NCBI GenBank assembly: GCA_022483015.1
Contig: JAKVOB010000001.1
Location: forward strand, 868,001-932,000
Source of the DNA: Atopobiaceae bacterium
Lineage (GTDB): Bacteria > Actinomycetota > Coriobacteriia > Coriobacteriales > Atopobiaceae
DNA length: 64,000 nt
Direction: 5' to 3'
Part shown: piece after piece, positions 1 through 64,000 of the stretch
Numbering within the stretch: position 1 is the stretch's first letter
How the letters are laid out: each line of letters opens with the position of its first letter
Translations under genes and position numbers: made by a program
Notes under the pieces: model-generated
Told to the model about the DNA's origin: nothing
The model's input: the letters and a program-made list of their open reading frames with translations, nothing else
Databases searched by the model: none

Positions 1-987
1 TACCTCCAGACGCTCCTGCAGGACCGCTTCAACGTCCTGGTGACCCCCGAGAGCTACAACACCCCCATGGGCGTCGTGAAGACGATCCGTGGCCAGCTCA
101 AGCCTACCGACGAGCTCTTCATCTGCGAGATGGGAGCCCGCTGCGTGGGCGAGATCAAGGAGATCTGCGACATCGTCCATCCCGACTGGGGCGTGATCAC
201 CTCGATCGGCCCCCAGCACCTCGAGACGTTCCATACGATCGAGAACATCAAGAGCACGAAGTTCGAGCTCGGCGATGCCCTTCCCGCTGGCGGGCTGCTC
301 TTCCTGAACGGCGACAACGAGTACATCCAGCAGAAGGCGCCTGGTTATGACAACGTCGTCTTCTACTATGCCGACGGTGACGGCGACGGCTACCGTGCCT
401 CGGACGTGTCCGTGTCGGAGACGGGGACGGAGTTCACGGTCACGGCACCCGACGGCGAGTCGGAGCGCTTCCGGATCAGGCTGATCGGTGCGCATAACGT
501 CATCAACGTCGTAGGTGCGATCGCGGTCGCGAACAAGCTCGGCATCCCCCTGAGGGACCTCCTGGTTCCCGCCCGTAGGCTGCAGCCGGCCGAGCATCGC
601 ATGCAGATGCGCGACCATGGCCAGGTCACCATCATCGACGACGCGTACAACTCGAACCCCGTCGGCTCGAAGGCGGCCGTCGAGACGCTCGCGCTGTTCC
701 ATGGGACGAGGGTCCTCGTCACGCCTGGCATGGTCGAGCTGGGCGATGAGGAGGCGGAGTACAACCGCAAGTTCGGGACGTACGCGGCGAGCTGCTGCGA
801 CTATGTCGTGCTCGTCGGACGCACCCGCGCCGTGCCCATCCGGGAGGGGCTGCTCGCCGAGGGGTTCCCCGAGGAGAAGTGTATCGTATGCGATAGGCTC
901 GAGGAGGGCCTTGCCTACGCCTATGGCATCGGCACCGAGGAGCACAAGTACATCCTCCTCGAGAACGACCTTCCAGACAACTACTAG
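1..987 (+). CDS. murF: UDP-N-acetylmuramoyl-tripeptide--D-alanyl-D-alanine ligase, 3' part
   Basis: This is the last 328 codons of MurF, which joins D-Ala-D-Ala to the UDP-MurNAc-tripeptide in the cytoplasm, the last soluble step of peptidoglycan precursor synthesis. The frame is open from base 1, so the N-terminal domain and the ATP-binding loop lie upstream of the window. Visible family signatures are CEMGARCVGEI near residue 43, the ITSIGPQHLETF stretch of the central ATPase domain, and DDAYNSNP near residue 212 in the C-terminal domain. It ends 10 bp before ddl, the usual order for enzymes that make and then use D-Ala-D-Ala, so the two are almost certainly co-transcribed. Function is known from the family; partial status is seen directly. 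Confidence 0.93.
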   Translation, partial: YLQTLLQDRFNVLVTPESYNTPMGVVKTIRGQLKPTDELFICEMGARCVGEIKEICDIVHPDWGVITSIGPQHLETFHTIENIKSTKFELGDALPAGGLLFLNGDNEYIQQKAPGYDNVVFYYADGDGDGYRASDVSVSETGTEFTVTAPDGESERFRIRLIGAHNVINVVGAIAVANKLGIPLRDLLVPARRLQPAEHRMQMRDHGQVTIIDDAYNSNPVGSKAAVETLALFHGTRVLVTPGMVELGDEEAEYNRKFGTYAASCCDYVVLVGRTRAVPIREGLLAEGFPEEKCIVCDRLEEGLAYAYGIGTEEHKYILLENDLPDNY

Positions 988-997
988 GGAGAACCTG

Positions 998-2176
998 ATG
1001 AAGCCAAGAGTCGCCGTGATGTTCGGTGGGAAGAGCGTCGAGCACGAGGTGTCCGTCATCTCGGGCATCCAGGCCTTCCTTGCCATCGATGCCACGAAGT
1101 ATGATGCGATCCCCGTCTACATCACCAAGGGCAACGAGCTCTATATAGGCGACTCGATCGGCAAGATGGAGTCCTACAAGGACATCGACGCCCTCCTCGC
1201 ACGCTCGCAGAGGGTCCTGCTCATGGAGGACGCCGGCCAGGCCCAGCTCGTCTCGTATCCGCCCAAGCGCTTCGGGAAGACCGAGACCACCTGCATAGAC
1301 GTCGTGCTCCCGGTCGTGCATGGCACGAACATGGAGGACGGCGCGTTCCAGGGCTACCTCAAGACCCTCGGCGTCCCCTTTGCGGGCTGTGACGTCATGG
1401 CCTCGGCGCTCGGCATGGACAAGTACCTCTCGAAGACGGTGCTCAAGCAGGCTGGCATCCCGGTGCTCGACGCCGAGCAGTTCGGTGTCGCGGACTATGC
1501 CGACATCGACGGGCTCGTCGCGAAGGTCGAGGGGACGCTCGGCTATCCCGTCATCGTGAAGCCCGTCGACCTCGGCTCGAGCGTCGGGATCAGCGTCGCG
1601 AAGAGCCGTACCGAGCTCCTCTCGGCGGTGGATGACGCGTTCCTGTATGCGACGAGGATCATCGTCGAGCATGCGATCCTGAACCTGCGCGAGATCAACT
1701 GTGCGGTCCTCGGCGACGACGAGGAGGCCGTCGCCTCCGAGTGCGAGGAGCCCCTCCACACCGAGGACATCCTCAGCTACGAGGACAAGTACGTGAGCAA
1801 CGCGAAGGGGAGCGGCTCCAAGGGGATGGCGAGCGTCTCCCGCAAGATCCCTGCCGAGCTGTCAGCCGAGCGGAGGGAAGAGGTCAGGCAGATCGCCGTC
1901 AGGTCGTTCCAGGCGCTCGGGTGCAACGGCGTCGCACGCATCGACTTCCTGGTCGATGCCGACACCGATGCCCTCTACTTCAACGAGATCAACACCATCC
2001 CGGGCTCCTTGGCCTTCTACCTCTGGGAGCCGGTGGGCATTCCCTATCCCGACCTCCTCGACCGCCTGGTGCAGCTCGCGCTCAAGAGGTCTCGCATCGA
2101 GAAGAACCTCACCTTCACCTTTGACACGAACATCCTCGACTCTGCGAGCCTCGGCGGGTCGAAGGGCGCGAAGTAG
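998..2176 (+). CDS. ddl: D-alanine--D-alanine ligase
   Basis: A 392-residue ATP-grasp ligase that makes D-Ala-D-Ala for MurF. All expected motifs are intact: GGKSVEHEVS at 10-19, HGTNMEDG near 107, GMDKYLSKT near 137, the glycine-rich KPVDLGSSVGI near 187, RIDF, and the metal-binding EINTIPGS near 329. The ATG at 998 follows GGGAGAA and begins 10 bp after the murF stop; the longer open frame upstream overlaps murF and is not coding. Length is a little above the usual 310-370 because of a C-terminal extension of about 30 residues. Acceptor choice (D-Ala, D-Ser or D-Lac) cannot be read from sequence alone with certainty; neighbourhood and complete motifs favour the housekeeping enzyme. Confidence 0.92.
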   Translation: MKPRVAVMFGGKSVEHEVSVISGIQAFLAIDATKYDAIPVYITKGNELYIGDSIGKMESYKDIDALLARSQRVLLMEDAGQAQLVSYPPKRFGKTETTCIDVVLPVVHGTNMEDGAFQGYLKTLGVPFAGCDVMASALGMDKYLSKTVLKQAGIPVLDAEQFGVADYADIDGLVAKVEGTLGYPVIVKPVDLGSSVGISVAKSRTELLSAVDDAFLYATRIIVEHAILNLREINCAVLGDDEEAVASECEEPLHTEDILSYEDKYVSNAKGSGSKGMASVSRKIPAELSAERREEVRQIAVRSFQALGCNGVARIDFLVDADTDALYFNEINTIPGSLAFYLWEPVGIPYPDLLDRLVQLALKRSRIEKNLTFTFDTNILDSASLGGSKGAK

Positions 2177-2180
2177 CAGA

Positions 2181-2200
2181 CCCTCCCCGCGAGGGGAGGG
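2181..2200. terminator. Hairpin between convergent ddl and M32 peptidase
   Basis: A perfect 8-bp GC stem (CCCTCCCC / GGGGAGGG) with a GCGA loop lies between the convergent stops of ddl and the carboxypeptidase. No long U tract follows on either strand, so it is a probable bidirectional terminator rather than a textbook one. Confidence 0.6.
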
Positions 2201-2206
2201 CGGCGT

Positions 2207-3751
2207 CTACAGCTGGTAGATTGCCGAGAACTTCTTCGTGAGGTAGCTCGTGAGGTGGCTCACGTCCACCGGGCCGCCGGTCGCGTCGGCCATGATCTGG
2301 TCGGGGTCCTTCGCGCGACCGAACTGCCAGACGTTGTCATGGAGCCAGGTGCGCACGGGCGCGAGGTCGCCGCTCGCGCAGATGGCATCGAAGTCCATGC
2401 CGTCCGCGCGCATGGTGTCGAGGAACTGCGCGCCGTAGGCGCTGCCCAGGGCATACGTGGGGAAGTAACCGATCTGCCCGTTGGCCCAGTGCGAGTCCTG
2501 CAGCGCCCCGTGCCGCGCGTCGGGGACCTCGATGCCCAGGTACCCCCGGTACTTCTCGGCCCAGAGCCCCGGGACGTCGGCTGCCGTCGCCTCACCCGAG
2601 AAGAGCATCTGCTCGATCTCGTAGCGCACCATCACATGCAGGGGATAGGTGAGCTCGTCGGCCTCGGTGCGGATGAGCGAGGGCTCGGCCCGGTTCACGG
2701 CGAGGTAGAGGTCGTGCGGGTCCACGCCGGCCATCTGGTCAGGGAACCGCCGCGCGATCGCGTCCAGGAGCACGGGGGCGAAGGCCTCCGAGCGGCCCAC
2801 GTAGTTCTCGAAGAAGCGGGACTGCGACTCGTGCATGGCCATCGAGGTGCCGCCCTTGAGGCAGGTGTAGTCGAAGGCCGGGTCCACGCCCTGCTCGTAG
2901 AGGGCATGCCCGCCCTCGTGGAGCATCGAGAAGACGTTGCTCGTCACGTCGTCGGGATAGACGTGGCTCGCGATGAAGGCATGCTGGCTCGAGACCGAGT
3001 CGGTGAAGGGGTGCTCGGTGCGCCCGAGCACGATGGCGTCCAGGTCGATGCCCTCGAGTGCCATGAGGTCATGGGCGAGCTCCCACTGGGCCGTCTCGTC
3101 GAACCTGCCGTCCACGCATGCGCGGCTCGGCTGCCAGCCGGCGGCGCCCACGGCGGCCACGAGCGGCACCACGCAGGCACGGACCTCGTCGAAGAACCGG
3201 TCGTAGAAGGCGCGCGAGGTCCCGTGCTCGAACTCGTCCAGCCAGACGTCGTAGGGGTCCGCTGTCGCGTCGCGGTAGCCGGCGATCGTGCGCATGGAGG
3301 CCACGATCCGGTCGAGGTAGGGTTCGAAGCTCGCCCAGTCGCTCGCGAGCTTGGCCTTGTGCCAGCAGGTGTTGGCCTCGCAGAGCAGGCGCGTATGGGC
3401 AGCCTGCACCTCGGGTGGCACGTTGGCCTGGAGCGCCCGGTCGCGTGAGAGGACGCGGAGCTCGGCGGCGTGGGTGGGGTCGAGCTCGTCGGCATGCGCC
3501 GAGAGCTCGTCGAGCAGCCCTGCCGTCTCGTGCGAGCAGAGGCGCTCGTTGGCCTCCTGCTCGAGGACGGCCATGGCCTCGCCGCGCCCGGCCGCACCCT
3601 TGGGCGGGTCGATCGTCTCGCCGTTGAACATCACGTCGATGAGGGCGTAGTTGTGGGCATAGAGGTGCAGCTGCAGGTCATCGAAGCGTGCGAGCAGGTC
3701 CGTGAGGCCCGTGTCGTGGGTGGTGGATGTGGTGCCAGAAGTGGTCGTCAT
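2207..3751 (-). CDS. M32 family metallocarboxypeptidase
   Basis: A 514-residue zinc carboxypeptidase of family M32 (Taq/Pfu carboxypeptidase type), which trims C-terminal residues from peptides in the cytoplasm. The zinc motif HEGGH (HExxH) is at about residue 276, and the family hallmark HESQS, whose Glu is the third ligand, follows at about 304. Length matches the family norm of about 500. I place the start at the ATG at 3751 because the longer open frame runs back through the divergent aminotransferase and has no family similarity there. The first 15 residues are a Thr/Ser-rich tail of unknown use. No signal peptide is visible. It stands alone, convergent with ddl and divergent from the aminotransferase. 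Confidence 0.9.
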   Translation of the reverse strand: MTTTSGTTSTTHDTGLTDLLARFDDLQLHLYAHNYALIDVMFNGETIDPPKGAAGRGEAMAVLEQEANERLCSHETAGLLDELSAHADELDPTHAAELRVLSRDRALQANVPPEVQAAHTRLLCEANTCWHKAKLASDWASFEPYLDRIVASMRTIAGYRDATADPYDVWLDEFEHGTSRAFYDRFFDEVRACVVPLVAAVGAAGWQPSRACVDGRFDETAQWELAHDLMALEGIDLDAIVLGRTEHPFTDSVSSQHAFIASHVYPDDVTSNVFSMLHEGGHALYEQGVDPAFDYTCLKGGTSMAMHESQSRFFENYVGRSEAFAPVLLDAIARRFPDQMAGVDPHDLYLAVNRAEPSLIRTEADELTYPLHVMVRYEIEQMLFSGEATAADVPGLWAEKYRGYLGIEVPDARHGALQDSHWANGQIGYFPTYALGSAYGAQFLDTMRADGMDFDAICASGDLAPVRTWLHDNVWQFGRAKDPDQIMADATGGPVDVSHLTSYLTKKFSAIYQL

Positions 3752-3889
3752 GGTCTCTCCAGCGGTACAAACGTCGCGCTTATGGATACGTTCGGCCTCA
3801 GTGTACCCACCTGGGTGATGTTGCGCGATACTGGGGGGAGTGATTTTTGACCTGGCCACAGCACGAGGACGTATGGGGAGCAGACGCCA

Positions 3890-5215
3890 ATGGCAAGCAG
3901 CCGCATAACCTTCGACGAGTGGGAGCCGCTCTATGCCGAGCGCATGGATCACCTTCGCAGGAGCGCCGTCCGCGACCTGTTCGCGGCTGTCTCCCGACCT
4001 GGGGTGATCGGGCTCTCCGGCGGCATGCCCAACATCTCGGCGCTGCCGCTCGACGAGGTGGCCGAGTGCGCGAAGCGCTGCATCACCGAGGAGGGCCTGA
4101 AGGCGCTGCAATATGGTGGGTCTGACGGTCGTGTCGAGATGCGTCGCGTGGTCTGTGACATGCTCGTCGAGCGTGACATCCATGTGGAGCCCGACGACAT
4201 GATCCTCACCTCGGGTTCCCAGCAGGCGCTCGACTTCCTGGGCAGGGTCTTCATCAACCCTGGCGACACCATCATCGTGGAGGGACCGAGCTACCTCGGT
4301 GCGCTCCAGGCCTTCTCGGCCTACCAACCCAACGTGGTCTGCGTCGACATGGACGACCACGGCATGCGCATGGACCTGCTCGAGGAGCGTCTCGCCGAGC
4401 TGGGACACCAGGGCGCCAAGTTCATCTACACCATCCCCAACTTCCAGAACCCGGCCGGTGTCACGATGTCGCTCGACCGCAGGCGCCGCCTCATCGAGCT
4501 CTCGCATGAGTATGAGATCCCCGTGGTCGAGGACGACCCCTACGGGCTCCTCCGCTACGAGGGCGAGGACGTCCCTTGCATGAGGTCCATGGACCCCTCG
4601 GTCATCTATCTTGGTACGACCTCGAAGATCTTCGCGCCGGGCCTGCGCCTGGCGTGGTGCGTGGCACCGCGTCACTTCCTGGCCAAGATGAACCTCTCCA
4701 AGCAGGGCGCTGACCTCTGTACCAGCCCCTTCGACCAGGTCATGGCCGAGCACTACTTCAATGACACCGACTGGCATGCCACGCTCGAGAAGAGCAAGGT
4801 CGCCTATCGCGTTCGCCGAGACGCCATGCTCGATGCCCTGAACGAGCTCTTCCCGCCCGAGGTCACCTGGACGCACCCCGAGGGCGGCCTGTTCGTGTTC
4901 GTGACGCTGCCGCCCTACTTCGACACGGACCAGATGATGTCCGTCGCCCTGGAGCACGGTGTCGCATACGTGCCAGGAAGCAACTGCTACCCGGACGGGC
5001 GCGGCAAGTCGAGCATGCGCATCTGCTTCAGCTATGAGACGCCCGAGATGATCCGCGAGGCCATCAAGCGACTGGCTGACGTCATCGAGGACCGCATGGG
5101 CCTCTATCGTGCCTTCCTCGAGGCAGGGGCCCTCCCAGATCCAGGCCCGGCACCCACCCTCGGCTCCCATGCCGGCTCGGGCCGTACGTCCACCACCGTC
5201 ACGGAAGGGAAGTAA
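3890..5215 (+). CDS. PLP-dependent class I/II aminotransferase (2-aminoadipate transaminase-like)
   Basis: A 441-residue fold-type I aminotransferase. The PLP lysine sits in TTSKIFAPGLR near residue 245; other visible family features are the LTSGSQQALDFLGRVF segment, PNFQNPAGVTM, and the EDDPYG aspartate motif. The sequence is of the MocR/LysN subgroup but lacks the N-terminal winged-helix domain, so it is an enzyme and not a regulator. Substrate is not identifiable; relatives use 2-aminoadipate, aromatic or branched amino acids. The stop is 2 bp before the second Ddl-like gene, so the two are probably translated from one message. The C-terminal 25 residues are Pro/Gly/Ser-rich and probably disordered. 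Confidence 0.85.
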   Translation: MASSRITFDEWEPLYAERMDHLRRSAVRDLFAAVSRPGVIGLSGGMPNISALPLDEVAECAKRCITEEGLKALQYGGSDGRVEMRRVVCDMLVERDIHVEPDDMILTSGSQQALDFLGRVFINPGDTIIVEGPSYLGALQAFSAYQPNVVCVDMDDHGMRMDLLEERLAELGHQGAKFIYTIPNFQNPAGVTMSLDRRRRLIELSHEYEIPVVEDDPYGLLRYEGEDVPCMRSMDPSVIYLGTTSKIFAPGLRLAWCVAPRHFLAKMNLSKQGADLCTSPFDQVMAEHYFNDTDWHATLEKSKVAYRVRRDAMLDALNELFPPEVTWTHPEGGLFVFVTLPPYFDTDQMMSVALEHGVAYVPGSNCYPDGRGKSSMRICFSYETPEMIREAIKRLADVIEDRMGLYRAFLEAGALPDPGPAPTLGSHAGSGRTSTTVTEGK

Positions 5216-5217
5216 CG

Positions 5218-6223
5218 ATGCCAGAGAAGCCATCCGTCGCCGTCATCATGGGCGGGACGTCGTTCGAGCGGGAGTTCTCGCTCGAGAGCGGCAAGGTCGT
5301 CACCGAGGCCCTCGAGGCCAAGGGGCATGAGGTGTTCCCCCTCGATGCCGATTCGAACCTCGTGGACACCCTTCGGGCCGAGAAGCCCGACGTCGCCTTC
5401 GTGGCGCTGCATGGCGCCGGCGGCGAGGACGGGTTCGTCCCGAGCCTCCTCGAGTTCCTCCGCATCCCCTACGTCGGCAGCCGTCCGCCCGTCTGCCGCG
5501 CCTCATGGTCCAAGTCGGACATCCCCTTCGTCATGAGGAGGTCGCTGTCGGCCGAGGACTCCGTGGCGCTGTGGCCTGCCGAGGTCGTCCTCCCCGGCAA
5601 GGCGTTCCGCGACCTCGGGGCTGCCAAGGCCCTCGACCTCATCCCAGACCGCGTCGGGAGCGGCTTCCCCCTGTGCGTGAAGCCCACGTGCGGCGGCTCC
5701 GCCATGGGCGTCACCAAGGTGGAGGATGCCTCCCAGCTGGGCGAGGCCATCATGGCCGCGCTCGCCTTCGATGACTCCGTCATCATCCAGGAGTGGGTCG
5801 ATGGCGTCGAGCTCTCGGTCACCGTGGTCGGCGACCCGAACGACCCCCAGGTCCTCCCTCCCGTCGAGATCGTGGTCAAGGACGGCATCTATGACACGGA
5901 CGCTCGCACGGACCAGGACCGCGTCGAGCTCTACTGCCCCGTGCGCACCGAGTCGCTCGGAGCCGACGAGGCCACGGCCCAGTCGGTGAGAAGCGAGGTC
6001 GAGCGTGCCGCCATCGAGGTCTATCAGGTCTTCGGGCTGCCGCGACCTCGCACGTGTCGACATGATCTGGGACGGCGCGGCACCGCGCGTCCTCGACCTC
6101 AAGATATTCCCCGGTCTGATGACGAGCAAGGCACTCGTGCCGCTCGAGGCCGAGGCGGCAGGAATCAAGCTTGACGATCTCCTCGAGGAGCTTGTCATGG
6201 GTGCTTACGAGAGAGGCTGCTAA
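5218..6223 (+). pseudogene. Divergent D-Ala-D-Ala ligase-like ATP-grasp gene, frameshifted near 6040
   Basis: A second Ddl-like gene, 3 kb after the true ddl. The N-terminus has GGTSFEREFS and HGAGGEDG, but the loop that is usually SALxMDK reads RASWSK, the KPxxEGSSVG loop reads KPTCGGSAMG, and the metal motif that is usually ExNTxPG reads DLKIFPG, so two metal-ligand positions differ. The frame from 5218 loses similarity after VYQVFGL; the next frame continues with RDLARVDM and runs to the stop at 6223. Removing one C at 6040-6042 joins the two parts into about 334 residues. Either a sequencing error or a true one-base insertion. It starts 2 bp after the aminotransferase and ends 2 bp before the ROK kinase. 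Confidence 0.75.
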
Positions 6224-6225
6224 CA

Positions 6226-7176
6226 ATGACTGCATCGCTGCTGGTAGGAATCGACGTGGGTGGTACGTCCATCAAGATGGGACTCATCACGATGGATGGT
6301 GAGATCCTGGAGTCGACCTCGGTCAAGACGGCCGAGCTCACGACGACGGCCGAGTTCGAGCATGTCGCGGGTGTGCTGGTCGAGATGGTCTGCGGGCATG
6401 GTGCGACTCCCGCTGACGTGGCAGGCGTGGGCCTGGCCGTTCCTGGTGTCGTCCGAGGCGACGGCAGCCTGGCCATGGCAGCCAACGTCACGCTCGACCT
6501 CGCTGGTCTCATGGAGGCCATCCGCGGGTCGTTCCCAGGACGCCCCGTGGTCCCCTTGAACGACGCCAACGCGGCCGCCCTGGGCGAGCAGTGGCAGGGT
6601 GCCGGCGGCGGCGTTCCCAACCTCGTCTTCGTCACGCTGGGAACAGGCGTGGGCTCTGGCATCGTGGTCGATGGCAAGTTGGCTGCGGGCTCCCACGGCA
6701 TGGCGGGCGAGGTCGGGCACATCAACGTGAATCCTGACGAGCGCCAGGCCTGCAACTGTGGTTGCCATGGCTGCCTCGAGCAATATGCCTCGGCCCGTGG
6801 CCTCATCCGACTGTATCGCGAGGAGTGCGCCCGCGCGGGCGTGGAGTGCGTGCCCATAGCCCATGCCACCGATGCCCTGGCCGTCTTCAACGCGGCGCGG
6901 GCCGGCGACGAGCACGCGCAGGTCGCCTGCGATGACCTCGCGGACTACCTGGGACGCGCCTTGGCCATAGTCGCCGTGGTGATCGACCCCGACATCTTCG
7001 TCGTCGGTGGTGGCATGTCGGGCGGCTGGGACACCTATGGGGAGGCCCTTGTCGCTCGTTACCAGCATTGGGTCATACCTGATGGCCGGGCCACGCCCAT
7101 CAGGGCGGCACGTCTGGGCAACACCGCCGGCATGCTGGGGGCCGCCGCGCACGCCAAGGCTGCAGCTGGCGTGTAG
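6226..7176 (+). CDS. ROK family sugar kinase (glucokinase-like)
   Basis: A 316-residue ROK kinase that most likely phosphorylates glucose, or a related hexose, on C6 in the cytoplasm. The phosphate loop GIDVGGTSIKMG is at the N-terminus, the GTGVGSGIV segment lies mid-protein, and the zinc motif CNCGCHGCLE lies near residue 175. There is no N-terminal helix-turn-helix, so it is a kinase rather than a ROK repressor. The ATG at 6226 is 2 bp after the preceding stop, suggesting translational coupling. In this window it could supply glucose 6-phosphate from the free glucose released by GH13 or other glycosidases; that role is inference. Exact substrate within ROK is uncertain. Confidence 0.87.
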   Translation: MTASLLVGIDVGGTSIKMGLITMDGEILESTSVKTAELTTTAEFEHVAGVLVEMVCGHGATPADVAGVGLAVPGVVRGDGSLAMAANVTLDLAGLMEAIRGSFPGRPVVPLNDANAAALGEQWQGAGGGVPNLVFVTLGTGVGSGIVVDGKLAAGSHGMAGEVGHINVNPDERQACNCGCHGCLEQYASARGLIRLYREECARAGVECVPIAHATDALAVFNAARAGDEHAQVACDDLADYLGRALAIVAVVIDPDIFVVGGGMSGGWDTYGEALVARYQHWVIPDGRATPIRAARLGNTAGMLGAAAHAKAAAGV

Positions 7177-7343
7177 GCCGAGGCAGGGCACCGTCTGGCT
7201 TTTCTGCACTTTGTCGTGGTAGTGGGATATGCCGCGTTCCCCTGGCTCGTATGGGGTACATCATGACCGTCAGGGGTTACGCATGACTGGGCCCGAGGTG
7301 GCCCATGGGTTCTGACATTCCAAATCGATCGGGAGGGCTCACC

Positions 7344-7739
7344 ATGTGCACTGTCATCCAGGAGAAGGTCGGAAGTGGCCCCATGGCCGTCGAGGCCGTT
7401 GCCACTGTCATGGGCGAGGGAGTCGTCCTCACCATCCAGACGTCCGAGAACGGCCATATCGGTGCCGTCGCCATCGCCGAGCCCGACCAGAGCGATGGCG
7501 GGCGTGACCGTGCAGGCGCAACCACGAGCGTCATCGCCATCCACGGGTGCAAGGACGAGGGCATCGCCCAGGAGGTCGCCAACCAGATGGCCTCCGAGCT
7601 CGGTGAGCGCGTCGTGGTGACGTGCGGCCTGGCCAACGCGGATGCCACCCCCCAGCAGATCGGCGAGATGCAGCTCTCGGCCCGTGCCGTCATGGATGCC
7701 GTCTCCGGTCAGGTGCGGATGGCACGTCGCGAGGCCTAG
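7344..7739 (+). CDS. LpdD-like protein (prenylated-FMN decarboxylase accessory type)
   Basis: A 131-residue soluble protein. I start it at the ATG at 7344 because GGGAGGG lies six bases upstream; an earlier in-frame ATG at 7305 has no such site. The pattern NGHIGAVAIAEP, then SVIAIHGCKDE, then VVVTCGLANADATPQQI resembles the LpdD family, small proteins found with UbiD-type gallate decarboxylases and proposed to help handle prenylated FMN. There is no UbiD or UbiX homologue in this window, so the gene is an orphan here and its target is unknown. Family assignment is by pattern from memory; a profile search would settle it. It could be transcribed from the ROK gene across a 167-bp gap. Confidence 0.6.
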   Translation: MCTVIQEKVGSGPMAVEAVATVMGEGVVLTIQTSENGHIGAVAIAEPDQSDGGRDRAGATTSVIAIHGCKDEGIAQEVANQMASELGERVVVTCGLANADATPQQIGEMQLSARAVMDAVSGQVRMARREA

Positions 7740-7788
7740 CCTCGCCGTGTCGTCCTGAGGCCGGCCTTCTCAACCAAAGGGCATGAAC

Positions 7789-7824
7789 AAGGAGAGGACC
7801 CGGATCGCTCCGGGCCCTCTCCTT
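7789..7824. terminator. Bidirectional terminator hairpin
   Basis: A 16-bp near-perfect stem (AAGGAGAGGACCCGGA paired with TCCGGGCCCTCTCCTT, one mismatch) with a 4-nt loop separates the convergent LpdD-like and aldolase genes. The A-rich and T-rich ends suit termination on both strands. Confidence 0.75.
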
Positions 7825-7900
7825 GTGTTCGGCTCGCGATTTCCGGGGGAAGGGAAGTCGCAGGGACCATGATGTGAGGCGCGTGATGCGCGCAGGTCGC

Positions 7901-8752
7901 TTAGGCCTTGTTGGTGCTGCCGAGGTTGTCCATATGGCTCTTGCAGACGGCCGTGATCTCGGCCATGCCGAGCTTGGCCGGCTTCTTGGGGTCGAAGCAG
8001 TCGGGATTCTCGGCCATGTAGCCCATGTAGCCGTGCGTGAACGCCTGGCGCAGCTCGGTGGCATAGTTGACCTTGCAGATGCCGTTCTCGATGGCTTCGA
8101 AGACCTGGTCGTCAGGGACGCCTGAGGTGCCGTGGAGGACGAGCGGGATGCTCACCTTGGCGCGGATCTCCTTCAGGATCTCCTGCTCGATGTGCGGGGT
8201 GCCCTTGTAGACGCCATGTGCGGTGCCTACGCCCACGGCCAGGCTCGTGCAGCCGGTGCGCTCGACGAACTCGACGGCCTCGTCGGGGTCGGTGAAGGGG
8301 TTCTCCTTGCCGGCGTCAGGGCCGTCGTCCTCCTTGCCGCCGACCTTGCCGAGCTCGGCCTCGACGGGGATGCCCATCGCAAGGCCGACCTTGGCCACAG
8401 ACTCCGTGAGCTCCATGTTCTGCTCGAAGGGGACGTGGGAGCCGTCGATCATGACGGAGGTGTAGCCCACGCGCAGGGCCTGCATGCAGCGGTCGAACCC
8501 GTCGCCATGGTCGAGGTGGAGGGCGACCGGCACGTCCGTGCGCTCGGCAGCGGCCTTGACCATGCCATAGAAGTAGTCGAGGCCGGCATACTTGACCGTG
8601 CCCGGGGTGGTCTGCATGATGACGGGGGAGTGGTTCTCCTCCGCGGCGGCCAGGACGGCCATGACGAACTCGAGGTTCTCGACGTTGAACGCGCCCACGG
8701 CATAGTGGCCCTTCTGGGCGTCAAGCAGCATGTCCTTTGTGGTGACGAGCAT
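7901..8752 (-). CDS. Class II aldolase, tagatose-1,6-bisphosphate (GatY/KbaY-like) or fructose-1,6-bisphosphate type
   Basis: A 283-residue zinc-dependent class II aldolase that splits a ketose 1,6-bisphosphate into glyceraldehyde 3-phosphate and dihydroxyacetone phosphate. HLDHGDG (about 77-83) carries the catalytic Asp and a zinc His; VEAELGKVGGKEDD, GTAHGVYKG and VLHGTSGV supply further ligands and phosphate contacts. These stretches look closest to E. coli GatY/KbaY. The ATG at 8752 has AGGAGA seven bases upstream; an in-frame ATG 33 bp earlier does not. It lies about 90 bp downstream of the PfkB-type kinase on the same strand, a LacC-LacD-like pairing. The lac, Gat and Aga genes further on all yield tagatose 6-phosphate, so I favour tagatose bisphosphate as substrate; fructose bisphosphate remains possible. 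Confidence 0.82.
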   Translation of the reverse strand: MLVTTKDMLLDAQKGHYAVGAFNVENLEFVMAVLAAAEENHSPVIMQTTPGTVKYAGLDYFYGMVKAAAERTDVPVALHLDHGDGFDRCMQALRVGYTSVMIDGSHVPFEQNMELTESVAKVGLAMGIPVEAELGKVGGKEDDGPDAGKENPFTDPDEAVEFVERTGCTSLAVGVGTAHGVYKGTPHIEQEILKEIRAKVSIPLVLHGTSGVPDDQVFEAIENGICKVNYATELRQAFTHGYMGYMAENPDCFDPKKPAKLGMAEITAVCKSHMDNLGSTNKA

Positions 8753-8842
8753 CTGTGTCTCCTGTTCCGCCGGCATCGCCGGCATTCCTGGCGTATGGTC
8801 GGTCGCCCGACCCTCGAGGCGCGGCCCGAAGGCGCGCCCTTG

Positions 8843-9781
8843 TTACCGCTCGCTGATGCGCTCGATGGTCGTGGCCGAGCGCAGCTCCTCGGCCTTGCCC
8901 ATGTCGAAGTGACCCGTGCTCGCGCTGAGGCAGTTGGCTGTTGCGCAGGCCATGGCATAGGCAAGCTGGTCGGCCGGCTCCATGCCACGTGCCATGGCGA
9001 CCGCGAAGGCCCCCACCATGGTGTCGCCTGAGCCCACGGGGTTCACGACGTCGATCTTTGGGGCGCGACCACGGAAGGTGCCCCTCTCGCAGGCCATCAC
9101 GGCACCCTTGTCGCCGAGCGAGACCACGACCTGTGAGATGCCGCGGGCGTGCAGGTCCTGTGCCGCCACGATGACCTCCTCGAGGGAGCTCACGTTGCGA
9201 CCGAGGACGGCGCCGATCTCGTCGGTGTTGGGCTTGACCATGGTGGGCTGTGCGGTGATGCCGTTCTCGAGCAGCTCACCCGAGGTGTCGAGGATGACCG
9301 GCTTGCCGAGCGCCTTGACCCGGTCGACGAGGTCGACGTAGACGTCCTTGGCGACCCCTGCGGGCACGCTGCCGTTCATGGTGACGACGTCTGCCTTGGC
9401 CGCGAGGGCCGAGATCCTGGCTTCGAGGGTCACAAGCTCGTCGGCCGTGACGGCGCGACCGGGCTCGAGGAACTCCGTCGAGCGTCCGTCCGGCTCGAGG
9501 ACGTTGATGCAGCAGCGTGTCTCGGTGGCGACGTGCACGAAGTCCTGTGAGATGCCGTCGGCGGCGAGCAGGTCGCAAAGCAGCTGCCCGTTGTTGCCGC
9601 CGACGAAACCGGTCGCGAGGACCTCCTCACCACAGGTTGCGATGGCACGGCTGCAGTTGAGCCCCTTGCCGCCTGCGTTGTCGATGACGGTGTCCACGCG
9701 CTGGACCTCACCCACCTCGAGCGGGGCCGAGATCTGGTAGGCCTTGTCGATCGACGTGTTGAGGGTGACGGTGCAGATCAT
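8843..9781 (-). CDS. PfkB-family kinase (tagatose-6-phosphate kinase / 1-phosphofructokinase)
   Basis: A 312-residue ribokinase-family kinase of the LacC/FruK subgroup: N-terminal MICTVTLNTSIDKAY, the substrate-site AGGKGLNCSRA near residue 35, and the anion-hole and catalytic base motif GSGDTMVGAF near 248. It phosphorylates a sugar phosphate to a bisphosphate for the neighbouring aldolase. The ATG at 9781 is preceded by GGAGG at a good distance; the longer open frame upstream is non-coding. LacC (tagatose 6-phosphate) and FruK (fructose 1-phosphate) are hard to tell apart by eye. No fructose PTS is nearby, whereas three tagatose-6-phosphate routes are, which favours LacC. Confidence 0.82.
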   Translation of the reverse strand: MICTVTLNTSIDKAYQISAPLEVGEVQRVDTVIDNAGGKGLNCSRAIATCGEEVLATGFVGGNNGQLLCDLLAADGISQDFVHVATETRCCINVLEPDGRSTEFLEPGRAVTADELVTLEARISALAAKADVVTMNGSVPAGVAKDVYVDLVDRVKALGKPVILDTSGELLENGITAQPTMVKPNTDEIGAVLGRNVSSLEEVIVAAQDLHARGISQVVVSLGDKGAVMACERGTFRGRAPKIDVVNPVGSGDTMVGAFAVAMARGMEPADQLAYAMACATANCLSASTGHFDMGKAEELRSATTIERISER

Positions 9782-10054
9782 GCGTGCCTCCTGAAGGGTC
9801 CGTTGCCTGGTGGTGCTCCTGCTCTTCAAGGGCAGTCTACCCGCTTCGATCTGTGCGAATGTCAGACATGAGTTAATGAAATCGCAGGTAAAGGAAGGTG
9901 CCAGACCTATCGCCACCTATGAGTTCCTTCCTGGGGCCCCGGCATTGTGCCAGAACATCGGAAAACGCAATAGAAAGAAAGTCGAACACTTGGTATTATC
10001 GAAAGCAAGCGAAACAGAATCATCACAACTCTTGCGTAAGAGAAAGGCATCGAC
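9782..10054. promoter_or_regulatory. Divergent regulatory region between kinase/aldolase and DeoR genes
   Basis: This 273-bp AT-richer gap must hold both promoters. Near the DeoR start there are repeated GAAAG/CGAAA words (AGAAAGTCGAAC, ATCGAAAGC, AGCGAAAC between about 9974 and 10015), the kind of tandem repeat DeoR-family sugar-phosphate repressors often bind. TATTAT at about 9995-10000 could be a -10 box for the DeoR gene, but I do not see a convincing -35. Confidence 0.4.
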
Positions 10055-10864
10055 ATGCCCGAGCACCCAGAAGCGGCCCATAAGGGAGCAGCGGTCTTCG
10101 CGGAGGAGCGCCGGGCGGCGATCCTCTCGATCCTCGACCGTGATGCCTCCGTACAGGTCGCCGACATCGCGGAGGCCTTCGGGGTCTCGAGGGTCACGGC
10201 CCGAGGCGACCTCGATGCCCTCGAGAGGGCTGGCAAGCTCAGACGGACGCACGGCGGGGCCGTGTCCCTCTCACGTACCCTCACGGTCTCGATCCAGGAC
10301 CAGCGTGTGAACGTCAACGTGGGTGCCAAGCAGGCCATCGCCCAGGCGGCCCTCGCCTACGTGCATGATGGGGACTCCGTCCTGGTCGACTCGGGGACCA
10401 CGGCCCTCGAGCTGGTGCGTGCCCTTGGCAGCCGCGAGGGCGTCACGGTGGTCACGGGTGACTTCACCATCGCCGACTACGTGGACCGGTCCCTGCCGCG
10501 TACCGACGTCGTGATGCTGGGAGGCGCGCTCCGTAAGGGGCATCGCTACACCTATGGCCCCCTTGCCCTGCGTTCCCTCGAGGCCCTCCACGCCACGAGT
10601 GCCTTCCTCTGTCCCACGTCGTACGTGCCGGGGTGCGGCCTCATGACCAACTTCGCGGCCATGGCCGAGCTCAAGGCGAAGTTCCTCGAGTGCGCCAGCC
10701 ACGCCTACGTGCTCATGGACGCGAGCAAGGTCGGCGCCCCAGGCCTGCTGAGGTTCGGCGGGCTCGACGTCGTCGAGGCCGTCGTCATGGACGCCGACCC
10801 GGATGGTGCCGTGGCTGCCGATCTCGACGGCACCCGGACCAAGCTCGTCCTGGCAGGGGAGTAG
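10055..10864 (+). CDS. DeoR family transcriptional regulator
   Basis: A 269-residue repressor of the DeoR family. The N-terminal winged helix has RRAAILSILDRDASVQVADIA, followed by a recognition helix at VSRVTARGDLDALERAG (about residues 45-65). The rest is the sugar-phosphate sensing domain, with the DSGTTALELVRAL and VVTGDFTIA stretches typical of the family. It is divergent from the PfkB kinase and aldolase, so it very probably controls that pair in response to a phosphorylated sugar. AGAAAGG precedes the ATG by about seven bases. The first 13 residues (EHPEAAHKGAA region) extend beyond the usual start of DeoR proteins. Confidence 0.88.
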   Translation: MPEHPEAAHKGAAVFAEERRAAILSILDRDASVQVADIAEAFGVSRVTARGDLDALERAGKLRRTHGGAVSLSRTLTVSIQDQRVNVNVGAKQAIAQAALAYVHDGDSVLVDSGTTALELVRALGSREGVTVVTGDFTIADYVDRSLPRTDVVMLGGALRKGHRYTYGPLALRSLEALHATSAFLCPTSYVPGCGLMTNFAAMAELKAKFLECASHAYVLMDASKVGAPGLLRFGGLDVVEAVVMDADPDGAVAADLDGTRTKLVLAGE

Positions 10865-10953
10865 GCCAAGGGGGTGTCCGGCACCTTGCCGGGCTTTGGA
10901 GACGCTCATGATCGTCTGCGTTGCGACGTCGCGTCCCTCTCGTCTTTCCATAA

Positions 10954-11045
10954 ATGCAAGTAATGGACGACCAATCCCAGGTGAACTCGCGATGAGAAGG
11001 CCGCATCGCCCGTCTGTCTTTGATTCAGTCGTCCATTAGTTGAAG
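10954..11045. repeat. 92-bp palindromic element, copy 1
   Basis: A 92-bp element with terminal inverted repeats (left CAAGTAATGGACGAC, right GTCGTCCATTAGTTG, one mismatch) and an inner stem GCGATG/CATCGC. A second copy of exactly the same length lies at 12109-12200 in the same orientation. The two differ at 11 positions, nearly all in the middle. The differences in the inner stem keep base pairing (CATCGC becomes CGTTGC, giving G-U pairs). The stop codon and last residues (LMDD) of the neighbouring minus-strand gene lie inside this copy. Confidence 0.85.
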
Positions 11046-12020
11046 ATAGGAAGAGGAGTTGGGACCGGGACAGAGCACTTCCTCGCGGAGGGCGTCTCTT
11101 TGTGCGATGAGTCCGCTGTCCGACGAACTCGGCTTGATGTCGAGTGCCGCCTCAATGAGACGGGCGATTCGGTCGAGTTCATGGCGGTCGAGAATCTGGT
11201 CGTTGGTGACGGTGAGGACATCGATACCAACCTCACGAAGCTCGGCTCTTCGCGAGGAATCGTGTCCGAGCGACGTCGTTCCTGCGTGATATACGCTGCT
11301 CTCATATTCGACGTCGAGCTTGGCGTCCTGCCAATAGAGGTCGGCATAGCGACTCCCCGAGATGGTGCCACCTGTCCTGACCTCATGGTTGAGATGTGGT
11401 TTGGGAAGCCCATAACCACCAAGGGCTACGGGTAGGGTCAGCAGCATTGCCAGGTCCGTCTCTCGCGGCGATGCCGAGCCTGGCAGGATATGCCGGAGCG
11501 CTCTGATCGCCTTGCGATGTCCGCGATACCACCCCGAATGCCGTGCGGCCGAAAGAAGGTCGTCGGGCGTGGCGATCGCAGGCCGCGAGGAGAGTCCCGC
11601 CTGGCCTGAGGGGTCGACGACGTAAGAGCCACAGAGCTCGTATCCCAAACGTATGAGTTCGATGAGGTCGAGCGTAGCTGCCATCTGGAGAAACGTGAAT
11701 GCTGGTGAGCTTATGAGCACATTAGGGCCGATGAGCCTGAAAGCCCCAGGAGGCGGCTCCTCCTGCCAGACATGACATTTCAGCAAGTCAGACCTTCTCC
11801 GAGCATCACCAGAGGGCACGAGGACATCGAGCTTGCCCTGTCGTGCCCACGGGAAGTCGAGCTCCGAGAGGGCCTTCTCGTCGGCAAAGGGGACATGGAG
11901 GTAGTAACGCCCAGCGCTAAGGTCATGGCGCATATGCCGTGGGTCCTCCGCAGGGGCATCGCTCCTGCCGATCATCCTGAGACGGCGGAGTGCGGTGCCA
12001 TGGCTGAGCAAGAGCGTCAC
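11025..12020 (-). CDS. Hypothetical protein with a DUF559-like / PD-(D/E)XK-like C-terminal domain
   Basis: A 331-residue protein of unknown function. The GTG at 12020 is a firm start: AAGGAGG lies five bases upstream. The N-terminal two thirds resemble nothing I recognise. From about residue 225, YADLYWQDAKLDVEYES, then SRRAELREVGIDVLTVTNDQI, follow the layout of DUF559/Vsr-like nucleases (an Asp, then a strand with acidic residues, then an Arg-containing helix and a short strand); such domains also occur in AbiEi-like antitoxins. The usual catalytic Lys is not obvious, so activity is doubtful. The gene is bracketed by two 92-bp palindromic repeats, with copy 1 supplying its final codons. 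No partner toxin, methylase or transposase is adjacent. Confidence 0.55.
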   Translation of the reverse strand: MTLLLSHGTALRRLRMIGRSDAPAEDPRHMRHDLSAGRYYLHVPFADEKALSELDFPWARQGKLDVLVPSGDARRRSDLLKCHVWQEEPPPGAFRLIGPNVLISSPAFTFLQMAATLDLIELIRLGYELCGSYVVDPSGQAGLSSRPAIATPDDLLSAARHSGWYRGHRKAIRALRHILPGSASPRETDLAMLLTLPVALGGYGLPKPHLNHEVRTGGTISGSRYADLYWQDAKLDVEYESSVYHAGTTSLGHDSSRRAELREVGIDVLTVTNDQILDRHELDRIARLIEAALDIKPSSSDSGLIAQRDALREEVLCPGPNSSSYLQLMDD

Positions 12021-12108
12021 GGGTGCCTCCTTGGCCTGGCCACGTTCGGCGGAAGGGACGGCGGGAATCAGCAGATGATGACGGAAGCTTAGGGGGATTC
12101 TCGTGGAT

Positions 12109-12200
12109 ATGCAAGTAATGGACGACCGAGCCCAGGTGAACTTGCGATGAGAAGGATACGTTGCCCGCTTGTCTTGGATTCAGTCGTCCATTAGTTGAAG
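12109..12200. repeat. 92-bp palindromic element, copy 2
   Basis: Second copy of the element at 10954-11045, same orientation and length, about 88 percent identical by direct comparison. It sits 89 bp upstream of the start of the orphan gene and shares the ends ATGCAAG and TTGAAG. The gap from 12021 to 12325 otherwise holds only the terminator of the lacAB transcript. Confidence 0.85.
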
Positions 12201-12264
12201 GCATGGAGACGCCCCCGTCTACTTTCATCGAGAGGAACGTCCCGTCGACCGCTCCGCGCGCAAG

Positions 12265-12304
12265 AAGGGCGGCCGACGGGGAACTGTCCCTGCCGGCCGC
12301 CCTT
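12265..12304. terminator. Terminator after lacB
   Basis: A perfect 11-bp stem (AAGGGCGGCCG / CGGCCGCCCTT) just beyond the lacB stop, reading on the minus strand. It separates the lac isomerase operon from the orphan gene. Confidence 0.65.
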
Positions 12305-12325
12305 GGGTCGCTCGTGCGTCAGCGG

Positions 12326-12844
12326 CTAGTCGTGATAGTAGCCGGCATCCCACTTTGCGTTGATCTCGTCGAAGAAGTGGGGGTCTGCCTGTGCCTTGGC
12401 ATCACCCTGCCAGACGGCGTCGATCTTGGCGACGAGCGCGTCATTGGCGGGCGTGGCGTTATACGTCGCTGCGAGGAAGGCGTCGACGATGTCGGCGACC
12501 AGGAACTCGCCGGTGATCTTGCCGCCGAAGCCGCAGACGTTGGCGTTCAGGTTCTCGCGGGCATAGACGGCACTTGCCATGTCGCGCACGAGCGGGCAGC
12601 GCGCACCCGGGACCTTGTTGACGGAGTTGGTGATGCCCACGCCGGTGCCGCACATGACGACGCCCGCGTCTGCCTTGCCGGATGCCACGCACTCGCCCAC
12701 GCGCTTGCCGTAGATGGGGTAGTGCGTGCGGGTGTGGTCATAGGTGCCGCAGTCGATGACGGTATGGCCCATCTTCTTGAGGTGGTCCGAGAGCGCCATC
12801 TTCTCGGTGGTGACGATGTGGTCGCAGCCAATCGCGATGATCAT
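12326..12844 (-). CDS. lacB: Galactose-6-phosphate isomerase subunit LacB
   Basis: A 172-residue member of the RpiB/LacAB isomerase family, which as a LacAB complex converts galactose 6-phosphate to tagatose 6-phosphate. The N-terminal MIIAIGCDH, the [16 protein letters not shown] loop and length (LacB is usually about 171) identify the B subunit; the C-terminal tail WDAGYYHD also fits. The ATG at 12844 has AAAGGA upstream. It lies 42 bp after lacA and is the last gene of a lacR-lacA-lacB run on the minus strand. It needs LacA for activity, since active-site residues come from both subunits. Confidence 0.92.
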
Positions 12845-12886
12845 GATGGGAATCCTTTCGTTGAACGTGAAGTGTGGGGGAGGGTC

Positions 12887-13315
12887 TTAGGCCATCTTGT
12901 TGAGCATGTCGACGCGCACCTGGTGGCGTCCTCCCGCATAGGGCTCCGAGAGGAACTCGTCCACGATGCCGCGGGCGAGGTCGGGCCCAACGATGCCCGA
13001 TCCCATCACGATCATGCGGGCGTTGTTGTGCTGGCGGGTCATGTAGGCCGAGCGCTCGTCGGAGCACTCGCAGGGGATCATGCCCTTGACCTTGCAGGCG
13101 GCCATGTAGCTGCCGGCGCCATAGCGGTCGAAGGCGAAGCCGAGGCTGTCGGGGTTGTCCATGAGGTCATGGGCGACGGCGGTCGCGGAGTCGACGAAGT
13201 CTGCCGCGGGCTGCTCGCTCTTGTCGACGACCTCGTCGCCGCGCTCGATGAGGTAGGCCTTGACGGTCTCCTTGAGGGGCATGCCCTCGGCGTCAGATCC
13301 GATGACGATACGCAT
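12887..13315 (-). CDS. lacA: Galactose-6-phosphate isomerase subunit LacA
   Basis: A 142-residue RpiB-like subunit, the exact usual size of LacA. It opens with [11 protein letters not shown], where most RpiB proteins have DHAG, and it lacks the CGTG loop that LacB carries, as expected for the A partner. AAAGGAA precedes the ATG at 13315. It partners LacB at 12326 to feed galactose 6-phosphate, produced by the lactose or galactose PTS, into tagatose 6-phosphate. The 56-bp gap to lacR suggests co-transcription. Confidence 0.92.
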
Positions 13316-13371
13316 GGTGGTTCCTTTCCGGTTGGACGTTATTGAGTCTCGGCACCCCTCCCGGGGAGGTG

Positions 13372-14136
13372 CTATGAGATGACCTGGGTGTATTGCTCGA
13401 CGACCTCGCGCTGCTCGGGTGTGACCTGGTCATCGGTGACAAGGCCGTCAACCTGTACGAGGTCGTAGAAGGTATAGAAGTCTCGCTTTCCCAGCTTGCT
13501 CGAGTCGGCGACGAGGTAACGCATGTCGGCCTTGTCGAAGACGAGCTGCTGGAGCTTGCCCTCCTCCATATTGGAGGTCGAGGCGGCATGCTCGAGAATC
13601 CCGTTCGCGCCGATGAACGCCTTGTCGATTCCCAAGGAGGAGACGGCCTCTTCGGCCATGGGCCCCACGAAGGCGCCGGTGTGCGGCCGATAGAGGCCAC
13701 CCACGAGGCAAAGGTCGAAGTCGTCATGATCCTCGAGGAGGTTGAACACGGGAAGGCTGTTGGTGATGACGCGGAGCCTTCCCTTAGGGAGGAGCTGCGT
13801 CATCGTCTCGATGGTGGTGCCGGTCCCCAGGAAGATCGTGTCGCCCTGTCTGATGAGGCTTGCGGCCATTCTGGCTATGCGCTGCTTCTCGGCCTTATGT
13901 ATCTGGCGCTTCTCGTCATGCGAGAACTCTCGAGGTATGGCGAGACCGCGCTTGCCGGTGATGCTCCTGGCTCCTCCGTGCACGCGTTCGACCTTGCCGA
14001 CTGCTGAGAGCTCCTCGAGGTCGCGTCGGACGGTCATCTCGGAGACATCGAGCTCGCCGGCGACGTCACTTACCGTGACAGTGCCGCGCTCGGTACAGAT
14101 CTTGGTGATCGCGTCTTGTCGCTCTGCTTTAAGCAC
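13372..14136 (-). CDS. lacR: DeoR family repressor, LacR-like
   Basis: A 254-residue DeoR repressor with the winged-helix motif [21 protein letters not shown] followed by [14 protein letters not shown] (about residues 5-45), and a sensor domain with [11 protein letters not shown] and [18 protein letters not shown] place the start at the GTG at 14136, with AAGGAGG four bases upstream; the longer ATG frame adds residues absent from the family. It heads the lacAB run and is divergent from the Gat-type PTS operon, so it probably controls both. LacR of lactococci and streptococci responds to tagatose 6-phosphate; the same inducer is a reasonable inference here. Confidence 0.85.
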
Positions 14137-14352
14137 GAGTCCTCCTTCGGACGTGTACGAACATAACAGAACAAGAACGGACAGTCCAGTTCTGAGTGGT
14201 CGATTCTGTTCGGCCAACGGTAGAACGGATGTCACTTATCATAGCAAAACCTAACAGATTTATGAACCAGCAGGTAAAAGTATCAGATATCATTCATCGG
14301 AATGTGCGAGTCGCTCTCGAAACGAACAAAAGAATATTTCGCCGATTGGGCG

Positions 14353-14382
14353 TTGACAAAAAATGTTGGCGTGAAGTATTAC
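14353..14382 (+). promoter_or_regulatory. Sigma-70-type promoter of the Gat-type PTS operon
   Basis: TTGACA at 14353-14358 and TATTAC at 14377-14382 are separated by 18 bp, upstream of the EIIA start at 14474. An inverted repeat, AAATGTTGG (14361-14369) and CCAACATTT (14408-14416), overlaps the spacer and start region and is a candidate LacR operator or leader hairpin. The rest of the 337-bp gap (14137-14473) is AT-rich and shows ACAGAAC-type words near the lacR side. Confidence 0.6.
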
Positions 14383-14473
14383 AGATACGTGCAAAAACGA
14401 GCACGAACCAACATTTCCGTACATTAATGAAGGACGAGGGGCTCGTAGGTCCCAGGAGCGAACGGAGAGGCAC

Positions 14474-14971
14474 ATGGCTCAGGAGGACAAGCTCTTCTAT
14501 CCCGATACCGTCTATGTGAGCGAGGCACGTACCCAGAACGAGGTCTTCGCTGAGGTCTCGAAGGACCTGCTCGCCAAGGGACTCGTCAAGGATGCCTTCC
14601 TCGAGAACATCATGGAACGCGAGGCTGGATATCCTACTGGCATGAACATGGCCCCCCTGAGCGACAGGCTCCCCAACTTCGCGGTCCCCCACACCGAGGT
14701 GGAGTTCGTCAACACATGCCGTCTCGTGCCCGTGCGGCTTCTGAGGCCGGTCACGTGGCATGACATGATCTCCCCCGACGACTCGTTCGACGTCTCGTTC
14801 CTGTTCATGATTCTCAATGACGACGCCGAGGCCCAGGTGGGGATCCTCGCTCGGATCATGGACTTCGTGAATGCCTCCGGTGTGGACGCGATGGTTGACT
14901 TCTTCAACCTCGATGACCCTAAGTCCATATACGACTACCTCGTGGGTCATTTCCCCCAGAGGGCAGAGTAG
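14474..14971 (+). CDS. PTS EIIA component, galactitol/fructose type
   Basis: A 165-residue cytoplasmic EIIA of the fructose/mannitol superfamily. The phosphorylated His lies in NFAVPHTEVEF near residue 75. It receives phosphate from HPr and passes it to the EIIB at 15038. GGAG lies six bases before the ATG. It leads an EIIA-EIIB-EIIC operon of the galactitol (Gat) class. No galactitol-phosphate dehydrogenase is nearby; the divergent genes are lacR-lacAB. Gat-class systems that carry galactose are known in streptococci, so galactose is the likely substrate by inference. Confidence 0.88.
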   Translation: MAQEDKLFYPDTVYVSEARTQNEVFAEVSKDLLAKGLVKDAFLENIMEREAGYPTGMNMAPLSDRLPNFAVPHTEVEFVNTCRLVPVRLLRPVTWHDMISPDDSFDVSFLFMILNDDAEAQVGILARIMDFVNASGVDAMVDFFNLDDPKSIYDYLVGHFPQRAE

Positions 14972-15037
14972 CTGCGTCATATCAGGTGCAATGGGCAGCC
15001 GAATATGCCCAGAAAGACATAGTAGGAGGAGAGAGAC

Positions 15038-15343
15038 ATGATCAAGATTCTTGCGGCGTGCGGTGCAGGTGTCAACTCGAGCCATCAGATCAAGGATGCG
15101 CTCGAGAAGGAGATGAAGGCCAGGGGTTACAACGTTTCATGCGATGCCGTGATGATCAAGGACATCACGGAGGGCATGCTGGCCCACTATGACATCTTTG
15201 CCCAGATCGCCAAGACGGACCTCGGGTTCGAGGTCAAGATCCCCGTGGTCGACGCAGGTCCGATCCTGTATCGCATGCCTGCCATGGCCAAGCCTGTCTA
15301 TGACGCTGTGGAGAAGGTCATCAAGGATAACGGGCTCTCGTAA
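15038..15343 (+). CDS. PTS EIIB component, galactitol type
   Basis: A 101-residue EIIB that transfers phosphate to the incoming sugar. The phosphocysteine is in the loop AACGAGVNSSHQIK near residue 8, matching the CGxGxxSS pattern of the lactose/galactitol EIIB fold. AGGAGAGAG precedes the ATG. It sits 66 bp after EIIA and 96 bp before EIIC in the same operon. The 96-bp gap to EIIC contains GTAGTACCGCT-like sequence but no clear terminator. Confidence 0.88.
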   Translation: MIKILAACGAGVNSSHQIKDALEKEMKARGYNVSCDAVMIKDITEGMLAHYDIFAQIAKTDLGFEVKIPVVDAGPILYRMPAMAKPVYDAVEKVIKDNGLS

Positions 15344-15439
15344 CACGTTGCACTTCCGTGGTCGGTCTTCCCGGAACCAGCCGCGGCGTAATAGCAGATC
15401 TTCAGTAGTACCGCTGACGCGGGTGACAGAGGGGGTTAG

Positions 15440-16951
15440 ATGGACGCAATAATCAGCTTTGCCAATGCGGTGTTCCAGCCCATCATTGATTTGGGCGCGG
15501 CACCGATGATGGTGATAATCCTCACGATTATCGCCATGTGCTTCAAGGTGAAGTTCACTGACGCACTTATGGGTGGCCTCAAGCTCGGTATCGCACTTAC
15601 CGGCATCTCAGCCATCATCAACATCCTTACGTCTGCCTTTGGCGATGCCATGACGGCATTCGTCAGCTCGACCGGCATCCAGCTCACGATTACCGACCTT
15701 GGTTGGGCGCCACTGGCAACGATCACGTGGGGCTCGCCCTATACGCTCTTCTTCCTGATGATCATGGTCATCGTCGATGCTGTCATGATCGTGCTCGACA
15801 AGACCAATACCATAGACGTTGACGTCTTCGACATCTGGCACCTTGCCTTCGTGGGGCTTGCCTGCATGTACTTCGGTGCGAACCTGATCGTGGCGACGCT
15901 CCTGGTCGTGTTCATCGGCGTGCTCAAGATCATCAACTCCGACCTCATGAAGCCGACCTTCACGGACCTGCTTGATGCTCCCGAGGCCAACCCGATGACC
16001 ACCACGCACATGAACTACATGATGAACCCCGTCATTATGGTCTTCAATAAGTTCTTCGACAAGTTCCTTCCCTGGCTCGACAAGTACGACTTCGACGCAG
16101 CCAAGCTCAACTCCAAGATCGGGTTCTGGGGTTCCAAGTTCGCCATCGGCATCTACCTTGGTATCTTCGTCGGTCTGCTGGGTCACCAGGACATCAAGTC
16201 CATCTGCACGTTGGCCCTCACCGCAGCCGTCTGCCTCGAGCTCTTCAGCCTGATCGGGTCTTGGTTCATCTCCGCCATCGAGCCCCTTTCCCAGGGAATC
16301 ACCAACTTCGCGAACTCCAAGCTGCAAGGTCGTACCCTGAACGTCGGGCTCGACTGGCCGTTCCTCGCGGGTCGCGCCGAGATTTGGGCCGCCGCGAACG
16401 TCCTTGCCCCCATCATGCTCCTTGAGTCGCTCGTGCTTCCTGGCAACGGTCTCCTTCCCCTCGGCGGCATCATCGCCATGGGTCTCACGCCCGCGCTGCT
16501 CGTCGTGACCCGCGGCAAGATGATTCGTATGATCGTCATCGGTGCCATCGTGCTTCCTGTGTTCCTGTGGGCTGGTACGCTCGTGGCTCCGTTCGTCACC
16601 GAGACGGCCATTCAGGTCGGTGCCTTCCCCTCGTCTGTCGCTGCAGGCACCTTGATCTCGGATACGACGATGGAAGGGCCTATCGAGAAGTTCCTGGCCT
16701 TCCTGGTCGGTAACGCAAGCACGGGCCAGATCACGTTCATGATCTATGCGCTCCTTGCCCTCGTCGCCTACCTCCTTATCTTCCTCTGGTACCGTCGTGA
16801 GATGCAGAAGCGTAATGCCGAGTATGTCAAGGAGGGCAAGTGCCATCCTGACAAGCTCGTTACCGGCAAGTTCTGTGACGTCCCGGTTCCCGAGACGGTC
16901 CCTGAGGGTGCTCCTGAGGGTGCCGCTGCTTCCGAAGGCTCGACGGAATAG
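15440..16951 (+). CDS. PTS EIIC component, galactitol type
   Basis: A 503-residue inner-membrane permease of the Gat EIIC family with about a dozen hydrophobic segments, starting with FANAVFQPIIDLGAAPMMVI, which is typical of GatC proteins. GAGGGGG lies a few bases before the ATG. It is longer than E. coli GatC by about 50 residues because of a charged and then Pro/Glu/Ala-rich C-terminal tail (from about residue 455) that must be cytoplasmic or disordered. It completes the EIIA-EIIB-EIIC operon; substrate is probably galactose, with galactitol the alternative. Confidence 0.88.
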   Translation: MDAIISFANAVFQPIIDLGAAPMMVIILTIIAMCFKVKFTDALMGGLKLGIALTGISAIINILTSAFGDAMTAFVSSTGIQLTITDLGWAPLATITWGSPYTLFFLMIMVIVDAVMIVLDKTNTIDVDVFDIWHLAFVGLACMYFGANLIVATLLVVFIGVLKIINSDLMKPTFTDLLDAPEANPMTTTHMNYMMNPVIMVFNKFFDKFLPWLDKYDFDAAKLNSKIGFWGSKFAIGIYLGIFVGLLGHQDIKSICTLALTAAVCLELFSLIGSWFISAIEPLSQGITNFANSKLQGRTLNVGLDWPFLAGRAEIWAAANVLAPIMLLESLVLPGNGLLPLGGIIAMGLTPALLVVTRGKMIRMIVIGAIVLPVFLWAGTLVAPFVTETAIQVGAFPSSVAAGTLISDTTMEGPIEKFLAFLVGNASTGQITFMIYALLALVAYLLIFLWYRREMQKRNAEYVKEGKCHPDKLVTGKFCDVPVPETVPEGAPEGAAASEGSTE

Positions 16952-16988
16952 TTCCTCTCTCCTTGCTTGAAAGGTTTGCCTGGTATGG

Positions 16989-17014
16989 GCGGTCACGGCT
17001 ATGGCTGTGACCGC
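16989..17014. terminator. Hairpin between convergent EIIC and lacI-type gene
   Basis: GCGGTCAC and GTGACCGC form a perfect 8-bp stem, extended by an inner GCC/GGC pairing. It lies between the convergent ends of the Gat EIIC and LacI-family genes and probably terminates both. Confidence 0.6.
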
Positions 17015-17056
17015 TCACGCTCATGTCGGGGGAGATGCATGCACTTCGACCTGGCG

Positions 17057-18073
17057 CTAGTGGCTTCTCGCGACAGCTACCGTGCTGCGTTCGATGAGCT
17101 TTCCGGGGACCAGTATGCTTAGCGGCTCGTGTGCTCCGGACTTGGGGCCGATGACCTTCTCGAAGGCGAGACGGCCTACCTGGTGGTTGTCAAAGCGAAC
17201 TGTGGTGAGGCTCACGTGAGGGACGATTCCGCCCAATGCGTCATCGACCCCGACGACGCTCACGTCTTCGGGGACACGCTTGCCGGCATCGCGAAGCGCC
17301 GCCATGGCCCCATAGGCCATGGCATCGTTCGAGGCGTATATGGCCGTGCATGAGGGATCCCTCGCAAGGGCCGCCCCCGCCTCATAGCCGCTGTCGGCAG
17401 ACCAATCGCCCCGACGAATCTCCGGTGCGCCGATGCCTGCCTCCGCGAGTGCGTCGTACCAACCCTCCTCGCGCATGGAGCCCGAGATGGACAATGCTGG
17501 CCCTGCGATGTGGTGGACCGTCCTGTGACCGTGCTCGAGGAGGTAGCTCACGATCATCTCCGAGCAGCCATGCTGGTCGTTGTCTACCGTCGGGCATGAG
17601 GGATGCTCGATCATCGTGAGGATGACGGTCGAGAGTGCAGGAAGTGGCTGGAAGGTGCGGAAGTCCTCGACCATGCGGTTGAGGTTGAAGATCATGCCGT
17701 CGACGGGAAGGGCACTCATGCGTCTGGTGGCCTCGGCCAGGGTCTGCGGCTTGTCCTTGTCCATCTCTATGAGGGTGATGGCATAACGCCTCTCCTGGGC
17801 TGCAGCGGTGATGCCGGCCAGACGGTCGAGGTTGCCCGTGCTCCTGATGTCAAACATCACGAGCCCTATCGAACGGTAGCTGCCCGTCTTGAGGGAGCGG
17901 CCGGCGAAGCTCGGACGATAGCCGATCTCATCCATGACGTCACGGACTCGTTCGGCCGTGTCGGGACGTACGGCCGAGGAGCCGTTCACGACACGTGATA
18001 CGGTCTGGGTCGAGACGCCGGCCGCGTGGGCGACGTCTGCCATCGAAGCCGAGCGTGTGCCGTTGTTCCCCAT
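17057..18073 (-). CDS. LacI family transcriptional regulator
   Basis: A 338-residue LacI/GalR repressor. The DNA-binding domain is at the N-terminus (SMADVAHAAGVSTQTVSRVVNG, residues 10-31) with the hinge helix near residue 55; the rest is a periplasmic-binding-like sensor with the usual AIYASNDAMAYGAMAALRDAG and VSVVGVDD stretches. GAGGGGA precedes the ATG at 18073. It is divergent from lacF-lacE-lacG, and three matching palindromes lie in the gap, so it most likely represses the lactose PTS operon. A related palindrome before galM hints that it also governs the Leloir genes. Confidence 0.9.
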   Translation of the reverse strand: MGNNGTRSASMADVAHAAGVSTQTVSRVVNGSSAVRPDTAERVRDVMDEIGYRPSFAGRSLKTGSYRSIGLVMFDIRSTGNLDRLAGITAAAQERRYAITLIEMDKDKPQTLAEATRRMSALPVDGMIFNLNRMVEDFRTFQPLPALSTVILTMIEHPSCPTVDNDQHGCSEMIVSYLLEHGHRTVHHIAGPALSISGSMREEGWYDALAEAGIGAPEIRRGDWSADSGYEAGAALARDPSCTAIYASNDAMAYGAMAALRDAGKRVPEDVSVVGVDDALGGIVPHVSLTTVRFDNHQVGRLAFEKVIGPKSGAHEPLSILVPGKLIERSTVAVARSH

Positions 18074-18147
18074 CGTGTCCCCTCGCTGTCAGTGGTGCGT
18101 CACTCGGTTGGCCCGCTCATGACATATGCATATCCGACCTGTCAGCA

Positions 18148-18161
18148 TGATAACGTAAACA
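18148..18161. promoter_or_regulatory. LacI-type operator 1
   Basis: TGATAACGTAAACA fits the palindrome TGnTAnCGTnAACA shared by three sites in this 347-bp divergent gap. It is the copy closest to the regulator gene and may mediate autoregulation. Confidence 0.6.
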
Positions 18162-18269
18162 CGCATGATGATGGCCCCATGCCGGAACGTGTCGAGCTGG
18201 CCGTTGGGGGCTCGTTTGCTACCGTTCGCCACCATCTTCGGGCTGTCACATACTGTCTTCCCCCATTCA

Positions 18270-18283
18270 TGGTAACGTAAACA
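18270..18283. promoter_or_regulatory. LacI-type operator 2
   Basis: TGGTAACGTAAACA is the second copy of the TGnTAnCGTnAACA palindrome, on the lacF side of the gap and 24 bp (about two helical turns) from operator 3. Confidence 0.6.
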
Positions 18284-18293
18284 TCGTCAAGGA

Positions 18294-18307
18294 TGTTAGC
18301 GTTAACA
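18294..18307. promoter_or_regulatory. LacI-type operator 3
   Basis: TGTTAGCGTTAACA is the most symmetric copy, one mismatch from a perfect 14-bp palindrome. It lies about 115 bp upstream of lacF. Confidence 0.6.
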
Positions 18308-18420
18308 TTCACTGTGTGGGAACAGGAACATGCTCGGTGAAGCGCCCATCCTTGCCCCCTCTTTGGCATTGCGACCGGGAATCGCAATGCCATGCAGAAG
18401 ACCATGATTGGAGACATGTC

Positions 18421-18726
18421 ATGACGAAGGAAGAGATCCAGCAGGTCAGCTTCGAGATCGTCGCCTACTCAGGCGACGCGCGCACGAAGCTCCTCCAGGC
18501 GGTCAAGAAGGCCAAGACCCATGAGTTCGACGAGTCGGCCAAGCTCATCGACGCGGCCCAGGAGTGCATCAACGAGGCCCATAAGTCGCAGACCACCCTG
18601 CTCCAGCAGGAGGCGGCTGGCGAGAACAACGAGATCGGCTTCATTACGGTCCACGCCCAGGACCATCTCATGACCACGATGATGCTTCGCGACATCGTGG
18701 ACACGCTCGTGGACGTGTACCGCTAG
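18421..18726 (+). CDS. lacF: Lactose-specific PTS EIIA component
   Basis: A 101-residue helical EIIA of the lactose/cellobiose family; these work as trimers in the cytoplasm and pass phosphate to EIIB. The active His is in ITVHAQDHLMTTMM near residue 78-82. I use the ATG at 18421, with GGAGA six bases upstream, in preference to an earlier in-frame codon. It is first in lacF-lacE-lacG, 73 bp before lacE. Length is typical (about 105). Confidence 0.92.
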   Translation: MTKEEIQQVSFEIVAYSGDARTKLLQAVKKAKTHEFDESAKLIDAAQECINEAHKSQTTLLQQEAAGENNEIGFITVHAQDHLMTTMMLRDIVDTLVDVYR

Positions 18727-18799
18727 GTAGCATCAGTAGCAAGACACCCGGCCGGGATAGGGCCCGACCGGGCATACGCAACTCCGGAAGGGGAGTCAC

Positions 18800-21983
<3,184 letters not shown>

Positions 21984-21988
21984 TAACA

Positions 21989-22001
21989 TGTTAATATAAC
22001 A
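21989..22001. promoter_or_regulatory. Candidate LacI-type operator upstream of galM
   Basis: TGTTAATATAACA, just past the lacG stop, is a perfect palindrome around a central T and shares the TGTTA/TAACA half-sites of the operators before lacF, though with a shorter centre. It may tie galMKT to the same repressor. Confidence 0.4.
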
Positions 22002-22023
22002 ACCATACGGTCAGGGTCGGTAG

Positions 22024-22081
22024 GTCCGCGTGCGGTCGACATAGCTAAGATTGTCTCGACTATGGAGGACCGCACGCGGAC
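22024..22081 (+). terminator. Long stem-loop just upstream of galM
   Basis: A perfect 14-bp stem (GTCCGCGTGCGGTC and GACCGCACGCGGAC) with a 30-nt loop ends 3 bp before the galM ribosome site. It has no U tract. It could be an intercistronic stability element, an attenuator or a partial terminator after lacG. Confidence 0.45.
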
Positions 22082-22095
22082 AGCAGGAGGTCAGG

Positions 22096-23151
22096 ATGGT
22101 TACTACCGAACACTTTGGTATCACGGAGGATGGGCGCGACTTCTCACTCTTCACCCTGGAGGCGGCCGGGATCACGGCCAAGGTCTCCGACTTCGGGGCG
22201 GTGCTCACCTCCATCCTGGCCCCCGATGCCGCAGGCACGCTGGCCGACTGCGTCCTCGGCTTCGACGACGGTGCGGACTACCTCACCAACAAGGACTTCT
22301 TCGGTGCCCTTGCAGGCCCGATCGCCAACCGCACGGCCGGCGCCGAGCTCGAGCTCGGCGGCAGGACCTATCACCTCGTCAAGAACGAGGGTGAGAACAA
22401 CAACCACACCGACTTCGACCGCGGGCTGCACAAGCAGCTCTGGGACGTCGTCGAGGTGGGGGAGTCCTCCGTCACGTTCGGCATCGACCTTGCGGACGGC
22501 GTCTACGGGCTCCCCGGGAACCGCCGCTTCACGGTGACCTATGAGGTCACGCCAGACGCTCGCGTGCGGGTGCACATCCATGCCACGACGGATGCCGAGA
22601 CCTGCATCAACGCGACGAGCCACACCTACTTCAACATCGCGGGCGCGGGCAAGGGCGTCCATGACGTGCTCGACCAGGAGCTCCAGGTCTGGGGATCGCA
22701 CTTCATCCCGGTCGGCCCGGGCTCCATCCCCACGGGAGAGATTCGTCCCGTCGCGGGCACCCCGTTCGACTTCACCGCGGGCAAGCCCATCGGGCGTGAC
22801 CTCGCTGCCGACGACGAGCAGCTCAAGCTGTGCGGTGGCTACGACCATGCCTTCTGCGTCGATGGCTATGACGGGAAGGGGACCGTGGCGCATGCCCTGC
22901 GCATCTGCGATCCGGCAAGCGGCCGCGTGATGGACGTCTGGACCACCCAGCCCGGTGTCCAGACCTACACCGGCAACTACCTCGGGGGTCTCACGGGCCA
23001 CGACGGCGCGGTCTATGAGCCGCGCGACGGCATCGCCTTCGAGGCCCAGTTCTACGCCGACTCCCCGCACCACGCAGGCTTCCCGCAGGACATCTTCGGG
23101 CCGGAGCAGGACTTCGACTCGGTCATAGAGTTCGCGTTCTCAGTGCAGTAG
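22096..23151 (+). CDS. galM: Aldose 1-epimerase
   Basis: A 351-residue mutarotase that interconverts alpha and beta galactose so that GalK can use it. Recognisable parts are the N-terminal FGAVLTSILAPD, NRTAGAEL, the catalytic-His region ATSHTYFNIAG near residue 177, and the conserved YTGNYLGG with a preceding acidic residue near the end. I choose the ATG at 22096, with AGGAGG five bases upstream; an in-frame ATG 45 bp earlier lies inside the stem-loop. It leads the galM-galK-galT run. Confidence 0.9.
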   Translation: MVTTEHFGITEDGRDFSLFTLEAAGITAKVSDFGAVLTSILAPDAAGTLADCVLGFDDGADYLTNKDFFGALAGPIANRTAGAELELGGRTYHLVKNEGENNNHTDFDRGLHKQLWDVVEVGESSVTFGIDLADGVYGLPGNRRFTVTYEVTPDARVRVHIHATTDAETCINATSHTYFNIAGAGKGVHDVLDQELQVWGSHFIPVGPGSIPTGEIRPVAGTPFDFTAGKPIGRDLAADDEQLKLCGGYDHAFCVDGYDGKGTVAHALRICDPASGRVMDVWTTQPGVQTYTGNYLGGLTGHDGAVYEPRDGIAFEAQFYADSPHHAGFPQDIFGPEQDFDSVIEFAFSVQ

Positions 23152-23195
23152 ACTGAGTCCGATACTTATGCAACCAGTTTTATGAAAGGGACCCC

Positions 23196-24395
23196 ATGAA
23201 GAGCATCGAGGACCGTCGCGCTGCCATCCTGCCTGCCTTCGACGAGCGCTACGGTACTTCCGAGCGCCCGCTCGTGTCCGTGCACGCACCCGCGCGCACG
23301 GAGATCGCAGGGAACCACACCGACCATGAGGGTGGGACCGTAGTGGCAGGTGCGCTCGACCGCTCGATCGAGGGGGTGGCTGCGGCCAACGGGTCGAACG
23401 TGATACGGGTCACCAGCATGGGGTTCGACCCCATCGAGGTCGATCTCTCGTCGCTCGACGCCGATCCTTCCGAGCAGGTCTCAACGGCCTCGCTCGTCCG
23501 GGGCATGGCTCACGAGCTCGCCTCTACGGGGCGCACGCCTGCTGGTTTCGACCTCGTCTGTGAGAGTGACATCCCGGCAGGAGGGGGACTCTCCTCCTCC
23601 GCCGCCTTCGAGTGCATGACAGGCCGTGCCATGGAGCTCCTCTGGCCCGGACGCGACGTTGAGGCCATCGAGCTCGCGCAGATGGCGCAGCGTGCCGAGA
23701 ACGACTACTTCGGCAAGCCCTGCGGCCTCATGGACCAGCTCTCGGTCGCGCTGGGCGGCATAGCCCACATGGGCTTCTCGGATCCCGCGGTGCCCGCCTT
23801 CGAGCGCCTCGACTTCGACTTCGAGGCCGCGGGCTATGCCATCTGCCTCGTCGACGTGGGCTGCGACCACAGCCAGTTCACGGACGAGTACGCTGCGGTC
23901 CCGCAGGAGATGCATGCCGTCGCACAGGCCTTGGGTGCCGAGCGCCTGGGGGACGTGGAGAAGGCCAGCTTCGAGTCGCAGATTCCTGTGCTCCGTGAGC
24001 GTCTCGGGGACCGGGCGGTGCTTCGTGCCCTCCACTACTGGCGCGAGGACGAGCTCGTCTCCGCCCGCTGGGACGCCCTGGTGGCCGGCGACATGCCTGC
24101 CTTCCTTGCGGCCACGCGTGCGTCCGGTGCGAGCAGCGCCATGTTTCTGCAGAACGTCGCTTGCGGCGACACCTATCAGCCTGCGATGGTCGCGCTCGCC
24201 TTGGCCGAGGACGTCCTGGACGGCCGTGGTGCCGCGCGCATCCATGGCGGCGGCTTCGGTGGCTCCATCCAGGTGTTCGTGCCGCTCGACCTCGTCGGTC
24301 GCTTCTCGGAGGCCATGGACGGGTGGCTGGGCGATGGCGCCTGCGCCCGCTACGCCATCTCCCCTGAGGGGGCATCCTCGTCATGGCTTCGATAG
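23196..24395 (+). CDS. galK: Galactokinase
   Basis: A 399-residue GHMP kinase that phosphorylates galactose on C1, the first committed Leloir step. The galactokinase signature reads TEIAGNHTDHEGG (about 32-44; the usual GRVNLIGEHTDY is modified), the ATP loop is GGGLSSSAAFE near 130, and the third GHMP motif is IHGGGFGGSIQVF near 349. AAAGGGACC precedes the ATG. The end overlaps the galT start by 13 bp, so translation is coupled. No UDP-galactose 4-epimerase is seen in this window. Confidence 0.92.
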   Translation: MKSIEDRRAAILPAFDERYGTSERPLVSVHAPARTEIAGNHTDHEGGTVVAGALDRSIEGVAAANGSNVIRVTSMGFDPIEVDLSSLDADPSEQVSTASLVRGMAHELASTGRTPAGFDLVCESDIPAGGGLSSSAAFECMTGRAMELLWPGRDVEAIELAQMAQRAENDYFGKPCGLMDQLSVALGGIAHMGFSDPAVPAFERLDFDFEAAGYAICLVDVGCDHSQFTDEYAAVPQEMHAVAQALGAERLGDVEKASFESQIPVLRERLGDRAVLRALHYWREDELVSARWDALVAGDMPAFLAATRASGASSAMFLQNVACGDTYQPAMVALALAEDVLDGRGAARIHGGGFGGSIQVFVPLDLVGRFSEAMDGWLGDGACARYAISPEGASSSWLR

Positions 24396-25918
24396 ACCTG
24401 GCGCGGACCATTTCCTTACTTGTGGACTACACGGTCGCGAACGGCCTCGTCGAGGAGGGGGACCGACTCTGGGCGTACAACCAGGTCCTCGAGGTCGTGG
24501 GGTCCATGGGGCCGGGTCCCGACGTCTCGCACATGGACTTCTCGTCGGCCTTCGACCTCGATGCCACGCTTGCATGCCTGTCTGACGTCGCCGTCACGAA
24601 CGGTCGCTACGAGGATACCGCCTCCGGACGCGACCGTGCCTCCATGGCCATCATGGGTCGGCTGATGCCACGCCCCTCCGAGGTCGACGCCACCTTCGAG
24701 CGGCTTCGCGCCGTCTCCCCCAAGGATGCGACCGACTGGTTCTATCGGCTCTCGTGTGACGTGGGTTACGTCCGTCGCTCGGCCATCGCCAGGAACGTCG
24801 CCTGGTCCACGCCGACGCAGTGGGGCGACCTCGAGATCACGATAAACCTCTCCAAGCCCGAGAAGGACCCACGCGACATCGCGGCCGCCGGTGCGGCGCA
24901 TGACACGGGCGAGGCCTATCCGGCCTGCCAGCTCTGCATGACCAACGAGGGGTACGCCGGTCGAGCCGCGGCCGCCCCGGGAGGGTCCCATCCCGCCCGC
25001 CAGAACCTGAGGATCGTTCCCATCGAGCTCGGCGGTGAGCGGTGGGGCCTCCAGTACAGCCCCTATGCCTATTTCGCAGAGCACTGCATCGCGATGAGCC
25101 CCATCCATCGTCCGATGCATGTGGACGAGGGGAACCTCTCGCGCCTGCTCGACTTCGTCGACCTCTTCCCACGGTACTTCGTAGGCTCGAACGCCGACCT
25201 CCCCATCGTGGGCGGCTCGATCCTGTCGCATGACCACTTCCAGGGAGGTCTCCACACCTTCCCGATGATGCGGGCGCCCGAGGTCCGTCGCGTGCGCCTC
25301 GAGGGCTTCGATGACGTCGGCTGCCATGAGGTCAAGTGGCCGTTGAGCGTCCTCAGGGTCTCGGGGACGGACCGGTCCCGCGTGCTCGCCGCCGCGACGC
25401 ATGTGATCGATGCCTGGCGTGGCTACTCCGACCCTTCGGCCGGCATCGTCGCCGCGACTGGCGAGACCCGTCATAACACGGTGACGCCCATCGTCTGGCG
25501 GCGCGGTGACGAGTATGTCATCGACCTTGCTCTGAGGTGCAACGTGACCACGCCCGACCACCCGCTGGGGACGTTCCATCCGCACGAGCAGTGGCATCAC
25601 ATCAAGAGGGAGAACATTGGCCTCATCGAGGTCATGGGCCTGGCCATCCTACCTGGAAGGCTCCAGGCCGAGCTCGCGGCCGTACGCTCCCATCTGCTCG
25701 ACGGCACCTCGCTCGAGGACGATCCGCTCGCTGCGGCACATGCGACGTGGGCCCACGAGGTCGCCGGACGTCACCCGGACCTTGCCGCAGACGATGCCGA
25801 TGCGACCCTCCGGGACGAGGTCGGCCAGGTCTTCGGTCATGTGCTCGAGGACGCGGGCGTCTTCAAGTGGGACGAGGAGGGCAGGGCTGCGTCGGCCCGC
25901 TTCACGGACGGCCTCTAG
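24383..25918 (+). CDS. galT: UDP-glucose--hexose-1-phosphate uridylyltransferase, class II
   Basis: A 511-residue GalT of the Gram-positive (class II) type, larger than and unlike E. coli GalT. It exchanges UMP between UDP-glucose and galactose 1-phosphate. Typical stretches are SLLVDYTVANGL at the N-terminus, CQLCMTNEGYAGR, MSPIHRPMHVD, and SHDHFQGGLHTFPM (about residue 283), with the active-site His in that last motif. Its first codons lie inside galK. It ends the operon and is followed by a strong hairpin. The class II form fits a lineage near Firmicutes and Coriobacteriia. Confidence 0.92.
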   Translation: MASIDLARTISLLVDYTVANGLVEEGDRLWAYNQVLEVVGSMGPGPDVSHMDFSSAFDLDATLACLSDVAVTNGRYEDTASGRDRASMAIMGRLMPRPSEVDATFERLRAVSPKDATDWFYRLSCDVGYVRRSAIARNVAWSTPTQWGDLEITINLSKPEKDPRDIAAAGAAHDTGEAYPACQLCMTNEGYAGRAAAAPGGSHPARQNLRIVPIELGGERWGLQYSPYAYFAEHCIAMSPIHRPMHVDEGNLSRLLDFVDLFPRYFVGSNADLPIVGGSILSHDHFQGGLHTFPMMRAPEVRRVRLEGFDDVGCHEVKWPLSVLRVSGTDRSRVLAAATHVIDAWRGYSDPSAGIVAATGETRHNTVTPIVWRRGDEYVIDLALRCNVTTPDHPLGTFHPHEQWHHIKRENIGLIEVMGLAILPGRLQAELAAVRSHLLDGTSLEDDPLAAAHATWAHEVAGRHPDLAADDADATLRDEVGQVFGHVLEDAGVFKWDEEGRAASARFTDGL

Positions 25919-25940
25919 CCTCGCCACATACATACGCTCG

Positions 25941-25978
25941 AGAAGCCCCCTGATCCACGCCTGGCCAGGGGGCTTCTT
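25941..25978 (+). terminator. Rho-independent terminator after galT
   Basis: A perfect 12-bp stem AGAAGCCCCCTG / CAGGGGGCTTCT with a 13-nt loop starts 22 bp after galT. It closes the lac/gal transcript. Confidence 0.8.
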
Positions 25979-26359
25979 GCCGAGTAGGGCGAGGACCGCC
26001 CGAGCAGGGGTCTGGCACAGGGCGAACGGGGCTGTTCCCAACAACCGTTCACCGGCTTTTTGGAAACATTTCGTCCCCAATCTCGATTTCCCCACAGGTC
26101 CTTGAAATCTAATACCAGTTTGGTTCGAGGTTCATACCACCGCAGGGTACGGGCCGAGCATATGTTTTTGTTCCTTCGAGGACATGTCAGATTCTTTCGT
26201 TCTGAATTCCTGATTGTGAATAGCTGGAAACCACCAGGTAAAACGGTTTTCTAACCGGCGAACGGTCGCTATTATCGGGTGTGTGGTCAGTGAGGCCGCT
26301 CGTTTTGACGCTTCTTGACCGGCCTTTTGCAACTGGTAAACTGTGCATTGACTGATTAC

Positions 26360-26373
26360 CTGGTTACTACCAG
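26360..26373. promoter_or_regulatory. GntR/UTRA-type operator upstream of the Aga-type PTS operon
   Basis: CTGGTTACTACCAG has the CTGGT-N4-ACCAG form known for amino-sugar GntR regulators (NagR/DasR type). A further half-site, AACTGGTAAACTG, is at 26331-26343. The whole 25979-26438 gap is AT-rich and has scattered ACCAG/CTGGT words; I see no other gene and no convincing -35/-10 pair. The regulator is probably the GntR protein encoded at 29820. Confidence 0.5.
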
Positions 26374-26438
26374 TTGCATCCGTGGTATGAACCAGACAGA
26401 TTCAAGTCGGTATCCAGAGAGAGACGAGAGGAACAACC

Positions 26439-26873
26439 ATGGTAGGAGTCGTCCTAACAGGTCACGGCAAGTTCGCACCAGGTCTGGCAAGCGCCCTCGA
26501 GATGGTCGCCGGTCCACAGTCGAGCTTCTCCGTCGTTCCCTTTGACGAGTCGGCAGCGGGCGAGTACGCTTCCGTCCTCCGCGACGCGATTGGCGAGCTC
26601 GTGCAGCATAACGATGGCGTGCTCGTGTACGTCGACCTCCTGGGAGGGACCCCCTTCAACCAGGCGATGCTCGACGCCGCATCCATCCCGCATGTCGAGG
26701 TCGTCACCGGCACCAACCTCCCCATGCTCATCGAGTCCATGCTGACGCGAGGGTCTGACACCACCCTCAACGAGATGGTCGAGACCTCGCTCAAGGTCGG
26801 CAGGGCCGGCATCGATCACAAGACCCTCGAGAACACCTCGCCTGAGGAGAGCTTCGACGAGGGCGGCATCTGA
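26439..26873 (+). CDS. PTS EIIA component, mannose family (AgaF-like)
   Basis: A 144-residue EIIA of the mannose family. The phosphohistidine is in VVLTGHGKFAPGL at residue 9. It passes phosphate to the EIIB at 27219. GAGAGG precedes the ATG. Its stop shares bases with the next start (TGATG), so yajC is translationally coupled to it. It is the first gene of an EIIA-yajC-EIIB-EIIC-EIID operon followed by a GntR regulator, agaS and a deacetylase. That context makes N-acetylgalactosamine or galactosamine the likely substrate. Confidence 0.88.
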   Translation: MVGVVLTGHGKFAPGLASALEMVAGPQSSFSVVPFDESAAGEYASVLRDAIGELVQHNDGVLVYVDLLGGTPFNQAMLDAASIPHVEVVTGTNLPMLIESMLTRGSDTTLNEMVETSLKVGRAGIDHKTLENTSPEESFDEGGI

Positions 26874-27157
26874 TGGACATCGCGCAGAGCATCCTCGGCG
26901 CTTCCATCGCGCTTCTCATCTTCCTGGGGGTCGGCGGCCTCATCTATACCATCTGGAGCCGTGGCAAGGTCAAGCGCCAGAAGGGTTACTACGAGGACAT
27001 CCACAAGAACCTCTCCAACGGTCAGCGCGTCATGTTCTCGGATGGTCTGTTCGGTGTGGTCCAGCGCGTCGGCAAGGAGACGTGCGACGTGAAGGTGAAG
27101 GGCGGCACGGTCATCGAGGTGTCACGCTTCGCCATCCAGGAGATCGTGAAGAAGTAG
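26873..27157 (+). CDS. yajC: YajC-like protein inside a PTS operon
   Basis: A 94-residue protein with one N-terminal membrane helix (ILGASIALLIFLGVGGLIYT, about residues 7-27) followed by a basic stretch and the small beta domain of YajC (NGQRVMFSDGLFGVVQRVG). YajC is an accessory subunit of the Sec translocase. Its start overlaps the EIIA stop by one base and it lies before the EIIB gene, so it is clearly part of this PTS operon. YajC-like genes occur in similar mannose-family PTS operons of streptococci; the reason is not known. It may be a dedicated paralogue and not the housekeeping YajC. Confidence 0.82.
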   Translation: MDIAQSILGASIALLIFLGVGGLIYTIWSRGKVKRQKGYYEDIHKNLSNGQRVMFSDGLFGVVQRVGKETCDVKVKGGTVIEVSRFAIQEIVKK

Positions 27158-27218
27158 CACATGCGGTAACGACTCTTCGGCCGCTCCGACCGAGGACACA
27201 AGAGAGAGAAGGCACTAC

Positions 27219-27701
27219 ATGAGTGAGCCGAACATCCTGCTGACCCGCATCGACAACCGTCTCATCCACGGCCAGGTCGCAACCCAGTGGAACGGATCGC
27301 TGGGAGCCAACCTGATCCTCGTCGCCAACGATGCGGTCGCCACCGACAAGATGCGTCAGGGCCTGATGGACATGGCAGCCCCCACGGGCGTCGCCACGCG
27401 TTACTTCTCGATCGAGAAGACCATCGAGGTCATCCACAAGGCTGCGCCACGGCAGCACATCTTCATCATCTGTGAGACCCCAGAAGATGTGTTGAGGCTC
27501 GTCAAGGGGGGAGTGCCGATCAAGAAGGTCAACATCGGCAACATGCACATGGCTGAGGGCAAGCGGCAGGTCGCCACGTCCGTGGCAGTGAACGACGAGG
27601 ACGTCGCCGCCTTCAAGGAGCTGCAGGGGATGGGGGTGGAGCTTGAGATTCGGCGTGTTCCCAGCATCCCTGCTGAGAACACGAACAAGCTGTTCGACTA
27701 A
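27219..27701 (+). CDS. PTS EIIB component, mannose family (AgaV/AgaB-like)
   Basis: A 160-residue EIIB of the mannose/sorbose family. The phosphorylated His is in TRIDNRLIHGQVATQW near residue 18, the diagnostic motif of the group. The C-terminus ends IPAENTNKLFD, also typical. AGAGAGAAGG precedes the ATG. It takes phosphate from the EIIA and phosphorylates sugar arriving through the EIIC/EIID pair downstream. Confidence 0.9.
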   Translation: MSEPNILLTRIDNRLIHGQVATQWNGSLGANLILVANDAVATDKMRQGLMDMAAPTGVATRYFSIEKTIEVIHKAAPRQHIFIICETPEDVLRLVKGGVPIKKVNIGNMHMAEGKRQVATSVAVNDEDVAAFKELQGMGVELEIRRVPSIPAENTNKLFD

Positions 27702-27776
27702 GGGGGTCGGGCAGCCTTAGGCCGTGGCGGGCCCGCGGGTCCGTCACACAATGCACTTCGAAAGGAGGAAAGGGAG

Positions 27777-28577
27777 ATGGAGTATAGCGTCCTTCAGATA
27801 GCCCTGGTCTTCATCGTCACGTTCATTTGTGCAATCGACCAGTTCAGCTTCCTCGAGTCGCTGTATCAGCCAATTGTGACCGGCATGGTCATTGGCCTCA
27901 TCTTGGGAGATGTCCAGACCGGCCTCATCGTCGGTGGCACCTACCAGCTGATGACCATCGGCAACATGCCTGTCGGAGGTGCCCAGCCGCCCAACGCGGT
28001 GATCGGTGGCATCATGGCTGCTGTCCTGGCCATCGCGAGCGGGCTCGAGCCCACCGCGGCAGTTGCGACGGCAATCCCGTTCTCACTGCTCGGTCAGTAC
28101 GGCGTCACCCTGATCTTCACGATCATGTCGCCGCTCATGACCACGGCTGACAACTATGCGCACGAGGCCAACACCAAGGGCATCGAGCGTCTGAACTACC
28201 TGGCCATGGCTGCACTCGGCCTGATCTTCGGCGTCGTCGTCACCCTGTTCTTCATCGGTGGCGCCACGTTCGGCAAGACCGTCGCTGCCATGATCCCGAC
28301 CTGGCTCTCCGGAGGCCTCTCCGCAGCTGGTGGCATGATGCGCTTCGTCGGCTTCGCCATCCTGCTCAAGGTCATGGTTTCCACCGAGATGTGGGGCTTC
28401 TACTTCATGGGCTTCGCCATGGCGAACATCGTCGTCGCCAACGATTCCCTCTCGAGCCCTGCACTGATCATCCTGGCGCTCATCGGCTTTGCCCTGGCCT
28501 TCTGGGACTACCAGATCCAGACCAAGTTCAAGACCGCTGGCCCTGCTATTGCTGGAGGTGAGGAAGATGGCATCTGA
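27777..28577 (+). CDS. PTS EIIC component, mannose family (AgaW/AgaC-like)
   Basis: A 266-residue membrane protein with several hydrophobic segments and the family stretch GLILGDVQTGLIVGGTYQLM (about residues 40-60) plus IGNMPVGGAQPPNAVIGG. With EIID it forms the sugar channel. An extended purine-rich ribosome site (AAAGGAGG, then GGGAG) precedes the ATG. The end overlaps the EIID start by 11 bp. Confidence 0.9.
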   Translation: MEYSVLQIALVFIVTFICAIDQFSFLESLYQPIVTGMVIGLILGDVQTGLIVGGTYQLMTIGNMPVGGAQPPNAVIGGIMAAVLAIASGLEPTAAVATAIPFSLLGQYGVTLIFTIMSPLMTTADNYAHEANTKGIERLNYLAMAALGLIFGVVVTLFFIGGATFGKTVAAMIPTWLSGGLSAAGGMMRFVGFAILLKVMVSTEMWGFYFMGFAMANIVVANDSLSSPALIILALIGFALAFWDYQIQTKFKTAGPAIAGGEEDGI

Positions 28578-29661
28578 AACCTACGTCATTCCTGATCACT
28601 ATCAGGACCTCACGCCCGCTGAGCCTCTGGACCAGAAGACGCTCAACAAGATGGTCTGGCGTTCGCTGTTCCTGCAGGCATCGTTCAACTACGAGAGAAT
28701 GCAGGCCTGCGGCTGGCTGTATGGCATCCTTCCTGGTCTGGAGAAGATCCACACCAACAAGGACGACCTCGCGGCTTCCATGAGCCACAACATGGAGTTC
28801 TTCAACACGCACCCGTTCCTCGTCACGTTCGTCATGGGCATCGTGCTGTCGCTCGAGCAGAACAAGGTGGACATCCCCACCATCCGCGCCGTCCGCGTGT
28901 CCGCGATGGGCCCGCTCGGTGGCATCGGTGACGCCATCTTCTGGTTCACGCTCGTCCCCATCACGGCCGGCATCACGTCGAACATGGCCATCTCCGGCAG
29001 CATCGCCGCACCGTTCATCTTCCTGATCATCTTCAACGTCGTTCAGTTCGTCGTCCGCTTCTGGCTGATGAACTGGTCGTACAAGATGGGCACCAACGCG
29101 ATCAGCATGCTGACCGAGAATGCCAAGGAGTTCACGCGTGCGGCCTCCATCCTCGGCGTCTTCGTCGTGGGCTGCCTCACCGTCTGCTATGGCGGCACCA
29201 AGCTCGGCCTCCTCATCCCCAACGGCACCACCAACACCGCTACGGCAGAGTCCGCGGTCGTTACCAACCAGTCCCTCGAGGCTGGCGACTACGACACGTA
29301 CCTGTTTGGCAGCAATGCTGATGGCTCCCAGGGTACCTACAAGGAGTACACGGCCGACGCCGAGAGCGTGACCATGCTCACCGGCACCACCGCCGCTGGC
29401 GATGACGCCACCGCCGCCGTCACTGACCTCGGCAACGGCAGCAGCTCCATCACGTTCATCCAGAACGTCGAGTCCGCCGTCAACATCGACATCCAGTCGA
29501 TCCTCGACGGCATCTGCCCCAAGCTCATCCCGCTTGGCATCACCATGCTTCTCTACATGCTGATGGCCAAGAAGAACTGGACCCCCATCAAGTGCATCTG
29601 CCTCGTCCTGGCGATCGGACTTGTTGGCTCCGGCTTCGGGCTTTGGGTCTCGATCTGGTAG
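28567..29661 (+). CDS. PTS EIID component, mannose family (AgaE/AgaD-like), with an unusual insertion
   Basis: A 364-residue EIID. The start (ATG at 28567, GGAGGTGAGG just upstream) overlaps EIIC. Family features include NYERMQACGWLYGILPGL, EFFNTHPFLVTFVMG, and GPLGGIGDAIFW. EIID proteins are usually 270-300 residues. The excess is a Thr/Ala/Ser/Asp/Gly-rich stretch from about residue 218 to 300, without hydrophobic segments, placed between the helix ending GTKLGLLIP and the conserved INIDIQSILDGICPKLIPL. The insert is in the part thought to face outside, so it may be a surface-exposed loop. It is low in complexity, and I do not recognise a fold. Confidence 0.88.
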   Translation: MASETYVIPDHYQDLTPAEPLDQKTLNKMVWRSLFLQASFNYERMQACGWLYGILPGLEKIHTNKDDLAASMSHNMEFFNTHPFLVTFVMGIVLSLEQNKVDIPTIRAVRVSAMGPLGGIGDAIFWFTLVPITAGITSNMAISGSIAAPFIFLIIFNVVQFVVRFWLMNWSYKMGTNAISMLTENAKEFTRAASILGVFVVGCLTVCYGGTKLGLLIPNGTTNTATAESAVVTNQSLEAGDYDTYLFGSNADGSQGTYKEYTADAESVTMLTGTTAAGDDATAAVTDLGNGSSSITFIQNVESAVNIDIQSILDGICPKLIPLGITMLLYMLMAKKNWTPIKCICLVLAIGLVGSGFGLWVSIW

Positions 29662-29682
29662 GACCGTTCCACGAGTCCCCAC

Positions 29683-29718
29683 GGGGCGTGCGGCGGGAGG
29701 CTTCCTGTCGCACGCCCC
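29683..29718 (+). terminator. Terminator after the Aga-type PTS genes
   Basis: A perfect 10-bp stem GGGGCGTGCG / CGCACGCCCC with a 16-nt loop lies 22 bp after EIID. It would end most transcripts before the regulator gene. Confidence 0.7.
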
Positions 29719-29819
29719 ACACGGAGCCAGGTGCATGGGCCACGCATCAAGGTCCCGCAGAGCTCCTGCATGACGTGTTTCTCCCATAGGGTATGCGCCT
29801 CCCGTCCGGTGGGTCGCAT

Positions 29820-30593
29820 ATGGCACGAAGTACCGGACACGAGCGCAAGCGAGGGAAGCCCACCGTGGGTACCGTGTCGAAAAAGCAGCCTCTCTACGAC
29901 CAGCTGGTCGACATCCTGCGGGATAAGATCGACAACGAGCTGCGTCCCAACGACCTGCTCCCCTCCGAGCGCGAGCTCTCCCAGCAGTACGGGCTGTCCC
30001 GCACCACCGTACGCCTCGCGCTCCAGGAGCTCGAGAACCTCGGGCTCATCTATCGCAAGCATGGCAAGGGCACGTTCGTGGCCGACTTCGGCGACAACGT
30101 GACGAACCTCTCCCAGACATACAGCTTCACGGAGCAGATGCGTGAGCTGGGAAGGGTTCCTAAGACGACCATTCTCGAGTTCACCAAGCTCGAAGCCAAT
30201 AAGTACCTCGCGAACCACATGAACATCCACATGGGCGACAAGGTCTTCACGATGAAGCGCCTCCGTGCCGCCGATGGCATCCCGATGATGGTGGAGCGCT
30301 CGTACCTCCCGGTACGGAACTTCATGTCGCTCACGGTGGAGGACGTCCGTTCGAAGCCCCTCTATGAGCTCATCGAGAAGGACTACCACGAGCAGATCCG
30401 CGTGGCCGAGGAGGAGTTCTCGGCGAGCATCGCGCGCCTGGAGGACGCTCGTCTCCTGGGCATCAACGAGGGGTCGCCCGTGCTCAACCTGGTCAGGACC
30501 ACGTACAACGAGGGCAACGAGATCATCGAGTTCACGCTCTCGGTGGCCAGGGCCGACCAGTTCAAGTACCGCGTCTCGCACTACCGCTCGTAG
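29820..30593 (+). CDS. GntR family regulator with UTRA domain
   Basis: A 257-residue repressor: winged helix at about residues 25-90 (PLYDQLVDILRDKI, LPSERELSQQYGLSRTTV) and a C-terminal UTRA sugar-binding domain with the VERSYLPVRNF and AEEEFSASIA stretches. I take the ATG at 29820, with a weak GGTGGGT site; an in-frame ATG at 29793 and later GTG codons are possible. It sits between the Aga-type PTS and agaS, so it most likely senses an amino-sugar phosphate and binds the CTGGT-N4-ACCAG site before the PTS operon. Confidence 0.88.
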   Translation: MARSTGHERKRGKPTVGTVSKKQPLYDQLVDILRDKIDNELRPNDLLPSERELSQQYGLSRTTVRLALQELENLGLIYRKHGKGTFVADFGDNVTNLSQTYSFTEQMRELGRVPKTTILEFTKLEANKYLANHMNIHMGDKVFTMKRLRAADGIPMMVERSYLPVRNFMSLTVEDVRSKPLYELIEKDYHEQIRVAEEEFSASIARLEDARLLGINEGSPVLNLVRTTYNEGNEIIEFTLSVARADQFKYRVSHYRS

Positions 30594-30665
30594 CGGCGCA
30601 CGGGTGCCGGTCCCTCTGGGCCGACGTCCCATCTACAAGGTCAGACCAACTGAAGGAGCGACGTA

Positions 30666-31832
30666 ATGTTCGAGAAGGACGAGGCCTCACTCAAGGCGAT
30701 GCGTGCCGACATCACGACCCGCGAGATCAAGCAGCAGCCCGACCTCTGGGAGGGCACGTACCAGATCTACCTTGACAACAAGCAGGCCATCTCGGAGTTC
30801 CTCGACTCGGCCAACAAGATGTCGGCCGGTCGGACGCGCGTCGTCTTCACGGGTGCCGGCACCTCCGCCTATGTCGGCGACACGGTGGCCCCGTACCTCC
30901 GTCGCGTCGGCCACACCGACACCTATGACTTCGCCCCGGTGGCCTCGACCGACATCGTCTCGGCCCCGCTTGACTACCTGCGTGCCGAGGACCCCACGAT
31001 CCTGGTCTCGTTCGCCCGTTCCGGCAACAGCCCCGAGTCGCTCGCCGCGGTCGAGCGTGCCGGCCAGATCGCACAGCACATCAAGTACCTCAACATCACC
31101 TGTGCTCCCGAGGGCAAGCTCGCCGTCCAGGCCAAGAGCGACCCCAACGCGCTCACCATCCTCATCCCGGATGCCAACGACCAGGGATTCGCCATGACGG
31201 GCAGCTACTCCTGCATGGAGCTCATGAGCCTGCTCATCTTCGATCCCGCCACCGACGCGCAGAAGAAGATCTGGGTCGACCAGATCAGCGCCATGGGCAG
31301 GGACGTCATCTCCCGCGAGCCCGAGGTCGCCGACTTCCTCGCTGGCGACTATGACCGTCTCACCTATCTTGGCTCCGGCTCGCTCGGCGGCCTCACCCGT
31401 GAGGCCCAGCTCAAGGTCCTCGAGCTTGCGGCTGGCAAGATGGCCACCTCCTTCGACACCTCCATGGGGTACCGTCACGGACCGAAGTCGTTCGTCGATG
31501 GCCGCACGCTCGTGTTCGTCTTCGTGAGCAACGATGCCTACACCCGCCAGTACGACCTCGACATCCTCCATGAGATCGACGGCGACGCCATCGCCCAGAG
31601 GACGGTCGCCGTCCAGCAGGACGTCTCGCCGAGCTTCGAGAACGACTCCTTCACCTTCACAGGCTTCCCGCCGCTCCCCGAGGGCTACCTCGCGCTCCCG
31701 TACGTGATGTTCGCCCAGGTGGTCTCGCTCCTCAACTCCATCAAGGTCGGTAACACCCCCGACACCCCCAGCCCCTCGGGCACGGTCAACCGCGTCGTCA
31801 AGGGCGTCACGATCCATCCGTTCAACAAGTAG
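30666..31832 (+). CDS. agaS: AgaS-type SIS domain sugar isomerase/deaminase
   Basis: A 388-residue protein with two SIS domains, closely resembling E. coli AgaS over its length: FTGAGTSAYVGDTVAPYL near the N-terminus, SFARSGNSPESLAAVE, YRHGPKSFVDGRTLV, and the C-terminal GNTPDTPSPSGTVNR. AgaS converts galactosamine 6-phosphate to tagatose 6-phosphate with release of ammonia. AAGGAG precedes the ATG. It is followed by the deacetylase that would make its substrate. Its product would be taken up by the PfkB-type kinase and aldolase at 7.9-9.8 kb. This gene is the main evidence that the operon is for galactosamine-type and not glucosamine-type sugars. Confidence 0.9.
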   Translation: MFEKDEASLKAMRADITTREIKQQPDLWEGTYQIYLDNKQAISEFLDSANKMSAGRTRVVFTGAGTSAYVGDTVAPYLRRVGHTDTYDFAPVASTDIVSAPLDYLRAEDPTILVSFARSGNSPESLAAVERAGQIAQHIKYLNITCAPEGKLAVQAKSDPNALTILIPDANDQGFAMTGSYSCMELMSLLIFDPATDAQKKIWVDQISAMGRDVISREPEVADFLAGDYDRLTYLGSGSLGGLTREAQLKVLELAAGKMATSFDTSMGYRHGPKSFVDGRTLVFVFVSNDAYTRQYDLDILHEIDGDAIAQRTVAVQQDVSPSFENDSFTFTGFPPLPEGYLALPYVMFAQVVSLLNSIKVGNTPDTPSPSGTVNRVVKGVTIHPFNK

Positions 31833-31837
31833 ACCAG

Positions 31838-31858
31838 CGTCGGCACCCTGTGCCGACG
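31838..31858 (+). other. Intercistronic hairpin between agaS and deacetylase gene
   Basis: CGTCGGCAC and GTGCCGACG form a perfect 9-bp stem with a 3-nt loop in the 45-bp gap, without a U tract. It is likely an RNA stability or processing element, or a weak attenuator. Confidence 0.5.
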
Positions 31859-31877
31859 AAGCAGAAAGCAGGTCATC

Positions 31878-33044
31878 ATGTACGCACTGCACGCTGACAG
31901 GTTCTACCTTCCCGGTGCCCCGCTCGACGGCGGCTACCTCGTCATCGAGGACGACGGCACCTTCGGATGGTGGCAGGAGGACGCTCCTAGCTGCGAGGTC
32001 CGCGACTACTCGGGCAAGTCGGTGGCCCCCGGCCTCGTCGACACGCACATCCACGGGTCCCTCGACCACGACGTCATGGACTGTGACTGGGCCGGCGTCG
32101 ACGCCATCAACCACGGCCTCGTGAGGAACGGCGTCACCTCGTGGACGCCCACCACCCTCACCGCCTCCACCGACCAGCTCACGGCTGCCTGCGCCTCCAT
32201 CGGTGACAACTACACGTATGCACCCGGTGCCGCAGGTGCAGATGGCGGCGCCCGCGTCCAAGGCATCTTCCTCGAGGGCCCCTTCTTCACCGAGAAGCAC
32301 AAGGGCGCGCAGAACCCCGCCTACATGGGCGACCCGAAGATCGAGGTCCTCGACGGCTGGCAGCAGGCTGCCCATGGCCTCGTCACCAAGATCGCCATCG
32401 CTGCCGAGCGCGAGGGTGCGCCCGAGTTCTGCGCCGAGGCCTCGGCCGAGGGCGTCGCCGTCGCCATCGGGCACTCCGATGCAGGTTACCTCGATACCAT
32501 CAAGTGCGTGAACGCGGGCGCCTCCGTCTTCGTGCACACCTACAACGGCATGAGCCCGCTGCACCATCGCGAGCCGGGTGTCGTCGGCACGGCCATGACC
32601 TCGAGGAACACCTATGCCGAGATGATCTGCGACGGTCACCACCTGAACCCGATCGCGGTGCGCGCCCTCGTGGGTGCCAAGGGCTGGGACCACTGCGTCC
32701 TCATCACCGACTGCATGCGTGCCGGTGGCATGCCTGACGGCGACTACACCCTTGGTGAGTTCCCCGTCATCGTGGGCGACGGCATGGCCCGACTCAAGGA
32801 CGGCGGCTCGCTCGCGGGGTCCATCCTCACGCTCGACAAGGCTGTCAAGAACGTCGTCGAGTGGGGCGTCGTGACCTTCGAGCAGGCGCTCCGCATGGCC
32901 ACCGAGCAGCCGGCCCGTGCGAACAACATCGAGGACATCTGCGGCTCGATCCTTCCTGGCCGCGACGCGGACCTGTCCGTCTGGAACCCTGACATGACCA
33001 TCGCCGAGACCATCATCGGCGGCAAGGTCGTCTACCAGGCATAG
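31878..33044 (+). CDS. N-acetylgalactosamine/N-acetylglucosamine-6-phosphate deacetylase
   Basis: A 388-residue amidohydrolase of the NagA/AgaA family. It removes acetate from the N-acetylhexosamine 6-phosphate. Metal and active-site motifs seen are LVDTHIHGSLDHD (about residue 54), LEGPFF, GHSDAGY, HTYNGMSPLHHREPG, CDGHHLNP and the catalytic Asp in LITDCMRAGG. AGAAAGCAGG precedes the ATG. NagA and AgaA are hard to separate by eye; the agaS neighbour argues for GalNAc 6-phosphate. It is the last gene of the run and is followed by a strong hairpin. Confidence 0.88.
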   Translation: MYALHADRFYLPGAPLDGGYLVIEDDGTFGWWQEDAPSCEVRDYSGKSVAPGLVDTHIHGSLDHDVMDCDWAGVDAINHGLVRNGVTSWTPTTLTASTDQLTAACASIGDNYTYAPGAAGADGGARVQGIFLEGPFFTEKHKGAQNPAYMGDPKIEVLDGWQQAAHGLVTKIAIAAEREGAPEFCAEASAEGVAVAIGHSDAGYLDTIKCVNAGASVFVHTYNGMSPLHHREPGVVGTAMTSRNTYAEMICDGHHLNPIAVRALVGAKGWDHCVLITDCMRAGGMPDGDYTLGEFPVIVGDGMARLKDGGSLAGSILTLDKAVKNVVEWGVVTFEQALRMATEQPARANNIEDICGSILPGRDADLSVWNPDMTIAETIIGGKVVYQA

Positions 33045-33118
33045 GCTCCATCCCAGGCCGTGCCTGGGCACTGAGGTATCCCAGGGCCGTCTCCTCTCTC
33101 TTCGGCCCTCCGAGCACA

Positions 33119-33153
33119 GAGGGGTGCGGGCCACGTATCGGCCCGCACCCCTC
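33119..33153. terminator. Bidirectional terminator hairpin
   Basis: A perfect 14-bp stem GAGGGGTGCGGGCC / GGCCCGCACCCCTC with a 7-nt loop lies between the convergent deacetylase and glycyl radical enzyme genes. Confidence 0.75.
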
Positions 33154-33178
33154 ATACGTCCGTGGGCGTCTTCGGGAC

Positions 33179-35614
33179 CTAGAGTGCCTGCTCGGTCCTG
33201 GCGATGATGTCGTCCTGCGTGCGCCGCGAGAGCACGTTGAAGAAGGCGGAGTAGCCGGCCACACGCACGATGAGGTCGCGGTGACGCTCGGGATGCGCCT
33301 GCGCGTCGAGCAGCGTGGCCCTGCTCACCACGTTGAACTGCACGTGGTAGCCGTGGAGCCGGTCGAAGAACGTGCGCACCAATGCCTCGAGCTTCTCCTG
33401 GTTTCCCGGCTGGTCGAGCATCTCGGGGGTCACCTTCTGGTTGAGGAGGACGCCTCCGCAGATCTTGTCGGTGGGAAGCTTGGCCACGCTCAGGAAGACG
33501 GCCGTGGGCCCAAGCCGGTCGGCGGCGTGGCTCGGGCTGCAGGCCTCCGCCAGGGGTTCTCCGGCATGGCGGCCGTCGGGCGTGGCGAGGGTGCCGGCCC
33601 CTTGGGGGACGTTTGCCGAGATCGAGCTCGTGCCGGCATAGTAGGTGCCGCCGATGGGGCCGCGCCCGTAACGCGTGTTGTGGTACTTCGAGAGCTCGTC
33701 GATGTAGACGTCGTAGGCCTGGCGCACGAGGGAGTCGACGTAGTCGTCGTCATTGCCATATTTGGGCGCGGCCACGAGCAGGCGACGGATCCTCTCGCCC
33801 TCCTCGCCCGAGAAGTCGTCCATGAGGGCCTCCCAGAGCCCAGCCGGAGTCACGGCCTGGTCCTCGAAGACGACCTTCTTGATGGCAGCGAGGCTGTCGG
33901 CGAGGTTGGCGATGCCCACCTGCAGGTCGGAGATGAAGTCGTAGTGGGCGCCACCCTCCTTGAGGGTGAGGCCGCGGTCGATGCAGTCGTCCACGAGGGT
34001 CGAGCAGAGCACGTCCGCCGTGTCCTGCTCGAGCACCATGTCGCAGGTGGTGTCGATGATCACGCACTGGCGGCACATCTCGCGGATGACCTTGTCCCAT
34101 GAGGCCATGACCTCGTCGAAGCTCGTGAAGTCGCGGAAGTGGCCGCTGCCCTTGCAGAGCTTGGTGCCACTCGCGGGGTCGACGCCGTCGTTCATGGCGA
34201 TGAGCAGCGCCTTGGGGAAGTTGAGGAAGCTCATGCCGGTGCAGCGGTAGCCCCACTTGCCGGGGACGGCCGTTTCCACGCAGCCGATGGCCGAGTAGTC
34301 GTAGGCGTCCTCGCGCGAGACCCCACGCTCCATGAAGCTCGGGATGATGACCTCGTCGTCGTTGAAGGCGGGCATGCCGAAGCCGCATCGCACCACACGA
34401 ATGGCCTCGTCCATGAAGTCCTTGGGAAGGCGCTTGTGGTAGCGAACCGTGAGGTTGGGCTGCGTGAGGTGGCACTGGGCCACGGAGCGCAGGATGAGCC
34501 AGCTCATGGGGTTGGTGGCGTCGATGGGCTCGCCGTCCTGCAGCTTCTGGCCGGCCACGGTCACGTTCTGGTAGAGCGGGCTTCCTGCCGAGAACTGCGT
34601 GTGGCTCCACGAGCGGATCTTGTTGATGGTGTAGGTCTTGAGCCAGAGGTTCTCCATGAGCTCGTCGGCATCGCCCTCGGTGATGCGTCCGACGGCCAGG
34701 TCAGCCTCGTAGTACGGGTCGAGGAACTGGTCCATGCGCCCATACGAGAGGGAATGGCCGTTCGACTCGATCTGGAGCACGAGGTGCACGAGCCACATGG
34801 ACTGCACGGCCTCGCGGAGCGTCGATGCCGGCTCATAGGGGACCTTGTCGAGGATGCGGGCCATCTCGGTGAGCTCGGCGGCACGCGCCGCGTCCTTCTC
34901 GGTGGCCGCCTGGGAGCGTGCGAGGTCGGCATAGCGCCCGGCGAAGCCGCGGACCGCACCAATCACCTGGATGATTGCGCGGTAAAAGTGGCTCGCGTGT
35001 ATGGCCTTGGCGTCCGTGAGGTCGAGGCCGTCCAGGGCCGCCTGGGCTCGGCGCTCGTAGCCGACGAGGCCCTCGCGCAGCAGGCGTCCGTAGTCGACGG
35101 CTACGTGGGCATCGCCCGAGGTGATGTTGCCCTCGCTCTTGATGATGCCGAGGTCGTAGTAGAGCCGTGAGTGGGGCGGGAAGGCGGCAAGTCCGCGGTC
35201 GAGAAGGGTGTTGTGCTCCCAGAAGGGAGCGATGTCACGCAGCGCCTGCTTGGACTGATCGGTGATGTAGAAGCGGTCACCGTCTCGTCTCTCGAACTCG
35301 TCGAGCTCATCGATGACCCAGCTCATGGCGTACTCGGGGAAGATGGGTGCGCTGCGGTTGGAGCTTGCCTGGTTGCCGGCGATCAGGGTCTCGGGCTCGA
35401 TGAAGATCGTCATGCGTCCGAGCACGCGCGTGAGCATCTCGGCACGCTTCATGGTGAGGGGGAGGTCAGCGCATTCGCGGTAGACCTCGGTGGTGATGAG
35501 GGCACGCTCCACGTCTACCCAGGGCTTCGCGTCGAGGAGCTCGTCGCGGAAGTGCTCCATGCGGGGTGTGAGGGCACCAAAGTGCTCGAGGGGTGAGGTC
35601 GTGGGCGTGGACAT
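33179..35614 (-). CDS. Glycyl radical enzyme, PflD/dehydratase type
   Basis: An 811-residue glycyl radical enzyme. The C-terminal radical motif RVAGYSAFF (Gly near 787) and the active-site Cys-Glu pair in SAIGCVETAVPGKWG (about 442) are intact. The GCVE form is shared by glycerol, diol, choline and hydroxyproline enzymes, whereas true pyruvate formate-lyase has two adjacent cysteines, so this is probably not PFL. Substrate cannot be named. The family needs a radical SAM activating enzyme, usually next door; none is adjacent here. The upstream 229-bp gap holds a promoter for the divergent GntR gene and presumably one for this gene. Oxygen sensitivity of the family implies anaerobic life. Confidence 0.85.
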   Translation of the reverse strand: MSTPTTSPLEHFGALTPRMEHFRDELLDAKPWVDVERALITTEVYRECADLPLTMKRAEMLTRVLGRMTIFIEPETLIAGNQASSNRSAPIFPEYAMSWVIDELDEFERRDGDRFYITDQSKQALRDIAPFWEHNTLLDRGLAAFPPHSRLYYDLGIIKSEGNITSGDAHVAVDYGRLLREGLVGYERRAQAALDGLDLTDAKAIHASHFYRAIIQVIGAVRGFAGRYADLARSQAATEKDAARAAELTEMARILDKVPYEPASTLREAVQSMWLVHLVLQIESNGHSLSYGRMDQFLDPYYEADLAVGRITEGDADELMENLWLKTYTINKIRSWSHTQFSAGSPLYQNVTVAGQKLQDGEPIDATNPMSWLILRSVAQCHLTQPNLTVRYHKRLPKDFMDEAIRVVRCGFGMPAFNDDEVIIPSFMERGVSREDAYDYSAIGCVETAVPGKWGYRCTGMSFLNFPKALLIAMNDGVDPASGTKLCKGSGHFRDFTSFDEVMASWDKVIREMCRQCVIIDTTCDMVLEQDTADVLCSTLVDDCIDRGLTLKEGGAHYDFISDLQVGIANLADSLAAIKKVVFEDQAVTPAGLWEALMDDFSGEEGERIRRLLVAAPKYGNDDDYVDSLVRQAYDVYIDELSKYHNTRYGRGPIGGTYYAGTSSISANVPQGAGTLATPDGRHAGEPLAEACSPSHAADRLGPTAVFLSVAKLPTDKICGGVLLNQKVTPEMLDQPGNQEKLEALVRTFFDRLHGYHVQFNVVSRATLLDAQAHPERHRDLIVRVAGYSAFFNVLSRRTQDDIIARTEQAL

Positions 35615-35791
35615 GATTGCTCCTTGCTGGCAGTGGTCTGTTCGTTGTCCTACCTTCCAGTATCGAGACGTCCTACCTCTATGTCAACGTACGCAATAGA
35701 AAATACTTACGAACGAAAGTACTGGGGCGAGTGGACGGCATTGGCATAGGGCGACCGTCCCTTTTGGAGTCCATCGCATCAGGTCACACCC

Positions 35792-35819
35792 TTGACGTCC
35801 CTGTGCTAATTGTTATAGT
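35792..35819 (+). promoter_or_regulatory. Promoter of the YtrA-like regulator operon
   Basis: TTGACG (35792-35797) and TATAGT (35814-35819) with a 16-bp spacer, 25 bp upstream of the ATG at 35844, which has AAGGAG as ribosome site. The -10 box is AT-rich against a GC-rich background. Confidence 0.6.
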
Positions 35820-35843
35820 CAAGATAGAACAGAAGGAGCCGCT

Positions 35844-36263
35844 ATGGTCATCACCATTGACAGGTTGTCAGACGAGCCAATCTACCAGCAGATACGCTCG
35901 CAGGTCATCCAATCGATCGCCTCGGGAGAGCTCGAGGAGGGCGCTCGGCTGCCCTCCGTGCGAAGCCTCGCGGGTGACCTCGGCGTGAACTACCACACCG
36001 TGCACGAGGCGTATGGGGTCCTACGTGATGAGGGCTATGTCGTGATGCAGGGTCGCTCCGGGGCGATCGTGGCCGCCCGCGACCTCAAGCAGGTGCGCAC
36101 CAAGTCGGACGTCGAGGACGAGCGCATGGCGGAGGTCCTTCTCCGCCTTGCCCTCGCCCATAAGGCACGCGGTGGCAACCGCGAGGACTTCCTCGAAGCT
36201 GCGGCCAGGCAGGCAGACCTCGCCTATGGGCTCGAGACCCCCTCGCGGGCCTCGGGCAGATAA
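35844..36263 (+). CDS. GntR family regulator, YtrA subfamily
   Basis: A 139-residue short GntR protein. The winged helix spans about residues 8-75 (PIYQQIRSQVIQSIASGEL, LPSVRSLAGDLGVNYHTV), followed by only about 60 residues of mostly helical tail without a ligand domain. This is the YtrA pattern, where the regulator is usually co-transcribed with membrane transport or integral membrane genes. Here it is 15 bp before the DUF1648-like membrane gene, which it probably controls together with itself. It is divergent from the glycyl radical enzyme and could affect that gene as well. Confidence 0.85.
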   Translation: MVITIDRLSDEPIYQQIRSQVIQSIASGELEEGARLPSVRSLAGDLGVNYHTVHEAYGVLRDEGYVVMQGRSGAIVAARDLKQVRTKSDVEDERMAEVLLRLALAHKARGGNREDFLEAAARQADLAYGLETPSRASGR

Positions 36264-36278
36264 GGGAGCAAGACCATC

Positions 36279-37385
36279 ATGGACACCACGTTCTTCATCG
36301 TTCTCATCGTCGGACTCGTGCCGCTCACGGGCATCTTCATGGCGCTCACGCCCTGGCTCATGCGCCGGCAGGAGTGCTTTGCCGTGACTGTGCCTGTCTC
36401 GGCACAGGCAGATCCCATCATAGGGACGTATAAGCGGCGCTATACAGCCGAGGTCGTCGTGCTCTCGGTGGTCTCGACGCTGGCCATCTGGCTCGCCTCC
36501 GTCCTGGGAGGTGAGGCTGCGACCACAATCGCCCTCACGCTCGCCGTGCTTGCGATCGTGCTCGTATCGTTCCTGCTCATGCTCCACTATCGCAAGCTCG
36601 TGATGCAGCTCAAGGAGGAGCGCGGCTGGCGGGCCGATACGTCGGAGCGCGCGGCCGTGGTCGGCGAGGCGGACATCCCCCAGGCCGTTCCCCTTGCCTG
36701 GGAGCTCCTCAACGTGCCGGTCATCTGCGGCACGGCCCTCGTGGGCGTGGCCCTCTATCCTTCCATGCCCGACCAGGTCCCCATGCATATGGACCTTTCG
36801 GGTGCGGTCACCTCCTGGGCCGACAAGAGCCCGCTCGTCGTCGTGTTCCCTGTGCTCATACAGGTGGTGATCCTGGCGGCGATGGCGTTCTCGCATTATT
36901 CCATCGTGCGCTCGAAGCGCCCCGTCGACCCGACGGCCCCGGTCTCCTCGGCCTTGGCCTATGGTCTGTTCGCACACGCCCAGAGTGTCTATCTCGTCGT
37001 GTTTGGTCTGCTCATCGATGCCGTCATGGTCTGTCTGCCACTCTCGTTCGCAGGTGTGCTCTCGATCGCCCAGGCGGCACTCGTCGTCATGGTCGTGGCA
37101 ATCTCCTGCGTGGTGGGGGCGCTCGCCCTCTCGCTCGTCTATGGGCAGGCCGGTAGCCGCATCGCCGCTCGCGTGGAGGGTGACGGTGCCATGGTCGATG
37201 ACGATGACGAGCATTGGAAGCTCGGTGTCTTCTACTTCGACGCGCAGGACCCGAGCCTCTTCCTACCCGAGCGCTTTGGCGTAGGCTGGACCGTCAACTA
37301 TGCCCGTCCTGCCGTCTGGGCCATCATCGCCGCCTTCGTTGTCACCATCATCGCGCTCCTCGTGGTGAGCGCGATGATGGTCTAG
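36279..37385 (+). CDS. DUF1648/DUF5808-like integral membrane protein
   Basis: A 368-residue membrane protein with about eight hydrophobic segments. Around residue 165, VALYPSMPDQVPMHMDLSG, then W, matches the DUF1648 motif (Pro-x-x-Val-Pro-x-His). Near the C-terminus DDEHWKLGVFYFDAQDPS followed by RFGVGWTVNYARP matches the small DUF5808 pattern. Proteins of this kind, paired with YtrA-like regulators, are linked in Bacillus to cell-envelope stress (SdpI-like immunity proteins share DUF1648), but no function is proven here. The ribosome site AAGGGAG precedes the ATG. Its last 4 bp overlap the end of the convergent ClC gene. Confidence 0.75.
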   Translation: MDTTFFIVLIVGLVPLTGIFMALTPWLMRRQECFAVTVPVSAQADPIIGTYKRRYTAEVVVLSVVSTLAIWLASVLGGEAATTIALTLAVLAIVLVSFLLMLHYRKLVMQLKEERGWRADTSERAAVVGEADIPQAVPLAWELLNVPVICGTALVGVALYPSMPDQVPMHMDLSGAVTSWADKSPLVVVFPVLIQVVILAAMAFSHYSIVRSKRPVDPTAPVSSALAYGLFAHAQSVYLVVFGLLIDAVMVCLPLSFAGVLSIAQAALVVMVVAISCVVGALALSLVYGQAGSRIAARVEGDGAMVDDDDEHWKLGVFYFDAQDPSLFLPERFGVGWTVNYARPAVWAIIAAFVVTIIALLVVSAMMV

Positions 37386-38746
37386 CGCGCCGCGCCCTTC
37401 TCGGGAGCGTCCTTCGCGGTCCTCTTCCTCGGGTCGATGACGGCCGGCATGGGCAGGTAGGCACCGGCGAGGCCAGCGAGCACCAGCCAGACGATGCTGC
37501 GCACCGGGAAGCACAGGATCAGGACGCCGATGGCGAGGAGGGGCTTCCTCGTCATGGCGGCCACGAGCGACGTGGTTACGACCGTGACGCAGAAGACGGG
37601 GTCGACGCCGGTGATGGAGGCCATGCCATAGCCGAGCGCGATGCCGGCGAAGATCGTGGGGAAGAAGCGGCCGCCCATCCATCCGAAGTGGATGCAGAGG
37701 TTATTGGCGAAGAGCTTCATGACTCCCGTGGCGATGAGGACGAATGCACCAAGACCCTGCCAGGTCCCCATGATCTCGGTGCCCTGGGCCTCGCCGGCGA
37801 ACATCGTGTAGGGGAGGAGCGAACCGACGAGTCCCATGAGGACACCACAGCCCACGGCCTTGGGGATGGGACGCTCGCCCACGCGGGCCGAGAGGTCGGC
37901 GAGGCTCACGTCGAAGGTGTTGTAGACACATCCAGCCAGCCACCCCACCAAGGCGAGCGGGCAGAACCAGATGAGGTAGGACAGGTCGAACGACGTCGCG
38001 CCGAATCGTGGCAGGCTCATGCTCGAGCCGAGCACGTCGTTCACCACCATGACACCGCCGAACGCCCCGAAGGCCGCGGCGGTGTAGAGGATGATCTTGG
38101 TGCGGCGAGGGTAGCGGTAGCCGGAGGGGTCGGGCGTGGCGTCATCCTCCTCGGCGGCCGAGGCCATCGGGAAGAACGGTGTGGAGAAGATTGCCGAGAG
38201 GGTGGCCGAGAGGGTAATCTCGCCCAGGTCCCTCACAGCCAGACCCGCGCGCTTGAGCCGGTCACCTATCCAGGTGCACCCGGCGGCGATGAGGCCGGTG
38301 AGCCCGGCCTCGGGGCCGATGGACCCGCCGAAGACGAGGGGTGCCGCAAAGGTGGCCAGTGCGGAGGGCAGGTCATGTACGTGGTAACCGCCGGTGCGCC
38401 TCACCTCGGCCATGACGTCCTCCATGGGCGTTGGCGGGTTGTGGAAGCGCCTGAGCAGTAGGCCGATCACGAGGCCACCTAGCGGGCAGATCACGAGCGG
38501 TGCCCACCACCAGGGGAGGAGTGCTGGCACAAGGTCCCAGAAGCCCTCCGTGAGGAAGTTGCTCAGCCAGAGCGCGGCCCAGGTCCCCAGACCCACGAGG
38601 AAGCCGGCGACCAGCGAGAGCGCGATGACGCCTGCGCTGGCGTCGGCCCGGGTACGGCCCTTGAGCTCGGCCCCGTCGAGGACGAGGCGCGGGTCCTCGG
38701 CCTGGTCGCCCTTCTCGTCCGTGCCCCTGTGCTTGCGGTCGCTCAT
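37382..38746 (-). CDS. ClC family chloride channel/antiporter
   Basis: A 454-residue membrane protein with the ClC architecture of many hydrophobic helices. The motif GGSIGPEAGLTGLIAAG near residue 140 corresponds to the GxxGxEGP signature with its gating Glu, but EGP is replaced by EAG. Bacterial ClC proteins exchange chloride or fluoride for protons. A charged N-terminal tail of about 40 residues precedes the first helix. The start overlaps the DeoR stop by 4 bp (ATGA), so translation is coupled. Ion choice is not apparent; the fluoride-specific CLCF motif GREGT-V is not visible. Confidence 0.78.
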   Translation of the reverse strand: MSDRKHRGTDEKGDQAEDPRLVLDGAELKGRTRADASAGVIALSLVAGFLVGLGTWAALWLSNFLTEGFWDLVPALLPWWWAPLVICPLGGLVIGLLLRRFHNPPTPMEDVMAEVRRTGGYHVHDLPSALATFAAPLVFGGSIGPEAGLTGLIAAGCTWIGDRLKRAGLAVRDLGEITLSATLSAIFSTPFFPMASAAEEDDATPDPSGYRYPRRTKIILYTAAAFGAFGGVMVVNDVLGSSMSLPRFGATSFDLSYLIWFCPLALVGWLAGCVYNTFDVSLADLSARVGERPIPKAVGCGVLMGLVGSLLPYTMFAGEAQGTEIMGTWQGLGAFVLIATGVMKLFANNLCIHFGWMGGRFFPTIFAGIALGYGMASITGVDPVFCVTVVTTSLVAAMTRKPLLAIGVLILCFPVRSIVWLVLAGLAGAYLPMPAVIDPRKRTAKDAPEKGAAR

Positions 38747-39495
38747 GGCCTAACCACCCTCACGTCGACGCCGTCATGTCGGAGCGTGTCCGCCGCGTCG
38801 GCAGGGATGCCGGAGTCGGTGATGACGCAGGAGAGCCTGTCGCCGAGGTGGAGCGGTACCACGCCCCGCTGCGAGAACTTCTCGCTCTCGGTGAGCACGA
38901 CTACGCCCGCAGCCTGCGAGGACATGTCGCGGACGGCCTGCGCACGGAAGGGATCGGCATTGGTGAAGCCGCCTGCGGGCGTGAAGCCGTCGGTGCCGAT
39001 GAAGAGGTGGTCCACGCTGAACTCACGGGTACAGAGGGCGAGCAGGGGGCCCACCATGACCTGGGCGTCACGCTGGTAGGCACCACCTAGCATGATGACG
39101 CTCACGGTGAGCCGGCCGCGTACGTAAGCTGCGATGAAGGCGCTGTTGGTGACGATGGTGACATCGTCCCTGTGGTCAGCGATGGCTGCTGCGAGCAGGG
39201 CGCAGCAGCTTCCCGACTCGATCATGGTCGTCTCGCCGTCGTGCACGAGGTCGAGGGCGGCCTCGGCGATGCGTCGCTTCTGGTCGTAGTGGCGGGCAAG
39301 GCGCCCGTTGATGTCATCGGCACTTCCCAAGAACGCGCTGCCATGCTCGCGCTGCACGATGCCGCGTTCGCAGAGCGCATCGAGGTCCTTGCGCACGGTG
39401 ACGGTGGACACGTCGAGGTCTCGGGCGAGGTCGGCCACGTCGGTGCGGCCCTGGTCGGCGAGGATCTGGAGGATCTGGTTGTCCCGCTTGCCCAC
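38743..39495 (-). CDS. DeoR family transcriptional regulator
   Basis: A 250-residue DeoR repressor: N-terminal winged helix (DNQILQILADQGRTDVADLA, then VSTVTVRKDLDALCERG) and a sensor domain with TMIESGSCCALLAAA and VMLGGAYQRDAQVMVGP-like stretches. It begins with GTG at 39495, with GGAGGTGA upstream. It overlaps the ClC gene, an odd partner for a sugar-phosphate repressor, and no sugar operon is adjacent, so its target is unknown. The sensor domain suggests a phosphorylated sugar ligand. Confidence 0.87.
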   Translation of the reverse strand: MGKRDNQILQILADQGRTDVADLARDLDVSTVTVRKDLDALCERGIVQREHGSAFLGSADDINGRLARHYDQKRRIAEAALDLVHDGETTMIESGSCCALLAAAIADHRDDVTIVTNSAFIAAYVRGRLTVSVIMLGGAYQRDAQVMVGPLLALCTREFSVDHLFIGTDGFTPAGGFTNADPFRAQAVRDMSSQAAGVVVLTESEKFSQRGVVPLHLGDRLSCVITDSGIPADAADTLRHDGVDVRVVRP

Positions 39496-39653
39496 CTGGT
39501 CACCTCCACGACCTCATCTGGTTCCGTTTGTCTCAGTATAGGTTACGAACGCAAGTGGATAGACATCGGATGGTGTCTGGCGAACGAGCGGTAGGAAGGT
39601 AGGTCGCGAGTGGGATGGTCTAGGGTGGGTGACGCCGCGGCTTGGGTGCCGCA

Positions 39654-39800
39654 AAATCGAGGTTGTACATCGTTCGTGGAACCCACCTCATATCGCTATT
39701 ACTTTTGATATATTGAACATGCTGGTAGACGGGGCGCCTACTAATCCGGGAGCTCATGCTGGCGCCCTATGCCCGCAGCAAACGATGTACAACCTCGATT
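39654..39800. repeat. Palindromic element with 20-bp perfect inverted ends
   Basis: AATCGAGGTTGTACATCGTT at the left end is repeated as its exact reverse complement at the right end, about 105 bp apart. The interior is AT-richer than its surroundings and contains no gene. The 857-bp gap from 39496 to 40352 otherwise holds the T-box leader (40045-40313) and about 240 bp in between with no recognisable feature. Candidates are a small non-autonomous transposable element or a long stem-loop. Confidence 0.7.
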
Positions 39801-40044
39801 ACTTGCCACCCAGGCCCTCCGAGCTGGCTTGGACGTCACGGAATCCCCTGTTGTGCCGACGAGGGAGGTCGCATGGCGGCTCGCGTTTGAACCGGGCGCG
39901 CGAGATATCGTGCGGGGAGCGTGCGCGCGTCTCCCTATCTCCTGCGTAATGCGTGGCTCCTTGCGAGTTCGTCGCATATGGCAGGCTTGCGAGACCTCAT
40001 GCGTGCCATGTCCGGGTGGCAGGCCCGTGCTATCATCCATAGCA

Positions 40045-40313
40045 GGCAATGACGGAGAGGTCCGCCTCGACCGCGTCGCCTTCGCACAAGAGAGGAAGCC
40101 CATGGGCTGGGAGGCTTCTGCGAAGGTAGGTCGGCGGAGTTCACTCTACCAGCTGCGAGCTCAACACGGGGACACCCGCAAGTAGGCGAGCCGTCAGTCC
40201 CACGGCACGGGACACTCAAGAGGGTCATGCCGGGAGAAATCCGGTGGGCCAATCAAGGTGGTACCGCGGAAGAGCTTCCGTCCTTGGGCATATGGGCCTG
40301 GGGACGGTTTTTT
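40045..40313 (+). promoter_or_regulatory. T-box leader of pheST
   Basis: This leader has the T-box sequence AATCAAGGTGGTACCGCG at 40251-40268, followed by a terminator (CCGTCC at 40278-40283 pairing with GGACGG at 40302-40307, then six Ts). In the 5' part a likely specifier loop reads GAGTTCACTC, with TTC (Phe) at 40140-40142 followed by A, as expected for a gene for phenylalanyl-tRNA synthetase. Uncharged tRNA-Phe would bind both sites, stabilise the antiterminator and allow pheST transcription. TATCAT at about 40031-40036 may be the -10 box. Confidence 0.9.
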
Positions 40314-40352
40314 GTTGGGGCGCGTGCGCGTCCGGGAAGGGGCATGTGAGCG

Positions 40353-41420
40353 ATGGCGATGATCGATGACCTCAAGGCTATCGAGGATGAGGCCCGCAAA
40401 GGCATAGGCGGTGCTCCCGACCTGGCCTCCCTCGACCGCATCCGTGTCGCGGTGACAGGTAAGAAGGGCTCGCTCACGGGTGTGCTCCGCGGCATGGGCG
40501 GACTTGCCCCCGACGAGCGCCCTGCCATGGGCAAGCGTGCCAACGAGGTGCGTGCCAACGTCGAGGCTGCCCTCACGGCCCGCAGGTCCGAGCTCGAGCA
40601 TCGGGCCCTCGAGGCGCGGATCGCGGCGGACTCCGTGGACGTGACCCTTCCGGGACGAGAGCCCCACGTGGGCTCCGAGCACCTCATCTCGCAGATCGTC
40701 GAGGAGATCGAGGACGTCTTCTGCGGCCTGGGCTACAAGGTCGAGGACGGCCCCTACGTGGAGTCGACCTACTACAACTTCACGGCCCTGAACGCCCCTG
40801 CCGACCATCCCTCCCGTTCGGCCCGCGACACCTTCTACGTCGAGGACAACGCACCCGAGGGCAAGGAGCCGCTCCAGCTGGGGCTCTCTGACGTGCTGCT
40901 GCGCACGCAGACCTCGGGCGTGCAGGTCCACACCATGGAGGCCCACCAGCCGCCCATCTATATGATCTGCCCGGGCACGGTCTTCCGTCCCGATACGGCC
41001 GACGCCAACCACCTCCCGCAGTTCACGCAGATCGAGGGCCTCGTGGTAGACGAGGGCATCACCTTCGCCGACCTCAAGGGCACCCTCGACTACTTCACGC
41101 GTGCCATGTTCGGCGAGGACCGAGCCACCCGCTACCGTCCCCACTTCTTCCCGTTCACCGAGCCCTCCTGCGAGGTCGACGTGTCGTGTGGCGTCTGCGG
41201 CGGCAAGGGCTGCCGCTTCTGCAAGGGCACCGGCTGGCTCGAGATCCTCGGATGCGGCATGGTCGACCCCAACGTGTTCGGCTATGTGGGCATTGACCCC
41301 GAGAAGTACTCCGGGTTCGCCTTCGGCATCGGCGCCGAGCGCGTCGCGGCCCTTCGCTACGACCTGCCTGACCTGCGTATGCTCATGACCGGCGACATGC
41401 GCTTCCTCCACCAGTTCTAG
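40353..41420 (+). CDS. pheS: Phenylalanyl-tRNA synthetase alpha subunit
   Basis: A 355-residue class II synthetase catalytic subunit. Motif 2 region PGTVFRPDTADANHLPQF and motif 3 GIGAERVAALRY are clear, and FPFTEPSCEVDV is typical of bacterial PheS. Near residue 275 there is CGVCGGKGCRFCKGTGW, four cysteines spaced like a small zinc ribbon, which occurs in some Gram-positive PheS proteins. Transcription is controlled by the T-box just upstream. A short hairpin (41461-41480) lies in the 86-bp gap before pheT. Confidence 0.95.
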   Translation: MAMIDDLKAIEDEARKGIGGAPDLASLDRIRVAVTGKKGSLTGVLRGMGGLAPDERPAMGKRANEVRANVEAALTARRSELEHRALEARIAADSVDVTLPGREPHVGSEHLISQIVEEIEDVFCGLGYKVEDGPYVESTYYNFTALNAPADHPSRSARDTFYVEDNAPEGKEPLQLGLSDVLLRTQTSGVQVHTMEAHQPPIYMICPGTVFRPDTADANHLPQFTQIEGLVVDEGITFADLKGTLDYFTRAMFGEDRATRYRPHFFPFTEPSCEVDVSCGVCGGKGCRFCKGTGWLEILGCGMVDPNVFGYVGIDPEKYSGFAFGIGAERVAALRYDLPDLRMLMTGDMRFLHQF

Positions 41421-41460
41421 CGAGGCCTGCCGCGCCTGCGGCAGGACGTGCGTATCCCCA

Positions 41461-41480
41461 GGGCCTTGGGACCAAGGCCC
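41461..41480 (+). other. Hairpin between pheS and pheT
   Basis: GGGCCTTGG and CCAAGGCCC pair almost without loop, so the outer bases form the stem. No U tract follows; more likely an RNA processing or stability site than a terminator, since both subunits are needed. Confidence 0.4.
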
Positions 41481-41506
41481 TTGCGAACCCAAGAAAGGCA
41501 GCACCT

Positions 41507-43969
41507 ATGCGCATCTCATACGAATGGCTGAACACCATGGTCGACCTGCCGGAGAAGCCGGAAGACCTCGTCAGCGAACTCATCCGCACCGGCACCGAGG
41601 TCGAGGCGACCGAGACGGTCGGTGCCAACCTCGATCACGTGGTGGTGGGGCAGGTCCTCACCAAGCAGCCGCACCCCGACTCCGACCACATGTGGCTCTG
41701 CACCGAGAGCGTGGGCGACGCCAACCTCGACAAGGACGGCAACCCCGCGCCCCTCCAGATTGTCTGCGGCGCCCAGAACTTCAACGAGGGCGACAAGATC
41801 GTGATCGCCATGATCGGTGCCGAGCTCCCCGGGAACGTGAGGATCAAGAAGAGCAAGCTGCGCGGCGTGGAGTCGCGCGGCATGAACTGCTCCGAGCGCG
41901 AGCTCGGCCTGGGCAGCGACCATGACGGCATCATGATCCTGCCGGCAGACGCTCCCGTGGGCATGCCCTTCTCGCAGTACCAGGGCACGTCGGACGTGGT
42001 GCTCGACTGCGAGATCACCCCCAACCGCCCCGACTGCCTCTCGATGGAGGGCGTGGCCGTGGAGGTCGGCGCCGTCCTCGACCACGACACCCATATCGAG
42101 CTCCCTGCCATCGAGCGCGAGGAGGTCCAGCGCAGCCGCGACCTCGTGGACGTCGAAATCGCCGACCCGGCCGTCTGCAGCCGTTACGTCGCCCGCGTGG
42201 TGCATGGCGTCAAGATCGGGCCGTCCCCCGAGTGGCTCGCGCGGCGCGTGATCGCGGCGGGAAGCCGTCCGATCAACAACGTCGTCGACGTCACGAACTA
42301 CGTCATGTACCTCACGGGGCAGCCGCTCCATGCCTTCGACCTCGGCAAGCTCTCCGTCCGCGACGACAAGCGCCACATCGTGGTGCGTCTCGCCAAGGAG
42401 GGTGAGCACCTCACCACGCTCGACGGTTGTGACCGCGCCCTCACGACTGACATGGCCGTCATCACCGACGACGGCCGTACCCCGGTGGCGCTTGCCGGCG
42501 TGATGGGCGGCCTCGACTCCGAGATCGACGACACGACCAGCGACGTCCTTCTCGAGAGCGCCTGCTTCGAGAAGGGCCGGATCTCGCGCACGAGTCGCTC
42601 GCTCGACCTCATGAGCGAGGCGTCCATCCGCTACGAGCGCCAGGTCGATGCCGCGAGCTGCGACGAGGTGTCCGACATCGCGGCGGCGCTGTTCGAGGCC
42701 TGCTGCGGCGCCACCGTGTGCCGCGGCCGGGTGGACGTGTACCCCGAGCCCGTCAAGGCTGCCACGATATTCCTGCGTCCGGACCGCGTCCGTGCGCTCG
42801 CGGGTGCCGACATCGACGACGCCTTCATGGAGCACGCACTCGTGCGTCTGGGCTGTGCCGTGCGTCCGGACCGAAGGGACCACCGCCTTGTGGTGGTGGC
42901 TCCCACGAACCGTCCGGACCTCACGCGTGAGGCCGACCTCGTCGAGGAGGTCCTGCGCCTCTGGGGCATGGGCGATGTGGAGGCGACGCTGCCCGCGGCC
43001 CGCAACCATGCCGGTGGCCTCACGGTCGACCAGCGCAGGCGTCAGCTCATCGGACGGACGCTCCGTGCGAGCGGCCTCTCCGAGACCCTCACGTACTGCT
43101 TCGCCCAGGACGGTGACCTCGACCGCCTCGGCATGCCCGAGGAGGGGAGGGGCATGGCCGTCCGCATCATGAACCCGCTCCTGGCCGACCAGGCCGAGAT
43201 GCGTCGCTCGTGCATCCCCGGGCTCCTGCGCTCGGTGGCCTACAACGTGGACCACGGCGTGGCCAACGTGCAGCTCTACGAGCAGGGTAGGATCTTCCAC
43301 GGCAAGGCCAACCAGAGCCAGCCCGAGGAGCCGAGCGTCATGGCTGCTGTCATGGCCGGTTCCTGGGCCGACGACACCTGGTGCGAGAAGTCGCGCCCGC
43401 TCGACTTCTTCGACGCCAAGGGCGTGATCGAGCAGCTCCTCGGGGCCCTGCGCATCACCAAGGTCCGCTTCCGCGTGGCCGATCCCGAGAAGTACCCCTG
43501 GCTCCAGCCTGGTCGTGCGGCCGAGGTCATGGCTGCCGGCGAGCTCCTCGGCTGGGTCGGCAACATCCATCCGCGCTCGCTCGAGGCCTTCGGGCTTGGC
43601 TGCGACGTCGTGGCCTTCGAGCTCTCGCAGGAGGCCCTGCTCCGCCTCGCGCATCGCGAGCTGCCCTACCAGGAGGTCCCCACGCTTCCCGGCGTCGAGG
43701 TCGACCTCGCAATCGTGGTCGACGAGGACGTCACGGCCGAGACCCTCGTGCAGCGCATCACGAGCGCCGGCGGGAAGCTCCTCGACGACGTCCGCCTCTT
43801 CGACGTCTACCGCGACCCGGTCCGCGTGGGGCCGGGCAAGAAGTCCATGGCCTTCTCGCTCACGTATCGTGCGGCCGACCATACCCTGACCTCCGAGGAG
43901 GTCGACCATGCGCATGCCAAGGTGGTGCGCAAGGTCTGTGCTGCCACGGGTGGCGAGGTCAGGGGCTAG
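41507..43969 (+). CDS. pheT: Phenylalanyl-tRNA synthetase beta subunit
   Basis: An 820-residue partner of PheS. The N-terminal tRNA-binding (EMAP-like) domain has VVVGQVLTKQPHPDSDHMW; then the B3/B4 editing domain, the B5 domain, the catalytic-like core with RRSCIPGLLRSV, and a C-terminal anticodon-binding FDX-ACB domain ending SLTYRAADHTLTSEEVDHAH. Length is typical (about 800). AAGAAAGG lies before the ATG at 41507. It forms the alpha2-beta2 enzyme with PheS and shares its T-box control. Confidence 0.95.
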   Translation: MRISYEWLNTMVDLPEKPEDLVSELIRTGTEVEATETVGANLDHVVVGQVLTKQPHPDSDHMWLCTESVGDANLDKDGNPAPLQIVCGAQNFNEGDKIVIAMIGAELPGNVRIKKSKLRGVESRGMNCSERELGLGSDHDGIMILPADAPVGMPFSQYQGTSDVVLDCEITPNRPDCLSMEGVAVEVGAVLDHDTHIELPAIEREEVQRSRDLVDVEIADPAVCSRYVARVVHGVKIGPSPEWLARRVIAAGSRPINNVVDVTNYVMYLTGQPLHAFDLGKLSVRDDKRHIVVRLAKEGEHLTTLDGCDRALTTDMAVITDDGRTPVALAGVMGGLDSEIDDTTSDVLLESACFEKGRISRTSRSLDLMSEASIRYERQVDAASCDEVSDIAAALFEACCGATVCRGRVDVYPEPVKAATIFLRPDRVRALAGADIDDAFMEHALVRLGCAVRPDRRDHRLVVVAPTNRPDLTREADLVEEVLRLWGMGDVEATLPAARNHAGGLTVDQRRRQLIGRTLRASGLSETLTYCFAQDGDLDRLGMPEEGRGMAVRIMNPLLADQAEMRRSCIPGLLRSVAYNVDHGVANVQLYEQGRIFHGKANQSQPEEPSVMAAVMAGSWADDTWCEKSRPLDFFDAKGVIEQLLGALRITKVRFRVADPEKYPWLQPGRAAEVMAAGELLGWVGNIHPRSLEAFGLGCDVVAFELSQEALLRLAHRELPYQEVPTLPGVEVDLAIVVDEDVTAETLVQRITSAGGKLLDDVRLFDVYRDPVRVGPGKKSMAFSLTYRAADHTLTSEEVDHAHAKVVRKVCAATGGEVRG

Positions 43970-44011
43970 TCACCGAGCCATGCCAGGGCCATTCCTGCTA
44001 GGATTGGTCGC

Positions 44012-44707
44012 ATGCCGAGCTGGAACATACATACCGCGCACGTCGAGCGGCTCCTCCATGACGAGGGGCCGCTCGCGCTGGGCGTGGGTGACGTGAACTG
44101 CTTCCTCTTCGGCAACTACGTCCCTGACATCTACGTGGGCTACATGGTGCCTGACGTCACGCACACGGTCCCCTATCACGCCACGCACCTCGCCACGCCG
44201 CATACCATCCCCATCCCGCGTTCCGACGAGTTCTGGAACACCTACGTGGCGGGTGCGCAGGAGCAGGGCCGTCCTGCGAGCGACGTCTGCCTGGGTGCCT
44301 GGGCGCACCTCGTGTGCGACAACGTCTACAACACCAACGTACGGGCCTTCAACGTGGCCCATGGGGTCCAGGCCGGCGAGCAGACGCGCATCCGCAAGCA
44401 GGGTGACTTCGACCGCTTCGGACGTACCCTGCCCATCACGATGCGCGTCGCCCTGACTGACGAGCTGGTGGCCGAGTGCGAGGCCTTCCCGCAGTATCCC
44501 ATCCTCGAGCCCGACGTGGAGCGCTCGGTCGCGGTGGCCGATGCCATCGTGGACGAGAATGCCGTCCATCCGCGCGGGGAGGGTGCCGACGAGCCCGAAT
44601 ACAGCCTGCTCACCGAGGACTTCTTCTTCGAGACCTTCGAGCGTGCCAACAGGGCGCTGCTGCTGAGGCTGCGCGACTACGGCGCATGGAGGCGCAGCCT
44701 GGGCTAG
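44012..44707 (+). CDS. Zinc-dependent phospholipase C-like protein
   Basis: A 231-residue protein. HTAHVERLLH at the N-terminus, FLFGNYVPDIYVG, DVTHTVPYH, and WAHLVCDNVYN near residue 108 together follow the metal-ligand layout (His, Asp, His, His, Asp) of the zinc-dependent phospholipase C / S1-P1 nuclease fold. It has no signal peptide, unlike secreted phospholipases, so it is probably cytoplasmic. Substrate is unknown. It starts 42 bp after pheT and may be read through from it. Its stop overlaps that of the convergent next gene by 4 bp. Confidence 0.6.
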   Translation: MPSWNIHTAHVERLLHDEGPLALGVGDVNCFLFGNYVPDIYVGYMVPDVTHTVPYHATHLATPHTIPIPRSDEFWNTYVAGAQEQGRPASDVCLGAWAHLVCDNVYNTNVRAFNVAHGVQAGEQTRIRKQGDFDRFGRTLPITMRVALTDELVAECEAFPQYPILEPDVERSVAVADAIVDENAVHPRGEGADEPEYSLLTEDFFFETFERANRALLLRLRDYGAWRRSLG

Positions 44708-45624
44708 CGGGTCTGTTGCGGCGCGGACCCCGCGTCGTGCTGGCCATGGTCGTGGCGCGCGCAGACCGCGGGCACGGTCGTCCGGCCGTCCTCCGAGGCA
44801 TCCGCCGACTCCCAGGCGACGCGCTCCCCGGCCACCGTCTCGTCCCAGATGAGGGGATGGATCTGCTCCTGCGGGATGAGGTTCACGGGTGTCCCGAGCT
44901 CCTGCGCGAGCATGTCATGGAGCCTTTGGGCGTCCTGCGCGGAGCAAGTGCCGTGGTGCTCTACGGCGAGGGTGGTGGCCTGGGGAGCGGCATGGTCCCC
45001 CTCGTCTGGGTCATGGAGCAGCCAGATGCGCCGTGCCGGGAAGGTGCCCCCCCAGCTCCGGCTGATGACGCCAGCAAGCGCTCGGGACACCTGGCCCAGG
45101 CGAGTGGCATCCGCGGCCGTGGGCTTGTGGGTCGGGTCAGGTTGGGGCCATGCGTCCTGATCACGCGCCATGAGCCGTTCCCAGCGCGCCCGCATGCGCA
45201 CGACGGCGATGTCATTCGCGACCAGGCACCTGAGCGTGGGCGACAAGGTGGTCGCTGCGGACCAGGCATCGGCCAGGGCATCATCGTCCAGCGAATGTGC
45301 GGTGCGGTCGTCCGCGAGGCGGGCGAGCGCGCGGACGCGTCGCCAGTCGACGCGTGCCGCAAGCCGTGTGGCGCAGGCGTTGCCCACGCCCCGCGCGTGC
45401 AACCCCACCACGCCGAGGAGCTGGAGCACCGAGGCTCGTGCCAGGGGAGTCGTGCGGAAGGCCTCCCAGGTCAGGCCAGATCTGCCGAGGAAGCGCCTGA
45501 GCTCGTCGGTGTCCTGCCAGAGCATGAAGAGGGCGCGCGCGTCGGCGGTCGTGGTGGCAAGCGAGGGGCAACCACCGTCGGTCGGCGACGCGCTCTCTGG
45601 CTCGTTGTTCTTCTCGTCCGACAT
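44704..45624 (-). CDS. Hypothetical protein resembling a HepT-MNT fusion
   Basis: A 306-residue protein I cannot name with certainty. Residues 30-145 (LFMLWQDTDELRRFL, then VDWRRVRALARLADDRTAH, then LADAWSAATTLSPTL) follow the pattern of HepT/DUF86 helical proteins, though the RX4-6HxY motif is degenerate. Residues 180-285 (RRIWLLHDPDEGDH, TTLAVEHHG, ELGTPVNLIPQEQIHPLIWDE) resemble the second half of a minimal nucleotidyltransferase (MNT); the GSxxxG and DxD motifs are missing. MNT and HepT normally form a two-gene toxin-antitoxin pair, so this looks like an inactive or repurposed fusion. The ATG at 45624 is chosen because upstream frame extension enters other genes. Confidence 0.5.
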   Translation of the reverse strand: MSDEKNNEPESASPTDGGCPSLATTTADARALFMLWQDTDELRRFLGRSGLTWEAFRTTPLARASVLQLLGVVGLHARGVGNACATRLAARVDWRRVRALARLADDRTAHSLDDDALADAWSAATTLSPTLRCLVANDIAVVRMRARWERLMARDQDAWPQPDPTHKPTAADATRLGQVSRALAGVISRSWGGTFPARRIWLLHDPDEGDHAAPQATTLAVEHHGTCSAQDAQRLHDMLAQELGTPVNLIPQEQIHPLIWDETVAGERVAWESADASEDGRTTVPAVCARHDHGQHDAGSAPQQTR

Positions 45625-45738
45625 CTCCCGCCGTCCTTCCTGGGGATTCCGTCCTACACTGTCAGGGTAGCCCAACCGCGTGCCCTCCATGGCGCGCCGC
45701 GCATCCATGCCAAGGTCTCCCTCGAGAGGAGCATTCCC

Positions 45739-46491
45739 GTGTCGGATTTCGAGAGGTCGGACTCCTCCCTGCTCTACGTGCAGGTCTCCGACTACGTGCG
45801 CGAGAAGATCTACTCCAAGGAGTGGGGCGTGGACGACCGCATCCCCTCCGAGCACGAGCTCATGGCCATGCTGCACCTCTCGCGCGGGACGGTGCAGAAG
45901 GGTATTCGCACCCTCGTGGACGAGGGGCTGCTCGTGCAGCAGCGCGGTCGCGGCACCTTCGTGACGCAGCCGGTCATGGCGCGTCCCTCGTCGAACAGCC
46001 TGCTCTCGTTCGCCGAGTCGATGAGCGTGCAGGGCATACCCTTCGAGACGCACGTGGTCGAGCGTTCCATCGAGACCGCCGGCAAGGCGTGCGCCTGGCA
46101 GCTCGGCATCGAGCGTGGGTCCTCCTACCTCTACCTGGCGCGCGTCCGTGAGGTCTTCGGCGAGCCGGTCATGTGCATCGAGAGCCACCTCAACATCGAG
46201 GCCATCCCCGACCTGGTCGATGCCGACTTCGAGCACGAGGGGCTCTTCTCGGCGGTGGAGCGGTGCAGCGGAAGGTCGATCGGCAGGTCCGAGATGGTCT
46301 ACTCGGCCCGTGCCTGCGGCAAGAAGCGCGGGGCCTGGCTCCGCTGCGACGAGCATGCGCCGGTGCTCGACCTCGACCAGCTGGTCCGCCTCGACGACGG
46401 GACCCCCTTCGAGTGGGGCAGCGTCTGGCTCCCGGCGAACCGCTGTGTCATCAGCTCGGCCACCGAGCGCAGCGAGGGCAGTCGGCGCTAG
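45739..46491 (+). CDS. GntR family regulator with UTRA domain
   Basis: A 250-residue repressor: winged helix at residues 12-75 (LLYVQVSDYVREKIYSKEWG, IPSEHELMAMLHLSRGTV) and a UTRA ligand domain (YLYLARVREVFGEPVMCIES). It starts at GTG 45739, with GAGAGGAG about seven bases upstream; the open frame runs further back but through other genes. It precedes the GH13 gene by 129 bp on the same strand, and UTRA repressors of the TreR kind often control alpha-glucoside genes, so GH13 is its likely target. Confidence 0.85.
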   Translation: MSDFERSDSSLLYVQVSDYVREKIYSKEWGVDDRIPSEHELMAMLHLSRGTVQKGIRTLVDEGLLVQQRGRGTFVTQPVMARPSSNSLLSFAESMSVQGIPFETHVVERSIETAGKACAWQLGIERGSSYLYLARVREVFGEPVMCIESHLNIEAIPDLVDADFEHEGLFSAVERCSGRSIGRSEMVYSARACGKKRGAWLRCDEHAPVLDLDQLVRLDDGTPFEWGSVWLPANRCVISSATERSEGSRR

Positions 46492-46620
46492 TATCCGGCG
46501 TGCTGACCCGAATGGCAGGGACCGGTGCCATCCAGATGTCCTGGGCGCCGTTGGGGGGTCTCCTCGCACGTGCGTGTCCCAGCCTGCTAGGGTTGGGCCA
46601 TTCGCGACCAAGGGGGTCCC

Positions 46621-47964
46621 ATGTCTGACATCGAATGGTTCGAGGATGCGGTCGTCTACCAGGTCTATCCGCTGGGATGTTGCGGTGCCCCCTGGGAGCA
46701 GGACTGCCAGCTGGAGCATCGCCTGCCAAGGCTCGCCCAGCCCGCCTGGGTCGACCATCTCAAGTCCCTCGGTGTGGACTGCCTGCTGCTGAACCCTGTG
46801 TTCGCGAGCGGGAGCCATGGCTATGACACCTCTGACTACCTCACCGTCGATCCCCGTCTGGGCACCAACGACGACCTTCGTGACCTGGTGGCCACCTACC
46901 ACGAGGCCGGCATCAGGGTCATGCTTGACGGGGTGTTCAACCATGCGGGCAGGGGCTTCGCGCCCTTTCGGGACGTGCTGGCCAGCCGCGAGCAGAGCCG
47001 CTACCGTGACTGGTTCAACATCTCGTTCGACGGCGACGACGGCTATGGCGACGGCCTGTGGTACGAGGACTGGGAGGGCGCCGGTGACCTCGTCAAGCTC
47101 AACCTGGGAAACGACGAGGTCAAGAACTACCTCTATGACGTCGTGCGGCGCTGGGTCGCCGACTATGACATCGATGGCCTTCGTCTTGACGTCGCCTACT
47201 GCCTCGACCTGGGGTTCCTCTGGGGTCTGCGTGACCTCGCCAACGAGGTGAAGCCGGGGTTCGTCCTCATGGGCGAGACCATGTTCGGCGACTACAACAC
47301 ATGGATGGGCGAGCACGGCTGCCACTCCGTGACGAACTACGAGTGCTACAAGGGCCTGTGGTCAGCCGTGGCGAACAAGAACCTCCCCGAGGTCACCTAC
47401 GCCTTCAAGCGCCAGTCGGGCACCGACCCGTGGTGCCTCTACACAGGTGCGCACCTCTTCGACTTCCTCGAGAACCACGACGTCGACCGCATCGCCACCA
47501 AGCTCGCCGACGCGCCACAGAAGCTCGCGCCGCTCTATGGCCTGCTCTATGGGATGCCCGGCATCCCGTGCCTCTACTATGGCGGCGAATGGGGCGTCGA
47601 GGGTGCCAAGCTCCCCGGCGACCATGAGCTTCGCCCTGCCTTCGACGTGCCTGGCGAGAATGACCTCACGACTTGGCTCAGGCGGCTGGGCACCGCCTAC
47701 CATACGACGCGTGCCCTTGCCCAAGGCGGCTACCAGGAGGTCCTGGTCCAGCCCGAGTGCTGCGTCTTCGAGCGCCTGGTCGATGACGAGTGCGGCCGCG
47801 AGCGCGTGCTCGTGGCCGTGAACATCGCCGATGAGCCTGTGCACCTCGACTTCGACGCGGGTTGTGGCCAGGCGACCGACCTCATCACCGGCGAGCTCCA
47901 TGACTTCGGCGGCGGCTCGGACCTCGAGCCCTGCTCCTGCCACTTCTGGCTCTGCGAGCGGTAG
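46621..47964 (+). CDS. GH13 alpha-amylase family glycosidase
   Basis: A 447-residue GH13 enzyme acting on alpha-glucans or maltodextrins in the cytoplasm (no signal peptide). The four conserved regions are DGVFNH, GLRLDVAY (nucleophile Asp near 188), GETMFGD (acid/base Glu near 219) and FLENHDVDR (Asp near 286). It lacks the N-terminal starch-binding domain of cyclomaltodextrinases and neopullulanases, and is short. Cysteine content is unusually high (CCGAPWEQDC and CCVF). AAGGGGG lies just before the ATG. Product glucose could feed the ROK kinase. Exact activity is unresolved. Confidence 0.85.
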   Translation: MSDIEWFEDAVVYQVYPLGCCGAPWEQDCQLEHRLPRLAQPAWVDHLKSLGVDCLLLNPVFASGSHGYDTSDYLTVDPRLGTNDDLRDLVATYHEAGIRVMLDGVFNHAGRGFAPFRDVLASREQSRYRDWFNISFDGDDGYGDGLWYEDWEGAGDLVKLNLGNDEVKNYLYDVVRRWVADYDIDGLRLDVAYCLDLGFLWGLRDLANEVKPGFVLMGETMFGDYNTWMGEHGCHSVTNYECYKGLWSAVANKNLPEVTYAFKRQSGTDPWCLYTGAHLFDFLENHDVDRIATKLADAPQKLAPLYGLLYGMPGIPCLYYGGEWGVEGAKLPGDHELRPAFDVPGENDLTTWLRRLGTAYHTTRALAQGGYQEVLVQPECCVFERLVDDECGRERVLVAVNIADEPVHLDFDAGCGQATDLITGELHDFGGGSDLEPCSCHFWLCER

Positions 47965-48011
47965 CTTCGCAGCGGGACCCGCCGCCATCCGCATCTGGGA
48001 TCGGTATGGAA

Positions 48012-48091
48012 GAAGCCCCGGCCCTCCAAAGCGAGCATCCCGCAGCCGCGCAAGGCACGGCGAGGACGCGAACGTGGAGGACCGGGGCTTC
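48012..48091. terminator. Bidirectional terminator, GH13 versus pyruvate kinase
   Basis: GAAGCCCCGGCCCTCC (48012-48027) and GGAGGACCGGGGCTTC (48076-48091) form a 16-bp stem with one mismatch and a 48-nt structured loop, in the gap between convergent genes. Confidence 0.65.
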
Positions 48092-48113
48092 GAACGTTCG
48101 GTTACGTGCGGAC

Positions 48114-49562
48114 CTACTGGACCTGCGACACCATGACCATGTTGGTGGAGGTGACGTAGTCGCCCTGCTTGGGGCTGGTCTGCGGGTCGCCGGCGGTCAC
48201 GACGACCATGTCGCCCGTATCCGCGAGGCCCTTGGACTTGGCCAGCTTGAGCGAGCCGTAGATGACGTCGGACAGGGTGCCGCGCGTGTCGGCCTTGAGG
48301 CAGGTGACGCCCCAGTAGAACGAGCACTTGCGTACGGTGACCGCGCTCTCGGAGACGGCGACGACAGGCAGGCTCGGACGGAAGTTGGAGATGAGGCGAG
48401 CCGTGCGCCCGGTCGTGGTCGGGGCGACGATGCACTTGGCGTCGACGCGCTCGGCGGTGGTGACGGCAGCGAAGCCGATGGCTCCGTTGACGTTCTTCAC
48501 GAGGTCGCCGCGGTCGTGGTACTCGGTGCGCTCCTCGAGGTACTTCTCGGTCTCGACGCAGACGGCTGCCATGGTATGGACGGCCTCGACCGGGTACTTG
48601 CCGGCCGCGGTCTCGCCGGAGAGCATGACGCAGTCCGTGCCGTCATAGACGGCGTTGGCGACGTCGGTGACCTCGGCGCGCGTCGGGCGCGGGTTGCGAA
48701 TCATGGAGTCGAGCATCTGCGTGGCGGTGATGACGGGCTTGTAGGCCTCGTTGCACTTGCGGATCATGGCCTTCTGAAGGTGCGGGACCTCCTCGGCCGG
48801 GACCTCGACGCCCAGGTCGCCGCGGGCGACCATGATGCCGGAGGCCGCGTCGAGGATCTCGTCGAAGTTCTTGACGCCCATGGCGCACTCGATCTTGGGG
48901 TAGATCGAGACGCGCGGGCAGCCGTGGTCGGCGCAGATCTTGCGGATCTCGCGCACGCCGGCGGCGTCACGGATGAACGAGGCGGCGATGGCGTCGATGC
49001 CCTGGGTGCAGCCGAAGACGATGTCGTCGATGTCCTGCTCGGTGACGGCAGGCAGGCCGATGTTGACGTTGGGGACGTTGACGCCCTTCTTCTCGCCGAG
49101 GTCGCCGCCGTTGGTGACGACGCAGCTCATGTCGGTGCCGTCGACGCTCTCGACCTCAAGGCCGATGAGGCCGTCGTCGATGAGGATGACGGAACCCTTC
49201 TCGACCTCGTTGGGAAGGTTCTTGTAGTCGAGCGAGAAGCGCTGCGCGTTGCCGGTGACGTCGTCATCGGTGGTCACGATGACCTTCTGGCCGGTCTCGA
49301 GCGTGACCTTGTTGCCGCCCTCGAGGAGTCCGGTGCGGACCTCGGGGCCCTTGGTGTCGAGCAGGATGGCGACGTTGGCGCCGAGCTCGTCAGAGATCTT
49401 GCGGACGCGGGCCATGCCGGCCTTGTGGTACTCATGGCTGCCGTGCGAGAAGTTGAAGCGGGCGACGTTCATGCCAGACTTGATGAGCTCGCGCAGGACG
49501 TCCTCGTCCTCGGTGGACGGTCCCATCGTGCAGACGATCTTCGTCCTCTTGATTTGCTGCAT
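48114..49562 (-). CDS. pyk: Pyruvate kinase
   Basis: A 482-residue pyruvate kinase, which makes pyruvate and ATP from phosphoenolpyruvate. The N-terminal TKIVCTMGPS, NFSHGSHEYH, LLDTKGPEVRTG, the active-site stretch VSIYPKIECAMGVKNFDEI-like segment and ARGDLGVE are present. Length (about 470-480) fits the single-domain-C bacterial form without the extra C-terminal PEP-utiliser domain. AGAGGATT precedes the ATG. It lies 86 bp downstream of the lactate dehydrogenase gene on the same strand, a sensible pairing for lactate fermentation; the gap has a small CCCGG/CCGGG stem around a TATATAT core. Confidence 0.95.
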   Translation of the reverse strand: MQQIKRTKIVCTMGPSTEDEDVLRELIKSGMNVARFNFSHGSHEYHKAGMARVRKISDELGANVAILLDTKGPEVRTGLLEGGNKVTLETGQKVIVTTDDDVTGNAQRFSLDYKNLPNEVEKGSVILIDDGLIGLEVESVDGTDMSCVVTNGGDLGEKKGVNVPNVNIGLPAVTEQDIDDIVFGCTQGIDAIAASFIRDAAGVREIRKICADHGCPRVSIYPKIECAMGVKNFDEILDAASGIMVARGDLGVEVPAEEVPHLQKAMIRKCNEAYKPVITATQMLDSMIRNPRPTRAEVTDVANAVYDGTDCVMLSGETAAGKYPVEAVHTMAAVCVETEKYLEERTEYHDRGDLVKNVNGAIGFAAVTTAERVDAKCIVAPTTTGRTARLISNFRPSLPVVAVSESAVTVRKCSFYWGVTCLKADTRGTLSDVIYGSLKLAKSKGLADTGDMVVVTAGDPQTSPKQGDYVTSTNMVMVSQVQ

Positions 49563-49648
49563 GTTCTGAATCCTCTTTCTCTCTTCGTTCCCCGGTCTTA
49601 TATATGTTCCGGGCGCTTATGGGTGACGCTATCTCGAGCCGTCCGGAC

Positions 49649-50653
49649 CTAGCAGACGACGTTGGGTTTCGCGATCTCCTTGCCCGCTGCGAAGTTCGCG
49701 GCGTTGGTGAGCGTGACCTGCGCGATCTGGCCCAGGGCCTCGCGCGTGAAGAAGGCCTGGTGGCTCGTCATGACGACGTTGGGGAAGGAGCAGAGGCGCG
49801 CGGTGACGGAGTCGACGATCTCGCCGGAGCGGTTCTGGTAGACGTTGGCCGTCTCCTCCTCGTAGACGTCGAGGCCTGCGGCGCCGATCTTGCCTGAGAC
49901 GATGCCGCGGATGAGGGCCTGCGTGTCGACGAGGCCGCCGCGGCCGGTGTTCACGAAGATGACGCCCTTCTTCATCTTGTCGATGGCGGTGTCATCGATC
50001 ATGTGGTAGCTGTCCTCGTTGAGGAATGCGTGCAGCGAGATGAAGTCACTGCGGCGATAGAGCTCGTCGTAGTCGACGTACTCGTCGACTACGTGCTCCT
50101 CGTCCACGAGCTTCTGGTTGGGGTACAGGTCGCTTCCCAGCACGTGCATGCCGTAGCCCTTGCAGATGCGGCACAGCGCCGCGCCGATGCGGCCGGTGCC
50201 GATGATGCCGGCGGTCTTGCCGTGGAGCGTCTCGCCCACGAGGCCGTTGAGGGAGAAGTTGTTCTCGCGGACGCGGATGTAGCCCTTGTGGATGCGGCGG
50301 TTGGCGCACTGGCCCAGTGCCATGGCGTGCTCGGCGATGGCCTCGGGGGAGTAGCCGGGGACGCGGACCACGGTGATGCCGAGGTCCTTGGCCACGGGAA
50401 CGTTCACGGCGTCGAAGCCGGCGCAGCGCATGAGGACGAGGTTGATGTCGAAGCCCTTGAGGATCTCGAGCGTCATGGCCGAGACGTCGTGGTTCACGAA
50501 GGCGCAGACCGCGTCATAGCCGCGGGCGAGGGCTGCCGTCATGGGGTTCAGGCCGGTCTCGGTGTAGTCGATCTTGATGCCGGGGAAGTCGGCAATCTCG
50601 GCGTCGAACGACTCCTTGTCGTAGCTCTCGGCACCGTAGAATAGAATCTTCAT
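49649..50653 (-). CDS. ldhA: D-2-hydroxyacid dehydrogenase, D-lactate dehydrogenase type
   Basis: A 334-residue NAD-dependent D-2-hydroxyacid dehydrogenase. It opens MKILFYGAESYDKESF, has the nucleotide loop GIIGTGRIGAALCRI near residue 150, NTGRGGLVDTQAL with its catalytic-Arg region, the Glu in GLDVYEEE, and the catalytic His in MTSHQAFFT near 297. This set matches fermentative LdhA, reducing pyruvate to D-lactate and restoring NAD+. The ATG at 50653 has GGGAGC upstream; a longer frame exists but is not family-like. Upstream of pyk on the same strand. Confidence 0.88.
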   Translation of the reverse strand: MKILFYGAESYDKESFDAEIADFPGIKIDYTETGLNPMTAALARGYDAVCAFVNHDVSAMTLEILKGFDINLVLMRCAGFDAVNVPVAKDLGITVVRVPGYSPEAIAEHAMALGQCANRRIHKGYIRVRENNFSLNGLVGETLHGKTAGIIGTGRIGAALCRICKGYGMHVLGSDLYPNQKLVDEEHVVDEYVDYDELYRRSDFISLHAFLNEDSYHMIDDTAIDKMKKGVIFVNTGRGGLVDTQALIRGIVSGKIGAAGLDVYEEETANVYQNRSGEIVDSVTARLCSFPNVVMTSHQAFFTREALGQIAQVTLTNAANFAAGKEIAKPNVVC

Positions 50654-50746
50654 GCAGCTATGCTCCCAAAATCGTGATGGTCGGTCGGGACGTGCCATGG
50701 TGTATGGGCACCGTCCCCCTACATATTCTCAAACGTTCATAGTCTA

Positions 50747-50776
50747 TCGCAGAACCGGACATGGCGGGTTCTGCGA
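50747..50776. promoter_or_regulatory. Palindrome upstream of ldhA
   Basis: TCGCAGAACC and GGTTCTGCGA form a perfect 10-bp inverted repeat with a 10-nt centre, 94 bp upstream of ldhA in the 375-bp gap between ldhA and the calcium ATPase. A candidate operator or hairpin. Similar words (GAACCGATTCTGCCCGTCGC) follow at about 50824. The rest of the gap shows a T-rich run at 50867-50882 and no gene. Confidence 0.4.
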
Positions 50777-51028
50777 CATCGTCCGTAACAAAGTGGACAA
50801 ATACCAGGTGACAGGGCGAGAAGAACCGATTCTGCCCGTCGCTTGACCACAACCTGGCGGTCAACCTTTTCCAACCTTTTTTGTGGCTCGGGGGTGCGGG
50901 TTGCCGGCGCGGGTATGATAGGTGGGTCACTGCAAGGCCTGGCATGAGCCTTGGTGAGCCCTTGCCCCACTCCCGGGGAATTATGATCGGGCACCGATGT
51001 GCCGGGCGAACAACCCCGGGAGGGAACC

Positions 51029-53740
51029 GTGAAGGAATACCTAGAGGCGTCCGACGACGTCCTCGCAGCGTGCAAGAGCGACGCCGAGAACGGCCTCACG
51101 TCCGACGAGGCAGCAAGGCGCCTGTCCGAGAACGGCCCCAACAAGCTCGACGAGGCCAAGAAGGACCCGATCTGGAAGCGCCTGCTCGCCCAGATGGCCG
51201 ACCCCATGATCATCATGCTGCTCGTGGCTGCCGTGATCTCGGCCGTAACCGGCATGGCCCAGGGCGACGGCGACTTCGCCGACGTCGTCATCATCCTGTT
51301 CGTGGTCGTGGTGAACGCCGTGCTCGGCGTGGTCCAGGAGAGCAAGGCCGAGGAGGCCCTCGAGGCGCTCCAGGAGATGAGCGGTGCGACCTCCAAGGTC
51401 GTCCGTGATGGCTCGCAGCTCGAGGTCAAGTCCCAGGACCTCGTGGTCGGCGACGTCATCGTGCTCGAGGCGGGCGACGCCGTCCCCGCCGACTGCCGCT
51501 TCATCGAGTCAGCCACCTGCAAGGTCGAGGAGTCCGCGCTGACGGGCGAGTCCGTGCCCGTCGAGAAGCACGTCGAGCCCGTGGCGATCCCCGACGAGGC
51601 CGACGACGTCCCCCTGGGTGACCGCAGGAACATGTGCTACATGGGCTCCGTCGTGGTCTACGGTCGCGGTCGTGCCGTGGTCGTGGCCACCGGCATGAGG
51701 ACCGAGATGGGCAAGATCGCCGACTCCATCACGCAGGCCACCGAGGAGCTCACACCGCTCCAGGTCAAGCTCGCCGAGCTCTCGAAGGTCCTCACCATCC
51801 TCGTGTGCGTCATCTGCGCCGTCATCTTCGGCGTGGGCTTCCTGAAGCACGGTGCCGAGTTCCTCTCGCAGCCCGAGCTCATCCTCGACACCTTCATGGT
51901 GGCCGTGTCGCTCGCCGTGGCCGCCATCCCCGAGGGCCTCGTGGCCGTGGTCACGATCGTGCTCTCCATCGGCGTCACGAAGATGAGCCACCACAACGCC
52001 ATCATCCGCAAGCTCACCGCCGTCGAGACCCTGGGCTGCACGCAGCTCATCTGCTCGGACAAGACGGGCACGCTCACCCAGAACAAGATGACGGTCATGC
52101 ACCACTACACGCAGAACAGGGACAGCCTCGTGACCACGATGGCGCTGTGCTGCGACGCCAAGTGGGACGACGCCGAGGGCAAGGCCCAGGGCGAGCCCAC
52201 CGAGGCGGCCCTCGTGGCCGATGCCGCCAAGCACGGCTTCACCACGCGCGAGCTCGACGACGACAACCCCCGCACCGGGGAGGCGCCCTTCGACTCCGGG
52301 CGCAAGATGATGAGCGTGGTCAACCTCGACGAGCGCGGCCACTACGTCCAGCACACCAAGGGTGCGCCCGACGTCCTCCTCGCCCGCTGCACCAAGGTGC
52401 TCACCTCCGACGGCGAGGTCGACCTCACCGACGAGCTCCGTGCCAAGGTCATGGAGCACAACAAGTCCATGGCCGACGACGCCCTGCGCGTGATGGCCGC
52501 CGCACGGCGCGACCTCGGCACGGTCGAGCCTGCCAGCTACGAGGCGGCAGACCTCGAGCACGACCTCACCTTCGTGGGCCTCTCCGGCATGATCGACCCG
52601 GTCCGTCCCGAGGTGAAGGCCGCCATCGCCGAGGCCCATGGCGCCGGCATCCGCGTGGTCATGATCACGGGCGACCACATCGACACGGCCGTGGCCATCG
52701 CCAAGGAGCTCGGCATCATCACCGACCGCGCGCAGGCCACCACGGGGGCCGCCCTCGACCGCATGGACGACGAGGAGTTCTCGAGGCGCATCGCCGACTT
52801 CGGCGTCTACGCCCGCGTGCAGCCCGAGCACAAGGTCCGCATCGTCGAGACGTGGAAGGCCCACGACAAGGTCGTCGCCATGACGGGCGACGGCGTCAAC
52901 GACGCGCCCTCCATCAAGCGCGCCGACATCGGCATCGGCATGGGCATCACGGGCACCGACGTCACCAAGAACGTGGCCGACATGGTGCTGGCCGACGACA
53001 ACTTCGCCACCATCGTCTCGGCGGTGGAGGAGGGCCGGCGCATCTACGACAACATCAGGAAGGCCATCCAGTTCCTGCTGTCGTCCAACCTCGCCGAGGT
53101 CATCGCCGTCTTCGTGGCGAGCCTCGTGGGCTTCACCATCCTCGAGCCCACGCACCTGCTCTGGATCAACCTCATCACGGACTGCTTCCCGGCGCTGGCG
53201 CTCGGCATGGAGGTCGCCGAGAGGGGCATCATGCAGCGCAGGCCTCGCGACAAGTCCGACGGCATCTTCGCTGGCGGCCTGGGCCTCGACTGCGCCTTCC
53301 AGGGCATCGTGATCGCCATCCTGACGCTCGTCTCGTACTTCATCGGCCACAACCTCGAGTATGGCACCATGGACATCTCGCAGGTCATCGCTGACCCCAC
53401 GCTGGGCCGCGAGGGCATGACGATGGCGTTCCTCACGCTCTCGATGGTCGAGATGTTCCACTCGTTCAACATGCGTAGTCGCAGGCAGTCCATCTTCACC
53501 ATCCGTCACCAGAACGTGTGGCTCTGGGGTTCGTTGGCCTTGTCGCTGCTGCTCACCTGGTGCGTCATCGAGATCGACCCGATCGCGAACGCCTTCGGCT
53601 TCGCCGAGCTCAGCCTGTCGACCTATGGCGTGGCGATGCTGCTGGCCTTCATGGTCATCCCCATCAACGAGGTCTACAAGGCCGTCATGCGGCGCGTCGA
53701 GCGCGGGCGCAACGTCGTGGCGCCAGGGGATGCTGCCTAG
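51029..53740 (+). CDS. P-type calcium-transporting ATPase (P2 type)
   Basis: A 903-residue membrane ion pump of the SERCA/PMCA-like bacterial group. Present are the N-terminal cation ATPase domain (GLTSDEAARRLSENGPNKL), TGES in the actuator domain, the M4 ion-site AAIPEGLVAVVTI, the phosphorylated Asp in CSDKTGTLTQNKM near 344, and GDGVNDAPSIKRADIG near the hinge, followed by the C-terminal transport helices. I place the start at the GTG at 51029, with GGGAGGG four bases upstream. Relatives export calcium; sodium or other ions are possible. It is followed with no gap by rsgA. Confidence 0.88.
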   Translation: MKEYLEASDDVLAACKSDAENGLTSDEAARRLSENGPNKLDEAKKDPIWKRLLAQMADPMIIMLLVAAVISAVTGMAQGDGDFADVVIILFVVVVNAVLGVVQESKAEEALEALQEMSGATSKVVRDGSQLEVKSQDLVVGDVIVLEAGDAVPADCRFIESATCKVEESALTGESVPVEKHVEPVAIPDEADDVPLGDRRNMCYMGSVVVYGRGRAVVVATGMRTEMGKIADSITQATEELTPLQVKLAELSKVLTILVCVICAVIFGVGFLKHGAEFLSQPELILDTFMVAVSLAVAAIPEGLVAVVTIVLSIGVTKMSHHNAIIRKLTAVETLGCTQLICSDKTGTLTQNKMTVMHHYTQNRDSLVTTMALCCDAKWDDAEGKAQGEPTEAALVADAAKHGFTTRELDDDNPRTGEAPFDSGRKMMSVVNLDERGHYVQHTKGAPDVLLARCTKVLTSDGEVDLTDELRAKVMEHNKSMADDALRVMAAARRDLGTVEPASYEAADLEHDLTFVGLSGMIDPVRPEVKAAIAEAHGAGIRVVMITGDHIDTAVAIAKELGIITDRAQATTGAALDRMDDEEFSRRIADFGVYARVQPEHKVRIVETWKAHDKVVAMTGDGVNDAPSIKRADIGIGMGITGTDVTKNVADMVLADDNFATIVSAVEEGRRIYDNIRKAIQFLLSSNLAEVIAVFVASLVGFTILEPTHLLWINLITDCFPALALGMEVAERGIMQRRPRDKSDGIFAGGLGLDCAFQGIVIAILTLVSYFIGHNLEYGTMDISQVIADPTLGREGMTMAFLTLSMVEMFHSFNMRSRRQSIFTIRHQNVWLWGSLALSLLLTWCVIEIDPIANAFGFAELSLSTYGVAMLLAFMVIPINEVYKAVMRRVERGRNVVAPGDAA

Positions 53741-54931
53741 GTGGCGCGTCGGCGCAACAAGCATGACCAGGGCGCGCGCTCGCGCGCACGCCACAGCGAG
53801 GGCGCAGGTGGGGCACAGGTTGCCCTGCCTGCGCTCTCCTCCCTTCTCGACGTCCCTCCCTTCGACGACCTCGCCAGCGACGCTGTCCAGCGGGCCGCGT
53901 TCGCCCAGGCGTGCGAGCGGGTCGTGCGAGAGTACGGAGTGGACGCCGACGAGCTCTGCATGGGGTGCGTCGTCCGTCTCGACCGGGGGTTCCCTGCGGT
54001 GGTGTGTGCCTCGGGGCTCATCCGGGCCGAGCATGCGGCGCGTCTCGCCAAGCTCGACGAGATCCGCCCTGCCGTGGGAGACTGGGTCGTCTGCCGGAGG
54101 CCTCCCGAGCACGACATGGGCGTGATCGAGGAGGTCCTGCCCCGCAGCTCCGAGCTGGCACGCTGGCGGGGAGGCACGCGTGGCGAGCGTCAGACGCTCG
54201 CTGCCAACGTGGACGTGGTCCTCGTGGCCCAGCAGCTGGGGGACCGGCCCCTCGCATGTGATCGCATCGTGCGCTCGGTGGTGGTGGCGCTCGATGGCGG
54301 TTCGGCCGTGGCCGTGGTGCTCACCAAGGCCGACCGTGCCGGGGCCCCTGGCCTCGAGCGTGACGCGTCGTTGGTACGGGAGGTACTGGGCGAGGGCGTA
54401 CCGGTGGTCGCCACGGCGGCCGGTGCCGATGACGCGTGTGACCTGGCCGATGCTGCAGCGCGCTCCGGTGCGGCCTGGGGCACGGATGCGGTCGCGGGTC
54501 TCGTGGGCCCTCGACGCGTGGGCGTGGTGCTGGGCGAGTCCGGCGCCGGCAAGTCGACGCTGCTGAACGCCCTCCTCGGCCATGAGGCACTCGAGGTCGG
54601 CGAGGTCCGCGGGCGTGACGACGCGGGCCGGCATACCACCGTCGCCCGGCGTATGGTGGCGCTTCCGCAGGGTGGGGTGATCGTGGACGCGCCGGGGCTC
54701 CGGAGCTTGCCGGTGCTCGGCCACGAGGAGGGGCTCTCGAGGGCCTTCCCGCTCGTCACCGAGGCGGCCGGGATGTGCCGCTTCCGCGACTGCACGCATA
54801 CCTCCGAGCCGGGATGTGCCGTGCTCGCGGCATGTGAGGCGGGGGAGTTCCCCCCGGCACGCCTCGAGGCCTATCGTGCCATCGCGGCCGAGATGGACCA
54901 TGCCCGCCGCATGCTCGACCCTGACGTGTAG
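53741..54931 (+). CDS. rsgA: Ribosome small subunit-dependent GTPase A
   Basis: A 396-residue circularly permuted GTPase that helps late 30S subunit maturation. An OB-fold region comes first; the G domain has motifs in the permuted order: LTKAD (G4) near 200, then the P-loop GESGAGKSTLLNALLG near 264, then VDAPGLRSL (G3). The C-terminal zinc site reads CRFRDCTHTSEPGC. It starts with GTG directly after the ATPase stop. A basic N-terminal extension of about 20 residues (RRRNKHD) is common in this group and may aid rRNA binding. Length is above the usual 290-350. Confidence 0.9.
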   Translation: MARRRNKHDQGARSRARHSEGAGGAQVALPALSSLLDVPPFDDLASDAVQRAAFAQACERVVREYGVDADELCMGCVVRLDRGFPAVVCASGLIRAEHAARLAKLDEIRPAVGDWVVCRRPPEHDMGVIEEVLPRSSELARWRGGTRGERQTLAANVDVVLVAQQLGDRPLACDRIVRSVVVALDGGSAVAVVLTKADRAGAPGLERDASLVREVLGEGVPVVATAAGADDACDLADAAARSGAAWGTDAVAGLVGPRRVGVVLGESGAGKSTLLNALLGHEALEVGEVRGRDDAGRHTTVARRMVALPQGGVIVDAPGLRSLPVLGHEEGLSRAFPLVTEAAGMCRFRDCTHTSEPGCAVLAACEAGEFPPARLEAYRAIAAEMDHARRMLDPDV

Positions 54932-55034
54932 GTGCGGGGAGGCCGGGGCCAGGCGAGGCCATCCCGGTGTCTTCCCATTCCTGATGTGTGACGGCGCGGG
55001 TGTCGGTCCTCTGGTCCGGGTGCCTTGGGCGTCT

Positions 55035-55124
55035 TGTTACACGACCCCTCCGGTTTGGCAGAATCGCGTCACGCGACCCCTCGCGTTCGGCAGGAATCCT
55101 GCGAACAGGAGGGGTTAGGTAACA
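55035..55124. repeat. Palindromic element upstream of the Tad locus
   Basis: TGTTACACGACCCCTCC at the left and GGAGGGGTTAGGTAACA at the right pair over about 17 bp with a few mismatches. Inside are two imperfect direct repeats of about 24 bp beginning CGACCCCTC (55042 and 55074), and an inner odd palindrome CAGGAATCCTG. It lies in the 527-bp gap between rsgA and the Tad operon. A structured RNA or a small mobile repeat are both possible; nothing codes here. Confidence 0.55.
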
Positions 55125-55319
55125 CTGCGCTCGGCCGAGAGGGACATGTGGCTGGCGAGGTGCCGGCATCAGACCGAACGCTCGCATCCCGTGAGGTGTC
55201 CGCGCCGCCCGCGGGTGATGGGCGACCTCCTGCCATGGAGGTCGTGAGGAGGCGCCGGGACTGCCCATGTCCGCACCCAAACCCACGCCGGTCTCATCGG
55301 GGTGGTCCTTCTCGGCGTC

Positions 55320-55347
55320 TGACAGGGTTTGTCAGGACGTTGTCAGG
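55320..55347. promoter_or_regulatory. Three phased TGwCAGG repeats before the Tad operon
   Basis: TGACAGG at 55320, TGTCAGG at 55330 and TGTCAGG at 55341 are spaced 10 and 11 bp, about one helical turn, 110-140 bp before the first Tad gene. Such phased direct repeats are typical of response-regulator sites. No regulator gene is next to them. Confidence 0.45.
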
Positions 55348-55458
55348 TTTTGGGCAGCATGCAAGAACTTAACCAATCTACCTGGGTGTCCACAATCATC
55401 TGATGAGGAAGAATCTTCTTGCGGGGCATCGCTGACGATGCTTGCGGGAAGGAGACCC

Positions 55459-56277
55459 ATGGGCTCGAAGCTGAGGATCGTCATCGCCGTCGCATGCGCG
55501 ACCCTTGCCGTGATGGCATGCGTCACCTATGCGGACGGGGTCAAGGCGGAGGCCGAGAGCGTGCGGTCGGAGGCCATCGCCCGCTATGGCGGAGACGTCG
55601 TGAGGCTCGTCGTGTGCACGAAGGCCCTCGAGGCAGGCGATGTCGTCAGAGAGTCGGATGTCACGAGCAGGGACTGGCTCGTCGACCTCGCGCCGGCGGA
55701 AGCCTGCACGGACCTCGAGGGCATCGTGGGTACGACCCTGACCGTCCCGGCAGCGTCGGGCGCGCCCCTCACGGCCCTCAACTTCAGGGAGTCCGGGAGC
55801 GACCTGGCGGTCCCTGCCGGATGCGTGGCCGTGACCGTCCCGCTCACCGACAAGCTCGGTCTGGCGCGCAACGTCTCGGCCGGTTCCACCATCGCGGCCT
55901 ATCGTGCGAAGGATGACGGGTCGGCCGTCCTCCTCGCCACGGGACTCGAGGTGCTCACGGCCCTCGACGCCTCTTCAACGACGACGTCGTCGCGCCAGCA
56001 GGTGACGCTCGCCGTCCCCACGGATGACATCTCCGACGTGCTTGCGGCCTCCGCCTCGGGGGACCTGCGCCTCGTCGTCCCAGCGGACGACGTGGACGAC
56101 CTCCCCGCTGACGAGGTCTCGCCTCCGGCGACGACCAGCGCCCGCACCTCGACCGCGGTCGAGCCCGAGGTCGCTGCTGACACCGCCATGTCTCCCGTGT
56201 CACCGGACGTGCACCAGGACTATGTAGCCACACCGACGTCGCCCACGACCACGAGCAGGGAGGGCGATGCCCTATGA
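55459..56277 (+). CDS. cpaB: SAF domain protein, CpaB/RcpC-like Tad pilus assembly protein
   Basis: A 272-residue protein with an N-terminal membrane anchor (about residues 5-22, IVIAVACATLAVMACVTYA), then a SAF domain (KALEAGDVVRESDVTSRDW, with VPLTDKLGLARNVSAGSTI) as in CpaB, and a Ser/Thr/Pro-rich C-terminal tail of about 60 residues. CpaB helps assemble Flp pili, probably outside the membrane. AAGGAG lies before the ATG at 55459. Its end overlaps the next start (ATGA), so it leads a tightly coupled operon. In Gram-positive Tad systems it stands without a secretin partner. Confidence 0.82.
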   Translation: MGSKLRIVIAVACATLAVMACVTYADGVKAEAESVRSEAIARYGGDVVRLVVCTKALEAGDVVRESDVTSRDWLVDLAPAEACTDLEGIVGTTLTVPAASGAPLTALNFRESGSDLAVPAGCVAVTVPLTDKLGLARNVSAGSTIAAYRAKDDGSAVLLATGLEVLTALDASSTTTSSRQQVTLAVPTDDISDVLAASASGDLRLVVPADDVDDLPADEVSPPATTSARTSTAVEPEVAADTAMSPVSPDVHQDYVATPTSPTTTSREGDAL

Positions 56278-57740
56278 CCGCCAACCGTTGGTACCTCTGT
56301 GCGGATGCCTCGATGGCTTCCGACGTCGCCCGTGCCCTCATGGTCCATGATGCCGAGACCGAGGTCATCTGCGTGCCTTCGGCCCAAGGGCTTCGCAAGG
56401 CCCTCCTGGGCGAGTGCCCCGGCCTGGCCTCCGCCCTGGTGGGGGAGGGATGCGAGGGAATGGACCCCATCAACCTCGCAGCCGCCGTCGCCGCCGATGC
56501 CCATGCGGCCCAGGTCGTGCTCGCCTGCTCCGGTCCCTCGGGGTCGCTCCGCTCGCGGGCTGCCCGGGCTGGGGTCGGACTCGTGGTCGACCTGCAGGGG
56601 CACACACCCCCTGTCCCGCCAGAGACGGGTCTCAACCAGCGTGCCGGTGGCTGCCGTCCTGCTGGTCCGTCGACGGCCGGGGCAGGGGAGAGGGGAGACG
56701 TCGCCGCTGTGGAGGTACGACCGGGAGCAGGTGCCGCTGCCAAGGCGTCCTGCGAGGCGCTCCCGTCCCTGGACGACCTCGATGAGCCCGATGGCATCGC
56801 GGGGGACCTGCCCGCCAAGGGGAACGGCCGTCCTGCCGAGGGTGCCACGCGGCCGCAGACAGGCGCGACGGACCTGTCACCTGCGGCGATGACGCGTCCG
56901 CCCAAGGGTCGGCATGCGCCCATGCTCGCATTCGTCTCGGGCCGCGGCGGCGTGGGCAAGACCGCCATCGTGGCGACCTCGGCGCTCCTGGCCGCGTCCT
57001 GGGGGATGCGGGTGGCGGTCGTCGACCTCGACCTGGCCTTCGGGAACCTCTTCGGCGTGCTCGGGATGAGTGCGCCAGCCGACCTCTCGCCCCTCTCGGG
57101 AGCGGTGGCGGGCGCGGCGCAGACGGAGGCCATCGTGCGCTGTGGGAGGAAGGTCTGCGAGAAGGTCGCCCTCTGGGGGCCCTGCGAGCATGCCGAGCTT
57201 GCCGAGACCGTGCAGCCCCATGCGGCGACGCTCCTCTCGGTGCTCTCGGCACGCTATGACCTTGTCCTCGTGGATACGTCGACCACCTGGGGTGACGCCA
57301 TCGCCCAGGCGGTCCAGACCTGCGACCGCCTCGTGATCGTGGGAGACCAGCGTGCGGGGGCCGTGAGCTCGCTAGCCCGTGCCGGCAACCTGGCCGTGCG
57401 CCTGGGCGTGGCACGCACCCGCATCATGCGCCTCATGAACAGGTGCGACCCGCGCCATCGTGACGAGGGCTTCCTCGCCCGTGCGGACGTCGGGCTCGAG
57501 TGTGCACGTAACCTGCGTGTGGTCGATGGCGGCGACGAGGTGGCCGAGCTCCTCTCGGCAGGGCTTGCCCAGGAGCTCTCGGCCCTCGAATGCGACTTCA
57601 CCGACAGCCTTGCCACGGCCCTCGCGCAGATGCTCTCGGAGCTCGGGTGCCTGCCTGACGACCCCCGTGCGGCACGTGCCCTCGAGGGCAGGCGGCGCTT
57701 GTCGCGCGGCCTTTTCGGCCGTGGTCGGGAGGCGAGCTAG
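56274..57740 (+). CDS. tadZ: TadZ/CpaE-like MinD-family ATPase
   Basis: A 488-residue protein. Residues 1-110 are a degenerate receiver-like domain; residues 110-215 are low-complexity Pro/Ala/Gly-rich; from about 218 there is a MinD/ParA ATPase with the deviant Walker A FVSGRGGVGKTAI and VVDLDLAFGNLF, as in CpaE/TadZ proteins that position the pilus machine at the pole. It overlaps cpaB by 4 bp and is directly followed by tadA. The linker is longer than usual. Confidence 0.83.
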   Translation: MTANRWYLCADASMASDVARALMVHDAETEVICVPSAQGLRKALLGECPGLASALVGEGCEGMDPINLAAAVAADAHAAQVVLACSGPSGSLRSRAARAGVGLVVDLQGHTPPVPPETGLNQRAGGCRPAGPSTAGAGERGDVAAVEVRPGAGAAAKASCEALPSLDDLDEPDGIAGDLPAKGNGRPAEGATRPQTGATDLSPAAMTRPPKGRHAPMLAFVSGRGGVGKTAIVATSALLAASWGMRVAVVDLDLAFGNLFGVLGMSAPADLSPLSGAVAGAAQTEAIVRCGRKVCEKVALWGPCEHAELAETVQPHAATLLSVLSARYDLVLVDTSTTWGDAIAQAVQTCDRLVIVGDQRAGAVSSLARAGNLAVRLGVARTRIMRLMNRCDPRHRDEGFLARADVGLECARNLRVVDGGDEVAELLSAGLAQELSALECDFTDSLATALAQMLSELGCLPDDPRAARALEGRRRLSRGLFGRGREAS

Positions 57741-59060
57741 ATGAGCGTGCTCGAACGGGTCCGCGCCCAGGTCGCCGAGATGCCCGAGGCGGTGTCCTCC
57801 GAGCGCTCCAGTGAGGTCAGGCGGCGTCTCAAGCACGACCTGGTGGACCGGCTCGGACTTCCGGCCGTGGCCGCCATGGCCTCTGCCGAGAGCATGGACC
57901 GTGCGCGCTCGGAGCTTGGGGTGACCTGCCAGGCCATCCTCAACACCCATGACTATGACGAGGTCGCACCGTCCGAGAGGGCCGGTCTCGTCCGAGAGGT
58001 GCTTGACGAGGTCGTGGGGCTTGGCCCCCTGCAGCCCCTCCTTGATGACGAGTCGGTGACCGAGGTCATGGTCAACGGCTGTGCGTCGCTGTACTACGAG
58101 CGTGCGGGCACCCTCGTTCGCGCAGACCGCCTGTTCGACTCGTCCGAGCAGATACTGACCGTGGTGGACCGCATCCTGGCACCGCTCGGGCGCCGTCTCG
58201 ACGAGTCGAGCCCCATCGTCAACGCGCGGCTGGCCAACGGGTACCGCGTGAACGCGGTGATCTCTCCCGTGGCGCTCGACGGCCCCATCGTCACCATCCG
58301 GAAGTTCTCGGGAAGGATAACCTCCCTCTCGCGCCTGGTCGGCATGGGAAGCATCCCCGCCTGGTATGCCCAGCTCCTCACCTGGGCCGTGCGTGCACGG
58401 CTCGACGTGGCCGTGGCCGGTGGCACCGGGAGCGGCAAGACCACCCTGCTGAATGCCCTCTCCTGCGAGATCGGCCATGGCGAGCGCATCGTGACCGTGG
58501 AGGACTCCGCCGAGCTCAAGTTCGAGACCCATCCGCATGTGGTGCGTCTCGAGGCCCGTGCGGCCTCGATCGAGGGCAAGGGCGAGGTCACGATCCGCGA
58601 CCTCGTGACCAACGCCCTGCGCATGCGCCCTGACCGCATCGTCGTGGGCGAGGTCCGTGGTCCCGAGTGCATCGACATGCTCCAGGCCATGAACACGGGG
58701 CATGACGGTTCCCTCACGACCCTCCATGCCGGCACGGCCGACGAGGCCATCCTGCGCCTGGTCCTCATGGCGCGCTTCGGCATGGACCTTCCCACCGACA
58801 TCATCGAGGAACAGATAGCAACGGCCCTTGACCTCGTGGTCATGGGCAGACGCATGCCAGACGGGAGCCGTGTGGTCTCGGAGGCCGCGCTGGTGCGTCG
58901 TGCTGCCGCTGGTGGGGTCGACCTCGATGAGGTGGTCTCCTTCGATGCGGTGGAACGGAGCTGGCATCTCGTGAGCGAGCCGGCCTTCGTGGGCGACCTC
59001 GTCGTGCAAGGGATCGCCTCGTCCGAGGAGGTGGCGGCATGGAGGTCCTCATGCTCCTGA
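57741..59060 (+). CDS. tadA: Tad pilus secretion ATPase TadA/CpaF
   Basis: A 439-residue type II/IV secretion ATPase that powers Flp pilus assembly at the membrane. Residues 60-160 are the N-terminal domain (LGPLQPLLDDESVTEVMVNG); the Walker A motif is GGTGSGKTTLLNAL near 227; the Asp and His boxes follow (TVEDSAELKF, GEVRGPECIDMLQAMNTGH). It starts immediately after the tadZ stop and overlaps tadB by 22 bp. All catalytic motifs are intact. Confidence 0.93.
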   Translation: MSVLERVRAQVAEMPEAVSSERSSEVRRRLKHDLVDRLGLPAVAAMASAESMDRARSELGVTCQAILNTHDYDEVAPSERAGLVREVLDEVVGLGPLQPLLDDESVTEVMVNGCASLYYERAGTLVRADRLFDSSEQILTVVDRILAPLGRRLDESSPIVNARLANGYRVNAVISPVALDGPIVTIRKFSGRITSLSRLVGMGSIPAWYAQLLTWAVRARLDVAVAGGTGSGKTTLLNALSCEIGHGERIVTVEDSAELKFETHPHVVRLEARAASIEGKGEVTIRDLVTNALRMRPDRIVVGEVRGPECIDMLQAMNTGHDGSLTTLHAGTADEAILRLVLMARFGMDLPTDIIEEQIATALDLVVMGRRMPDGSRVVSEAALVRRAAAGGVDLDEVVSFDAVERSWHLVSEPAFVGDLVVQGIASSEEVAAWRSSCS

Positions 59061-59971
59061 CGGTGGCGCTTGCAGCGGCCCTGGCGGGGTGGGTGCTCGT
59101 CCCCCGCTCGCAGGGCGTACACCCTGCCACGCAGGGGAGACGGCGACGTCGGACCTGCCTTGGGCTCCTCGCACGCCTGGGTGACACGACCTTCGTCGAT
59201 GCGCTCCTGCACCTGGACGTGCTCTCCCGCGCGGCGAGCCTCGTGGCTGCCGACGCGCGGGGTCGGGGCGTCGGCCTCGAGCGCCCACAGGCGGCGGCCT
59301 GCCTCCTGCTCGCCTGCCTCGCCTCGTGCGTGCTCTGTGTCTTCGTCGCCTCGAGTGCGTTGGGAATTCTCGTCGGGGTGTTGCTCTGCGCGGTCGCGCT
59401 TCCCTCGTGGGTCGCCGCCCGTGCCGCGGCGCGCAGGCGCGAGCTTGCCCAGGAGATGCCTGCCATCTTCAGGTCGCTTGCCGCGGCCATGGGGGCGGGG
59501 CGCACCCTCTCGCAGGCCGTGAGCTATGTGGGGACCCATGAGGAGGGGCCTGCTGCCGAGGAGTTCGGCCGTGCGTCGCTCGAGCTCATGTGCGGTACGT
59601 CGGCCTCGGAAGCCCTCGAGGCGCTTGCGGGGCGGCTCGATGCCCCGGGCATGGGGCTGCTGTCGTGTGCCCTGCTCGTGTCTCAGAAGACGGGAAGCCC
59701 CCTGGGTGACCTCTTCCTGAGGTCGGCACGACTCGTCGAGCGGCAGGGGGAGTTCGAGCAGTCCCTCTCGGTGAGGACGGCGCAGGTACGGCTCTCGGTG
59801 CGTGTGGTCTGTGCGCTCCCGGTGCTGCTGGTGGCCTGCCTCGCCCTGGTGTCGGTCGACTTCAGGGAGGGCCTCTCCACACCCATCGGCCTGGGGAGCC
59901 TCGTCGTGGCCGCCCTGCTCGACGTGCTGGCCCTCGTACTGATCAGGCGCGTCATGCGGGAGGTGGTCTAG
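59039..59971 (+). CDS. tadB: Tad pilus inner-membrane platform protein TadB
   Basis: A 310-residue platform protein with a type II secretion F domain (EMPAIFRSLAAAMGAGRTLSQ, about residue 140) and hydrophobic helices near residues 1-20, 95-120 and at the C-terminus. With TadC it forms the membrane base on which the pilus is built. Its start lies inside the end of tadA and its stop is directly followed by tadC. The F domain is typical; no oddity seen. Confidence 0.88.
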   Translation: MEVLMLLTVALAAALAGWVLVPRSQGVHPATQGRRRRRTCLGLLARLGDTTFVDALLHLDVLSRAASLVAADARGRGVGLERPQAAACLLLACLASCVLCVFVASSALGILVGVLLCAVALPSWVAARAAARRRELAQEMPAIFRSLAAAMGAGRTLSQAVSYVGTHEEGPAAEEFGRASLELMCGTSASEALEALAGRLDAPGMGLLSCALLVSQKTGSPLGDLFLRSARLVERQGEFEQSLSVRTAQVRLSVRVVCALPVLLVACLALVSVDFREGLSTPIGLGSLVVAALLDVLALVLIRRVMREVV

Positions 59972-60652
59972 GTGGCATCCGAGGCGGCCATGCTCCTCGT
60001 CGTCGGGCTGGCGGCGTTCGTCGGCGTCTTGCTCCTCGCATGGCCGCGCCGGGGTGATGCGCTCACGGCCGCGGCCCGTGCCGTGGCCTCCGATGACGGC
60101 CATCGGTCGGCCATCGCCCAGGCGTGGGCGGCCCTCGAGGGGCGTGTGCGTACGCTTCCTGCCGTGCGACAGCTCCAGGATTCCGCGGAGGCGGGTGCCG
60201 CACGTGCTGAGGCCCTCTCCGACCTGCCCGAGCTTCTCGACATCGTGACCCTCGGACTCTCGGCAGGACTCTCGTTCGACGCTGCGCTCGAGCTCTACTG
60301 CGAGCGCTATGACACCTCGCTCGCCCATGCCTTCGCGGGGGCGCTCGCCAGCTGGCGCCTGGGCGTGTGCGACCGGGCCCAGGGCCTTGCCGGCCTGGCC
60401 GAGAGCCTCGACCTGCAGTCGCTCCGTCGCCTCTCGGGGGCGGTGGGCGAGTCGATCGAGTTCGGGGTCCCGCTCGCCGAAGCGCTCTCGCGACAGGCGG
60501 ACCTCATCCGCGAGGAGCAGCGCGTGGAGGTGGAGGAGAGGATCGAGAAGGCCCCGGTGAAGATGCTCCTGCCGCTCGGCACGCTCATCGTGCCGGCGAT
60601 GCTGCTGGCGATCCTGGGGCCGCTCCTGGCCTCTGCCCTGCGGCTGGGATAG
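59972..60652 (+). CDS. tadC: Tad pilus inner-membrane platform protein TadC
   Basis: A 226-residue partner of TadB, with an F domain (ELLDIVTLGLSAGLSFDAALELY, about residue 88) and a hydrophobic C-terminal segment (LLPLGTLIVPAMLLAILGPLL). It begins with GTG right after tadB. It is shorter than many TadC proteins (about 300), mainly in the N-terminal region. A hairpin (CGTCCCC / GGGGACG at 60661-60684) follows in the gap before the pilin gene and may set pilin expression apart from the assembly genes. Confidence 0.83.
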   Translation: MASEAAMLLVVGLAAFVGVLLLAWPRRGDALTAAARAVASDDGHRSAIAQAWAALEGRVRTLPAVRQLQDSAEAGAARAEALSDLPELLDIVTLGLSAGLSFDAALELYCERYDTSLAHAFAGALASWRLGVCDRAQGLAGLAESLDLQSLRRLSGAVGESIEFGVPLAEALSRQADLIREEQRVEVEERIEKAPVKMLLPLGTLIVPAMLLAILGPLLASALRLG

Positions 60653-60732
60653 CACGTGGCCGTCCCCTGGCGACTCGGGGGACGACCTTCGATGACGGTG
60701 GTGCCGTGAGGCACCCGAGGATGGGAGAGGAC

Positions 60733-60972
60733 ATGCGCAAGGACGGACATGGCACGGGGGACGGGACGGATCAGACATCAGGCCGGCATCTGCCGGGCCA
60801 GGTGCTTGCGCGCGTGGGCGTGCTCGCGCGGGGGGAGGAGGGCCAGGGAACGACGGAGTACGCGATCCTGGTGGGTGTGCTCGTGGTGATCGCCATCATC
60901 GCGATCATCGCCTTCAGGGACAAGATATCCGAGCTCTGGGATGCCATCTCGAGTGGCATCAACTCGCTGTAG
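60733..60972 (+). CDS. flp: Flp-type major pilin precursor
   Basis: A 79-residue prepilin. After a hydrophilic leader of about 40 residues comes the Flp motif GQGTTEYAILVGVLVVIAII, with the conserved Glu-Tyr pair and a long hydrophobic helix; the mature part would be only about 35-40 residues, as expected for Flp pilins. A prepilin peptidase would cut after a Gly just before this motif; no tadV gene is seen in the window. I take the ATG at 60733 (GGAG five bases upstream); 60721 is an alternative. Likely the pilus subunit. Confidence 0.82.
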   Translation: MRKDGHGTGDGTDQTSGRHLPGQVLARVGVLARGEEGQGTTEYAILVGVLVVIAIIAIIAFRDKISELWDAISSGINSL

Positions 60973-60980
60973 GTGCGGGC

Positions 60981-61526
60981 ATGGAATGGGGTCCGGGGCA
61001 TGTCCGGCCCAGGCGTGGCAACGGCCTCCTCATGGGCCTCGTGCTCGTGGCCCTCGTGGCACTGCTGGTCGTCGCCCGCCTGCTGGCATCGGGGAGCGTC
61101 GGGACCTCCGAGGCCGCGGCCACCTCCCCTGGGGAGGGAACCTCCCCCGTGACGGTCCCTGCCACGGCGGGGACGGCAGTCGGAACGGACACCTCGGGGG
61201 GCGATGGCGCGGATGCGGTGCCCGCATACGGCGACCCGACCGACGCCACGGAAGGATCCGTGGGCGACGTGACCAGATGGGAGTCGGCCGATGACGTCGG
61301 CGCCGCAGCGTCAGCCCTGCTCGAGGGCTATCGCGATGGCTCCGTGCCCGCCGTGCTCGTCCAGGCCGGATACCTGGACCTGCTCGGAGACGTCTGGGGG
61401 TGCACCGTCCGAGGCCCTGCGTGGGTCGACGTCTGCCTGGTGGCAGAGGCCGGTGGGGGCTCCTCCGTGCGCGTCCTGCGGATGGAGGTGGACAGATGGG
61501 AGGAGCTCTATGGGGATGTCACGTGA
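60981..61526 (+). CDS. Membrane-anchored hypothetical protein in Tad locus
   Basis: A 181-residue protein I do not recognise. It has a short basic N-terminus, one membrane segment (LLMGLVLVALVALLVVARLL, about residues 16-35), a Ser/Thr/Gly/Ala-rich stretch of about 60 residues, and a compact C-terminal domain with two cysteines (WGCTVRG, DVCLVAE). Topology suggests the C-terminal domain is outside the cell. It starts 8 bp after flp and overlaps the next pilin-like gene, so it is part of the operon. A role in pilus assembly or anchoring is inferred from position only. Confidence 0.6.
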   Translation: MEWGPGHVRPRRGNGLLMGLVLVALVALLVVARLLASGSVGTSEAAATSPGEGTSPVTVPATAGTAVGTDTSGGDGADAVPAYGDPTDATEGSVGDVTRWESADDVGAAASALLEGYRDGSVPAVLVQAGYLDLLGDVWGCTVRGPAWVDVCLVAEAGGGSSVRVLRMEVDRWEELYGDVT

Positions 61527-61737
61527 GCGGCCGAGAAGGACGACGCGTGGTGAGGAGGGGCAGTCGACGGTCGAGTACGCGCTCGTGCTGCTGGCGTTCC
61601 TGGTCGGCATCGTCGCGCTCGCGGCGCTCTGGCGAGCGGCGGCCGACGGGACGGTGTCAAAGCTCGCCGCCGATGCCGCATCGCATACCACGGGACAAGG
61701 GATGCTCGCTGCCATACAGGACGCGCTCCTGTTCTGA
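61510..61737 (+). CDS. Second Flp/TadE-like prepilin
   Basis: A 75-residue protein with a basic leader (SRERPRRTTRG) and the prepilin motif EEGQSTVEYALVLLAFLVGI, followed by about 35 residues. It resembles a pseudopilin or minor Flp pilin. The ATG at 61510 has GGGAGGAG four bases upstream; it overlaps the preceding gene by 17 bp. The reading frame of the next gene seems to begin inside this one. Confidence 0.72.
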   Translation: MGMSRERPRRTTRGEEGQSTVEYALVLLAFLVGIVALAALWRAAADGTVSKLAADAASHTTGQGMLAAIQDALLF

Positions 61738-62215
61738 TCCCGCGGCGTCCTCGGGGCAGGCGACGGTCGAGGCCGCCGTGCTCCTGCCTACGGTCATGCT
61801 GCTCCTGGCGCTTCTCGTGCAACCGGTCTGCCTCATCTACACGCGGGCCGTGATGCAGTCGGCGGCGGCGGACACGGCGCGCGTCCTGGTGACGAGACGC
61901 ACCGGTGACGGAGGGGACGACGAGGCCTGCGAGGCCTACTGTCGGCGCCGCCTGGCGGCGGTGCCCGAGGTGGGGTGCTTCCATGACGGGGGCCCGAGCG
62001 ACTGGGAGGTGTCCGTCACGGGGGCCGAGGGCTCCTCGGAGGTGTCTGTCGAGGTCGTGGGACATCTGCGACCGCTCCCGCTGCTGGGTGTGCTGGCGCG
62101 TGCGTTCGGCGAGTCCGAGGGTGACAGGGTGGTGCTCAGGGTGAGGGTCGACGAGGTCGTTCGTGCGGAATGGTTGGAGGGGAGCTATGAGGACTGGGTC
62201 TCGATCTGGGAGTGA
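61673..62215 (+). CDS. tadE: TadE-like pilus assembly protein, start uncertain
   Basis: The recognisable part starts near 61736: SSGQATVEAAVLLPTVMLLL, the TadE prepilin-like motif with Glu, then one hydrophobic helix and an extracellular-type domain of about 120 residues with a cysteine pair (CEAYCRRR). The only in-frame ATG close upstream is at 61673, inside the previous gene and without a ribosome site, giving 180 residues. Start at a rarer codon or translation coupled to the upstream stop at 61737 is possible. The end overlaps the next gene's start by 29 bp. Confidence 0.68.
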   Translation: MPHRIPRDKGCSLPYRTRSCSDPAASSGQATVEAAVLLPTVMLLLALLVQPVCLIYTRAVMQSAAADTARVLVTRRTGDGGDDEACEAYCRRRLAAVPEVGCFHDGGPSDWEVSVTGAEGSSEVSVEVVGHLRPLPLLGVLARAFGESEGDRVVLRVRVDEVVRAEWLEGSYEDWVSIWE

Positions 62216-64000
62216 GCGGCGGCGTGCGCCCCATGGCCTCGGCCTGTCGCTCTTCGTCGACGACGAGGGGGGCTACACCACGGTGGCATTCGCCGTCGCG
62301 TTGCTGGTGAGCATCGCGTTGGTATTCTCGCTCGCCTCCGCCGAGTGGACGCTCACGCGTGCTGCGGACGTCCAGCCGGTGGCCGACGCCTGCGCGCTGG
62401 CCGGAGCCAACGTGGTCGGGGCCTATTCGACCGTGGCCACGACGCTGGATGCCTGCGTGCTCACGATGGGGCTCGCGGGCGTGCTCGTGTCTGGCGTGGG
62501 ACTCGTCGTCTCGGCCATCCCCTGGCGCCCAGGGCCTGGGGGCCGAGGTGATGGGGATCGGCCGCCGGGTGCTCGATGCCCGCGGCCGCTTCGCGACCTC
62601 GGCGGCCACGGGCCTCAGACGGCTCGAGGCGACGCTTCCCGGTCTCATCGTGGCCTCCTCGGCGCGGGTCGTCTCGGCGAACTCGGAGGGCTCGCAGTCC
62701 TTCACGGGCGTGGCCGTGCCGTTCCCGCAGACGAGCGAGAGCGAGTGGGACGGCCTCGACGACGAGCTCGACACCAGCAGCATGGAGCAGGACGCCGCCG
62801 AGCTCCAGGAGAGGACCACGCAGGCGGAGGAGGCCAAGGCGGAGGCCGACGCGGCACTCCTCGAGGGGTGGCGCGCCGACTGCGGCGACGAGCCCTACAA
62901 CCTGCAGCAGCGGGCTGCCACGCTGGCGGGGCTCTCGGAGAGCGAGAACCCCGACTACCCGAGCGTGGAAGGTTGGAACTTCGGCGTGGCGCTCTCTCGT
63001 TCGCGCACCTACTATGCGGCCCGCGCCGCCGGCGAGGTGCCGGAGGGCCAAGGCATCGAGGAGCTCACCGACTCGAGCTGCCGCAAGGCGTTCTTCTCGT
63101 ATGCGAGGGGACGCATGGCGCAGGGGCACTACCGTGAGCGTGCCGACGGCACGGTCGATATGGACCTGCCGGAACTCCCGCACGATACGGACGAGGTGCG
63201 CTCCACGACCTTGTACACGGACGCGACCTGGCCCCTGACGCAGGAGGCGGCAGGCACGACGTTGCACTCCACCCTCGCGTGCCCGGGGGCGACCGGGGCC
63301 GCTGCCGGCATGGGATCGCTCGCAGGCGTCGATGTGGGATCGTCCCAGGTCTGTCCCGTGTGTGCCATGAGCGTTGGCGACATGGGCAAGGTGGCCTCGG
63401 CCTCGACGAACATCGACAACGGCTACGAGCATCACTGGCGTCGGGTGTCCGCTGCTTCACGAGCCTACCAGGACGCACGGGAGCGCCAGGCTGAGGCCGA
63501 GGCCCAGATGCAGGAGACGGCCGAGCAGGGGAAGGGCGCCTTCGACCAGGCCTTGGAGCAGCTCTCCGTGCCGCGCCCCAAGCTCTGCCCCGCGGGGGCC
63601 TGGGGGTGCATCGGCGTGGTGGCCCGTTCTGACGGCTCGACCACGCCGGAGACGCTCGCCGGGTCCTTCGTGGAGGGCCAGGCCCTGCCGGGAGGGGTGG
63701 CCGTCTCGGCGGCGACGCTCGCTCCCGACGCCGACACCGTCGAGAACAACGTGCTCTCGCGACTCTTCGACGGTCTGGCGCAGGGCGAGGAGGGCGAGGG
63801 GGTGACAGGCGTGCTCCAGGGGGTCACGGGGCTCTGGGGGAGCCTTCTCGAGGGCTATGGCTCCGGATATGGCGACGTGGCCGACGTGGCGGACGACCTC
63901 TTCTCGGGGATCGATGGCGTCTTCGGCACCAAGGTGGGCTCGTGGCTCAGGGACAGGCTTGCGGAGTCCGTCCGGGCCATGGGCCTCGAGCCCTGTGACC
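62187..64000 (+). pseudogene. TadG-like/TadE-family pilus protein, frameshift near 62520, runs off window
   Basis: The ATG at 62187 (GGAGGGGAG just upstream) opens a protein with the prepilin-like DDEGGYTTVAFAVALLVSIAL motif, then about 70 more sensible residues to VSGVGLVVSAI. From there the frame becomes Arg/Pro/Gly-rich, while the +1 frame gives a good protein sequence (PGAQGLGAEVMGIGRRVLDA) that stays open to the window end, about 490 residues, including a Glu/Ala-rich likely coiled coil near 62760-62870 and several cysteines (CPVCAM). One extra C in the CCCC run at 62519-62522 explains this. It may be a sequencing error or a true break. TadG-like proteins are envelope-exposed Tad components. 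Confidence 0.65.

Follow-up and report, generated by a model that had tools for sequence, protein, structure and literature searches.

A Vsr-like nuclease gene bracketed by its private, dispersed palindrome: a probable REPIN–RAYT-like unit built on an unrelated nuclease

The window analysed here is a stretch of 64,000 nucleotides, corresponding to positions 868,001-932,000 of a 2.28 Mb single-contig genome (G000 in the following). In this window, a nuclease gene on the minus strand lies between two copies of a palindromic element, and the resulting unit is located between the genes of a DeoR-family regulator and of an RpiB-like isomerase:

10055..10864, plus strand: DeoR-family regulator, a neighbour outside the unit, which follows its 3' end
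10954..11045, no strand assigned: element copy 1, a palindrome of 92 bp with arms at 10957-10971 and 11028-11042, downstream of the nuclease gene
11025..12020, minus strand: nuclease gene, 331 aa, GTG start, with an AbiEi-like domain and an EDxHD (Vsr-like) nuclease domain
11133..11477, minus strand: C-terminal nuclease domain, residues 182-296, with E187, D227, H245 and D254 conserved (structure and profile match)
11481..12020, minus strand: N-terminal domain, residues 1-180, with a fold like the AbiEi antitoxin C-terminal domain (6y8q, Z 8.2 over 119 aa; pLDDT 89.7)
12109..12200, no strand assigned: element copy 2, 88% identical to copy 1, with arms at 12112-12126 and 12183-12197
12326..12844, minus strand: RpiB/LacA-LacB-like isomerase, a neighbour outside the unit

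The initial annotation of this DNA had described two 92-bp copies in the same orientation, and re-measurement gives the same picture: both copies are 92 nt long, with a start-to-start distance of 1,155 and an identity of 88.0%, and BLAST of the 64 kb window against itself returns no further pair at E<1e-8, the E-value of these two copies being 3e-26. The terminal inverted repeats that the copies were said to share were located in both of them as 15-nt arms (CAAGTAATGGACGAC / GTCGTCCATTAGTTG), each copy being an imperfect palindrome. The coordinates also agree with the proposed arrangement, in which copy 1 supplies the end of the gene, i.e. its final six residues (LQLMDD) and the stop codon, while copy 2 precedes the start, beginning 88 bp upstream of the start codon. 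A chance repeat is ruled out by the self-BLAST together with the comparison of bracketing with control positions described below.

The suggestion that G-U changes keep the inner stem paired holds on the plus strand only; on the minus strand, the same positions of copy 2 are A-C mismatches and the stem is lost. The G-U pairing is based on two copies, and the further copies 3 and 4 (see below) differ in their inner sequence. The case for a selected palindrome is carried by the arms, not by the inner stem. Between copy 2 and the RpiB-like gene, positions 12265-12304 hold another strong inverted repeat (AAGGGCGGCCGACGGGGA / TCCCTGCCGGCCGCCCTT), which is probably a transcription terminator.

The window-type palindrome has two more copies in the genome, both solitary and intergenic:

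G000:C1:293356-293433: copy 3, with a 78 bp TAA-to-TTA span
G000:C1:745474-745551: copy 4, with a 78 bp TAA-to-TTA span

The span is the same as in the window copies, and the interiors have diverged. At copy 4, one arm position is altered on both sides (TAACGG / CCGTTA vs TAATGG / CCATTA). With four window-type copies in G000, the possibility raised in the initial annotation that the element occurs only at this locus is ruled out; since dispersed copies were detected through searches alone, this count and those given below may be too low. The search of 139 further genomes of the family for the window-type pattern (<=3 mismatches) found none, which rules out the window type as an element common to the whole family. 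Three matches came from Azospirillum and Syntrophobacterales, and these resemble palindromes that arise by chance. The search for a known RNA family gave nothing credible, two microRNA matches lying far below threshold, and a protein pattern search of the genome contigs gave no match. A viral origin is rejected, as viral contigs did not contain the palindrome and no phage protein gave a match. Clean empty sites for the solitary copies of G000 were not obtained, its sole congener (G001) being too diverged.

The window protein was modelled with AlphaFold from an alignment of 58 homologues (pLDDT 87.6). In the model, residues 182-296 match the catalytic domain of I-Bth0305I (3r3p; Z 9.7, rmsd 2.5, 96 aa), the Neisseria endonuclease-like protein 3hrl (Z 8.4), and E. 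coli Vsr (1vsr; Z 7.5), and the sequence profile also matches 3r3p (E 5e-4). The catalytic residues are well preserved among the homologues, E187 in 57/58, D227 in 58/58, H245 in 56/58, and D254 in 53/58, with all four present in 52 of the 58. According to the predicted structure, the window protein has both the fold and the residue set of the EDxHD enzymes. The 6y8q match covers chain residues 67-195, without the AbiEi winged helix; the part that resembles the AbiEi C-terminal domain sits at the N-terminus of the window protein, for which no winged-helix match was found. This AbiEi-like domain is a candidate for the recognition part of the protein. With respect to curated families, the window protein scores 14.6 bits against Pfam DUF559 (PF04480), under the cut-off of 20.6, and 11 of the 58 homologues match DUF559 at E<=0.01; NCBIfam has no name for the window protein, and the Pfam scan of the 58 members returned no Y1 family.

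The genes are numerous: 45 of the 60 genomes in the relatives search have protein matches, up to 15 per genome, and the gene tree mixes genomes (27 label changes vs a minimum of 11). The named relatives, from a plasmid collection, belong to Collinsella aerofaciens (Coriobacteriales) and are annotated as hypothetical proteins; by inference, we place the unit family in Coriobacteriales. G000 itself has six matches, two of which are the halves of one split gene. This split paralogue, L101 (G000:C1:625840-627458), consists of two overlapping frames and is apparently frameshifted; the two repeats that belong to it, 195 bp long, nevertheless share 95% identity, and its four solitary copies are still present.

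Bracketing by repeats is a family-wide trait, which extends the observation that the initial annotation had made in the window only. We considered 13-kb stretches around about 60 family genes and compared the 800 bp upstream with the 800 bp downstream of each gene, using positions 4 kb away as controls. Matching repeats are present on both sides of 35/61 genes vs 2/123 controls at E<=1e-6 (Fisher p about 1e-18), a strict count from which the tRNA-like pair at L116 was left out. At E<=1e-3 the corresponding numbers are 41/61 and 6/123 (43/64 and 10/127 in a first run), and an inverted repeat within 260 bp in both flanks is found for 29/63 genes vs 6/254 controls. About a third of the homologues have no detectable repeat pair. 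Within a pair, the two copies are in direct or inverted orientation and mostly measure 60-270 bp, and their sequence varies from gene to gene, as illustrated by the boxes CGTTCGATTCCGCGC at L099, TTGTTACACAACCCC at L100, and GTACACGATGC at L120. In some families the boxes recur at about 32-33 bp (~32 bp in the G021 family). At L116 (G016) the matching pair consists of two near-identical tRNA-like genes, not palindromes, and at L138 (G006) the repeat takes the form of arrays of a ~33-bp unit with ACTTGTGCGG, which is also dispersed in the genome.

It should be mentioned here that a universal core motif, CCGCAGGT...GGCGAGAAG, was noticed by eye in many elements. The full motif is hardly enriched and we do not propose it as general; the core word CCGCAGGT shows a modest enrichment (13/64 vs 13/254, p 3.5e-4), and an EM motif search returned only a weak GGCGAGAAG-like signal. 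As a separate observation, the word CTTCTCGCC / GGCGAGAAG recurs in the intergenic spacers of genus g4 (L288-L302, L311, L316), at occupied and empty sites alike.

Three other bracketed paralogues in G000 each have a repeat type that is also found solitary elsewhere in the same genome, with three copies of the L099 type, four of the L100 type, and four of the L101 type. One of them lies in the window:

55033..55124, no strand assigned: solitary L100-type element (paralogue near G000:C1:1180.4k), between RsgA-like and CpaB-like genes

The solitary copies are palindromes, and one of the L099 type has a symmetric change in both arms. A search with twenty repeat types from 11 genomes against 12 genomes (E<=1e-5) gave about 150 matches, each listed match lying in the genome of its own bracketed nuclease; the twenty types from other genomes had no match in the genome of the window. 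The largest family, the L111 type in G021, comprises 2 flanking and about 16 solitary copies that align full-length, while for several types in G016, G023, and G001 the search returned the flanking pair alone; most of the types tested do have solitary copies in the genome to which they belong. Among the solitary copies examined, 28/29 are intergenic and 2/29 lie between divergent genes, as judged with a crude gene caller; those of G021 are mostly located about 40-90 bp beyond a stop codon, and some copies lie between convergent genes. Covariation was examined in the G021 family, the one family tested, with a divided outcome: in the main stem, 89.7% of cells are paired vs 30-44% in slid registers, but the excess of covariation over within-column shuffles is slight, 41/500 shuffles being as high.

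The repeat sequence follows the lineage of the protein. For pairs of bracketed loci, the repeats match in 4/4 cases above 70% protein identity, in 5/12 at 50-70%, in 1/14 at 40-50%, and in 6/518 at 30-40%, the last all being matches of 13-22 bp; the 10 matches listed under 30% are mostly pairs at one shared genomic site for which protein identity was not computed. The same behavior is seen at individual sites. The sister paralogues L099 and L100, which are 55% identical and reside in one genome, have unrelated boxes. Four genomes with orthologues (59-64% identity) at the L121 site have boxes that are related, where they can be read; two others have a different paralogue there (34-38%), and the boxes at this place are unrelated. 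The L133 site holds an orthologue (92%) in one genome and, in three others, another paralogue together with another repeat.

The initial annotation had also raised the case of relatives that carry the gene at this place without the repeats. This is not what is found in G001, the sole congener, where an orthologue of 50% identity is located at the same place after the DeoR gene, its frame containing one stop codon near the C-terminus, with one palindrome on each side (78 and 77 bp). The arms of both copies are GAGAACGA, compared to TGGACGAC in the window, and the inner GANTCCAAG is retained in one of them. Beyond the G001 unit, 36 bp from the 3' end of the DeoR gene occur a second time (86%; L093, about 5770-5810 and 7055-7095). 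It resembles a long target duplication, and none is seen in the window.

The initial annotation had suggested a comparison of strains for empty sites; here, units of the family were compared among sister species, and the whole unit was found present or absent at the same site. Probes for the flanks of 11 units were searched in the sister species, and occupancy was taken from the distance between the probes. Six congeners are occupied at the L121 site, and four are empty-sized there; the numbers of occupied and empty-sized genomes are six and one for L122, five and one for L133, and two and four for L135. An occupied site need not hold an orthologue, as the L121 and L133 examples given above show. 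Among sisters with interpretable distances, L120 and L123 are occupied only in the source genome, and one further sister has a much longer insert at the L120 site. The empty sites come from species at about 80-90% DNA identity, and some junctions are blurred; the junctions nevertheless place the unit boundaries near the outer ends of both repeats. In the comparison of L120 with G137, for example, homology ends at reference position 556-572 and resumes at 2103-2108, the repeats being at 549-714 and 1939-2102, and at the L121 site of G116 the flanks are only about 4 bp apart. At L289, L291, and L295-L297, the gene is absent and a different solitary hairpin takes its place. In G144, the L133 site holds a single L133 repeat and no gene, while G029 and G139 have the element-gene-element arrangement. 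Clean empty sites without any element are found at L294 and L290. No consistent target duplication was found at the empty and occupied sites of the sister species, and no insertion of a solitary element was observed at the level of strains.

REPIN-RAYT systems are the best-known example of tiny palindromes that replicate as a population within a bacterial genome and are served by a dedicated HUH enzyme. REPINs are composed of two inverted REP sequences and a diverse spacer, and are duplicated by RAYT genes, which are described as single-copy and vertically inherited (PMC8049555). The present elements are similar in having two inverted arms with a diverse spacer, in their ability to form hairpins, and in being dispersed between genes; furthermore, the dedicated gene is bracketed by its own repeat, which is dispersed in the same genome, and there is one repeat family per gene lineage. 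The enzyme, however, is EDxHD/Vsr-like, and the HUH Y1 domain (PF01797) is absent. Moreover, each genome contains many independent gene-repeat pairs, arm sequences differ between members of a genus, and the genes are multi-copy, with units gained and lost within genera rather than inherited vertically as single copies. The unit genes are therefore not RAYTs. Transposases of the Y1/RAYT family are absent from G000, G001, G004, and G022, all of which bear elements, and present in six other genomes. The nuclease is the simplest common factor. Movement driven by a RAYT or IS200 enzyme is ruled out for the genome of the window, where no Y1_Tnp was found.

Other known systems are related to parts of the protein. 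Vsr and DUF559 proteins share the nuclease fold, but the window protein differs from them by its score under the Pfam cut-off, the additional AbiEi-like domain, and the repeat association. I-Bth0305I, the characterised enzyme closest in fold, dimerises on a ~60 bp target (PMC3943268); it is likewise a multidomain protein and has the same catalytic fold and residue set. In contrast to it, the window gene is outside an intron, with no intron or intein seen, and it is bracketed by two full palindromes, copies of which are dispersed. The resemblance to AbiEi antitoxins and Rv2827c concerns the C-terminal antitoxicity domain of AbiEi, whereas here a nuclease domain is fused to it, the winged-helix DNA-binding domain is outside the matched part, and the adjacent genes encode the DeoR regulator and the RpiB-like isomerase, not an AbiEii toxin.

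On the basis of these results, the window unit is probably one member of a large nuclease-plus-palindrome family that behaves like a REPIN-RAYT system on an unrelated nuclease. The association of gene and repeat, the dispersal of the repeats, and the turnover of the units are solidly observed, and from them we infer that the protein may bind, cut, and copy its element. Each nuclease would have a private family of palindromic elements of about 60-270 bp, two copies bracketing the gene and the others being solitary, mostly between genes just after stop codons. Probably acting as a dimer, like I-Bth0305I on its target, the protein would recognize the inverted boxes in its own element; by analogy, the dimer geometry of that enzyme suits an element with inverted arms. 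A nick or cut would then be made by the protein at the element, and repair would copy the element into a new intergenic site, occasionally as part of the complete element-gene-element unit. Two readings offered in the initial annotation, a REP-like element pair and a protein that acts on its own hairpins, both fit this evidence, the second to the extent that the protein would act in this manner.

We have also considered a regulatory reading, in which an AbiEi-like protein with a repurposed nuclease domain would repress its own gene, with the palindromes as operators and the solitary copies as its regulon. The AbiEi-like fold predicted for residues 1-180 would suit a regulator too, AbiEi-type antitoxins autoregulate via inverted repeats in their promoter (PMC7319586), one copy lies upstream of the gene, and the box spacing of about 32-33 bp in some families suits cooperative binding. 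However, the AbiEi DNA-binding domain is the N-terminal winged helix (PMC7319586), outside the matched chain residues, the second copy is downstream of the gene, and the solitary copies lie after stops or between convergent genes, with only the two clearly promoter-to-promoter cases mentioned above. The elements also align full-length, as copied units would, the catalytic residues are retained, and the whole unit is gained and lost together with both copies. We thus regard a regulatory role as unlikely.

A homing scenario, in which a freestanding homing-type gene targeted older palindromes and repair left a copy on each side, appears still less probable. It draws on the proximity of the nuclease domain to the EDxHD homing endonuclease I-Bth0305I, on the L133 site with its one element in G144 and complete units in G029 and G139, and on intergenic sites that hold different units or solitary hairpins in sister species. 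Yet insertion should split the target into two halves instead of giving two full palindromes, element-free sites exist at L294 and L290, and the solo copy of G144 could equally be a deletion product.

That the palindromes are non-autonomous MITE-like elements moved by an unrelated transposase, with the nuclease as a passenger, is highly improbable: the inverted terminal arms, fixed length, and variable interior of the window family are MITE-like, and the transposase survey covered the Y1/RAYT class, but the repeat type goes with the adjacent nuclease even between L099 and L100, the four element-bearing genomes have no Y1/RAYT transposase, and the G000 matches to TCAAGTAATGGACGACC include no full-length insertion sequence ending in the window arms. 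The same two points, i.e. that the repeat follows the nuclease lineage and that these genomes have no Y1/RAYT enzyme, weaken the idea in the initial annotation of a cassette moved by a transposase encoded elsewhere.

Returning to the reading of a nuclease that multiplies its own palindrome, the literature search, which left subscription papers and preprints largely outside, found no description of DUF559/EDxHD genes with such repeats. We lean, by a modest degree, toward an undescribed replicating unit of Coriobacteriales in which a Vsr/EDxHD nuclease with an AbiEi-like domain would recognize and multiply its own private palindrome, with several independently diverging pairs per genome. If this is true, the bracketed genes constitute a natural library in which each nuclease comes with its target sequence. 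The many protein-repeat pairs, among them orthologues whose boxes stay related and close paralogues whose boxes are unrelated, open the recognition code of a poorly studied nuclease fold to direct tests. A second, unrelated enzyme class doing likewise would mean that such a lifestyle arose more than once, and would offer an independent test of why palindrome populations persist. Finally, a multi-copy gene family that is hardly named in curated family libraries would acquire a function.

Follow-up and report, generated by a model that had tools for sequence, protein, structure and literature searches.

A single open reading frame of the window (the whole stretch of 64,000 nucleotides of an Atopobiaceae genome that was analyzed) encodes a protein whose first half is homologous to HepT toxins and whose second half is homologous to MNT antitoxins, with the defining motifs of both lost. 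This gene, here called X, lies at 44704..45624 (-), with its ATG at 45624 and its stop ending at 44704, and its product has 306 amino acids. We interpret the product as a non-catalytic, putatively binding protein derived from a domesticated toxin-antitoxin (TA) pair, that is, a single-chain double pseudoenzyme, and give this interpretation a probability of roughly 0.6. According to PMC7641770, which also presents the RX4HXY and GSX10DXD motifs and their roles, no predicted TA module of prokaryotes is more abundant than the HEPN/MNT pair.

Gene X and the homology of its two halves

Sequence searches found X at full length, its own copy included, in 3/140 genomes of the family and in 3/395 genomes of the order. 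These are the genome that carries the window (G000, a single contig of 2,276,002 bases), one of the same genus (G020, 47% amino acid identity) and one of another genus of the same family (G019, 37%). In all three X is one open frame and not two separate toxin and antitoxin genes, and the open frames of the G020 and G019 homologues rule out an artefact of overlapping frames. The remaining matches were short and weak (six of nine in the family search, at 16-23 bits, and seven of ten in the order search, at 15-19 bits) and were taken as chance, the alignments having been viewed for two of the six and five of the seven. A scan of genome contigs with the single X sequence, which sees only shared short peptide patterns, returned 147 stretches and no relatives; with the X alignment, in an equally pattern-dependent scan, three relatives appeared among 46 stretches, from two loci that had both been found already. 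Plasmids, phages and viral contigs gave no relative of X, the 29 stretches matched in the viral contigs resting on a few short peptide patterns.

Curated profiles were almost silent on X. Pfam gave no family at E<=10, although the HMMER filters discard most matches above about 0.1, and neither half matched PF01934 (HepT) or PF01909/PF18765 (MntA); the whole genome of X had no PF01934 match at E<=0.001 and no PF18765 or PF01909 match at E<=10. The sole NCBIfam match within the X family (E=0.36, in one member) was irrelevant, PHROGs gave a single match (E=0.53) in one of the three members, and a search of the PDB by sequence gave nothing at E<=10. The PADLOC model PDC-S09, which also matches the three true MNTs tested, weakly matched the MNT half, with E values of 0.0024 for the window protein and 1.1e-4 at best among the three members.

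In spite of the silence of Pfam, profile-profile comparison matched each half to the partner that the initial annotation had proposed for it. The hhalign score of the three-member X family was 42.5 against 17 HepT sequences from relatives, the HepT-like helical domain covering residues 25-136 (45217..45552 (-)), and 41.1 against 14 MNT sequences from relatives, the MNT-like domain covering residues 168-275 (44800..45123 (-)). For each half 200 full column shuffles and 200 block shuffles were run, and none of the 400 reached the real score: the maxima were 20.0 (column) and 20.1 (block) for HepT and 23.8 (column) and 20.6 (block) for MNT, and the reversed sequences scored 13.5 and 10.0, respectively. 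As decoys we used 48 automatic clusters of flanking ORFs, several of which were frames overlapping X. The best score outside the cluster of X itself (40 ORFs) was 26.1, from a decoy that overlaps X on the opposite strand, and the L022 cluster, which scored 23.3, consisted of badly aligned HepT/MNT ORFs. The HepT profile was built, via PF01934, from 17 of the 22 loci L020-L041 (L023, L027, L035, L040 and L041 were omitted), whereas the MNT sequences were picked by an intact-motif pattern, so that their profile holds no degenerate members.

The same homology emerged among targets that had not been preselected. Of 396 phylum genomes searched with a profile built from the three X proteins, 6 matched, the genome of X itself included. 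The two of the five other matches that were inspected (the rest being L074, L013 and L075) were MNT genes, each directly followed by a HepT gene. The two MNT genes matched PF18765 with E values of 1.4e-16 and 1.6e-14, the adjoining HepT genes matched PF01934 at 9e-32 and 1.7e-29, and both motifs are readable in the printed sequences of these loci. Weak matches of the X profile in the expected register also came from HepT loci, to the MNT ORF in six of them and to the HepT ORF in four; with E values of 0.098-6.1, no single one of these matches is significant. Homology to HepT in one half of X and to MNT in the other is detectable.

Predicted structures, of modest confidence, showed the same arrangement. 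The AlphaFold2 model of X, computed from the three sequences, had a mean pLDDT of 65.4, with 175 of its 306 residues at 70-90 and none higher. Foldseek placed MntA/MNT chains in its top rows (best E 8.6e-3, probability 1.00) and gave no match at E<=0.001. In a second look with VIA-align 2, two HEPN toxin entries led the list, with Z scores of 9.0 and 8.9 over residues 22-152; the first of them, 7ae6_B, aligned 121 residues between 23 and 152 with an rmsd of 5.3, but a Z of 9.0 for a helical bundle falls inside the warning range of the tool, and the fold evidence for the HepT half is weak if taken alone. These HEPN entries (7ae6 and 7ae8) head the VIA list only and are absent from the best 50 Foldseek rows. 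Rows 3 to 14 were all MNT (Z 8.4 to 6.8, residues 168-279), among them 8xeo_B with a Z of 8.4, an rmsd of 3.2 and 96 aligned residues between 171 and 273; the row below them, which is unrelated, had a Z of 6.5, too close to set it apart from the lowest MNT rows. For the G019 homologue (mean pLDDT 59.4) VIA rows 1-12 were MNT without exception, with Z from 8.4 to 6.9 against 5.8 in the following row, and no HEPN row appeared, its HepT half lying mostly under 60. Shuffles, reversal, decoys and fold search together rule out a chance likeness of helical sequence, and what had been proposed for 44704-45624, one chain with a HepT half first and an MNT half second, holds in profile and in model.

Lost motifs and conserved patches

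The second part of that proposal, the degeneration of both motifs, is borne out in all three members, on which all statements about motif loss and conservation rest. Given in the order G000/G020/G019, the alignment shows that in RX4HXY the R has become D/D/Q, the H is H/H/Y and the Y has become L/L/A, and a regular expression for the motif matched none of the three. In the window protein the degenerate region spans residues 105-113 (45286..45312 (-)), with D105 in place of R, H110 kept and L112 in place of Y. Extra residues precede the motif in the whole family: G000 and G020 have four each, G019 a single one. All three members lack GS and DXD in their MNT half, where the position of the third carboxylate is N/D/E; in the window protein a loop at residues 204-218 (44971..45015 (-)) replaces GSX10DXD. 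A loose GSX10DXD-like string, GT...DPD, also present in the window protein, was judged to be chance and out of register because it comes too early in the MNT-like domain. The only motif residue that survives is the HepT His, and as it is kept in two of the three members some residual activity is possible. No homologue of X with intact motifs was found in the family, order or phylum genomes, the genome and viral contigs (where the scans depend on patterns), the plasmids or the phages.

The divergence of X points to a protein that is constrained but changing fast. Between G000 and G020 the proportions of differences at first, second and third codon positions were 0.43, 0.32 and 0.56, and between G000 and G019 they lay closer together (0.46, 0.42 and 0.54). 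The amino acid identity of X between G000 and G020 (46.5%) is below that of the genes on either side, PLC (62.5%) and gntR (84.3%), a difference that also fits relaxed constraint. Invariant residues are crowded in the junction between the domains, residues 136-162 (ANDxxVVRxRxxW...WPQP; 45139..45219 (-)), where 15 of 27 are invariant versus 64 of 225 in the core (P 0.0015), and in residues 30-77 (21 of 48, P 0.008), both ranges having been picked after viewing the three-sequence alignment. For two ranges likewise delimited post hoc, the former catalytic stretch 93-128 and residues 197-250, the counts of invariant residues are 5 of 33 and 9 of 50. A further segment, H256-P-L-x-W-D-E, is invariant throughout the family. 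Such crowding would be consistent with a fixed arrangement of the two domains kept without catalysis.

The C-terminal tail, residues 276-306 (44707..44799 (-)), is mostly of low model confidence and is poorly conserved, with 2 invariant positions among 19 shared columns. Its last 30 residues hold 3, 10 and 3 His in G000, G020 and G019, and this His-bearing tail (44707-44799 (-) in the window, 1438-1530 (-) in locus L002) could bind metal.

Chromosomal locus and gene order among relatives

X converges with a gene at 44012..44707 (+) that matches no Pfam family and whose product we take to be zinc-dependent phospholipase C-like (PLC); the two stop codons overlap by 4 bp in both G000 and G020. 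On its other side, the gene of a GntR/UTRA regulator (45739..46491 (+), assigned by the Pfam GntR and UTRA families) is divergent from X and separated from its start by 114 bp, or by 121 bp in G020. The PLC gene, without Pfam match, is present in 135 of the 140 family genomes, and the gene adjoining it is presumably pheT. Among 30 PLC loci fetched, X occurs in two, those of G000 and G020, in both cases between PLC and gntR, and is absent from 28, all of other genera. Within 1.5 kb on each side, pheT lies upstream in 19 of these 28 and an amylase gene is found in 16, and in nine gntR follows PLC, with 16-102 bases between the aligned ends. The simplest reading is an insertion of X into the interval from PLC to gntR. 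X is next to PLC in G019 too, but the gene on its other side is one that we assume to be aldolase-like, not gntR; pheT is unseen there because the contig ends inside PLC. A promoter and terminator scan of the X locus gave nothing, which says little because the shuffled sequences were also expected to give about none. The chromosomal place held in common, the open frames and the loss of motifs in all three homologues agree with the suggestion of the initial annotation that the protein is a derived one.

The order of the halves in X is the reverse of the one common among its relatives. In 13 of the 14 relatives' loci with a motif-found MNT, the MNT gene lies upstream of HepT, and in one (L041) downstream, two of the positions being obtained by arithmetic. 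HepT genes themselves are frequent in the order, where PF01934 matches 121 of 395 genomes; G000 and G020 have none, and the single match in G019 is partial and does not reach the curated cut-off. Locus L032 of G113 (1486-2493 (-)) has a 336-aa frame in which an intact-motif MNT is followed by HepT, which may represent a fusion, two genes in phase or a frameshift. It was considered as an intact fusion and set aside, having MNT first and an ill-fitting middle, and was taken, without proof, as two genes or a frameshift. In L028 of G206 (1832-2383 (-)) and L036 of G188 (1829-2374 (-); same order) an MNT with an N-terminal RelB domain (PF04221, E 3.8e-12 and 6e-12) stands beside HepT, as a hybrid antitoxin.

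Known systems and the proposed origin of X

With the HepT/MntA type VII pair (PF01934 and PF01909/PF18765) X has in common both folds, profile homology and the presence of the two partners together. However, X is one chain with the HepT half first, without RX4HXY, without GSX10DXD and without a Pfam match. Judged by these defining motifs, which were tested and are absent, X is neither a HepT nor a MntA proper. Kanamycin-nucleotidyltransferase and GlnE-type enzymes have an active NTase. Like X they carry NTase and HEPN domains in one polypeptide, and a domesticated TA origin is ascribed to them in PMC3710099; in the aminoglycoside enzymes of its table, though, the HEPN domain is C-terminal, whereas X has the reverse order and no NTase motif. 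The same source states that former TA systems have been domesticated and that HEPN domains fused to MNT are typically without the RNase residues, the MNT activity having been recruited. Its Table 1 gives HEPN-M (DUF86) as "occasionally fused to MNT". X resembles these domesticated fusions in having both domains in one chain and the HEPN residues lost, and differs from those described there, in which the MNT half is recruited and active, in that the nucleotidyltransferase motif is lost too. MtlR, a repressor of HEPN fold, is described in PMC3710099 as keeping the RNase residues in part of its family (60%), as being without an MNT half and as encoded in mannitol operons; no mannitol operon is present at X. 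HEPN-MNT fusions are already in print, and a HepT-first fusion with both sites lost would be new: among the matches listed in a literature search that covered few subscription journals, there was no published HEPN-MNT fusion dead in both halves.

We propose that a HepT/MntA-type pair became one chain with its HepT half in front, and that the fusion would have lost both chemistries along with the RNase motif, the acceptor tyrosine and the adenylyltransferase motif. The two folds would have been kept, and probably also a fixed contact between them. In a few Atopobiaceae X would then have become established as a normal chromosomal gene, most likely acting by binding a protein or RNA. The fuller version, in which a whole TA module was fused in reverse order, stripped of both sites and kept at a housekeeping locus as a "frozen complex" with a new binding function, we hold to be about evenly balanced between true and false.

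The leading alternative, though an unlikely one, gives X the immunity role also suggested initially: X or one of its halves would bind the toxin or the antitoxin of incoming HepT/MntA modules and block them, as a solitary antitoxin does. MNT and HEPN proteins do bind each other in the systems described in PMC7641770 and PMC11586414, and HepT genes are common around the clade (121/395 order genomes), though not in G000 or G020. Against this, a partner tied into the same chain would be likely to fill its own binding face, and mutation of the MntA motif of S. oneidensis weakened the neutralisation of HepT (PMC7641770); nor does anything point to mobile DNA, as no relative turned up in the viral contigs, plasmids and phages searched and the locus is one shared with housekeeping genes. 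Slightly less likely still is a local regulator acting on the divergent gntR-amylase side or on its RNA, as proposed for MtlR. The divergent gntR, at 114 and 121 bp, is a weak hint in this direction, yet gntR is not beside X in G019, 9 of 28 loci have gntR after PLC but no X, and X matched no DNA-binding domain profile in Pfam or NCBIfam.

We consider it improbable that X is still an enzyme working with shifted residues, such as the retained His, acidic residues or a metal-binding tail. H110 in two of the three members, the invariant segment starting at H256 and the ten His at the end of the G020 protein would suit it, as would the HEPN with a proposed catalytic site unlike RX4H described in PMC11586414; but no invariant residue replaces the R and Y of RX4HXY, or GS and DXD, at the aligned places, and the tail is poorly conserved. 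Lowest in our ranking, and very improbable, is a decaying gene without function. Fast divergence and the loss of both active sites are what decay would produce, but in all three genomes, which belong to two genera, the frame is open from end to end and holds conserved patches, and the second codon positions are the least changed (0.32 versus 0.56 at third positions between G000 and G020).

If the preferred reading of X as a non-catalytic protein derived from a TA pair is true, X would be a case in which the HEPN-MNT interaction alone survived, whereas the cases described in PMC3710099 recruited the transferase activity. Since only the interaction would have been kept, X would allow a direct test of the HEPN-MNT contact without its chemistry. 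As X sits below the Pfam thresholds, annotation would miss it and similar proteins.
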